Shown piece by piece: positions 1 to 32,260 of a stretch of 32,260 bases of DNA. The notes beneath the pieces were generated by a model. The model saw nothing but the letters and a program-made list of their open reading frames with translations, had not been told where the DNA came from and made no database searches. The stretch is taken from IMG/VR virus record IMGVR_UViG_3300011115_000121, positions 1 to 32,260 of that record. The stretch is one strand, 5' to 3'. The translations under genes were made by a program, and so were the position numbers. The DNA is from a virus. Position 1 is the first letter of the stretch; every line of letters begins with the position of its first letter.

Positions 1-38
1 CCCTTGCGGCTTTGTTTAACTTTGTTGTTTTCAATCAT
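1..38 (-). CDS. Possible start of a gene running off the left edge
   Basis: An ATG at 38 on the minus strand opens a frame that stays open to the window edge and begins MIENNKVKQSRK. An AAGG element lies 7 nt upstream, inside the spacer after the Dps-like gene. Only 12 codons are visible, so no family can be named. It would be the next gene of the leftward operon. The assignment rests on the start, the ribosome-binding site and the tight spacing alone. Confidence 0.35.
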   Translation of the reverse strand, partial: MIENNKVKQSRK

Positions 39-64
39 TGCTTGCACCTTGTCGGGTGAGTTGC

Positions 65-436
65 TTAATTTAGATACTTTAGTTTGTATAGGGTTGAATC
101 GATGTTTTCTTGAATGTTATCCACAAGTTGATTCAATTCCGAGTCTTGGGGTAACTCTTTCCTTATGTCTTTTACAAACTTGGACAAAACTTCAAAGTAT
201 TTGATTGGGTCGGCACTTGGGGGATGGTACTCATTGGGGAATTTCTTGAGTTGCCCGTATTTGCCCATGTAAGCCTCGGCATAGGCATCGGTTTGGTCAA
301 CGATCAAATCATAGAACGTGCCAAGAGCCATGTGCTTGCTAAAGCTATTGGTTGTCCAGTGCATCAAGTGGGCGTTTGTGCCGCAGTGCAGTAGTGCAAG
401 AACAAAGTTTGAGACAAAGCCAGCGTACTTATCCAT
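65..436 (-). CDS. Dps/ferritin-like phage protein (DUF5856-like)
   Basis: A 123-aa all-helical protein. The stretch around residues 16-60 has the Dps/bacterioferritin pattern: a helix with H23 and H26-W27, then H35, D43, D47 and E54 spaced as in ferritin-like metal sites. The motif HLMHWTTNSFSKHMALGTFY resembles the HW...H...D core of Dps. Related small ferritin-like proteins occur in tailed phages (DUF5856, from memory). A role in metal binding or DNA protection is inferred; the protein is shorter than cellular Dps (about 160 aa) and may lack one helix. The ATG at 436 follows an AGGA ribosome-binding site that sits directly downstream of the terminator at 447-487, so expression may depend on read-through or on a separate promoter. 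Confidence 0.6.
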   Translation of the reverse strand: MDKYAGFVSNFVLALLHCGTNAHLMHWTTNSFSKHMALGTFYDLIVDQTDAYAEAYMGKYGQLKKFPNEYHPPSADPIKYFEVLSKFVKDIRKELPQDSELNQLVDNIQENIDSTLYKLKYLN

Positions 437-446
437 GCTTTTTCCT

Positions 447-487
447 AAAAAAAGTGGTGAGATTGCATTTTAGTACAGTCTCACCAC
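447..487 (-). terminator. Intrinsic terminator of the leftward early operon
   Basis: On the minus strand a perfect 9-bp stem (GTGGTGAGA / TCTCACCAC; arms 479-487 and 454-462) with a 16-nt loop is followed immediately by seven T (plus-strand A at 447-453). This is a classical rho-independent terminator. It lies after the HNH-like gene ending at 503 and before the Dps-like gene starting at 436. Confidence 0.85.
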
Positions 488-502
488 AAGGCAACTACAT
501 TT

Positions 503-826
503 TTAGTATATAGGAATTGGGACATCTTTGGGCCATTGATTGCTTTCAATTAAGTTATCCACAGTGCTTTGATGGGCTTTTTGCCACATTTCTTTGCGTT
601 CATCCTTGGATAGATGCGCCCCTTGGTCAATTTCGTAATGGCATTTCAGACAAAGAGCAGCCACTAGGTTGTCATCGGCCTTGATACCTTTGCCCTTACC
701 ACCACCCCAATTGCTATGAGCCGCTTGCACTCCGTTATCTATGCCACAGTTTTGACAAGCTAAACCCGCTACTAGCTTTAGGAGTTTTTGGCTTCTCACA
801 TATTGGTGTTTCAGGTATTGTGTCAT
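503..826 (-). CDS. HNH-type nuclease-like protein (DUF1364-like)
   Basis: A 107-aa protein with a CxxC pair (ACQNCG, about residues 24-27), an AAHSNWGGGKGKG stretch, and a second pair LCLKCHYEID (about residues 58-66). This C-C...AH...C-x2-C-H layout matches the phage DUF1364 / HNH zinc-finger nucleases seen near replication and recombination genes. Cleavage of DNA is inferred from the fold only. The first 31 codons overlap the preceding zinc-ribbon gene in another frame. A GTG at 799 (VRSQKLL...) is an alternative start, because family members usually begin close to the SQKLLK segment and no good Shine-Dalgarno site precedes the ATG at 826. Confidence 0.7.
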   Translation of the reverse strand: MTQYLKHQYVRSQKLLKLVAGLACQNCGIDNGVQAAHSNWGGGKGKGIKADDNLVAALCLKCHYEIDQGAHLSKDERKEMWQKAHQSTVDNLIESNQWPKDVPIPIY

Positions 827-956
827 CGGTAATTGCGTATTCTCTTGTTAGATATTTGTGACCGTTGGCGCAAATTCGCCTTCTAAGAACAAAATCAGGG
901 CTTGCCCTTGTGTCTAAAACTTTGTTGTGGCGGGTTTTACATACGGGGCACATCAT
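735..956 (-). CDS. NrdR/Ogr-like zinc-ribbon protein
   Basis: A 73-aa protein beginning MMCPVCKTRHNKVLDTRASP and continuing LRRRICANGHKYLTRE. The N-terminus mirrors the zinc ribbon of NrdR (CPxC...VLDSR...RRRxC...), with one ligand position replaced in the CANGH half (C then H). This suggests a small nucleic-acid-binding regulator, but the ATP-cone of NrdR is absent. The C-terminal 25 residues are basic and low in structure. The ATG at 956 overlaps the stop of the upstream gene (ATGA), and a GGA element lies 8 nt upstream. The 3' end overlaps the HNH-like gene by 92 nt. Confidence 0.65.
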   Translation of the reverse strand: MMCPVCKTRHNKVLDTRASPDFVLRRRICANGHKYLTREYAITDDTIPETPICEKPKTPKASSGFSLSKLWHR

Positions 957-1114
957 TTTTCAATCCAATACTCATCAAGCCAATGGTCATACATAGCCCA
1001 AATAAACAAGTATTTCCAAGCCAATTCCTCTGCGTGTTTAATAAACAAATCACTAAACAACATTTCTGCCATTTTTAGGCACATTTCCCTTGTTGGGGGT
1101 TTGTCGTTCATCAT
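953..1114 (-). CDS. Small uncharacterised acidic/aromatic protein
   Basis: A 53-aa protein (MMNDKPPTREMCLKMAEMLF...). It is predicted helical and rich in Trp, Tyr and Leu towards the C-terminus (WKYLFIWAMYDHWLDEYWIE). I do not recognise the family. A longer frame begins at 1144, but the start at 1114 overlaps the upstream stop as ATGA and has a GAGGAAAAG ribosome-binding site. It ends inside the start of the zinc-ribbon gene, so all three are probably translated in series. Confidence 0.6.
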   Translation of the reverse strand: MMNDKPPTREMCLKMAEMLFSDLFIKHAEELAWKYLFIWAMYDHWLDEYWIEK

Positions 1115-1743
1115 GTGTTCTTTTCCTCGATGTTGTAGAACCAATCATCGCCCGCTGACCATTTGCGAGTGCCATCAACCGTCCATAGCCTTTGTGCGGC
1201 TTTAAAATCGGGGTGTTTTGTCTCCGATGGAATTAGGCTTTGGTCGTACCACAAACATCGGTTATTGGGTTGACACGCAAATTGCCCGTTTTCTAGCGCA
1301 ATAAAGTTAAAACTCTTGTGTTCCTCGGCTTGCTCGGTGAAACCCGTGTCAAGTTCCATCCCATCCGCGCAAAAGTCAACGGTGAACAAATACCGCCCAA
1401 AATGCCATTCTTTGTCTTTGCCGTAGAACTTAACGCCCAAGTTACGCAAGCCAATCTTCTCAAGAATGGTGAATTTGTAGCCCATGCAATCCCATAACTG
1501 CAAGGTGTCTATGGGCAAATTACCCGCATCGGTGTGCCAAACATAGGCATGGATGGGTAGCTTGTCATACAAAGCGCCATATGCGGGGAGTAATGATTCA
1601 ATGCGGAATACTTGACCCCTCAAGGCTTTGAGGCTCACCCAAATTGCGGGTTCTAGCTCGCCATGACCCTTGTGATCGTTGTATAAAAACTCACGTTTTA
1701 CAAAACATTTCATGGGGGGTAGGGATGCAATGATGTAACTCAT
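1111..1743 (-). CDS. Conserved phage protein of unknown function
   Basis: A 210-aa soluble protein rich in aromatic residues (many W, Y, F) with no membrane segment and no recognisable catalytic motif. It begins MSYIIASLPPMKCFVKREFL and ends DDWFYNIEEKNT. The ATG overlaps the stop of ninB (ATGA), and AAAGGA lies about 9 nt upstream, so the start is firm. Its place between NinB and small zinc proteins suggests a role in DNA metabolism or host takeover, which is a guess from context only. Confidence 0.75.
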   Translation of the reverse strand: MSYIIASLPPMKCFVKREFLYNDHKGHGELEPAIWVSLKALRGQVFRIESLLPAYGALYDKLPIHAYVWHTDAGNLPIDTLQLWDCMGYKFTILEKIGLRNLGVKFYGKDKEWHFGRYLFTVDFCADGMELDTGFTEQAEEHKSFNFIALENGQFACQPNNRCLWYDQSLIPSETKHPDFKAAQRLWTVDGTRKWSAGDDWFYNIEEKNT

Positions 1744-2141
1744 GCCTCAATTCCTTTCTGTGCCATCCAACACAATAACCACTCAATAAACTCCGAACCT
1801 TCTTCTTTAGTGAATTTGTGGCTTTGCACACCTAGTTGCACCACCCTTTGACCGTCTAGGCTTGGCACTACCCGCCCAATCTTGCGCCCCGTGTCGTTAG
1901 CCCAGGCGTCTATGAGCAACCTTTTCCAACACTCCGCATCCCAATCCGAACCCGCAACCTTCATTTCTTTGGTTACTTTGTCAATCAAGGCGTGAAACAT
2001 ATCGTTTTGTTCATTGCTTCGGTTGGCTTTTTTGACCTCTAGGCGTAGTTGCTTGCCCGCTTGCAAGGTTTCTTTGATCTTGGGCCACAAGTTTTTCAAG
2101 ACGGTGTGGGCTTGTTCGCTGTTTTGCAGAGTGAAAATCAT
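1740..2141 (-). CDS. ninB: NinB-like recombination protein
   Basis: A 133-aa protein beginning MIFTLQNSEQAHTVLKNLWP. The segment LRLEVKKANRSNEQNDMFHA and the following W-rich helices (DWDAECWKRLLIDAW) match the lambda NinB/Orf family, which binds single-stranded DNA and helps load recombination proteins. Lambda Orf is of similar size (about 146 aa). A frame extends upstream to 2198, but the start at 2141 has an AGGA site 8 nt upstream and overlaps the stop of a 29-codon gene by ATGA. RusA two genes away and the annealing protein/exonuclease pair in the plus operon make a coherent recombination set. Confidence 0.88.
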   Translation of the reverse strand: MIFTLQNSEQAHTVLKNLWPKIKETLQAGKQLRLEVKKANRSNEQNDMFHALIDKVTKEMKVAGSDWDAECWKRLLIDAWANDTGRKIGRVVPSLDGQRVVQLGVQSHKFTKEEGSEFIEWLLCWMAQKGIEA

Positions 2142-2227
2142 GGTTTTAATCCTAAAAAGTAAGCAACCAATCCCCAATGGACAACTAGTAATGCACATAA
2201 AAGCGCATAAATGACTTTGTTGCTCAT
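2138..2227 (-). CDS. 29-aa single-span membrane protein
   Basis: A 29-codon reading frame, M-S-N-K-V-I-Y then an uninterrupted hydrophobic stretch (ALLCALLVVHWGLVAYFLGL) and K-P. Its ATG overlaps the glutaredoxin stop (ATGA) and its TGA overlaps the ninB ATG (ATGA). A strong AAAGGAG element lies 8 nt upstream. The predicted topology is one transmembrane helix (about residues 6-26). The function is unknown. The exact double overlap and the strong ribosome-binding site argue that it is translated. Confidence 0.7.
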   Translation of the reverse strand: MSNKVIYALLCALLVVHWGLVAYFLGLKP

Positions 2228-2457
2228 AATCCCAACTCCTTTAAAGCCGTTTGTAAGCCCAACAATCCCCCAACTCTTTGGTCATCAATGAATATTTGGG
2301 GCATCCCGCGAACATCGGGGTAAGAAAATTCAAATGCCAACCTGATCCTGTCTTGATCCATATTGCTTTCAACAAATCGCAAGCCTTTTTCTTTAAGTAG
2401 CTTTTTAGCTGCCACACAATTTGGGCATCCTGATTTTGTGTAAATAAAAATATTCAT
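2224..2457 (-). CDS. Glutaredoxin
   Basis: A 77-aa thioredoxin-fold protein with the redox motif CPNC (C11, C14), the cis-proline motif GMPQIF (P53) and the GG pair at 63-64. The length and order are those of NrdH/glutaredoxin-type phage proteins. It probably reduces disulfides in the cytoplasm using glutathione or thioredoxin reductase and often supplies electrons to ribonucleotide reductase, though no reductase gene is in this window. The ATG at 2457 overlaps the rusA stop, and GAGG lies just upstream. Confidence 0.92.
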   Translation of the reverse strand: MNIFIYTKSGCPNCVAAKKLLKEKGLRFVESNMDQDRIRLAFEFSYPDVRGMPQIFIDDQRVGGLLGLQTALKELGL

Positions 2458-2873
2458 GTTTGCCTCACCAAAATTTCAACTTTTGCAACCGTCCCGTAAA
2501 CTTTTGTTGCATAAATGGATGTGATTTGCGAATCGTTGTCAAAAACGATTTTGTCCATACCATCGATGACCGCTTTAATCACGTTGTCCAAGTCGGGGCG
2601 TTTGGTGTGTTTCTCGGTATTGTTTAAACAAGCCTCTGTGCGTTTTTTTGAGTATGAGGCGGGAATGGGAAAGGTAACGTAAATGCACGCCTCTAATGCC
2701 CCTTCTAAGGCTTTTGAAGCACCCATTGCAACCTTTGCCATCATTCCAACCTCGGTTTCATAGGTTTTTGTCTTTTCAGGTGTGTAAGCAACGGGAAACT
2801 TTCCTCTTGTGGAAAACCGCGGTCTGCCCTTTGGGACGGGATGGCCGTACACCGTAAACATGATAGAAATCAT
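2454..2873 (-). CDS. rusA: RusA-type Holliday junction resolvase
   Basis: A 139-aa protein. GHPVPKGRPRF at the N-terminus and KRPDLDNVIKAVIDGM followed by FDNDSQI carry the RusA acidic set (D94, D96, D104, D112, D114) and a conserved lysine (K100). RusA dimers resolve Holliday junctions and trim branched phage DNA before packaging. The length is close to E. coli RusA (120 aa). The ATG at 2873 overlaps the upstream stop, with AAGGA 6-7 nt upstream. Confidence 0.92.
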   Translation of the reverse strand: MISIMFTVYGHPVPKGRPRFSTRGKFPVAYTPEKTKTYETEVGMMAKVAMGASKALEGALEACIYVTFPIPASYSKKRTEACLNNTEKHTKRPDLDNVIKAVIDGMDKIVFDNDSQITSIYATKVYGTVAKVEILVRQT

Positions 2874-3049
2874 TTCTTATCCTTTTGTTCGTTCATGCGC
2901 TTGCGTAAGTCATCAGCGGCTGGTTGACCACGTTTCTTGGCAATGTCGGCTAAGGTCTGTTGCCACCAGTATTGGGCTTCTCCCCGCCCTTCCTCTAGCA
3001 CTTTCTTGCGGTAGCGCCTGATCCATTCCATTGCTTCCGTTTGTCTCAT
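2870..3049 (-). CDS. Small basic conserved phage protein
   Basis: A 59-aa highly charged helical protein (MRQTEAMEWIRRYRKKVLEE... ending RKRMNEQKDKK). I recall similar W-I/L-x-R-Y-R-x-K-V proteins in Burkholderiales phages, function unknown. The frame is open further upstream to an ATG at 3139 that overlaps the methyltransferase stop by ATGA, which would give 89 aa. The internal ATG at 3049 is preceded by GGGAG only 3 nt away. I favour the short form because the upstream 30 codons lie opposite a better-conserved frame (2913-3149). The downstream end overlaps rusA by ATGA. Confidence 0.6.
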   Translation of the reverse strand: MRQTEAMEWIRRYRKKVLEEGRGEAQYWWQQTLADIAKKRGQPAADDLRKRMNEQKDKK

Positions 3050-3149
3050 AGTCTCCCGTAAGTTCAAGCGCTCTTGTGATGACAAAGTGGCTAAATTGTT
3101 GGCCTTCTCTGACTCGATCAAGAATTCTGTTTGCTTCATAGTGATTCAC
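2913..3149 (-). CDS. Conserved small phage protein overlapping the next gene
   Basis: A 78-codon frame starting at GTG 3149, directly after the stop of the nested frame in the methyltransferase (TAAGTG), with GGAG 8 nt upstream. The first ~35 residues (EANRILDRVREG...ITRALELTGDYE) match a phage pattern I recognise (ANxILDxVREG...ALELTGD). After that point the frame runs opposite the basic 59-aa gene, so its C-terminal half may be only passively open. The start codon and ribosome-binding site make translation likely. The function is unknown. Confidence 0.55.
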   Translation of the reverse strand: MNHYEANRILDRVREGQQFSHFVITRALELTGDYETNGSNGMDQALPQESARGRAGRSPILVATDLSRHCQETWSTSR

Positions 3150-4068
3150 TTAGGATTCTCCAGGCTGTTGCTGCACAGAGAGGCACTTGTCCATTTCCAA
3201 TGGCTTTAAGTCTGTCATTCCTAGCGGCCACCCCATGAGCCACTCGACCCACATCGGGTTCAATTGCCCACCAATCAATTCGGGATTGTCTGTGGCTATC
3301 GTGCCACCCAACATAACTTGTAGGCTTTTTGTCCTGTGCCGAACTATTGCGTTCTTCGCATCGTTGGATTGGGGTGTCGGAAACTTTGCCGCAAACGATT
3401 GAAGCGTCCTCCCCGATTGAGATTTGGCTTGTGGGTTGTAATCTTTTGTCGGGCCTCTTTGACTGGCATCTGGTGTTGGCAAAAGACGTTTTTTGAGTGC
3501 TTTTCTGCTGTTGCTGCCCCCGTCCAATCCCGTTGTGCAAGGCGTGTGAAAGAATGTTTCGTTGTTTGGCGACAATCCAAATCCTGTCCCTCTGGTGGTT
3601 TGCGCCAACGTCTGCTGCTCCCAACACTCCCCATTTCGCATCAAACCCCATTGCGGCCAGGTCTCCAAGAACTCGTCCAAGTCCCCGAGAAGTGAGCATT
3701 GGTGAGTTTTCCACGAACACGAATCTAGGCTGTACTTCACAAATGATCCTCGCCATTTCTCGCCACATTCCGCTTCGTTCTCCGTCAATGCCAGCCCCCC
3801 CCCCTGCGGCTGAAATATCTTGGCATGGAAACCCGCCAGATACAACGTCAACAATTCCTCGCCACGGTTCTCCTCGAAAACTTTGTACGTCATCCCAAAT
3901 CGGGAAAGGCGGGAGAAGCCCGTCATTTTGTCGGGCGCACAGTACGCTTGCGGGGTATTGTTCCCACTCGACTGCACAGACTGTTCGCCATCCAAGCAAA
4001 TGGCCTCCGAGAATTCCTCCACCAGCGCCTGCGAAAAGAGCCAACTCATTTAAATTCTCCTTGTTCAT
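3136..4068 (-). CDS. dcm: C5 DNA cytosine methyltransferase
   Basis: A 310-aa enzyme that transfers methyl from S-adenosylmethionine to C5 of cytosine. Visible motifs: I, LFAGAGGGILGG (about residues 11-22); IV, GGFPCQDIS with catalytic C82; VI, FVENSPML (about 118-124); VIII, QRDRIWIVA (159-167); X, AIGNGQVPLCAATAW near the C-terminus. The target-recognition region between about 170 and 270 is short and polar. No restriction enzyme is next to it, so protection of phage DNA from host restriction, or regulation, is likely. The ATG at 4068 overlaps the replication gene stop (ATGA) and lacks a clear Shine-Dalgarno site, suggesting coupled initiation. The whole gene is shared with the nested frame at 3150-4049. 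Confidence 0.92.
   Translation of the reverse strand: MNKENLNELALFAGAGGGILGGHLLGWRTVCAVEWEQYPASVLCARQNDGLLPPFPIWDDVQSFRGEPWRGIVDVVSGGFPCQDISAAGGGAGIDGERSGMWREMARIICEVQPRFVFVENSPMLTSRGLGRVLGDLAAMGFDAKWGVLGAADVGANHQRDRIWIVAKQRNILSHALHNGIGRGQQQQKSTQKTSFANTRCQSKRPDKRLQPTSQISIGEDASIVCGKVSDTPIQRCEERNSSAQDKKPTSYVGWHDSHRQSRIDWWAIEPDVGRVAHGVAARNDRLKAIGNGQVPLCAATAWRILSESL
3150..4049 (-). CDS. Nested overlapping gene inside the methyltransferase (WVEWLMG family)
   Basis: A 299-codon frame, +1 relative to the methyltransferase and entirely contained in it. It begins MSWLFSQALVEEFSEA, contains DKMTGFSRLSRFGMTYK, CGEKWRGSF, SWKTHQCSLLGD, ETWPQWGLMRNGE, two (L/F)PTP segments, and ends with LNPMWVEWLMGWPLGMTDLK. 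These are the hallmarks of a widespread phage/prophage protein family I recognise, often annotated hypothetical or as a methyltransferase partner. AAGGAG lies exactly 7 nt before its ATG at 4049, a far better site than that of the methyltransferase. I infer that both frames are translated; the biochemical role is unknown. A conserved shadow forced by the methyltransferase sequence is the alternative. Confidence 0.6.
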   Translation of the reverse strand: MSWLFSQALVEEFSEAICLDGEQSVQSSGNNTPQAYCAPDKMTGFSRLSRFGMTYKVFEENRGEELLTLYLAGFHAKIFQPQGGGLALTENEAECGEKWRGSFVKYSLDSCSWKTHQCSLLGDLDEFLETWPQWGLMRNGECWEQQTLAQTTRGTGFGLSPNNETFFHTPCTTGLDGGSNSRKALKKRLLPTPDASQRGPTKDYNPQAKSQSGRTLQSFAAKFPTPQSNDAKNAIVRHRTKSLQVMLGGTIATDNPELIGGQLNPMWVEWLMGWPLGMTDLKPLEMDKCLSVQQQPGES

Positions 4069-4760
4069 ACATTTACTTTGCGTAGTTGTGCCATCTTTGC
4101 TAAAACCTCTAACGATGGGGGAACTGCTTTTTTGTCATCAGCTTTAATTTTCTCTAAAGCCGCATCAGGCTCATTTTTCATTGGAACTGTGAGCCTTACA
4201 ACGTCATATGGGTTTTGCTTGGGTGCGTTAGTGTTTCTAACCCAATTGCGCCAAGTGGCAAACCAATCTAGCTTTGTGCCTTTTGGTTGCGAAACCCAAT
4301 AATCTTTAAATTGGTCAAAAGTTTTTACAGGACTAAGTTCAGGTCTTGTTTGTTGGCAAAACTGTTCCCATTCCAATGGAAAAGAAAAATCAGTAGCGAG
4401 GCGTTTGCCGAGTGCCTTCTTTTCTTTCTTTGTCTCTGTCTCTCTCTCTGTCTCTAGAGGATCATGTTGATATCCATCTGATATCACGCTGGTATCATCA
4501 TGTTCCAACCAATGAGACAGTTTGATAACGATTTCTTTAGTTTTAATTTCTGTCAATCTAAGACGAAATGCAAGGGTTTTTGTGTCAGGGATGCGCCCCT
4601 CATCCTCACTAGCAATCAACCAAAGCATGACCAACACTTTGGCAGCCAAAGGGTCTAATTCATGCCATTCAAGGTCATCAAGAATGTCACGGTATAGCTT
4701 TACCCAAGGAGGCCGCCTGTCCTTGAAATGCTGAAACTTTGTCCAGTTTTTAATTTTCAT
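4065..4760 (-). CDS. Phage replication initiation protein (winged helix, DnaT-like C-terminus)
   Basis: A 231-aa protein. The N-terminal ~90 residues (KNWTKFQHFKDRRPPWVKLY... LAFRLRLTE) resemble a winged-helix DNA-binding domain of gpO/DnaD-like replication proteins. A charged linker (ETERETETKKEKK) follows, then FPLEWEQFCQQTRPELSP... KLDWFATWRNWVRN, the pattern of DnaT-like single-strand-binding/helicase-loader domains. It probably marks the phage origin and recruits the host helicase. No helicase gene is next to it. The ATG at 4760 lacks a good Shine-Dalgarno site and lies only 3 nt after a small hairpin, so its translation may be controlled by the leader RNA at 4761-4841. Confidence 0.75.
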   Translation of the reverse strand: MKIKNWTKFQHFKDRRPPWVKLYRDILDDLEWHELDPLAAKVLVMLWLIASEDEGRIPDTKTLAFRLRLTEIKTKEIVIKLSHWLEHDDTSVISDGYQHDPLETERETETKKEKKALGKRLATDFSFPLEWEQFCQQTRPELSPVKTFDQFKDYWVSQPKGTKLDWFATWRNWVRNTNAPKQNPYDVVRLTVPMKNEPDAALEKIKADDKKAVPPSLEVLAKMAQLRKVNV

Positions 4761-4781
4761 AAAAGCCCAAAAAAAAGGGCT
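4761..4781 (-). terminator. Weak hairpin before the replication gene
   Basis: AGCCC and GGGCT (4781-4777 and 4768-4764, minus strand) form a 5-bp stem with an eight-T loop, followed by TTTT and the ATG of the replication gene. It could end the c4-like RNA as a weak terminator or mask the start codon. The short stem makes either role uncertain. Confidence 0.35.
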
Positions 4782-4841
4782 ACACCTGAAGTCTCACCCT
4801 TGCGGATGTTGGCGGACTGGCGTAATAACCAGCAGACTTCA
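4761..4841 (-). ncRNA. Structured RNA resembling phage c4 antisense RNA
   Basis: On the minus strand, an outer 8-bp stem (TGAAGTCT 4841-4834 with AGACTTCA 4794-4787) encloses two hairpins: CTGG/CCAG (4832-4829 with 4820-4817, loop TTATTACG) and CATCC/GGGTG (4808-4804 with 4799-4795) capped by a GNRA-type GCAA loop. The T of CATCC pairs with G as a wobble that would be an A.C mismatch on the other strand, so the RNA is read leftwards. A second hairpin (AGCCC-T8-GGGCT, 4781-4764) follows. Size (about 80 nt), position in a regulatory operon and two exposed antisense segments (TTATTACG and CCGCCAA) fit my memory of P1/P7 c4 RNA. The family name is an inference. Confidence 0.55.
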
Positions 4842-4851
4842 TGTGTAACCC

Positions 4852-4871
4852 TATTACATTAACACCGCCAA
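4852..4871 (-). promoter_or_regulatory. Upstream segment complementary to the c4-like RNA (cis site)
   Basis: Minus-strand TTGGCGG (4871-4865) and GTAATA (4857-4852) are the reverse complements of CCGCCAA (4815-4809) and TATTAC (4827-4822) in the structured RNA just downstream, in nested antiparallel order. The leader could therefore fold into an alternative structure or serve as a cis binding site. TGTAA-TAGGG-TTACA (4858-4844) is a further small hairpin here. An 8-codon frame (MKHLAVLM, 4854-4880) starts directly after the HNH-like stop and covers the site. Confidence 0.45.
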
Positions 4872-4880
4872 GTGTTTCAT

Positions 4881-5213
4881 TTATTTTAATCCAAATTCAG
4901 TTTGAATAACAACATCTTTTTTTACAGGAATAGCCGCCCCTCTGTAATAATTGCAACTACGGCACACAGGAACAACATCTAACGGCTTGTTGTAATCCCT
5001 ATGGTCATAAACTTCACCTTGCTTTCCACAATCCACACAGGTAAGGGTTTTTACTGGTGCAAGCAATCCTTTTCTTATTGCTTTTTTTACTTGATAAATA
5101 GCATTTCTAGCGCCATTCACAATTCCATAAGCATCAGTACATGACCAACAATGTTTTGCGCTGTGATAACGATCAATTATTTCTTGATTGCATAAACGGC
5201 AAATAGGTGTCAT
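4881..5213 (-). CDS. HNH endonuclease-like zinc protein
   Basis: A 110-aa protein with four Cys pairs: CRLCNQ (5-8), CWSC (about 22-25), CVDCGKQ (about 59-62) and CRSCNYYRG (about 84-87), plus YDHRDYNKPLDVVPVC, the His-Asp/Asn stretch of phage HNH-like nucleases. The N-terminal zinc knuckle plus C-terminal HNH-like half suggest a small DNA-binding nuclease or a regulator with that fold. The ATG at 5213 overlaps the regulator gene stop (ATGA), so the two are co-translated. The structured RNA follows its stop. Confidence 0.7.
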   Translation of the reverse strand: MTPICRLCNQEIIDRYHSAKHCWSCTDAYGIVNGARNAIYQVKKAIRKGLLAPVKTLTCVDCGKQGEVYDHRDYNKPLDVVPVCRSCNYYRGAAIPVKKDVVIQTEFGLK

Positions 5214-5398
5214 TTTTTTACAACGCCTTTTAAAAATAATTTTGGGTAAGCCAATTTAATTGCTGGCGGTATGCCTCTAGTCATCCAGTTGTGTACCCTT
5301 TGCTTAGAGGCAAAACCTAGCTTTTTGGCAAGTGCAGAAGCACCGCCAAGTTTGGCAATTAAATCTTTATCAGATTGAAGTTGTTGGTTTGTAGTCAT
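5210..5398 (-). CDS. Cro/YdaS-type helix-turn-helix regulator
   Basis: A 62-aa protein. LIAKLGGASALAKKLGFASK followed by QRVHNWMTRGIPPAIKLAYP is the pattern of YdaS/Cro-like HTH repressors (helix-turn-helix about residues 22-43). It probably binds the inverted repeat at 5425-5469 and controls the two divergent promoters. The predicted start of its own transcript falls at or next to the ATG, so the message may be leaderless, as for lambda cI from PRM. No larger CI-like repressor is present in the window. Confidence 0.78.
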   Translation of the reverse strand: MTTNQQLQSDKDLIAKLGGASALAKKLGFASKQRVHNWMTRGIPPAIKLAYPKLFLKGVVKK

Positions 5399-5404
5399 GG
5401 TTGC

Positions 5405-5432
5405 ATCTTAGCAACAATTTGCAGAAAGTCAA
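5405..5432 (-). promoter_or_regulatory. Leftward promoter for the regulator operon
   Basis: Minus-strand TTGACT (5432-5427) and TAAGAT (5410-5405) with a 16-bp spacer form a sigma70-like promoter. The -10 box ends 6 nt before the ATG at 5398, so transcription would start at about the A of that ATG. The call rests on consensus match and position. Confidence 0.6.
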
Positions 5433-5469
5433 CATTTTGTGAATTTATTTTCAACAACGTGTTGACTTT
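5425..5469. promoter_or_regulatory. Inverted repeat operator between divergent promoters
   Basis: AAAGTCAACA (5425-5434) and TGTTGACTTT (5460-5469) are perfect 10-bp inverted arms separated by 25 bp. Each arm contains the -35 box of one of the divergent promoters. A dimer or tetramer of the HTH protein bound to both arms would cover both promoters at once. Confidence 0.6.
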
Positions 5470-5489
5470 TGATGATTTGCGATTATGAT
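5462..5489 (+). promoter_or_regulatory. Rightward early promoter
   Basis: TTGACT (5462-5467) and TATGAT (5484-5489) with a 16-bp spacer lie upstream of the plus-strand operon. The match is better than that of the leftward promoter (5/6 at both boxes). An apparent ATG at 5485 is part of the -10 box and cannot be a start codon. Confidence 0.7.
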
Positions 5490-5529
5490 TCACCCATGCC
5501 CTACTTTTGGGGTCTATTTAGGAAACCTT

Positions 5530-5787
5530 ATGAAACACAATTTGCAACACAGTTTTCAAGATGCGGTGTCATTTGATGACGGTGAGACTATTGAAGTCGT
5601 AACCGTTGGCTATGACCACTTGCCAGAAGAAAACAATTACCCCCACGCCCCCGATTACGCAGAAATGTTTGATGTGTTTGTGTTTGACGCAAACGACAAG
5701 GACATTACTTATGACATCCCAAATGAGGAATACAAGCGTTTGATGGATGAGGCAAAACGTGACTTTTACACTTGCGAGGCCGTATGA
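5530..5787 (+). CDS. Small acidic protein, first gene of the early operon
   Basis: An 85-aa protein (MKHNLQHSFQDAVSFDDGET...) rich in Asp and Glu. I do not recognise the family. The start at 5530 has AGGA (5520-5523) 6 nt upstream and lies downstream of the promoter. The longer frame from 5485 would start inside the -10 box. Acidic small first-gene products of phage early operons are often DNA mimics or host-takeover factors, but nothing specific supports that here. The stop overlaps the next ATG (ATGA). Confidence 0.75.
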   Translation: MKHNLQHSFQDAVSFDDGETIEVVTVGYDHLPEENNYPHAPDYAEMFDVFVFDANDKDITYDIPNEEYKRLMDEAKRDFYTCEAV

Positions 5788-5876
5788 AACACAAAATTAT
5801 CCAAACACTTATTGAGTGCGTTTTAGCCATTGTCATCTTTGGCGGCATTGGCGTAATGCTCGCTTGGAGGGGTTAA
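5784..5876 (+). CDS. 30-aa single-span membrane protein; overlaps the c4-like target site
   Basis: A 30-codon frame starting at an ATG that overlaps the upstream stop: M-K-H-K-I-I-Q then a hydrophobic stretch (LIECVLAIVIFGGIGVMLAW) and R-G. One transmembrane helix is predicted. A GAGG element lies 4 nt upstream. Codons 19-25 contain the 5839-5857 segment complementary to the c4-like RNA, and its stop lies 2 nt before the next ATG. Its position as a short frame before the next gene recalls the icd-type leader frames controlled by c4 in P1-like phages (inference). Confidence 0.65.
   Translation: MKHKIIQTLIECVLAIVIFGGIGVMLAWRG
5839..5857 (+). promoter_or_regulatory. Putative target site of the c4-like antisense RNA
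   Basis: Plus-strand TTGGCGG-CAT-TGGCGTAAT matches plus-strand 4809-4826 (TTGGCGG-AC-TGGCGTAAT). The minus-strand c4-like RNA is therefore complementary to the early mRNA by 7 + 9 bp with a 2/3-nt internal loop. The site ends 8 nt before the GGAGGGG ribosome-binding site (5866-5872) of the gene at 5879. Pairing could block translation of the 30-aa frame and its neighbour. Confidence 0.5.
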
Positions 5877-5878
5877 TC

Positions 5879-6091
5879 ATGGCGTTCTTATTACCATTCA
5901 CAACACGACAAGTCTGCAAAGCAATGGCAGACAGCATGGTCAAGTATGACAACGCACCAGACAAAGATGACTTCTGTAACCCAGATGTTCCGCTAGTTGT
6001 CAGACTAAAGAACAAACGATACGGAGTTCTTAGTTATGGTGGCGACCCTGCTGAAGAAGGTTTAGTGCTTGAACTTGTGGAGTTGAAATGA
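5879..6091 (+). CDS. Small uncharacterised early protein
   Basis: A 70-aa protein (MAFLLPFTTRQVCKAMADSM... RYGVLSYGGDPAEEGLVLEL). I do not recognise the family. The start at 5879 has a very strong GGAGGGG site 6 nt upstream; a longer frame from 5816 overlaps the 30-aa gene and lacks such a site. Its ribosome-binding region lies directly after the putative antisense target, so it may be the gene whose expression the c4-like RNA limits. Confidence 0.7.
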   Translation: MAFLLPFTTRQVCKAMADSMVKYDNAPDKDDFCNPDVPLVVRLKNKRYGVLSYGGDPAEEGLVLELVELK

Positions 6092-6291
6092 ATATTCCAC
6101 TTTTCCCAAATCAAAACGCCAATCAATCAATGCAGGGAATCACTTTGCGAGATTACTTTGCGGCTCAAGCGATGACCGCTGTAATCATCAACTCAGATAG
6201 GCAATCTACCAATGTTGAGGAAGTTGATCTTTGGATTGGTAGCTATTCGTATATCGTTGCCAATGCCATGATGAAAGCGAGAGAACTATGA
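6088..6291 (+). CDS. Conserved small phage protein (LRDYFAAQAM type)
   Basis: A 67-aa protein whose central GITLRDYFAAQAMTAVI stretch is a recurrent pattern in phage small proteins, often annotated as unknown. It is mostly helical and has no membrane segment. The ATG overlaps the previous stop (ATGA) and the stop overlaps the next ATG, so it sits in a coupled chain. The function is unknown. Confidence 0.72.
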   Translation: MNIPLFPNQNANQSMQGITLRDYFAAQAMTAVIINSDRQSTNVEEVDLWIGSYSYIVANAMMKAREL

Positions 6292-6446
6292 ACACGCGAT
6301 TCTTAACACATGTCCGCAGAATCTTTGCCTCTTACGATGCGCCTCCCGCGACCATTCGATCTTATCAACGCCAATGGGTGCGCTCTGTGCGCCAGTTGGG
6401 TGACAAATGGTTAGTAGCCAAACAAATTGAAAGAATTGAATCATGA
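6288..6446 (+). CDS. 52-aa basic protein
   Basis: A 52-codon frame with 9 Arg and a strongly basic character: MNTRFLTHVRRIFASYDAPP followed by ATIRSYQRQWVRSVRQLGDK. Both ends overlap neighbouring genes by ATGA (6288-6291 and 6443-6446). I recall R-x-W-V-R-S-V-R-x-L-G-D-K-W as a recurring phage motif of unknown function. The charge suggests nucleic-acid binding. Confidence 0.7.
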   Translation: MNTRFLTHVRRIFASYDAPPATIRSYQRQWVRSVRQLGDKWLVAKQIERIES

Positions 6447-6997
6447 ACGTCCAAGAATTACTTAAACTGAATGTCAATGAGCATACTGAAAAAAAAGCAA
6501 ATCTTACCTATTTGTCATGGGCTTGGGCATGGGCTGAAGCACTTAAAGCTGACGTTAAAGCCACGTTTAAAGTGGAAATGTTTGGCGACAAATGCTTCAT
6601 GGATATAAACGGCACAGCAATGGTGTGGGTCACAGTCACCATGTTTGACAAGCCAATGACTTGCCAGTTGCCCGTGATGGATCACCGCAACAAAGCTATT
6701 CAGAACCCTGATGCTTTCCAAGTCAACACAGCAATCATGCGTTGCATGACCAAAGCACTCAGTTTGCATGGTTTGGGTCTATACATCTATGCTGGCGAAG
6801 ATTGCCCCTCTGGTGCTGAACCTGAGTCAACCATTGACCCAAACAGCATGACAGACTTGTTTCTAGCCATCCACAACGCCAAAACACTAGACGAATTGAA
6901 GTTGGCTTTTAAAGTAGCTTATGCCGCTTGTGATGGTGACAAGGCTTGGCAAATCAAAGTCATTGCAGCAAAAGATGAAGCCAAGGCAAAACTGTAA
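6443..6997 (+). CDS. DUF1071 single-strand annealing protein
   Basis: A 184-aa protein. NLTYLSWAWAWAEAL near residue 20, TCQLPVMDHRNKAIQNPDAF, and NTAIMRCMTKALSLHGLGLY are the signature of DUF1071, a family linked to the Sak3/Rad52-like phage annealing proteins. It probably coats single-stranded DNA made by the adjacent exonuclease and anneals homologous strands. The tail (about residues 133-184) is a helical extension that may bind the partner exonuclease or SSB. The ATG overlaps the previous stop. Confidence 0.85.
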   Translation: MNVQELLKLNVNEHTEKKANLTYLSWAWAWAEALKADVKATFKVEMFGDKCFMDINGTAMVWVTVTMFDKPMTCQLPVMDHRNKAIQNPDAFQVNTAIMRCMTKALSLHGLGLYIYAGEDCPSGAEPESTIDPNSMTDLFLAIHNAKTLDELKLAFKVAYAACDGDKAWQIKVIAAKDEAKAKL

Positions 6998-7026
6998 TGT
7001 GGCGCAAACGTCAAATAGGAGAAATG

Positions 7027-7653
7027 ATGATTGAAATGATTGAACAACGCTCAGACCAATGGTTTGCGGCACGAATTGGCAAAGTCACCGCATCCCGTGT
7101 GGCTGATGTGCTTGCCAAAACCAAAACGGGCTATTCAGCAACCCGTGACAACTACATGGCTCAATTGGTGTGTGAACGCCTAACGGGTGAAAAAGGGGAA
7201 AGTTTTACCAACGCTGCCATGCAACACGGCACAGAAACAGAACCGCTTGCTAGAGCCGCATACGAGGCGCTTAAAGACGTTTTAGTTGATGAAGTGGGGT
7301 TTGTCCCACATCCCTCAATCATCATGGCGGGTGCGTCCCCTGATGGCCTTGTTGGGGACGATGGCCTCTTAGAGATCAAATGCCCTAACACCGCAACGCA
7401 CATTGAGACTTTGCTTAGTCAAACAGTGCCAAGCAAATACAACACCCAGATGCAGTTTCAAATGGCTTGCACAAATCGTTCATGGTGTGACTTTGTGTCT
7501 TTTGATAACCGCCTACCCCAAGAGCTTCAATTGTTTGTTAAACGTGTCCCTCGGGACAATATGTATATCAGACTGATGGAAGAAGAAATTATCAAATTCT
7601 TGAATGAACTTGATTTAAAAATTGCTCAACTTATGGAAATTAAAAATGTCTAA
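7027..7653 (+). CDS. YqaJ-family viral exonuclease
   Basis: A 208-aa lambda-exonuclease/PD-(D/E)XK protein. QRSDQWFAARIGKVTASRVA is the typical YqaJ start. HGTETEPLARAAYEAL (E72), ASPDGLVGDDG (D106) and LLEIKCPN (E116, K118) form the metal-binding site. It degrades one strand of duplex ends to feed the annealing protein. AGGAG lies 5 nt before the ATG at 7027. An ATG at 6997 (TAATG with the previous gene) would add 10 residues ahead of the conserved start and is less likely. Confidence 0.9.
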   Translation: MIEMIEQRSDQWFAARIGKVTASRVADVLAKTKTGYSATRDNYMAQLVCERLTGEKGESFTNAAMQHGTETEPLARAAYEALKDVLVDEVGFVPHPSIIMAGASPDGLVGDDGLLEIKCPNTATHIETLLSQTVPSKYNTQMQFQMACTNRSWCDFVSFDNRLPQELQLFVKRVPRDNMYIRLMEEEIIKFLNELDLKIAQLMEIKNV

Positions 7654-7885
7654 AATTTACGAAATTACCGTTGTTTCAGGTAAATACAAAAACAAAGAGG
7701 GTGTAGAAAAATCACGCTATCAAACCATTGGATCGGTCATTGAGACTAAAAACGGCCCAATGCTCAAGTTGGACGTTATCCCTTTGCTTGATGGCGGTTG
7801 GAACGGTTGGGCTTATCTCAACACTCCAAAACCCAAAGAAGAATACAAAGGTCTGCCACGGGATGAGGACGACATCCCATTTTGA
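7646..7885 (+). CDS. SSB-like protein with a DDIPF tail
   Basis: A 79-aa protein. The core (KSRYQTIGSVIETKNGPMLK followed by LDVIPL...GWNGWAYLN) is predicted beta and resembles a small OB-like phage protein found after annealing proteins. The C-terminus, RDEDDIPF, is nearly identical to the acidic tip of bacterial SSB (DDIPF), which recruits replication and repair proteins. This suggests an SSB or a decoy for SSB partners. The ATG at 7646 overlaps the exonuclease stop by 8 nt and has GGA upstream; the longer frame from 7622 is buried in the exonuclease. Confidence 0.75.
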   Translation: MSKIYEITVVSGKYKNKEGVEKSRYQTIGSVIETKNGPMLKLDVIPLLDGGWNGWAYLNTPKPKEEYKGLPRDEDDIPF

Positions 7886-7890
7886 TTAAC

Positions 7891-7939
7891 GGGGGGAAAG
7901 CCATGCAATTTTGCTTGCGGACGAATGGTTAGTACCCCC
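7891..7939 (+). other. Nested inverted repeats in the 71-bp gap
   Basis: GGGGG (within 7891-7896) and CCCCC (7935-7939), CCAT/ATGG (7901-7904, 7925-7928) and GCAA/TTGC (7905-7908, 7915-7918) nest into one imperfect hairpin. No T-run follows, so it is not a terminator. It may be a processing or translation-control element for the next gene, or chance. A 9-codon frame (7903-7932) lies within it. Confidence 0.3.
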
Positions 7940-7956
7940 ACCAACAAGGACACATC

Positions 7957-8283
7957 ATGGACTATAAAGAAACATTTAAACGCATTTTTGCCATGCCCGA
8001 ATTCCCAAGAGTTCGTGCGAATGATCCCTTAACATCGTTTGAGGCAGCGGAGTCAATCAAAGACGTTGCGCCCCAACACCACCAAATTATTTTGAATTGC
8101 CTCAAGTTTTACGGGCCAATGGGCAAAGATGGCATTTCGGCCTTGACAATGCTAGACCCCAATCAAGTGGCCAGGCGCTTAAATGAAATGAAAATCATTG
8201 GTTTAATAGAATTGACGGGCAACACCGTGAAATCCAATTCGGGGCGAAATGAAAGAGAATGGCAATGTATCCAATCGAACTAG
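7957..8283 (+). CDS. Winged-helix phage protein
   Basis: A 108-aa protein. RANDPLTSFEAAESIKDVAP, then an HTH-like region with PNQVARRLNEMKIIGLIELT and a C-terminal NSGRNEREWQC wing. This matches small winged-helix proteins in phage early regions that I recall as unnamed. DNA binding is inferred. The ATG at 7957 follows an AAGGA element 7 nt upstream. The preceding 71-bp gap holds a nested hairpin. Confidence 0.7.
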   Translation: MDYKETFKRIFAMPEFPRVRANDPLTSFEAAESIKDVAPQHHQIILNCLKFYGPMGKDGISALTMLDPNQVARRLNEMKIIGLIELTGNTVKSNSGRNEREWQCIQSN

Positions 8284-8444
8284 GCAAAAGTCAGCCCGTT
8301 CATAGATTACGATCTTGTACCAAATGTGATGAAGTCAAACCGCCCGAGGGCGGGGTTGACATGGGGCATAAGTGGATATGCCAATCTTGTTGGATCATGC
8401 GCTTAACGGGTAAACACTTGAGGCAAAACAATGACAAAAGATGA
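8259..8444 (+). CDS. Small zinc-finger protein
   Basis: A 61-aa protein with two Cys pairs, CTKC (about residues 20-23) and CQSC (about 41-44), separated by a Gly/Pro-rich turn, forming a likely treble-clef or zinc-ribbon knuckle. It overlaps the preceding gene by 25 nt. A second ATG at 8265 is an alternative start, and the ribosome-binding site is weak for both. The role is unknown; such fingers usually bind DNA, RNA or protein partners. Confidence 0.6.
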   Translation: MAMYPIELGKSQPVHRLRSCTKCDEVKPPEGGVDMGHKWICQSCWIMRLTGKHLRQNNDKR

Positions 8445-8625
8445 CTTGATTGCATTGCTACGCATGACGGGCGCTCAAGAAGCCTCTATAGATGCCGTGT
8501 GTGCCGCTTACGATGCGGGTTGGAACGATGCCCTTGATGACTACGCAAAACGTATTCAGCCGCTTCCTTTTGGCAAGGTAACAATTGACAGTTTTAGCGT
8601 GTTTATCAAGTCAGCTAAGAAATAA
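8431..8625 (+). CDS. Small helical phage protein, last gene of the early operon
   Basis: A 64-aa protein (MTKDDLIALLRMTGAQEASI...). It is helical and mildly acidic, with no motif I can name. GAGG lies 8 nt upstream of the ATG, and the frame overlaps the previous gene by 14 nt. Its last 15 nt overlap the end of the lysozyme gene on the opposite strand, so the two operons converge with no spacer. Confidence 0.65.
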   Translation: MTKDDLIALLRMTGAQEASIDAVCAAYDAGWNDALDDYAKRIQPLPFGKVTIDSFSVFIKSAKK

Positions 8626-9087
8626 CGCTCTTTCATCTAATCTTCGGTTTTGCAAGCCTTTGAGGATTTTGCCACCCGCCATGCAATACTTTAGAAGTTC
8701 CTCGGCAGCGCCTTCCATGTCACCACGCAATACCTTTTGGCGCATGGTTGATCTTTGGAGAGTGCCAAGCCCTACATTGAAAGAAAATGAAACCAACGAA
8801 TCAAACTGTCCTTGAGTAAGAGGAACAGGACAATAAGTAGCCACTCCCTTCTCAAACCTAGCAAGATCAAACCTAAGTATTTCATCAACTTCCTCCATGC
8901 TGTACTTGCGCATGGCCTCTTGAGGGGGTGTAAACGCATCACGTTCGTCAATCTTTAGCTTTCCTTGCTCGGGAAACATGACGTGCCCAACGCCCACTGT
9001 CCAAAGTTTTGCTGGACATTTATACGGAGCCTGCCGCACACCTTCGTGGTGTGAGATCATTTTGATGGCTTTAGGGCTGACGTTCAT
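8611..9087 (-). CDS. Endolysin, GH24 lysozyme
   Basis: A 158-aa phage lysozyme that cleaves the beta-1,4 bond between N-acetylmuramic acid and N-acetylglucosamine. The active-site block HHEGVRQAPYKCPAKLWTVG carries catalytic E15 and T30; the position usually held by Asp is C24 (CPA), a known variant in phage lysozymes. QGQFDSLVSFSFNVG and RR...ERALFL are the family's other hallmarks. No signal peptide is present, so it needs the holin. The ATG overlaps the holin stop. Confidence 0.92.
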   Translation of the reverse strand: MNVSPKAIKMISHHEGVRQAPYKCPAKLWTVGVGHVMFPEQGKLKIDERDAFTPPQEAMRKYSMEEVDEILRFDLARFEKGVATYCPVPLTQGQFDSLVSFSFNVGLGTLQRSTMRQKVLRGDMEGAAEELLKYCMAGGKILKGLQNRRLDERALFLS

Positions 9088-9599
9088 TTGCCAAAGGCTC
9101 TGCCGCCAAAGTGAAAAGCAATGATTGAGGCAAAGAGTGCTTGGGTATCGTTATCCCACAACATATCAAGCAACTCATTAAAAGGCACGCTTGTGTAATA
9201 GCCATACCAAAAGCCCCCAATATCCACAAACACCAATAAAAAGAAAAAGCCATAAGTGATAACAGGGCGAACACTTGCTCTAAGGTTTTTCATCCATTGG
9301 CTAGTGCCTTCATTTAATGATGTGTCGTGTGCGTAAATAGCTTGCATTTCCGCTTGTTGTGCCCCCATCAACACTTGAGCCGTGTTAGCAGCACTTTCGG
9401 TTGCTAGTTGTTCAGAACGGATGTTCTCAACACGTTCTTGAGCTTCAAAACCCGCTTTTCGTAGTTCAAGTTCACGGGTAATCTGCATCTGAGCCAAAGC
9501 AAGCTCATGCGCTTTGTCTTGTCTAGCTTGGAAAAAATCCAACAATTTAGGCAAACCGCCCATTAAAAAAGAAATGATGGTTGAAAGTAAAGTCAACAT
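9084..9599 (-). CDS. Holin, three-segment type (GTA holin-like)
   Basis: A 171-aa protein. A hydrophobic N-terminal segment (about 3-22), a long charged coiled coil (25-105), a strong membrane span (RPVITYGFFFLLVFVDIGGF, 111-130) and a final hydrophobic helix ending FHFGGRAFGK. The order and the GGR terminus fit the Pfam GTA_holin_3TM group. It should open the inner membrane for the lysozyme whose gene it overlaps by ATGA. The start overlaps the 50-aa gene's stop as TAATG. Confidence 0.8.
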   Translation of the reverse strand: MLTLLSTIISFLMGGLPKLLDFFQARQDKAHELALAQMQITRELELRKAGFEAQERVENIRSEQLATESAANTAQVLMGAQQAEMQAIYAHDTSLNEGTSQWMKNLRASVRPVITYGFFFLLVFVDIGGFWYGYYTSVPFNELLDMLWDNDTQALFASIIAFHFGGRAFGK

Positions 9600-9751
9600 T
9601 ATTTAATTCCAATCTTTCCAAGTAATAAATTTACAATTTTGTCGGATAAATCATTTGGCAAAAATTTAAGAAACCCAAGAAAATAAAGCGCCACACAACC
9701 ATAAACAATGATTTTGAGGAAAAGATCAAAGGTTTTTTGATACTCATTCAC
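9599..9751 (-). CDS. 50-aa single-span membrane protein in the lysis cassette
   Basis: A 50-codon frame from GTG 9751, which overlaps the upstream stop (GTGA), to TAA 9599, which overlaps the holin ATG (TAATG). It has one membrane span (DLFLKIIVYGCVALYFLGFL, about residues 9-28) and a short amphipathic C-terminal tail ending KIGIK. The function is unknown; position suggests an antiholin, pinholin or other lysis helper. Confidence 0.6.
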   Translation of the reverse strand: MNEYQKTFDLFLKIIVYGCVALYFLGFLKFLPNDLSDKIVNLLLGKIGIK

Positions 9752-10242
9752 CGACCACACCTTGTTTTGGCGCACATATCTTGAATTTCAGAAATTCCAA
9801 ATGCAACGGCTAAACCCAACAAAATTATGATAAAAGCACCCGCAACAATAGCCATTTGTTCTTCTTGTTCTTCTTTTTTCTTTTTGGCATCAACTTTGGC
9901 TTGACGGGCGGCATGGGCATCTTCAACGTCCATCAATTGCGATCTTTCTTTGATCTTTTGCCACACGTCCATTTTGTTAGATTGAAAAAACAGCATTTGT
10001 AGCTCTTTTTCAAATTCACGGGCTTGATCTAACGCCATTTCAATTTGAAGCGCAGCGCCCATGTTTGAGCCTTTACCCGACCGCTTGGCTTCCACCATAG
10101 CTTTAGAAGCCTGAGATTTGGCATCAAACATCTTGCCAATCATGGGGGCAAGACCGCCTATGTCATTGGCAACTTGAGCCGCCTTCTTGACCATGCCAAT
10201 GGCGCTTTGTAATCCCGCTAATGCTGTAATTGGATCAATCAT
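9748..10242 (-). CDS. Membrane-anchored helical protein of the late region
   Basis: A 164-aa protein beginning MIDPITALAGLQSAIGMVKK. It has a Gly/Ala-rich helical N-terminal half, a coiled charged region ending in KKKKEEQEEQ, and one membrane span (about 130-150, AIVAGAFIIILLGLAVAFGI). The topology suggests a cytoplasmic or virion domain with a C-terminal anchor. I recall similar proteins next to lysis genes in aquatic podoviruses, unnamed. The ATG at 10242 overlaps the previous stop (ATGA). A TTG frame to 10272 exists but is less likely. Confidence 0.7.
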   Translation of the reverse strand: MIDPITALAGLQSAIGMVKKAAQVANDIGGLAPMIGKMFDAKSQASKAMVEAKRSGKGSNMGAALQIEMALDQAREFEKELQMLFFQSNKMDVWQKIKERSQLMDVEDAHAARQAKVDAKKKKEEQEEQMAIVAGAFIIILLGLAVAFGISEIQDMCAKTRCGR

Positions 10243-10394
10243 TTCCGTACAACCTTTTCCCACTGTAGGCAAACAACTTTGCGGTTATAAACATCACCCG
10301 TCCAAGCCCACCGCACACAGCGGTATTCAGTTTTCTTTTCTTGGCTAGATTCCAACAATGTTAAAAATATTGGCAGAATTATTAGCCATTTCAC
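10239..10394 (-). CDS. 51-aa secreted or membrane-tethered protein with a signal-like N-terminus
   Basis: A 51-codon frame starting at GTG 10394 (GTGA with the previous stop) and ending in an ATGA overlap at 10239-10242. A hydrophobic leader (KWLIILPIFLTLLE) is followed by a basic region with two Cys (YRCVRWAWTGDVYNRKVVC). I recall the RWAWTGDVYNR segment from related phages. Export to the periplasm and a disulfide are inferred. A spanin-like role is possible, but no lipobox or proline-rich region is visible. Confidence 0.6.
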   Translation of the reverse strand: MKWLIILPIFLTLLESSQEKKTEYRCVRWAWTGDVYNRKVVCLQWEKVVRK

Positions 10395-10483
10395 GGCATC
10401 GCCCAAAGGATAGTGTCACCGCACGCCATGACAAAACAAAAAAGAAAGGCTAGAGCAATAAAAGCCTCTAGCCAATCAGTCAT
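10391..10483 (-). CDS. 30-aa single-span membrane protein
   Basis: A 30-codon frame (MTDWLEAFIALAFLFCFVMA... WAMP) with one membrane span (about 5-21). Its ATG overlaps the upstream stop (ATGA) and its TGA overlaps the GTG of the next gene. The double overlap supports translation, though no strong Shine-Dalgarno site is visible. A lysis-related role is inferred from position. Confidence 0.55.
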   Translation of the reverse strand: MTDWLEAFIALAFLFCFVMACGDTILWAMP

Positions 10484-10704
10484 TTTTTAATCCACGTTTG
10501 CCAAATAGCACCCGCAGCAATGACTAACCCGCCTATCCATAAAACAGGTTGGGCAATGGATGCTATCCAATTGAGAACCTTTACAGCACCATTGGCAGCC
10601 TTTATAGCTTCTACAAGACCGCTTGTGTTTTTGTCAATGGTGTCTACCTTAGTCTCTACTTCAAGCAATCTTTCGTAGATTTGGGCGTGAGTTATATCAC
10701 TCAT
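10480..10704 (-). CDS. XhlA-like holin-associated membrane protein
   Basis: A 74-aa protein. An N-terminal coiled coil (ITHAQIYERLLEVETKVDTI) is followed by a C-terminal membrane span (about 50-70, VLWIGGLVIAAGAIWQTWIK). This coil-plus-anchor layout is that of hemolysin XhlA-like phage proteins that assist holins. The ATG overlaps the cupin stop (ATGA). A second holin or holin regulator is likely. Confidence 0.72.
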   Translation of the reverse strand: MSDITHAQIYERLLEVETKVDTIDKNTSGLVEAIKAANGAVKVLNWIASIAQPVLWIGGLVIAAGAIWQTWIKK

Positions 10705-11075
10705 ATAAACTCCAATGACTTAACTTTTTCCCAATAACCATCATTTTTTGCGCTTGCAGATTCAGGGTCATGTTGTGGGCCAAATATTTCCATAACTTCA
10801 CCATCTAAATCACGCAAAGCAAAGACGCAATAGTAAACCGTACCATCTGTCAATGCGGTTATTTTGTGGCGGTGCTCTTTGCGAATCACAATAAAAGTTG
10901 GCGCTGTGAATTCTTTGGGCTGTTCCCCAAAAATCTCAATGCTAACTTTACCAGATACCAACAACGTAACATGGTCGAACTTGTGCTCATGCCCATCGTG
11001 AGCTTCCCCAACCAATTCAAGTACGTTTTGCCGCACCCAAATGTTGCCAAAGTAGCCAAGTTCAAAAGCCTTCAT
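10701..11075 (-). CDS. Cupin-fold protein
   Basis: A 124-aa protein. HDGHEHKFDHVTLLVSGKVS carries the cupin motif 1 histidines (H29, H31, H35), and RKEHRHKIT the second-motif histidines, so one metal ion is likely bound in a beta-barrel. In phages, single-domain cupins lie next to tail fibre genes and may modify or decorate the fibre or act on sugars; the substrate is unknown. The ATG at 11075 overlaps the upstream stop (ATGA). A longer frame to 11126 is ignored for that reason. Confidence 0.75.
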   Translation of the reverse strand: MKAFELGYFGNIWVRQNVLELVGEAHDGHEHKFDHVTLLVSGKVSIEIFGEQPKEFTAPTFIVIRKEHRHKITALTDGTVYYCVFALRDLDGEVMEIFGPQHDPESASAKNDGYWEKVKSLEFI

Positions 11076-11494
11076 GCCTGCTCCACTGACGTTACCGCAA
11101 CCCACGATGTAGTTGGCTCGTCCCAATAATACCGACCCTCAGTAGGAAATGCAACAGGTGGTTCCCACTCCATTGTTTCTTCGTTGCCAATCCAACTTGG
11201 ATAAGGTTTACGGGCTTGATGTTCAGCCGTTTTTAGTGTTTGATATTCTTCAGCCGTGTAAGTTGCTACCACACCTGAAACAGTTAAATCAGCATCATCA
11301 TCACAAGTTCCAAAAAATAATGGCGCTATTGTGTGTGCGCCTTCATCCGTTGTAGGGATAGGCCATGTAGACTTGTTGCACCAAACAATGTTGCAATTTT
11401 TTATTTGAGGATAAGCGGGGCCAGTGCGCATTGGTTCTGCTGTACAAATTACGCCTGTAACCGCATCAATTTGAGTAATAGATAGATAAATCAT
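11072..11494 (-). CDS. Conserved tail-region protein
   Basis: A 140-aa protein. The C-terminal half (ARKPYPSWIGNEETMEWEPP then GRYYWDEPTTSWV) is a pattern common in small proteins after tail fibre genes of aquatic phages, there unnamed. The N-terminal half is beta-rich with several Cys. A role as fibre accessory or assembly helper is inferred from position after the fibre and FN3 genes. Confidence 0.68.
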   Translation of the reverse strand: MIYLSITQIDAVTGVICTAEPMRTGPAYPQIKNCNIVWCNKSTWPIPTTDEGAHTIAPLFFGTCDDDADLTVSGVVATYTAEEYQTLKTAEHQARKPYPSWIGNEETMEWEPPVAFPTEGRYYWDEPTTSWVAVTSVEQA

Positions 11495-11502
11495 GTACGT
11501 CC

Positions 11503-12438
11503 TTAAACCGCAACTCTACGAATGGCACGGGTATTTATAACTGTAAAACCTTTCGCTCCATCGCTATTTTGTAATCCACTACCAAAATTTTGTTCTGCTG
11601 CACTATAAGGATTTCTCTCTGTACTTGCCCAATATCTTTTTGATGAGTCAAACTCTTGGCTTGAAGCACCACTTTGGAAGTTAGTTGCTGATGTTTGAGA
11701 TGGTGAACCCGATGAATAAACTGTACTTATCGGTTCGGGCGATACTGCGTTTGCATTTGATCCAGCGGACGTATTATTTGATGTTGTTGATGGTTTTAAG
11801 AAATAATAACAAACTTCTAATTCATTTTGTGCGGGTAAATACCAGTCGGTGTATCCACCAGTATTAACTGCCTCACAAAATATAGCCGCTTGATATGCTG
11901 ATCCAAGCGCCGCTAAAGCTGCCGAATTTGATGGGCCTGTAATTTTTGAAGTAATACCTGTTGTGTCACCATATACACCCCAAGTTTTTCCTGTGGCCTG
12001 TCCTACTGTAATGTCACAAACAACAAGATTATGTGTAGCAACTCCATCTGCGGAAGTAGAAATTTGGCCCGCAAAATAGCCTCCACCATACGCTGACCCA
12101 AGAGCTGGAAGCGTTGTTATTGAATTACTTGCAGAACTTGGCGCACTTGTGCCAACTGCATTTGTTGCTGTAACTGTAAAAGTGTAAGAAGTTGAACCAC
12201 TCAATCCTGTGACTGTAATTGTTCCAGAACCAGATTGACTTAGTGTTCCAGTAATTCCGCTTGGGCTTGAAGTTGCCGTGTAGGATGTAATTGTAGAACC
12301 ACCATTACTTGCTGGCGCTGTGTAAGAAACTGTTGCTGAACTAGAACCCGTTGATGTTGCAGTGCCAATAGTAGGCGCGCCAGGAACGGTTGCAAACTGT
12401 CTTTGATTAGCAAAAACAGAAATTAAAGCACCACTCAT
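11503..12438 (-). CDS. Fibronectin type III - DUF1566 (lectin-like) tail protein
   Basis: A 311-aa protein. Residues about 19-108 are a fibronectin type III repeat (PGAPTIGTATSTGSSSATVS ... SYTFTVTATNAVGTSAPS). Residues about 113-311 carry DUF1566/C-type-lectin-like marks: GGYTDWYLPAQNELEVCYYF, RYWASTERN and a terminal AIRRVAV. It is probably displayed on the virion and binds host surface sugars. The start MSGALISVFANQRQF has GGGAG 9 nt upstream. Such lectin-like ends are used as variable targets by diversity-generating retroelements, but no reverse transcriptase is in the window. Confidence 0.78.
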   Translation of the reverse strand: MSGALISVFANQRQFATVPGAPTIGTATSTGSSSATVSYTAPASNGGSTITSYTATSSPSGITGTLSQSGSGTITVTGLSGSTSYTFTVTATNAVGTSAPSSASNSITTLPALGSAYGGGYFAGQISTSADGVATHNLVVCDITVGQATGKTWGVYGDTTGITSKITGPSNSAALAALGSAYQAAIFCEAVNTGGYTDWYLPAQNELEVCYYFLKPSTTSNNTSAGSNANAVSPEPISTVYSSGSPSQTSATNFQSGASSQEFDSSKRYWASTERNPYSAAEQNFGSGLQNSDGAKGFTVINTRAIRRVAV

Positions 12439-13526
12439 GTTAAAGCACTCCCGCTAATTAACCAAGTTGTTGAAGTTAGTTTTAAAGCAGTTGCAGAACC
12501 ATATTGAGCCAAACTTCGTGATCCAGTTGTTCCATCTTTTGCCAAATACATTGTGTCAGTTGTAATTGCAATAGTCACCACTTGACTTGTCATGTTTACA
12601 AATGTAATTGCTGTTCCAATAGGGTAAGCAACAGAACCGTTTGCAGGGATTGTATATGTCCGAGCATTAGCATCTGTTGATGGATGAAATATATGCTTTC
12701 CAGCATCAGCCAAAACCAATGTGTAAGCAGCAGATTGGCTGTTTTGTGGAATGTTTAAAAAACCAACTGAATTAGTGCCATCTACTGTGCAATTGCTTAG
12801 TGTGCCGCTTGTGGGTATTCCAAGAATGGGGGTTACAAGTGTTGGCGAGTTTGACAACACAACATTGGTTGTTCCTGTGCTTGTTGTTACACCTGTACCG
12901 CCATTAACAACGGCTAAAGTACCAGCAACAGTAACAGCGCCAGTTGTTGCAGTAGCGGGGGTTAATCCTGTGCTACCAAATGAAATACTTGAAACACTTG
13001 CACTTACACTTGATGGGTTAATCAATTGAAACCGAGTTCCATCGTATTCAATCAAATAAACTTGACCACTTACAAGATCACCCGCAGCCAAAGCGGTTGT
13101 GCCTGATTTTGTAATGCTTTTAGCACCCAAACTGTTTAAGTTAATTGTGGCTGCGCCCGTATTTGTAGCAACCGCAACAAATGAAAACAAATTACCCGTG
13201 GCATAAGCGGCAATGGCGGGTATTAAAGAACCCGTCAATGTGTCTGTGCCTGAAACGGTTGCAATAGTGGTTGCGCCCGCTTGCAATTGCCCATATTGAG
13301 CCGCATCAGTTGCCGCAGAACCCGCACCCAAACCTGTAATTTTGAAAGTCCCCATAGGGATGTTTGCCGTGGGTGTAGTTTGTCCATCTTTGGTCAATGC
13401 GGTAGTTAAACCTGAAGCCAAGTCAGCAGTTAGCAAATTAAATGCTGCGCTAGTGATGGTTGTGCCTGTAACAACGGGTTGACCCGCTGTGTTGATATTG
13501 AACGTGCCCGTACCGTTGTAACTCAT
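12435..13526 (-). CDS. Tail fibre protein
   Basis: A 363-aa Gly/Ser/Thr/Ala-rich protein. It begins MSYNGTGTFNINTAGQPVVT and contains the phage-fibre stretch TANIPMGTFKITGLGAGSAA ... DAAQYGQLQ and a GGTGVTTSTGTTN segment, all typical of beta-structured fibre shafts. The C-terminal ~110 residues form a probable beta-sandwich tip. It should be trimeric and bind the host envelope. The stop overlaps the ATG of the FN3-lectin gene (ATGA), so the two are likely made together. Confidence 0.82.
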   Translation of the reverse strand: MSYNGTGTFNINTAGQPVVTGTTITSAAFNLLTADLASGLTTALTKDGQTTPTANIPMGTFKITGLGAGSAATDAAQYGQLQAGATTIATVSGTDTLTGSLIPAIAAYATGNLFSFVAVATNTGAATINLNSLGAKSITKSGTTALAAGDLVSGQVYLIEYDGTRFQLINPSSVSASVSSISFGSTGLTPATATTGAVTVAGTLAVVNGGTGVTTSTGTTNVVLSNSPTLVTPILGIPTSGTLSNCTVDGTNSVGFLNIPQNSQSAAYTLVLADAGKHIFHPSTDANARTYTIPANGSVAYPIGTAITFVNMTSQVVTIAITTDTMYLAKDGTTGSRSLAQYGSATALKLTSTTWLISGSALT

Positions 13527-13535
13527 TTTGTGTCC

Positions 13536-15575
13536 TTATCTTCCGTATTGGTCAAGGTTTTGCCCAATTATTGAGCCACCACCCGTTTGCATTTGCGTTG
13601 ATCTTTGGTTTAAAGCACGAATCAATGCCGCTGTGTTTTCAACTTCCATTTGACCTGTTGGGCCACGCAACAACAACATTTTAGCTAGTTCATTGCGCGT
13701 TGTCTCAGGCATTTGATTGATTACTTGACCAATCCTATTCTTGACATTTGCCGCCTCACCCGCAGCCGCCAATGGGTTGCCCGTAGCCACATTTGCCACC
13801 GCTTTGCCCGCAGCCATTGTGGTTGGCATGACGCCCAAATCTTCAGCGCCCGCCATCCTAGAGAAAGTTCCCGAGCCTCGACCAACTTGCTCCAATGGTT
13901 TCAATCTAGCTTCTTTGGCAACATCTTGGGCAAACTTTTGATAGTTGTCGCCAAATATCTCTTTGAGCCTGTTGCTTGTTGCGGGTTCTTTCCACATCTT
14001 TAGCAATGAAGTTTGACCCGCCTCTGTGCCAACTTTGTCTTTTAAAGACTGCAACGCACCTATGCGGAAAGCCTCTAACTCGCTTTTTGACATATTGCCC
14101 ATCAAGTCGGATAAAGCAATATCGTCTTGCTTCATGGCGGTTCTGCCCTTGACCACGGCATTGCCTAGTTGTGACGGGCCAGCGTAAGCATCCAAGGCTT
14201 GACGGTAAATTGAGCCATTTTCGTTTTTAGGCGATAAGGCTTCAAGTTTCTTTGTCAATGACACTCGCAAATCATCATAGGCTCGGCTTGTGTTTGTCGC
14301 TTTGCCAAACTCGCCACGGGCCGATTCGCCTAAATCATAAAGTGATTGTTTGACAATATCCAAAACTTTGAGTGGGACATCATCGCCCGCTTTTAGCTTG
14401 GAAATATCAAGTGGCAACTGTTGTTTCAATTGCGTCAACAACTCGGCTTTACCATGCGCAGACGTTGATGCTTGAATCAATTTTTGCAAATCATCGTCAA
14501 TTTTGACAGATACGTTTTCAAGCTGTTTATATAAAGGCGCAGAAGTGGATTTTTTTACCGCATCTAACGCTTCTAATGTGGCGGTGAAACCTTTACCTTG
14601 AGTGCCTAAAGCCTCGTCTGCCGCATTTGCAAGGCGTTCGGGTCTAAATGTCTGTTGCTCACGAATTCTTCGTTCTACAAGCGTTTTGGCTTGGCCTGGC
14701 ATCGATGCCAACACATCCAACTGAGCCAACGCACTTGGGCCACCCGCTTGCGCAATGCTTGCGTTAGGGTTTAAGCCCATTTCACGCTCGACACGGCTTA
14801 ACACGGTGTTTGAGCCATCCGCACTTGAGCCACGTTGTAAGGCTTGAGCAAGTTTGATTCGTGCCGCATCTTTGGCACTTTCGGGAATGTAGCGTTGTGC
14901 AACATTGCTCCCTACGTTGTAAATGCCTTGTCCTGTGCCCGATAAAACACCGCCCGAGGCGGCAGCAATTGCCGCTTTTTTGGCAATATCTTGAGTATAT
15001 TCTGTGGGGCTAGTAATGGGGTTGATGTCGGATGCGCCAACGGCTGAAATAGTGCCTTGCGTACCCGCCATTTTTGCCGCCATTGACATTTTCTCGGCTG
15101 CTGACAATGCGTCTGCCGTTTGTTTGGCCTTGCTTGTCATTCCCAAAGGTGTGAGCAAAAGTGGCAAGCCACCAACTACCTCACTTGCAAATGCCGTTTT
15201 AGGGTTGGTTTCCCTAAATTGCTCATTTACGCCTTTGATGTAATCACGGGTGTTTGCGTAAGTTTCGGTCGGAGTGGAATCAAAACCACGTTGCAAAATG
15301 TCCATCCCCGCTGCGCCCGCACCCGCAATCTTTGGTGCAAAGTTGAAAGTCAGACCTTGAGCCGCTGCCAACCCCATCTTGCTTGGCATTGACAAGTCGG
15401 CTTGTCGGCCTTGCACCATAGCGGGGGATTCAACCGTTTGGTCTACTGCGGGTTGAGATTTTGGGGTTTGCGTGATCTTAAAAATTGCAGCATTAACTTG
15501 GTCATCCGACATCGTGAGGGGAAAGTTAACAGGCCCAAAATTGGGAATCTCTACAGTTTTAAATGCTTCAGACAT
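13536..15575 (-). CDS. Internal virion / DNA ejection protein
   Basis: A 679-aa, largely helical, Ala/Lys/Gln-rich protein. The N-terminus (IPNFGPVNFPLTMSDDQVNA) resembles a short domain shared by ejection proteins. Residues about 75-260 include Gly/Ala-rich hydrophobic helices (KMGLAAAQGLTFNFAPKIAG, GGLPLLLTPLGMTSKAK) that could insert into the membrane. The rest is charged coil. By position among core and tail genes it is a candidate ejected internal protein; no lytic transglycosylase motif is visible. Confidence 0.65.
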   Translation of the reverse strand: MSEAFKTVEIPNFGPVNFPLTMSDDQVNAAIFKITQTPKSQPAVDQTVESPAMVQGRQADLSMPSKMGLAAAQGLTFNFAPKIAGAGAAGMDILQRGFDSTPTETYANTRDYIKGVNEQFRETNPKTAFASEVVGGLPLLLTPLGMTSKAKQTADALSAAEKMSMAAKMAGTQGTISAVGASDINPITSPTEYTQDIAKKAAIAAASGGVLSGTGQGIYNVGSNVAQRYIPESAKDAARIKLAQALQRGSSADGSNTVLSRVEREMGLNPNASIAQAGGPSALAQLDVLASMPGQAKTLVERRIREQQTFRPERLANAADEALGTQGKGFTATLEALDAVKKSTSAPLYKQLENVSVKIDDDLQKLIQASTSAHGKAELLTQLKQQLPLDISKLKAGDDVPLKVLDIVKQSLYDLGESARGEFGKATNTSRAYDDLRVSLTKKLEALSPKNENGSIYRQALDAYAGPSQLGNAVVKGRTAMKQDDIALSDLMGNMSKSELEAFRIGALQSLKDKVGTEAGQTSLLKMWKEPATSNRLKEIFGDNYQKFAQDVAKEARLKPLEQVGRGSGTFSRMAGAEDLGVMPTTMAAGKAVANVATGNPLAAAGEAANVKNRIGQVINQMPETTRNELAKMLLLRGPTGQMEVENTAALIRALNQRSTQMQTGGGSIIGQNLDQYGR

Positions 15576-17146
15576 TATTCAACCCTTCCTGTTGCGGGAT
15601 TGTAGGTCGGAATTCGCCCCTTGCCCGCTTTGGTTGCGGCATTGTCCATGCCCGTTTGGATGGCCTCTCTAAACTTGGACATTGCGCTTCTAAACGCATC
15701 GGGAGATTGTGCGGTTGATGCTTCCGTCAATGCGGCTGTGGCTTTTGTTCCCTCAATCTCGGAAATTGCACCACTTCCCTTCATGCGTTGAACGGCCTCA
15801 AGGAAAGCGCCACCTTTAACTTGGTCATACATGGCTTTAAAGTCAGCGCCTTGTGTACCACCTTGGAATGGCTTGTATTCAAATGGGATGGTTGTGCCGA
15901 CAACATCTTTTAAACCTTTGTGTTCAGGAACGATGACTTTGCCTTGTGCATCTTTTGCACCAATCATTCGGTCAATTGTGCTAATCAAAGTCTGACCCTG
16001 TTGCATGACTTGTGGCAATGCTTGTGCCGCCTCTTGTTGGCCTTTTAATTGAGTGACTTGCAACTCTTGTTGGGCTTTTGGCGACAATGCGTTTGCCAAG
16101 GCTTGATTAGGCGACACGGGAGGCGCAACGGGTCTAGCTTGCATAGGTGCTTGCGCAACGGGCTGTGTAGCGGGTTGTGCAAGGGGTTGAGCCATAAGCG
16201 GTGCATTGGGTCTTGGTGCGTTCACATTTGGAACGCCTCCCGCTTTCATTCCAGTATTGAAATAAAGATCAGTTGCACTAATTCCAATCCTTGCCGCATC
16301 ATTAGCAAGAGTGGCTTTCTGATTTGCACTCAAACCTTCATATGCACGATCAGAAATTTCACGATCTTGTTTCAATTTTGCCTTAGTATTTGCATCAACT
16401 TCTGTCAATCTCGCTTGAGTATCTGCACTAACTGCGGGCACTAATATGGAGAAGTCTTTACCACCATTATCCATAAACGCCTTTAAACTAGCGGGCGTAA
16501 ATGAGGCGGGGTTAACATTGCCAAAAGGAGACTTTGCATCAGCAGAAAACAACTTGGCGTATGTTGTTGGGCTAAATGCCGATTCACCTTCTTTAAGAAC
16601 CAAAGGCGCTTTAGGAGCAAGTTGACCCATGTACATATTCATGGCTTGTTGTTGCATACCAGGCGTTTTAAACTCGCCAATCATTGACGGATCAATTGTC
16701 CCCGCTGCTCTTGCGGGCATAGCGGGCATGGTCATCGCCTTTTGTTGGTCAGGCATCATTTGCGCAAATGTTAGCGCAAGATTTGGATTATCTTCAAAAT
16801 CCCTTGCCGTTGGCTCTTGTCTCATTTCGGGCGTAGCCGCTTGGCCTTGCAAGCCTTGAATCAATCGTTGAATGTCAGAGGATGTATCGGCACGGTATTG
16901 CTCACCCAATGCTTTTTGCTCTGATTTCAAACCCTCTTGATTCTTGTTTGACAAGTACATTTGAAGCACTTTAGCCAAACCTTGAACGGGGCTAATTGGG
17001 GCTTGGATGCCTTGGTATGAACCAGCTTGAACAGGCTCAAATGCTTGTTGTTGAAGAATCTCAGCCATTTTTTGGCGTCGATCCAACTCTTGTTGTTGCA
17101 ACTGATAAGGGTTGCCAACATTAAATTGTTCGTATTGATTAGCCAT
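15575..17146 (-). CDS. Internal core / DNA transfer protein
   Basis: A 523-aa protein. The N-terminus is Gln-rich (YQLQQQELDRRQKMAEILQQ), and a Pro/Gln/Ala-rich linker spans about 305-355. The C-terminal region has GGAFLEAVQRMKGSGAISEI followed by EGTKATAALTEAS, a segment I recall from podovirus internal/DNA transfer proteins. It likely packs inside the capsid and enters the cell with the genome. Its stop and the next gene's ATG share one base at 15575. Confidence 0.65.
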   Translation of the reverse strand: MANQYEQFNVGNPYQLQQQELDRRQKMAEILQQQAFEPVQAGSYQGIQAPISPVQGLAKVLQMYLSNKNQEGLKSEQKALGEQYRADTSSDIQRLIQGLQGQAATPEMRQEPTARDFEDNPNLALTFAQMMPDQQKAMTMPAMPARAAGTIDPSMIGEFKTPGMQQQAMNMYMGQLAPKAPLVLKEGESAFSPTTYAKLFSADAKSPFGNVNPASFTPASLKAFMDNGGKDFSILVPAVSADTQARLTEVDANTKAKLKQDREISDRAYEGLSANQKATLANDAARIGISATDLYFNTGMKAGGVPNVNAPRPNAPLMAQPLAQPATQPVAQAPMQARPVAPPVSPNQALANALSPKAQQELQVTQLKGQQEAAQALPQVMQQGQTLISTIDRMIGAKDAQGKVIVPEHKGLKDVVGTTIPFEYKPFQGGTQGADFKAMYDQVKGGAFLEAVQRMKGSGAISEIEGTKATAALTEASTAQSPDAFRSAMSKFREAIQTGMDNAATKAGKGRIPTYNPATGRVE

Positions 17147-17150
17147 GTTT

Positions 17151-20100
17151 TTACCCGTTCAATAAACCGTAGTTGACCATTTTGTAACCGCTTGGATGCG
17201 TTACGACAGCTTCAGGCATGACTTTCTCGGCCTCATCTGCCATTACGCCTTGTTGACGTTCGCCAAAGATGTCGTATTCATACAAACCGATGCCAAGTTT
17301 GTGAGTACCAATGCGCTCAATGTTTGACTTCAATCTGCGATCAGAAAACGTACCAACGGGGGCCATCATTGCAGCACCACCCAAGCCAAACAAACCGCTT
17401 GTTAAAGCATTAGCACCCGATTGCGCAATACCATATCTTTGCATATCAGCCGCGCCTTGCGCTTGCGCACCCGCAAACACGGGGGCGGGGGCAATATTTG
17501 TTGGGTTGTAACCTTGGAACTGAGGCATTTGCAACTGTGAGCCACTCATCAAACCCGTGATTTCATTTAAGGGTTGGTTGCGCAATGTGAGTTGGGCTTG
17601 CAGAGCTTGCAAAGCCGCATTGTTGCTAAACTGCGAACTTCCAAGGTTTTGGTTGTATTGCTGAAGCACTGCGGCATTAGCCAATTGTTGTTGTTGTGCG
17701 GCAGTGGCTTGATTTTGAGCAAGTGCTTGGTTTTGCGCTGATTGCGTCCCCATGCCTTGTTGATAGTTTTGAGCCGCAGCCGCATTTGCAAGTTGTTGGC
17801 TTGTTACATTTTGACCAAAGTTCTGTGCAAGTGCTTGGTTTTGAGCCTGTTGTGTAGCCAACGCATTGTTGAAATTCTGCTGTGTAGCTTGATTTCCAAG
17901 TTGTTGGTTAGTCACATTTTGACCAAAGTTTTGAGCAACAGCAGCGTTTGCTAATTGTTGATTGGTCACGTTTTGACCAAAGTTTTGCGCAGTAGCTTGA
18001 TTTGCCAACTGTTGATTAGTTACGTTTTGACCAAAATTCTGCGCAGCCGCTTGATTTTGAGCCGCTTGCGTTCCCATACCTTGTTGGTAATTTTGACCAA
18101 TTGCGGCATTGTAGGCTTGCTGATTTTGCAAGTTTTGACCAAAGTTCTGACCAACTGCCGCATTAAATGCTTGTTGTTGGGCTAACCCTTGCGCTGAATT
18201 CTGCGCAATGGCTTGGTTTTGCGCTTGTTGGTTTTGAAGATTTGCACCAAAACCCGCTAATTGAGCTTGATTGGCAAACTGTGCATTACTTTGCGCTTGA
18301 CCGTATTGTTGCGCTTGAGCTTGGTTTGCAGCCGCTTGTTGTTGCAGTGCCGCATTTTGATTTTGCGCAAGTGCAGCATTTGCCGCATTAGATGCGGTCA
18401 TGCCCTGACCAAAGTTTTGAGCCACGGAAGCATTAGCGGCATTTTGAGCAGTTATGCCTTGTCCAAAGTTTTGACCAACTGCGGTATTTTGCGCTTGTTG
18501 AGCCGCCAATCCCTGACCAAAGTTTTGACCAATAGCCGCGTTTGTTGCATTGGATGCCGCCAAACCTTGCCCAAAATTCTGACCAACAGCCGCGTTTGCC
18601 GCATTTTGAGCAGCCAAACTTTGACCAAAATTTTGAGTAATAGCTTGGTTTTCAGCTTGTTGTGACGACATCCCTTGACCGTAATTCTGCGCAACAGCTT
18701 GATTGGCAGCTTGCTGTGATGTCATGCCTTGACCATAGTTTTGGGCAATAGCTTGATTGGAGGCTTGCTGTGCTGCTAAACCTTGGTTGAAATTTTGTGT
18801 AATAGCCTGATTAGCGGCTTGTTGAGAAGTCATTGCCTGACCATAGTTCTGAGCAATAGCCGAGTTTGCGGCTTGTTGCGCTGCTAAACCTTGACCAAAG
18901 TTTTGTGCAACTGCTGAGTTTGCTGCATTTTGTGCCGTTATTCCTTGACCAAAATTTTGTGCAGCAGCTTGATTTGCCAATTGTTGCGCATTTAATGCTT
19001 GACCATAATTTTGGGAAATTGCTTGGTTGCCCGCTTGTTGGTTTTGCAAATTAACGCCAAAACTTGCCAATTGCGCTTGATTTCCAAATTGACCTGATTG
19101 CAACTGTTGGTTAAAACCTTGGCCTTGAGCCGCGTTTTGTGCTTGTTGAGCCGCCAAAGCATTGCCAAAGTTTTGTTGTATGCCCGTATTCCCAAATTGA
19201 CCCGCAGCCAAAGCTTGACTAAAGCCTTGTTGATTTGCCGCAGTATCCAAACCAATTCCTTGCAAAGCCGCTTGGGTCAACAAGTCATTTTGTTGTTGGC
19301 TTTGATCTAGCATTGCATTTTTATATGCTTCACCACCCGCAACTAAACCTTGGTTTGCTAAATTTTGAGCATTTAACCTTTGTTGACGTTCCAATTGAGG
19401 CGCAAGCCGTGACATGATTGCCGCTTGTCCCGTAGTGCCCGCATTAACGGGCATTTGAGCAACATTTCTCAAATCTAATTGATTGTTGGCAAGATAGTTA
19501 TTGGCATTTAAGTTTTGATTGATTTGACCAATGTTATTAAGGGATTGTTGTAAATTAACACCTTGAACACCGCCTTGTGCCAATCCATATTGTGATGGGT
19601 TTATGCCGCCCGCCAAGCCGTATTGGTTTGCGGCAACATTTCCTTGAGCTAACCCGTATTGATTTGCCGCAACATCTCCTTGCGCTAAACCAAATTTATC
19701 GCCCGCAACATCACCTTTTGCTAAACCATATTGATTTGCCGTAACATTTCCTTGAGCTTGGCCGTATTGATCGCCCGCAACATTTCCTTGTGCCAAACCA
19801 TACTGATTTGCCCCAACATTACCTTGAGCTAAACCAAATTGAGTACCTGAAACATTACCTTGAGCTAAACCGTATTGATTTGCCGCAGCGGTATTAGCGG
19901 CTGATCCAAACTGACCACCCGTGAGATTACCTTGGGCCAAGCCGTATTGATTTGCCCCGACATTGCCTTGAGATAACCCAAATTGATTTGCACCAATTGA
20001 TGAGGCAGAACCATAACCGCCCAAATCAGGGCCGCCTTGAACAGCACCATAATTGCCATAACTTTGTTGCAAAGTTGGGCCTGTTACGCCACCCGTTGCC

Positions 20101-20735
20101 GTGCCACCTTGGAAATTACCTCTAGCATTACCACCATACACACCGCCAACGGCTTGACCACCTTGAAAATTGGCGTTAGCTTGTGGATTGGCAACAGAGC
20201 CTTGTGCCGTACCACTAGCAACAGAGCCTTGTGCTAAACCATTGGCAACAGAACCAAGTGCTTGACCGCTTTGTGCATTTCCCGTGGCTGTGCCACCCGT
20301 GACATTACCAACCGCTTGAGTGCCTGTAAAACCACCCGCAGCCGATCCCATCCCTGTTAGATCAGGCGCACCCGCTATTTTTCCTGAATCAGCAAGTGAG
20401 AAAATTCCTAACGGGCCTGTATATTTGTATGGCGTGCTAAGAATGTTTGATGCACTTGCAAGAGCTTGTTCACCAAGGTTCGACATTCCACTTTGAACTC
20501 GTTGTTGTGATTCCAACGTGTTTTGTGCCGTTGGAGTCAAATTTTGAGTAATTGTGGGTTGATTTGTAACGGGATCAAACGTAACGGTTTGACCACCCAA
20601 CGGGCCAACAATGTTGGGGTTGTTTAAATAACCTTGCGTAATCGCTGTATCTTTGTTTGCTACGCCTTGGGCAGTAGCGGCAGCCGCGTAATCAGGCGTT
20701 GCGGGTGCGGATGGTTGAGGGCATAAGAAAGCCAT
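17151..20735 (-). CDS. Giant Gln/Asn/Ala/Gly-rich repeat virion protein with a C-terminal S74 chaperone-like domain
   Basis: A 1194-aa protein. Residues about 130-215 have short Gly/Ala/Gln repeats (GSVASGTAQGSV). About 247-371 is a run of 12-residue repeats (ANQYGLAQGNVA). About 495-1000 is a run of 18-residue repeats (AQNFGQGLAAQQAANSAI). A conserved segment (LRNQPLNEITGLMSGSQLQM) precedes a C-terminal peptidase S74-like domain starting SDRRLKSNIERIG (S1131, D1132) with GERQQGVMADEAEKVMPEAV. The S74 end suggests assisted trimerisation, or an ejected protein tagged by that domain. The extreme Q/N content suggests an extended or prion-like, possibly helical, rod. It follows a GNAT gene and precedes the core proteins. 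Confidence 0.75.
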   Translation of the reverse strand: MAFLCPQPSAPATPDYAAAATAQGVANKDTAITQGYLNNPNIVGPLGGQTVTFDPVTNQPTITQNLTPTAQNTLESQQRVQSGMSNLGEQALASASNILSTPYKYTGPLGIFSLADSGKIAGAPDLTGMGSAAGGFTGTQAVGNVTGGTATGNAQSGQALGSVANGLAQGSVASGTAQGSVANPQANANFQGGQAVGGVYGGNARGNFQGGTATGGVTGPTLQQSYGNYGAVQGGPDLGGYGSASSIGANQFGLSQGNVGANQYGLAQGNLTGGQFGSAANTAAANQYGLAQGNVSGTQFGLAQGNVGANQYGLAQGNVAGDQYGQAQGNVTANQYGLAKGDVAGDKFGLAQGDVAANQYGLAQGNVAANQYGLAGGINPSQYGLAQGGVQGVNLQQSLNNIGQINQNLNANNYLANNQLDLRNVAQMPVNAGTTGQAAIMSRLAPQLERQQRLNAQNLANQGLVAGGEAYKNAMLDQSQQQNDLLTQAALQGIGLDTAANQQGFSQALAAGQFGNTGIQQNFGNALAAQQAQNAAQGQGFNQQLQSGQFGNQAQLASFGVNLQNQQAGNQAISQNYGQALNAQQLANQAAAQNFGQGITAQNAANSAVAQNFGQGLAAQQAANSAIAQNYGQAMTSQQAANQAITQNFNQGLAAQQASNQAIAQNYGQGMTSQQAANQAVAQNYGQGMSSQQAENQAITQNFGQSLAAQNAANAAVGQNFGQGLAASNATNAAIGQNFGQGLAAQQAQNTAVGQNFGQGITAQNAANASVAQNFGQGMTASNAANAALAQNQNAALQQQAAANQAQAQQYGQAQSNAQFANQAQLAGFGANLQNQQAQNQAIAQNSAQGLAQQQAFNAAVGQNFGQNLQNQQAYNAAIGQNYQQGMGTQAAQNQAAAQNFGQNVTNQQLANQATAQNFGQNVTNQQLANAAVAQNFGQNVTNQQLGNQATQQNFNNALATQQAQNQALAQNFGQNVTSQQLANAAAAQNYQQGMGTQSAQNQALAQNQATAAQQQQLANAAVLQQYNQNLGSSQFSNNAALQALQAQLTLRNQPLNEITGLMSGSQLQMPQFQGYNPTNIAPAPVFAGAQAQGAADMQRYGIAQSGANALTSGLFGLGGAAMMAPVGTFSDRRLKSNIERIGTHKLGIGLYEYDIFGERQQGVMADEAEKVMPEAVVTHPSGYKMVNYGLLNG
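17730..19250 (-). repeat. 54-bp imperfect tandem repeats in the giant virion gene
   Basis: About 28 degenerate 54-bp units encode the 18-residue motif N-(F/Y)-G-Q-G-x-x-x-Q-Q-A-A-N-x-A-x-A-Q. Units differ at many third positions, so the array is old or under protein-level selection rather than freshly duplicated. A few units are longer, with a QFGNQAQLAxFGxNLQNQQ variant. Confidence 0.75.
19621..19995 (-). repeat. 36-bp imperfect tandem repeats in the giant virion gene
   Basis: About ten 36-bp units encode ANQYGLAQGNVx (with QFGxAQGN, DKFGLAQGDV variants). They are in frame and diverged mainly at silent positions and at the residue before each Gln. They form a module distinct from the 54-bp array further downstream in the gene. 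Confidence 0.78.
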
Positions 20736-20737
20736 GT

Positions 20738-21175
20738 TTATTCCTTAAATTCGTATGTTTCGCCTGATGGCTCATAGTTTGCTCTTTGAAGCAAAACGCT
20801 CAAATCTTGATTTTTCTTGTGGCTAATCATTATTTGGTGAACACCATTGACTTTGAGCATTTGCCCCGCTAACTTGAGCAGTTTGCAAATTCCAAGACCG
20901 CCCCGATGTTCGGGCAGTACATAATAAAAAACGTCTAACGCTTGCATTGCGCCATAAAAAGGCGATCTAAACACCATGAACCCCGCATGACCCGCTAATT
21001 CACCCGTTTCGGTGCGCAAGGTAAAGTATGCAAAATTGCCCGTTCTTTCTAGCTCAATCATGCCACCCAAATCACTTTTTAGGTTGGCATTACCATAAAG
21101 TTCAGTCCAATGTTTTCCAATAAGCACAACGGCCTCGGCTGAAACATCTGCAAATTTTTCCATCTTTGCGTTCAT
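20738..21175 (-). CDS. GNAT-family N-acetyltransferase
   Basis: A 145-aa protein. FYYVLPEHRGGLGICKLLKL is GNAT motif A with the acetyl-CoA pyrophosphate loop (R-G-G-L-G). Beta strands (GELAGHAGFMVFRS) precede it and a C-terminal LLQRANYEPSGETYEF strand follows. It transfers an acetyl group from acetyl-CoA to an unknown amine, perhaps a virion or host protein. Such genes recur in phage tail regions. The ATG at 21175 overlaps the upstream stop (ATGA); the longer frame to 21220 lies inside the neighbour. Confidence 0.82.
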   Translation of the reverse strand: MNAKMEKFADVSAEAVVLIGKHWTELYGNANLKSDLGGMIELERTGNFAYFTLRTETGELAGHAGFMVFRSPFYGAMQALDVFYYVLPEHRGGLGICKLLKLAGQMLKVNGVHQIMISHKKNQDLSVLLQRANYEPSGETYEFKE

Positions 21176-22716
21176 ATGCCAGCCCATCCTTGTTGGAAAA
21201 CCACATCGGTTGAGGCCCACTCAATTTGCAAGCCCTGTGAGGCCGATTTTAGTTGAATTCCCGCGCAGTAGCCAATGCCCGTAACGCCTTGCCAATTGTT
21301 TGTGATAATTGTTCCACCCGCCCACAATGAGTTATCCCAAAGAGATGTGTCCCACAAACCATAAGTAGTTGGGCTGAAGTTCAAACTTCCTGTTGTGTTT
21401 GAAACATCAAAATCAACATTCATGCCAACAAAAATAGAGGGCGCGCCATCTGTAAAAATAGATGGTCTTGCTCTTGTAAAGTATTTCTTTACACCACGGC
21501 TTTCATAATAATTAAACGCTTGCAAAGCAATTGCATTGATGTCGTTTATATCGTCAACGTATCCATTCCACGCCAAACCAACATACCCGTTACCACCAAA
21601 ATAAGGATTGTCGTTAAATGTTTCCCAACAATTAGCGCCCCATCCCGTAAACTTTGTCCATGACTTTGTGATGGTGTTCATCACAAATTGCTCTTGTACA
21701 CCCGCGCCAACAGGAACATTGATCCACAACGCATTGTTTTTGGCGTGATAAATCATAGTCCAACCAAATGAATCTTGATAAAGCGTTGTTACTTCAGTAA
21801 TAGCGCCTTGAATCTTGTCAGATAAATTTACCCTTGGATCAAGTCGGCTTGATTGCAATGCTGAAGCCAATGGCAATAAACCGTCCAAACTTAAAATCAA
21901 TAGGTCGCCACCATACTTGTACAAACAACGCCTAGAAACGGGCGCTCCTAGCTTCCAAACGCCCGCTAAAGCCCATGTGCTTGCGGATGCGGGGTCTGTG
22001 CCTCGGTAAACAATAATCTCGCCTTGTGACGTTACAAACACAAGGTTGTCGTCCACGCCATAACCCGCGTCAATTGTCCATGCACTAAGAGAAACAATGT
22101 AACCGCCCATTCGGGCAATGGAACTTAGGTCTAAAACTTCGGCAACGCCACCAACCGAGTTGGTAGGCAAATACCATGCTTTTAAGCTGTCTTTTTCAAT
22201 AAACCACACGCGGTTTTTAAACAACGTCACATTGTTTAATTTGTTTGTGGTTACGCCCGTGATTGCAATTGGACTACTTGATGCGTTGATACTTGCCCAA
22301 GTTGTGCCGTTGTACAGTAATGGGTCATCAACACCGTTGCAAGCGTAGAGAAAACTTCCTCCCGCAGTTGTGACGTTAATATGCTCAAAACGGCTATTAG
22401 TTAAGCCCGTCTTTTCAGCCGCGCCAACAGCGCCTTGCGTTGTGCAGTTGTAAATTTTGCCATCCGCAATACCAAACAACTTGCTTACCGTCCCCGTTTC
22501 ATACGCCATTAGCGTTTCAACTTGACCCGTGATCCCCGTTGACCATTTGGTATATCCACCGCGCAAGTTCACACTTGACACCGTTGGAAAGAAATTGGTC
22601 ATTGTCACCGCATCAGTGGGTGACATATTTGCCAATGAATCACGGACATTCCAACCCCCAACGGGCGCGGGAATACTCGCTACATTAGCGGCAGTCCTTT
22701 GGGCAATTTTTGGCAT
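21172..22716 (-). CDS. Tail hub / DNA stabilisation protein (P22 gp10-like)
   Basis: A 514-aa beta-rich protein beginning MPKIAQRTAANVASIPAPVG and GWNVRDSLANMSPTDAVTMT, with many repeated aromatic and glycine turns (GGYTKWSTG, NGVDDPLLYNGTTW). Length, position after the adaptor and overall pattern suit the P22 gp10-like hub that closes the portal channel in short-tailed phages. The ATG shares one base with the stop of the adaptor gene (22716). It is an inferred homolog; no unique motif is visible. Confidence 0.65.
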   Translation of the reverse strand: MPKIAQRTAANVASIPAPVGGWNVRDSLANMSPTDAVTMTNFFPTVSSVNLRGGYTKWSTGITGQVETLMAYETGTVSKLFGIADGKIYNCTTQGAVGAAEKTGLTNSRFEHINVTTAGGSFLYACNGVDDPLLYNGTTWASINASSSPIAITGVTTNKLNNVTLFKNRVWFIEKDSLKAWYLPTNSVGGVAEVLDLSSIARMGGYIVSLSAWTIDAGYGVDDNLVFVTSQGEIIVYRGTDPASASTWALAGVWKLGAPVSRRCLYKYGGDLLILSLDGLLPLASALQSSRLDPRVNLSDKIQGAITEVTTLYQDSFGWTMIYHAKNNALWINVPVGAGVQEQFVMNTITKSWTKFTGWGANCWETFNDNPYFGGNGYVGLAWNGYVDDINDINAIALQAFNYYESRGVKKYFTRARPSIFTDGAPSIFVGMNVDFDVSNTTGSLNFSPTTYGLWDTSLWDNSLWAGGTIITNNWQGVTGIGYCAGIQLKSASQGLQIEWASTDVVFQQGWAGI

Positions 22717-23627
22717 TACGGTGATGCCCCATAACCACTATCAGGGATATTGTCGTATCCCACTAAGATTGTCCCTGGCCTTGGCGCAAACGACAAATTA
22801 GCCGCAGACATATCCAAAGCAATTGCCGCTTCCATTTCTTCCAAATAGTTGCGATACATTGCCGTTGTGTCAAAACCTTTAGCCTCAAAATATTTGAGCT
22901 TGGTGCAAAGAACCATCAAACGGTCAGGGTAAATGCAAGTATCGGTGTCAACGGTAAACGATGTTTTTGGAACATCCGTGGCACTATTTGCCCAAGAATT
23001 TGCACGGTATTCGTAACCCAAAAACTCAGCGTTAGAGAAGCCAGGCCATATTTGGAAATACTTGCTAAACAAACGCCACCGAATCCGTGGGCCTGTAGCA
23101 ATGTAACCCGATAGCAACCACTCCCATTGTTGGGCATCTTCAGGGCCTAACATTTCCCAATGCTTGTCTTTATCCCACATTGTCCTTGGGATGATCGCTT
23201 CATAGTCGCTAGGAAACGCATACTTCATCTTTTGGAAGTACACGGTTGCGCTAGTTCCCGCAGCGGTTGTTTTTCTATCAATGGTGACAGTTGTGCCAGA
23301 ATCCACCGTTTGAATAAAGGTGTTTTGGTCGATCCCCGTGCCAACCACCATGTAAGTGCTATCCAAACCCGTTGTAGATGGGATACCCGTAATGGTCGTT
23401 CCACTACTACTCCATGTGCCTGTAGTGGTTAAATATTCGGTATAGAACTGCTTTTGCTTTGTAAGAGTTCGCCAAGGATGTTTGCGCAAGAATTCGTATC
23501 CACTTGCGTTCATTAACGCAAGAATTTGGATAACGTCTTGATTAGTATTTCCAGCAACACTTGTCGGTGTTGTCACGCCTAATTCATTGGTAACTTGCTG
23601 CACTAACTGAAGCATAGTGCTAGACAT
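22716..23627 (-). CDS. Head-tail adaptor (P22 gp4 / tail tubular A-like)
   Basis: A 303-aa protein. The N-terminal helices (MLQLVQQVTNELGVTTPTSV, then DVIQILALMNASGYEFLRKH) resemble adaptor proteins that form the dodecameric ring below the portal. A beta domain (WSSSGTTITGIPSTTGLDST to TVYFQKM) is inserted, and YPDRLMVLCTKLKYFEAKGF with NYLEEMEAAIALD finishes the fold. Its place between capsid-side and hub genes fits. Confidence 0.68.
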   Translation of the reverse strand: MSSTMLQLVQQVTNELGVTTPTSVAGNTNQDVIQILALMNASGYEFLRKHPWRTLTKQKQFYTEYLTTTGTWSSSGTTITGIPSTTGLDSTYMVVGTGIDQNTFIQTVDSGTTVTIDRKTTAAGTSATVYFQKMKYAFPSDYEAIIPRTMWDKDKHWEMLGPEDAQQWEWLLSGYIATGPRIRWRLFSKYFQIWPGFSNAEFLGYEYRANSWANSATDVPKTSFTVDTDTCIYPDRLMVLCTKLKYFEAKGFDTTAMYRNYLEEMEAAIALDMSAANLSFAPRPGTILVGYDNIPDSGYGASP

Positions 23628-23630
23628 AAT

Positions 23631-24161
23631 TTAGACCTCTTTTTTAGGGCGGCCTCGTGTTTTTTCAGACAACAAGGCTTTCATTTGCTCTTGCAATTCT
23701 TTCAACTCAGAACGGGTTTGCTCTAATTCAAATGAACTTTCACTTTGATTGCGACGCAAAAGATATGCTCTTGCCTTTTCACGCAATCCAACAGCGCCCA
23801 TCCCAACGCGCTGCAATTGAGCATCACTTGCCGTAGCAACTTGCTCAACTGTTTGAAACTTTAGAATTTGCAGTTCAGCCATCTGACTGTCTGTAAATTC
23901 TTCAGGGCGATCTAGATGCCAATTTTGCAAAGTTGTGCCAATGATCGGCCCACCTTCTGAGTTTTGCATTTGATAGTGCAGCCATTGACGGGGAAAGCGC
24001 TCTTTATGGTCATCACGAACAGGTTGTTCAATGATGTTGTACTTATCGCCTGGAACCATAATTCGCACAAACGGGGTGTCTTTGTACGGTGCTTTATCAA
24101 ATGTATAAAACTCAACGTGCAGATGCGTATCTGCGTTTGCAATATCGGAATCTAGTGCCAT
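23631..24161 (-). CDS. Conserved head-region protein with a coiled-coil tail
   Basis: A 176-aa protein. The N-terminal ~100 residues are beta-rich (YTFDKAPYKDTPFVRIMVPG, GPIIGTTLQNWHLDRPEEFT). About 140-170 is a coiled coil (SSFELEQTRSELKELQEQMK). It ends with RGRPKKEV, an AT-hook-like basic tail. Similar proteins stand between capsid and adaptor genes in podoviruses, without a firm role; a head-completion or scaffold-like job is inferred. Confidence 0.62.
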   Translation of the reverse strand: MALDSDIANADTHLHVEFYTFDKAPYKDTPFVRIMVPGDKYNIIEQPVRDDHKERFPRQWLHYQMQNSEGGPIIGTTLQNWHLDRPEEFTDSQMAELQILKFQTVEQVATASDAQLQRVGMGAVGLREKARAYLLRRNQSESSFELEQTRSELKELQEQMKALLSEKTRGRPKKEV

Positions 24162-24178
24162 TTTTTATCCTGTGGGGA

Positions 24179-24541
24179 TTAAGCTGAAGTGACGGATGCC
24201 CAAGTTGTTGCGCTTGGAGCAAAAAGAATCATACTCTTTGCTGTTGCCAATGTAACAGATGTCGCTGCTGCATTGATAGTTGAGCTTGTATTGTAAGGGT
24301 AAACCGTAATCGTTTGACCCGAGTCATTACGAATACCAATCATTGCGCCCGCTTCGGTAGGGGGCAATTTAACGCCCGTTGAAGCAGAGGAAGTTGTGAT
24401 TGTGTTGAACACCGCAGACAACAGTTTTGCATCAGCGGCAGTTGTGCCCGTTGCAACAATGGCAACCGCGCCATCGCCCGCAATGGAAACCGTTGACAAA
24501 GGCGAGTTACCCGCGCCTAAAATTCTTGATGGAATAGCCAT
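24179..24541 (-). CDS. Capsid decoration or head fibre protein
   Basis: A 120-aa protein rich in Ala, Ser and Thr, predicted all beta (MAIPSRILGAGNSPLSTVSI; GIRNDSGQTITVYPYNTSST). Its composition and position beside the capsid gene suggest an outer-capsid or fibre-like accessory protein. The terminator at 24557-24583 lies directly upstream, so its level is probably lower than that of the capsid protein. The function is not proven. Confidence 0.6.
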   Translation of the reverse strand: MAIPSRILGAGNSPLSTVSIAGDGAVAIVATGTTAADAKLLSAVFNTITTSSASTGVKLPPTEAGAMIGIRNDSGQTITVYPYNTSSTINAAATSVTLATAKSMILFAPSATTWASVTSA

Positions 24542-24556
24542 ATTAGTTCCTTAATT

Positions 24557-24583
24557 AAAAAGAGGCGGTTTTTATGCCGCCCC
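24557..24583 (-). terminator. Intrinsic terminator after the capsid genes
   Basis: On the minus strand, GGGGCGG and CCGCCTC (24583-24577 and 24568-24562, one G.U pair) form a 7-bp stem with an 8-nt loop, followed by TTTTT (plus A at 24557-24561). It separates the capsid and 98-aa genes from the genes downstream and probably lets the former be expressed at higher level. Confidence 0.75.
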
Positions 24584-24590
24584 TTTTATT

Positions 24591-24887
24591 TTACACAGAT
24601 GCTTTAGAGAACCATGCAACGTCACCAGATGCTAGGGCAACTGCGGGAGATGTATATGAACCTCCTGAAGCTGTTACCAAGAATGTGGTTGCGTTGACGG
24701 TGCAAGCGGTTGTTGAGGCGGTAATTGTTGCATTGGCTTGACCCAACACATAAATTTTGCCATCAGAACCGAATACTTCAGCACCCAAAGGGCCAAATGT
24801 AGGAACAGCCGTTCCAGCGCTGTTTGTGTTGGTGTTGACGATGTTGTTAAAGTCAATACCAATGAGGGGGGTGATTGTATATGCCAT
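24591..24887 (-). CDS. Small capsid-associated protein
   Basis: A 98-aa beta-rich protein (MAYTITPLIGIDFNNIVNTN; VFGSDGKIYVLGQANATITA) rich in Thr and Ala. A strong AAAGGAG site precedes its ATG and it lies 14 bp after the capsid gene, so high expression is expected. It is probably a capsid decoration protein. It ends right at the terminator at 24557-24583. Confidence 0.62.
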   Translation of the reverse strand: MAYTITPLIGIDFNNIVNTNTNSAGTAVPTFGPLGAEVFGSDGKIYVLGQANATITASTTACTVNATTFLVTASGGSYTSPAVALASGDVAWFSKASV

Positions 24888-24901
24888 GATTACATACTCC
24901 T

Positions 24902-25903
24902 TTAAGCGATCAGAACGCCACAGAACTGTGGGCCTGAGCTAGTTAAGTTACCAGCCCAACCAATCAACTTAACGATTGCGTCTTGGTTGACGGCTTGACG
25001 CTCGCCACCAATCGGCACAAAGTTGCGGTCAACGTGGGGACGGAACATCAAATATTTGGTGTTCAAGAACCACATATGGTTTGCAGTAGCGGCTGAACCG
25101 ATACCACCATCGAGCACAACATCAGATGCCATGCCCGCGCCATAGTATTTCAATGAAGCAAAACCCGCGCCTTGAGTGGAATTTCCACCATCAGTAACAC
25201 GTTGGATTGACTGCATAGACTGCAAATACAAACGGTAGTAGTTACTATCGGCAACGATCAAGTCAGGCTTGTCTGTGCCACGAATCAACTGAACAGCCAA
25301 AGAATCCATATAAGATTGGATGTTTGAAGCTGAAACAGCAGAACCGCCATCAGTCACGCCTGAATACTTGCTTGAACGCCAAAAGCTGTAGTTCGCACGG
25401 TTAATACCACCGTAAGTACCTGTTGAGGGTGCATCAGGAACTGCTGCGCCCAAACCTGTGATGTTTTTGCCGCTATTGCCTGTGCCATCTGTGTAGATGT
25501 CAGCGCCAATGCGGTTAGCCAATTGTGCCTCGGCAACCATCATGCGTCCGTCAAGCAGATCAATAATTGCCTCTTTGCCCGAGTTCTGGATCATTTCTAA
25601 GCCAGAGATGGACACAGCGGCAGCGTATTGAGTAATGCTAAATTGCGCAGAACTAATTGGGCTGTTTTGTGACACGTTCAGCACTTCGTAACCCGAATAT
25701 GAATTCGTGTTATTGGTTGTGCTATCGGTGTACATAATCTCTTGCAAGATCACATTACCGCCTGAAAATGTCTTCACATTTCCACGGTCTTTGAGTCTAC
25801 GCAAAAGGGCGTTGTTGTTTGTGACGTTATCAGCTAACTCACCAGTACGGCTTTGAATGTTGGTCGCAATGATGTCGCTGATACTGGAATTGGCAAATGC
25901 CAT
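24902..25903 (-). CDS. Major capsid protein
   Basis: A 333-aa protein following the scaffold gene. Marks: N-terminal helix and TNNNALLRRLKDRGNVKTFS, IQSYMDSLAVQLIRGTDKPD, and a C-terminal WFLNTKYLMFRPHVDRNFVP followed by IVKLIGWAGNLTSSGPQFCG, typical of HK97-fold capsids of podoviruses. A strong AGGAG site lies 7 nt before the ATG, in keeping with high expression. Length and position agree with a shell protein; no protease gene is visible, so assembly is probably scaffold-guided. Confidence 0.85.
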   Translation of the reverse strand: MAFANSSISDIIATNIQSRTGELADNVTNNNALLRRLKDRGNVKTFSGGNVILQEIMYTDSTTNNTNSYSGYEVLNVSQNSPISSAQFSITQYAAAVSISGLEMIQNSGKEAIIDLLDGRMMVAEAQLANRIGADIYTDGTGNSGKNITGLGAAVPDAPSTGTYGGINRANYSFWRSSKYSGVTDGGSAVSASNIQSYMDSLAVQLIRGTDKPDLIVADSNYYRLYLQSMQSIQRVTDGGNSTQGAGFASLKYYGAGMASDVVLDGGIGSAATANHMWFLNTKYLMFRPHVDRNFVPIGGERQAVNQDAIVKLIGWAGNLTSSGPQFCGVLIA

Positions 25904-25922
25904 AATAATTCTCCTATATCAA

Positions 25923-26882
25923 TTAAAGTCGTGCAGTTATTTGGTCAAATTGCTCTGCCAATAAACTACGTCGGTCTTGAGTATTGTTTTTGGTCGCCAT
26001 TCCTGGTGTGGAACTCTTTACCGAAACCGCATTAGCCCTTGCAGATTTCGCTGCTCGGTCTGCCGCTACTCGTTTTGCGTTAACCAATTCGGCCTGTTTG
26101 CTGACTTGTACGCTGTCAAATAACTCGGGGTCGAGGCGCACAGCTTTTTCATATGCGTCCTCTAACGTCTGCGCCACGCCACTCTGTAGGAGTTGGATCA
26201 TGGTCGGACGCGCTTCTTCAAAATGTTCGGCTTTAGAGCTAAATTTTTCAATTTCGCCTAAAAGCTGCTGATTTTGAGCTTGCTCTTGTTGCTGTTTCCA
26301 GCCATTCACCTCGCCACGAACATTATTTAGCTCGTTTTGGAGTGCATAAATCGTTGGGTCAACGCCTTGTTGGAAATTGACTTCATTTAAGTTTACTCCA
26401 TATTGTTGCGCTAATCTACTAAATAATTGCAATTTATCTTGCCCATTACTTGTCCGCAACATATGGTCGGCCTCTAACAAGGCTTTAACCGCTTTGGGAG
26501 TATCTAAACCCATCCCTTGAATTGTCTGCAAATAAGGGTTAACTACCTCGTTAATCTGATCTGCAAACTGCGCTTTAGAGATTAAAGGCTCAACGCCCTT
26601 GCGCATTTGTTCCTCACGTTGCCAAGCATATTCTTGCATCCTTGGGTCGGCAGTCTGCCAAACTTCGTGATAATCCTTTTTCCAACTAGCGGGCGCACGC
26701 TTCCAAACGGGTTCTTCTGCCGCTTCTTCTGCGGAATTTCCATTAGTAGAAGAAAATTTGCCCGAGTCCTCACGTTGGTATTTGGCGGGTTCGGCTTGCG
26801 CTACCTCATCAAATTGTTGTGAAAGTAACTCACGCCTAGCATCGGGCGCTTCTGTTGGCACAATGGGTTCTGTAGTATCCAA
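25923..26882 (-). CDS. Scaffolding protein
   Basis: A 319-aa, highly charged, coiled-coil-rich protein (W/E-rich PVWKRAPASWKKDYHEVWQT; NNVRGEVNGWKQQQEQAQNQ). It lies directly upstream of the capsid gene in transcription order, the usual scaffold position. It carries related short motifs at both ends: RRELLSQQFDEVAQAE (16-31) and RRSLLAEQFDQITARL (304-319). The C-terminal end of P22-type scaffolds binds the capsid protein, so the C-terminal motif may do the same. Confidence 0.8.
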   Translation of the reverse strand: MDTTEPIVPTEAPDARRELLSQQFDEVAQAEPAKYQREDSGKFSSTNGNSAEEAAEEPVWKRAPASWKKDYHEVWQTADPRMQEYAWQREEQMRKGVEPLISKAQFADQINEVVNPYLQTIQGMGLDTPKAVKALLEADHMLRTSNGQDKLQLFSRLAQQYGVNLNEVNFQQGVDPTIYALQNELNNVRGEVNGWKQQQEQAQNQQLLGEIEKFSSKAEHFEEARPTMIQLLQSGVAQTLEDAYEKAVRLDPELFDSVQVSKQAELVNAKRVAADRAAKSARANAVSVKSSTPGMATKNNTQDRRSLLAEQFDQITARL

Positions 26883-26885
26883 AGT

Positions 26886-27227
26886 CTATCTCCTGTGATA
26901 TTTCATCTGATTGGCTTGCTCACGCAATGAATTCATTATCTTGTTGGCTTCATTGTGGGTCATATTGCCCAACTGTTGAGCCAAAACCTCACGCCTTTTC
27001 TCGCTAGAGGGGGCTGTGAGTTTTGTTTCCATTGATTCATTGCCCACCTCAATACATCCATTTGCTCTTAGATGTTCACGGTGTCGGCTTCGGCTCTGTA
27101 TCATCGAACCGTCAATCATTGATTGGTAAGGAGAAATGTCACCCATAATCATGGGCGCATCAATATCATCATTGGCTTTGTGTTTTTCAACCAATTCGCC
27201 ATTACGCATAACGTAAGTTGTTCTCAT
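26886..27227 (-). CDS. Conserved head-assembly-region protein
   Basis: A 113-aa protein. DISPYQSMIDGSMIQSRSRH with REHLRANGCIEVGNE is a pattern I recall from podovirus proteins between portal and scaffold genes, unnamed. It contains RREVLAQQLGNMTHN (78-92), akin to the end motifs of the scaffold. A role as a portal-scaffold linker or assembly chaperone is inferred. Confidence 0.68.
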   Translation of the reverse strand: MRTTYVMRNGELVEKHKANDDIDAPMIMGDISPYQSMIDGSMIQSRSRHREHLRANGCIEVGNESMETKLTAPSSEKRREVLAQQLGNMTHNEANKIMNSLREQANQMKYHRR

Positions 27228-27580
27228 AGTAACAAAATTTCCTCGTCATCTGATTCGATGTGGTCGTCCCAAATTAACTGCATTTTGTCCAAATTTGACA
27301 CCATTTTGTCGATGTCTGTCAATGTGACATTTTGCTTGGTTTTAATTGTAGCAAATGTTTCGGCATAAGGCGCAATTATTTCTTCGGGTATTTTGCCCTC
27401 AACAATGCGCTCGTAAGCCGCAAGAATCTCATCCCTGCGCTTTTTGTTCTTCTCTTGCTCACGTTTTAATTGTTTTTTGAGCTTATCGGGGCCAGGATCA
27501 TGGGTGTCATCAAGGTAAATTAGGGGGTTGTCCCATAAAGCAACGCCCCATTCACCTGTTCCCCATATGGCCTGTGCCAT
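27224..27580 (-). CDS. Uncharacterised late protein
   Basis: A 118-aa protein with a hydrophobic/aromatic N-terminus (IWGTGEWGVALWDNPLIYLD), a strongly basic stretch (KLKKQLKREQEKNKKRRDEI) and a helical C-terminus. I recognise no family. The start at 27580 has no Shine-Dalgarno site but overlaps, as TAATG, the stop of an 11-codon frame that begins at the portal stop, so its translation is likely coupled to the portal gene. Confidence 0.62.
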   Translation of the reverse strand: MAQAIWGTGEWGVALWDNPLIYLDDTHDPGPDKLKKQLKREQEKNKKRRDEILAAYERIVEGKIPEEIIAPYAETFATIKTKQNVTLTDIDKMVSNLDKMQLIWDDHIESDDEEILLL

Positions 27581-27615
27581 TACGCAAGCCGCAAAAGTTT
27601 AGTGGTTTCAATCAT
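27580..27615 (-). CDS. 11-codon bridging frame (possible coupling peptide)
   Basis: ATG 27615 overlaps the portal stop (ATGA), encodes MIETTKLLRLA and ends in TAA that overlaps the next ATG (TAATG). An AGAGG element sits 7 nt upstream of it, inside the last portal codons. It most likely passes ribosomes to the next gene, which has no ribosome-binding site. It is too short for a family call. Confidence 0.35.
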   Translation of the reverse strand: MIETTKLLRLA

Positions 27616-29954
27616 TTGACAACCTCTACGCCAACGGCTTTGCCATCAGGCCCGCGCACAATTCTCTTTGGCGCGGCAATCATGTCAGCCACCGCTTTCA
27701 TTACTTCTTTGTTGTCACTCTGATTTTTCATCATTTCTTGCATTGTTCCAACGGTATTGTTGTGGCTTTGCATGACTTGTTGATTTGAATTGTTTACCGT
27801 GTTCATCATTGCCTCAATCATGCTACGCAAGTCTTGATTCATTAGTGATTGAACTTGTTGCTGTGCAGTTATATCGTCAGGGTGCATAGACGCTGAGTGG
27901 TTTATTTGAGCCACACGAATCTTGGTGCTTGCGTCCAATTCGGCTTTAAAACGCTCCATTTGTTGCTCACGTTCAAGTTTTGCACTTTCCAATTGAGCCG
28001 TGAATTGTTGCTTTTGCGCCTCGGCTTGCATTTCGGCTTGCACTTTCATTTGCTCCATTTGCATCTCGGCCTGTATCTTGGCTTGATGTAATTGGGCATC
28101 AAATTGAGCTTTAGCTTGCGTAGCTTGCATATCCGCTTGAACACGCATTTGCTCGGATTGTTGTTGCGCTTGCAACTTAATCATCTCGGGGTCGGGCTTG
28201 GGTTGTTGTGGTTGAGCCATCTTTTGCTTGATTTGGTCAAGCGCTTGGTCAATAACACCCTCAAGTTGTTGTGATGACTTAAACGCACTTACGCCAAACT
28301 TCATAACTTCCATCAATACGGGTGTCATTTCGGGGCTTGCTTGTGCAACGGGCATGGCTTGTTGTAGGAATCCCGCAAACGCACCAATGAACTCGGTACG
28401 CTCACGTTTCATTGCCGCTTCATCTAATTGCACCAAACTATCTGCCGCCACCTCAATCCTGAAGTTGCGCAATGGCTTGTCTTTAATCAACGCCAAAGCC
28501 TGTGGAATCATCTGCTGATCCACGGGTTGCATTTGACTTGCCGCGGCATACATCATAATTGTCTGCGGCTGAAACTTGGTGCAAATGATCTGCGCTTTAA
28601 GTCTAATCAGATCAGAGGCAAAAATTGCCACTTCCTCTTGCATAGAACGCAATCTAAGGCTTGCAAATTGTCCCTTGATCTGTTGGGCCGTAGCGGTTTC
28701 GCTTGCTTGTGATGCACCCCTCAAGATGTCCGACAAACCCGTTATTTCATAGATTTGTTGCTTGATCTCTTGTCTTGCGCGGTAGCATTGAAGCAAAGCA
28801 TTAGCCAACGTGTCCAAGGGGATAAGGTCAATTGCACCCTTCAAACCGCCTTTTTCACTAAACGCCATCCACTTGTCAACAGGAATCAAGGAGTTGTTGT
28901 CACCCTCGGTCAACAGTCGTTGCAATGCGGGGACGCTTGAATCGTAAACACCACGAACACGCAAAGACTTGACTAAGCCATCAATGCGGTCGCTCAAGAT
29001 GTCCAACTCATTGGCTTGGTCTTGATAGAGTACAAAGTCAGGAACAGGCACAAGGCTATCGCTTGTCATCGTTGCATACAAAGGCTTGCAACATGGGAAA
29101 AACTGCTCTAACTCTAACGGGTCATCCCGTACATCAATGAACTTGTTGCCTTGCTTGTTAAACCAATAGACTTTGGCAGTGTCTTTGTCCCACAACTCGC
29201 AAATCTTTGCCCGTGTGTACTCTTTTTGGCTGCTTGCGTAGTTTGATAAAGGGTCAGGGCCGCTATCCAATGGAATGTTGCGTGCCGCTTCCTCACCAAA
29301 ACGCTCAACTAGAGCATCTTTGGTCATGTAAACCCAACGCCAAACTTGCGTTACTTCTTCCCATGTACGGGCAACGCTGTGACCAAAATCAGCCCAATGG
29401 ACGTAATCAGTAGGCGCACACTCATACTCAATCTGCTCCATTGGCTCAACTTGACCCGCAGTGTAATCTTTGGTTTCAGCCTCGTCCGAATCTTCGGTGA
29501 CTTGCAAACCATCATCGCTTTCGGGGGTTTCGGGTAGGCCAGGCACTTGGACAACGTGCGGCTCATAACGAACCCATGCCACGCCACGGCCGCCTAAGAA
29601 CCGATCTTCCACGGCATGACGCATTGTGCTTCTAAAGTCGGTGTAATGCTCGATCTCAAAATCTAGCGCACGCTCAACCAATATTGACGCAACACGCCCG
29701 ATTGGATCATTGTCGCCAAACCTACGGCTAACGTCAGCCTTTGGCATCTTGCTATAAACGGCAGGAATTAAAGTTGAGACATTTGACCAAAGAATGTTGA
29801 ACTTGGCGGTGTCATTGCCGCTAGCGCTTCGGGTGTCATCCCGATAACGCCTAATGATTTTCTTGGTGCGTGCTTCCCACTTCTTGAACTCGTTGTCATA
29901 AGTGGCTATAAGGGTGTTGTACTTGTCAACTTCCGTTGGGACTAATTCAGCCAT
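27612..29954 (-). CDS. Portal protein
   Basis: A 780-aa protein beginning MAELVPTEVDKYNTLIATYD. P22-type marks: ARTKKIIRRYRDD, FNILWSNVSTLIPAVYSKMP, FRSTMRHAVEDRFLGGRGVA, PTDYVHWADFGHS and ITGLSDILRGASQASETATA. Residues about 590-700 are a Gln/Glu/Ala-rich coiled coil (LHQAKIQAEMQMEQMKVQAE), which may form the internal barrel. It forms the dodecameric DNA gate and motor dock. The ATG at 29954 overlaps the DUF6321-like gene by 8 nt; a frame to 29996 is less likely. Confidence 0.88.
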   Translation of the reverse strand: MAELVPTEVDKYNTLIATYDNEFKKWEARTKKIIRRYRDDTRSASGNDTAKFNILWSNVSTLIPAVYSKMPKADVSRRFGDNDPIGRVASILVERALDFEIEHYTDFRSTMRHAVEDRFLGGRGVAWVRYEPHVVQVPGLPETPESDDGLQVTEDSDEAETKDYTAGQVEPMEQIEYECAPTDYVHWADFGHSVARTWEEVTQVWRWVYMTKDALVERFGEEAARNIPLDSGPDPLSNYASSQKEYTRAKICELWDKDTAKVYWFNKQGNKFIDVRDDPLELEQFFPCCKPLYATMTSDSLVPVPDFVLYQDQANELDILSDRIDGLVKSLRVRGVYDSSVPALQRLLTEGDNNSLIPVDKWMAFSEKGGLKGAIDLIPLDTLANALLQCYRARQEIKQQIYEITGLSDILRGASQASETATAQQIKGQFASLRLRSMQEEVAIFASDLIRLKAQIICTKFQPQTIMMYAAASQMQPVDQQMIPQALALIKDKPLRNFRIEVAADSLVQLDEAAMKRERTEFIGAFAGFLQQAMPVAQASPEMTPVLMEVMKFGVSAFKSSQQLEGVIDQALDQIKQKMAQPQQPKPDPEMIKLQAQQQSEQMRVQADMQATQAKAQFDAQLHQAKIQAEMQMEQMKVQAEMQAEAQKQQFTAQLESAKLEREQQMERFKAELDASTKIRVAQINHSASMHPDDITAQQQVQSLMNQDLRSMIEAMMNTVNNSNQQVMQSHNNTVGTMQEMMKNQSDNKEVMKAVADMIAAPKRIVRGPDGKAVGVEVVK

Positions 29955-30240
29955 TGTTGTTTCTTTCAGAAATTGCTTTTGCCTTGGCTCGGGCATCTTC
30001 CTTGGATGATGCGCCCCATGCCTTTAAAGCAAGTGCCAACCGTGTGGGTTCGCCATTCTTTTCCATTGGGCCATCAGTAGCACCCATTCGTGCAAGGAAA
30101 GACGCACGCCTTGGGTTGTCTCCTGACTTTACGGGAGGCTTTAGCTTTCCCCCCGTTTCCGCTGCATAACTCGCCCGCCCCTTGGCGTTTAACCCACCTT
30201 CGGGGTTCTTACCTTCTTTGCGAGTCCATGCGGCAGTCAT
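29947..30240 (-). CDS. DUF6321-like basic phage protein
   Basis: A 97-aa protein. AWTRKEGKNPEGGLNAKGRA followed by KLKPPVKSGDNPRRASFLAR and ALKAWGASSKEDARAKAKA is the signature of DUF6321, a small basic family in aquatic phages and phage-like regions, function unknown. It is rich in Lys and Arg with few hydrophobics, consistent with DNA binding near the packaging machinery. The ATG overlaps the upstream 51-aa gene stop. Confidence 0.8.
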   Translation of the reverse strand: MTAAWTRKEGKNPEGGLNAKGRASYAAETGGKLKPPVKSGDNPRRASFLARMGATDGPMEKNGEPTRLALALKAWGASSKEDARAKAKAISERNNNG

Positions 30241-30392
30241 TTGTTCTCAGGCTTTGCAGTCTTAGCAGCGTCTTTGAAATCTTTAGCGGTAGGGGCATCT
30301 TTACTGCCCACTTTGTTCATCTTTTCGCCCGAACCCGCTTTGATTCGCTCTTGTTTTGCCAAAATGTTGGCATAAAGTCCAGCTTTAGACAT
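30237..30392 (-). CDS. 51-aa conserved basic protein
   Basis: A 51-codon frame: MSKAGLYANILAKQERIKAG followed by SGEKMNKVGSKDAPTAKDFK. I recognise this as a recurrent small phage protein found next to DUF6321 (GLYANIxxKxxRIxAGSGEKM...PGSKxAPTxxDF). It is too short for routine long-ORF lists. Its stop overlaps the next ATG (ATGA). Function is unknown, probably linked to packaging or portal assembly by position. Confidence 0.8.
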   Translation of the reverse strand: MSKAGLYANILAKQERIKAGSGEKMNKVGSKDAPTAKDFKDAAKTAKPENK

Positions 30393-30394
30393 GA

Positions 30395-30709
30395 TTAAGC
30401 CGAGAAGATGCCAACACCCAACACCTCAACACCCGCACCCGTGGTCACTCTCCATGAGCCATTTCTAGATATCATGTTGAATTCGATGTTGTATTGACCG
30501 ATGCCACCACCAGGCAAAGCGGGCAACACCACATGGGTAAAAGTTGCGCCATCGGAAATGCTGACATTGCCCGTTGCGGCAGTTGATACCGTGCAAAGCA
30601 AGCGGTGAAGATAATCCCCCGCTGCGCCCGTGCCACCCAAAACACGCGCAGTTGCGCTTGCAGGGACGTGTTCATATTGGTATGCGTAAGGTGTATTTAT
30701 TCCACTCAT
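30395..30709 (-). CDS. Small beta-rich structural protein
   Basis: A 104-aa protein (TPYAYQYEHVPASATARVLG; HRLLCTVSTAATGNVSISDG) with a probable jelly-roll or beta-sandwich fold. It resembles small virion decoration or fibre-related proteins found after the terminase gene. The ATG at 30709 overlaps the terminase stop (ATGA). The role is inferred only. Confidence 0.62.
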   Translation of the reverse strand: MSGINTPYAYQYEHVPASATARVLGGTGAAGDYLHRLLCTVSTAATGNVSISDGATFTHVVLPALPGGGIGQYNIEFNMISRNGSWRVTTGAGVEVLGVGIFSA

Positions 30710-32046
30710 ATTCGATTGCTCCTAGCGGTTTGTTTGTGGATTGCCCACATATCGTTCATTGTGACTTCGTTTTCAGGGCCAACAATCAACACTTTACTCG
30801 GGTCAGGCGGTTTATCTTTGGGTTCTTCCCGCCAACTAATTGCTAACATCCTCATGGCATCAGCGGGGTGACTTGTCCAATCGTGCTTGGGCGTTTGCCT
30901 AAAAGCCTTTTTGTCCTCATCGTACTCACGCTGATACTGTCTCAACGCCTCAATGCCATCAGCGCATTTCTCGGCATCAAACCAACATCTTGGCAACGCC
31001 ATCCTCACGGCTTGAATACCATCTTGAACCGTCAAACTAGGCACAATTGCCAAGTTGTTAATGCCCAAGTGCGCTGCCATTTGCTCAATTACTGACTTCC
31101 CACCGCTTGCCAAAGTCCTTGCCCTTGCATCATGCGGTAGGTAGTGCTTTCCGTAATTGTAGGGTTTTTCTTTGATTTTTGTAACAAATTCTTCGATTGT
31201 TCCACCAGAAAGGGCAAAAAAATCAACAATATGGATTTCGCCACCAATGACTTGATACCACCAAATTGCCGTGTCATCGGTATGCCCCAAGTCCCAAGCC
31301 GTGTGCGTCTTGACCTCGATTTGGTTCTCAACCTTGGTAATGCGCCCATCTTCGCTAACCCGACGCATTTCAGTTCCCCATATTGCGCCAACGATTGCCG
31401 CCTCAAAGCTGCACTCATATTCCTGTAGATATTGATCTTCTGCTAGTTGCGCTTGTGCCGCTTGTAGCTCTGTTTCGGGTAATAGCTTGGATTTGCTTGC
31501 GGGAAGTGACAACGTGAACCATTCGTTTGGTAGCTTTCTGCTTGTCTCGTAAATGTCCCAAAATTGATTTTTGCCCTTGGGCGTGCCACCAAAAACGCAC
31601 CACCCCTGTTTATCTGATAAAGCGGGCCTCACCACGTTACCCCAAACACTAGGTTTGAAGTCGCCATATTCATCTAGGTAAAGGCCATCAAAGCCCAATC
31701 CACGCATGGCATCGGCATTGTCCGCACCAAATAGCCTGATCTTTGCACCGTTTAACAACTCAATGATTAAGTCGGCCTCATTGCTTTGCTTGGTGATGGG
31801 ACGGGAAAAGTATTTAAGGTAATCCCATGCCACGCTTTTGGCTTGGCTTCGGTACGGGGCAACATACCCAAACAAGGGCATTGGGCTTTTGCAAGTGATT
31901 GCCGCCCTGATAAGGTCATTGATAGCCGCCACGGTCTTGCCCGCCCTTCGGTGAGCAACCAAACAAGCCCACCTCTCGGTTCTAGCGTGAAACTCCCTGA
32001 ACTGCTTTCTAGGGCTGTAAGGGATTTCTATGATTCCGCTTGCCAT
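30706..32046 (-). CDS. terL: Terminase large subunit
   Basis: A 446-aa packaging motor. Walker A AHRRAGKT (31-38), Walker B LYLDEYGD with D125 and E126, and the coupling motif FGGTPKGKN (152-160) define the ATPase. The C-terminal RNase H-like nuclease has D252 (AWDLGHTDDT), D306 (LPHDARART) and D396 (SHPADAMRM). It cuts concatemeric phage DNA and pumps it through the portal. The ATG overlaps the small-subunit stop by 19 nt. Confidence 0.95.
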   Translation of the reverse strand: MASGIIEIPYSPRKQFREFHARTERWACLVAHRRAGKTVAAINDLIRAAITCKSPMPLFGYVAPYRSQAKSVAWDYLKYFSRPITKQSNEADLIIELLNGAKIRLFGADNADAMRGLGFDGLYLDEYGDFKPSVWGNVVRPALSDKQGWCVFGGTPKGKNQFWDIYETSRKLPNEWFTLSLPASKSKLLPETELQAAQAQLAEDQYLQEYECSFEAAIVGAIWGTEMRRVSEDGRITKVENQIEVKTHTAWDLGHTDDTAIWWYQVIGGEIHIVDFFALSGGTIEEFVTKIKEKPYNYGKHYLPHDARARTLASGGKSVIEQMAAHLGINNLAIVPSLTVQDGIQAVRMALPRCWFDAEKCADGIEALRQYQREYDEDKKAFRQTPKHDWTSHPADAMRMLAISWREEPKDKPPDPSKVLIVGPENEVTMNDMWAIHKQTARSNRI

Positions 32047-32260
32047 TTAATGACCATTTCTTGTGGGCCACCATCTGCGCCTGTTACCTCTGAACGTGCC
32101 AACTTCGGTACATGGTACTCAACTACGCTTTGAAACAACTCAAACGCCTTGGCGGGGTTTGGTTTTATGTCGTTAGTTATGTCACCCTCGGCAACGGCAT
32201 CGAGCCATTCTGCGAGCCTGTGGGCGTTTCCATCGACAAATGAGGCTATGGCCTGTCTTG
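32028..32260 (-). CDS. terS: Terminase small subunit, C-terminal part (5' end outside the window)
   Basis: An open frame with no start inside the window, reading from 32260 to a TAG at 32030-32028 and overlapping terL by 19 nt. The visible end reads ...AFELFQSVVEYHVPKLARSE then VTGADGGPQEMVIKW, a typical C-terminus of phage small terminases. The protein recognises the packaging site and stimulates TerL. About 76 residues are seen; the N-terminal DNA-binding part is missing. Confidence 0.85.
   Translation of the reverse strand, partial: RQAIASFVDGNAHRLAEWLDAVAEGDITNDIKPNPAKAFELFQSVVEYHVPKLARSEVTGADGGPQEMVIKWQAES

Follow-up and report, generated by a model that had tools for sequence, protein, structure and literature searches.

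To our knowledge, only a few systems of antisense-RNA control of phage replication are known (P1/P7, P4, and N15). In plasmids of the pT181 and pIP501 type, countertranscript-driven attenuation works through an antisense RNA that acts on the nascent leader and favours a terminator before the replication gene. In phage P4, the CI RNA pairs with seqA and seqC and thereby causes transcription of the replication genes to terminate prematurely, and SeqA has been called a structural homologue of IsrK (PMC4825925). The Rfam family isrK matches the P4 5' leader upstream of CI (NC_001609; L201:1696-1773, minus strand), and this match ends in a terminator-like hairpin and a U-run. The CI locus itself matches the c4 family RF01695 at P4 8420-8507; the scores against this family are 68.8 bits for phage P1 and 74.9 bits for phage P4. 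The P1 record annotates a1, b1, c4, a2, and b2, with a1 and b1 upstream of c4, and RNase P cleavage at GGW was seen with c4 (PMC5320573).

The window, i.e., the whole 32.3 kb stretch of virus DNA that was analysed, holds divergent early operons that meet around 5400-5530. The leftward operon contains, in this order, a Cro/YdaS-like gene, an endonuclease-like gene, a leader, and a replication protein gene, followed by DNA methyltransferase, RusA, and NinB-type genes. Elsewhere in the window, 17151-20735 on the minus strand codes for a 1194-residue protein that consists mostly of short repeats (ANQYGLAQGN, QNFGQ) and has a chaperone-like C-terminal end. The features discussed below are as follows.

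5210-5398, leftward operon: Cro/YdaS-like gene
4881-5213, leftward operon: endonuclease-like gene
4883..4912, minus strand: sigma-70-like promoter, TTGTTA - 18 - TAAAAT (9 of 12 consensus positions)
4861..4876, minus strand: 5' hairpin H0, stem AACAC/GUGUU, with a1 as its loop (97% paired across 35 relatives)
4865..4871, minus strand: a1, UUGGCGG, complement of a' (covariation in relatives)
4852..4857, minus strand: b1, GUAAUA, complement of the P2 loop b', directly abutting stem P1 (own versus swapped loops)
4834..4851, minus strand: 5' strand of the outer stem P1 (fold, alignment)
4817..4832, minus strand: hairpin P2 with loop b' (UAUUAC at 4827-4822), 100% paired in the alignment
4809..4815, minus strand: a', CCGCCAA, single-stranded, between P2 and P3 (fold, covariation)
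4795..4808, minus strand: hairpin P3 with a GCAA tetraloop (fold, alignment)
4769..4794, minus strand: 3' strand of stem P1 (4794-4777) and U8 (4776-4769), an intrinsic-terminator-like end (sequence)
4065..4760, minus strand: replication protein gene, directly 3' of the leader (PHROG 26426 replication protein, E 1.4e-15)
5784-5876, plus strand: membrane-peptide frame of 30 codons, MKxKIIQTLxExxLAIxIFGGIGxxLAWRG, strongly conserved among relatives
5839-5857, plus strand: trans site proposed in the first-pass annotation, judged coincidental (energy, relatives)

The minus-strand fold described in the first-pass annotation, an outer stem with a loop hairpin and a GCAA hairpin, was recovered with an energy of −40 kcal/mol (z −4.75), and none of 200 shuffles was equally good. 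The outer stem was, however, longer than described: it did not stop at 4841 but extended to 4851, so that 4851-4834 pairs with 4794-4777. U8 comes next at 4776-4769, followed by GGG and the ATG at 4760. A simple terminator scan omits stem P1 and U8 because it demands a short loop. The c4-like RNA probably begins at the 5' strand of stem P1, and by analogy with c4 the GGG at the base of this stem is a possible RNase P site. The promoter score in the window is weak by itself, with 4 such sites in the region against 2.5 expected. In related leaders, the distance from a −10-like hexamer to hairpin H0 downstream of it is mostly 5-8 nt, and a −35 spacer of 17 is favoured; transcription therefore probably starts at the 5' hairpin. 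The gene at 4065..4760 gave a second PHROG match, to the primosomal PHROG 3992 (E 3.4e-11).

The architecture of this locus agreed with the c4-like reading in the first-pass annotation. The c4 RNA of phages P1 and P7 (RF01695) likewise has an outer stem, a tetraloop hairpin, and a loop hairpin with a single-stranded antisense segment; in P1/P7 c4 and in c4-a1b1 (RF03163), a1 and b1 likewise stand upstream in the same order, and c4 measures ~77 nt. Membership of RF01695 did not hold: positions 4700-4920 of the window gave no match to this model up to E 10 and none to any other Rfam family, c4-a1b1 (RF03163) and int-alpA (RF02996) included. Family records, i.e., viral contigs that carry the same RNA, gave 0 of 12 matches to RF01695 above the cut-off and one weak match (E 0.59). 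A reverse search with the family model R1 did not find phages P1 and P4, and neither of the two models detects the members of the other. As no Rfam family matches the RNA, annotation pipelines that depend on Rfam overlook it; a literature search of incomplete coverage did not find its description.

The differences from c4 also concern the layout. The RF01695 order is tetraloop hairpin, loop hairpin, single-stranded segment, whereas in the family it is loop hairpin, single-stranded segment, tetraloop hairpin. In phage P1, b1 lies 66 nt upstream of c4, but only 0-2 nt separate b1 from stem P1 in the family. The family outer stem would double as the terminator, and the second target a2b2 known from phage P1, at the ribosome-binding site of the regulated gene, had no consistent counterpart in a scan of 19 contigs. 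The downstream gene is a replication gene in the family and icd/ant in the case of P1 c4. RNase P processes c4 to ~77 nt; the length and the GGG in the window fit such processing, but GG is not conserved in the family. P4 CI resembles the family as a leader antisense RNA before a replication operon, with an upstream complement on the same transcript and premature termination (PMC4825925). It differs in that its tetraloop hairpin comes first and not last, a second site lies downstream, and its outer stem lacks the U-run that the family has. The pT181/pIP501 antisense RNA comes from the opposite strand, whereas the putative antisense RNA of the family makes up the downstream half of the leader that it would target. 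Because the covariance models mismatch both ways, the tetraloop side is swapped, and no a2b2 was found, the family should not be filed as C4, even if it works like c4/CI.

The first-pass annotation overlooked a partner of the RNA that lies only 1-25 nt upstream on the same transcript, namely the hairpin loop a1 followed by b1. In relatives of the replication protein that have this RNA, a hairpin with a UUGGCGG loop and a complement of the P2 loop always occur just upstream on the same strand. The folded element is common to well over 100 uncultured phages, with at least 93 parsed members from one pattern scan plus at least 32 from another in viral contigs. A pattern scan of genome contigs was rejected, as it returned mostly chance matches. 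Pairing rates from the candidate finder that requires complementarity were excluded as evidence, and sets found free of this constraint served as the independent test.

For b1:b', this set comprised at least 93 members found without any constraint on b. Among the matches listed, 96.9% of the loop bases were paired and pairing was complete in 80 of 93; unique members scored 0.958 with their own loop versus 0.713 (sd 0.015) with swapped loops, and 0 of 500 shuffles came near the own-loop value. For a1:a', 32 relatives were listed that had been found with no constraint on a or b. All 7 pairs formed in 32/32 of these matches, with four covarying types (TTGGCGG/CCGCCAA, TTGACGG/CCGTCAA, TTGGCAG/CTGCCAA, and TTGGAGG/CCTCCAA). 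Covariation of the stems, which the first-pass annotation had named as decisive, was found for all helices in an alignment of 35 sequences drawn, like the 135-member folding set, from complementarity-prefiltered members: 95.2% of cells were paired, and the covariation score was 0.649 versus 0.188 for shuffled and at most 0.117 for slid alignments. Both sides were altered in 4 of 5 pairs of H0 and in 5 of 5 pairs of P2. Between pairs with near-identical stem P1, b1 varied more (0.23 per site) than the stems (P1 0.09, P2 0.03). The b1:b' duplex energies were small, with a mean of −5 kcal/mol, which weighs against the mechanism favoured below. Judged from the sequences, a1-a' and b1-b' are complementary across the whole family.

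The geometry of the leader is nearly constant. Counted to the first P1 G-C pair, the gap from b1 to stem P1 was 0-2 nt in 130 of 133 members, −1 in one, and 3 in two, and stem P1 was 16-18 nt long in nearly all members. Of 128 structured matches, 120 had a T-run of at least 5 after stem P1, and the 8 that lacked it were mostly chance matches; the G+C-containing stem with a U-run directly after it, mostly of 7-9, has the form of an intrinsic terminator. After the U-run there is usually a GG-containing ribosome-binding sequence, and the start codon follows 14-20 nt on. The genes downstream of the RNA are mostly replication initiation or primosomal genes from several unrelated sequence families; ParB-like proteins and GIY-YIG/HNH-type nucleases also occur. 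In five contigs (L028, L102, L106, L117, and L178) the first gene after the RNA is not the replication gene but a GIY-YIG-like or other nuclease-like gene, which looks like insertion of such genes behind the leader.

Two folding states were predicted for this leader. Without the 3' strand of stem P1, a1:a' was paired in the lowest-energy fold of 129 of 135 members; in the full leader, stem P1 was formed in 135/135 and a1:a' in 0/135. When the six a1 loop bases were shuffled as a control, pairing before the 3' strand fell to 8/135. The minimum-energy fold moved to stem P1 once ~4-10 nt of its 3' strand were present. Full stem P1 and b1:b' appear to be mutually exclusive, because a linker of 0-2 nt cannot span 16-18 bp. 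Pairing, covariation, position, and the terminator-like end are established at the level of sequence.

We favour, with confidence slightly above even, the reading that the leader encodes an antisense attenuator which would control the replication operon in the manner of P4 CI and P1 c4. Before the 3' strand of stem P1 is synthesised, a1-b1 would pair with a'-b' of the same molecule. As b1 touches the base of the 16-18 bp stem and b' lies at its far end, this cis pairing would delay the terminator, and the replication operon would be read (ON). Because the minimum-energy fold shifts early to stem P1, the ON state would depend on strands exchanging slowly, on pausing, or on a protein. Terminated or processed RNA copies of ~75-80 nt would accumulate and bind a1-b1 of emerging transcripts. 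With a1-b1 captured, the transcript's own a'-b' would be free, stem P1 would form, and transcription would stop before the replication gene (OFF), which would yield more of the same antisense RNA. Replication would in this way limit itself, and the variable b1/b' pair would let the control discriminate between phages. We infer antitermination by cis pairing, trans capture, and RNase P processing; the covariation sets, two exclusive folds, geometry, promoter, U-run, downstream genes, and the c4/CI analogues are consistent with this mechanism.

A mainly prophage role, i.e., the prophage immunity for which c4 and CI are known, is not indicated, because neither tyrosine nor serine integrases were seen in 15 related records, which are possibly incomplete, and a search of 399 bacterial genomes from one order found the RNA in only 2. 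A role in lysogeny was rejected on these grounds. A better fit, at a guess, would be that the phages limit their own replication or tell co-infecting phages apart. On a more tentative level, held at somewhat less than even confidence, the family may be a widespread unnamed class of phage RNA that combines antiterminator, antisense RNA, and terminator in one ~110-nt leader of phages without a detected integrase, limits their own replication operon, and separates like from unlike co-infectors by a b1/b' code. The family would extend antisense control to many uncultured phages of freshwater and the sea, in a compact design whose two states are readable from sequence, and the natural series of b1/b' variants makes its specificity directly testable. 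For cultured phages, a DNA match over most of the query was obtained only in Manatee Spring assemblies; BA3, Vibrio 1.183.O, Limnohabitans DC33, and Xanthomonas PBR31 share the replication genes, and the leader was absent in the stretch tested.

A structured leader that acts purely in cis, either as a pseudoknotted terminator/antiterminator or as an RNA that binds polymerase or a phage protein in an HK022 put-like manner, would account for pairing partners that all lie and covary within one molecule and for a terminator-like stem. Here a1:a' and b1:b' would be purely intramolecular and antisense action in trans would be absent. We consider this rather unlikely, since b1/b' diverge faster than P1 and P2 among close relatives, as expected for a specificity element, full stem P1 is incompatible with b1:b', and phages P1 and P4 make diffusible antisense RNAs from leaders with this a1-b1 layout.

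A true c4 mode, in which an RNase P-processed antisense RNA controls translation at a2b2 as for P1 icd/ant, is improbable. The GGG at the base of stem P1 sits where c4 would be cleaved at GGW (PMC5320573), the RNA size of 75-78 nt agrees, and a1b1 is upstream as in phage P1; but the 19 contigs scanned lacked a consistent second site, the ribosome-binding GG directly after the U-run leaves no space for a2b2, and stem P1 starts with GG in only a minority of the family.

The target in trans proposed in the first-pass annotation does pair with the RNA over 7 + 9 bp (TTGGCGG-CAT-TGGCGTAAT at 5839-5857, plus strand). It was correctly placed inside the 30-codon frame, but it ends 8 nt before GGAGGGG and leaves this ribosome-binding site uncovered. 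Its energy of −30 to −31 kcal/mol is unsurpassed elsewhere in the window once the RNA locus is set aside, and 0 of 21 dinucleotide-shuffled windows reach it (best −28.9). Chance sites as good or better occur in the family: among 94 family RNAs tested on their own contigs, three unrelated ones have a stronger off-site duplex, and the related L004 has one of equal energy. The site therefore ranks within the best few per cent for the very quantity by which it was picked. The site also occurs with one G-U in L003 and L004. The target DNA TTTGGCGGCATTGGCGTAATG, or one G-U-compatible change of it, is kept in six relatives that gave no such RNA with the family model (L002, L005, L007, L009, L018, and L040); in L001 it is unchanged, though the RNA loop is ACTGTG and not ATTACG. 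The RNA loop instead tracks b1 of its own leader, and the covariation with the target that had been anticipated did not appear. The site encodes IFGGIGVM in the conserved 30-residue peptide. Because coding for this peptide explains the site and it does not covary with the RNA, we conclude that the complementarity is a coincidence from Gly-Gly codons. The site's persistence in relatives where the model finds no RNA and in the loop-changed L001 leaves the proposed switch, i.e., silencing of the rightward early operon in trans by the leftward RNA, without support, and we regard this switch as extremely improbable.

Most relatives of the replication gene carry a different RNA in the same slot. The L010 leader matches the int-alpA RNA (RF02996) at the Rfam cut-off with 36.0 bits. 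In close relatives this RNA takes the position that the family RNA has in front of the replication gene, but its sequence and fold differ, and the partner of its variable loop is the ribosome-binding region downstream, whereas the family loop pairs upstream. In L005-L059 (e.g., L010:4900-4975), the variable hairpin loop is complementary to 1-2 sites close to where the replication gene begins, and loop and sites covary, with an own score of 6.3 versus 2.24 (sd 0.67) for swapped loops. This suggests an antisense role for the int-alpA-like RNA as well, and the covariation of loop and site offers a possible function for int-alpA RNA. Both leader types occur in tandem in L054 (near 3784 and near 4361) and L056 (near 2963 and near 3536), where an inserted short gene follows the c4-like RNA and the replication gene follows the int-alpA-like RNA.
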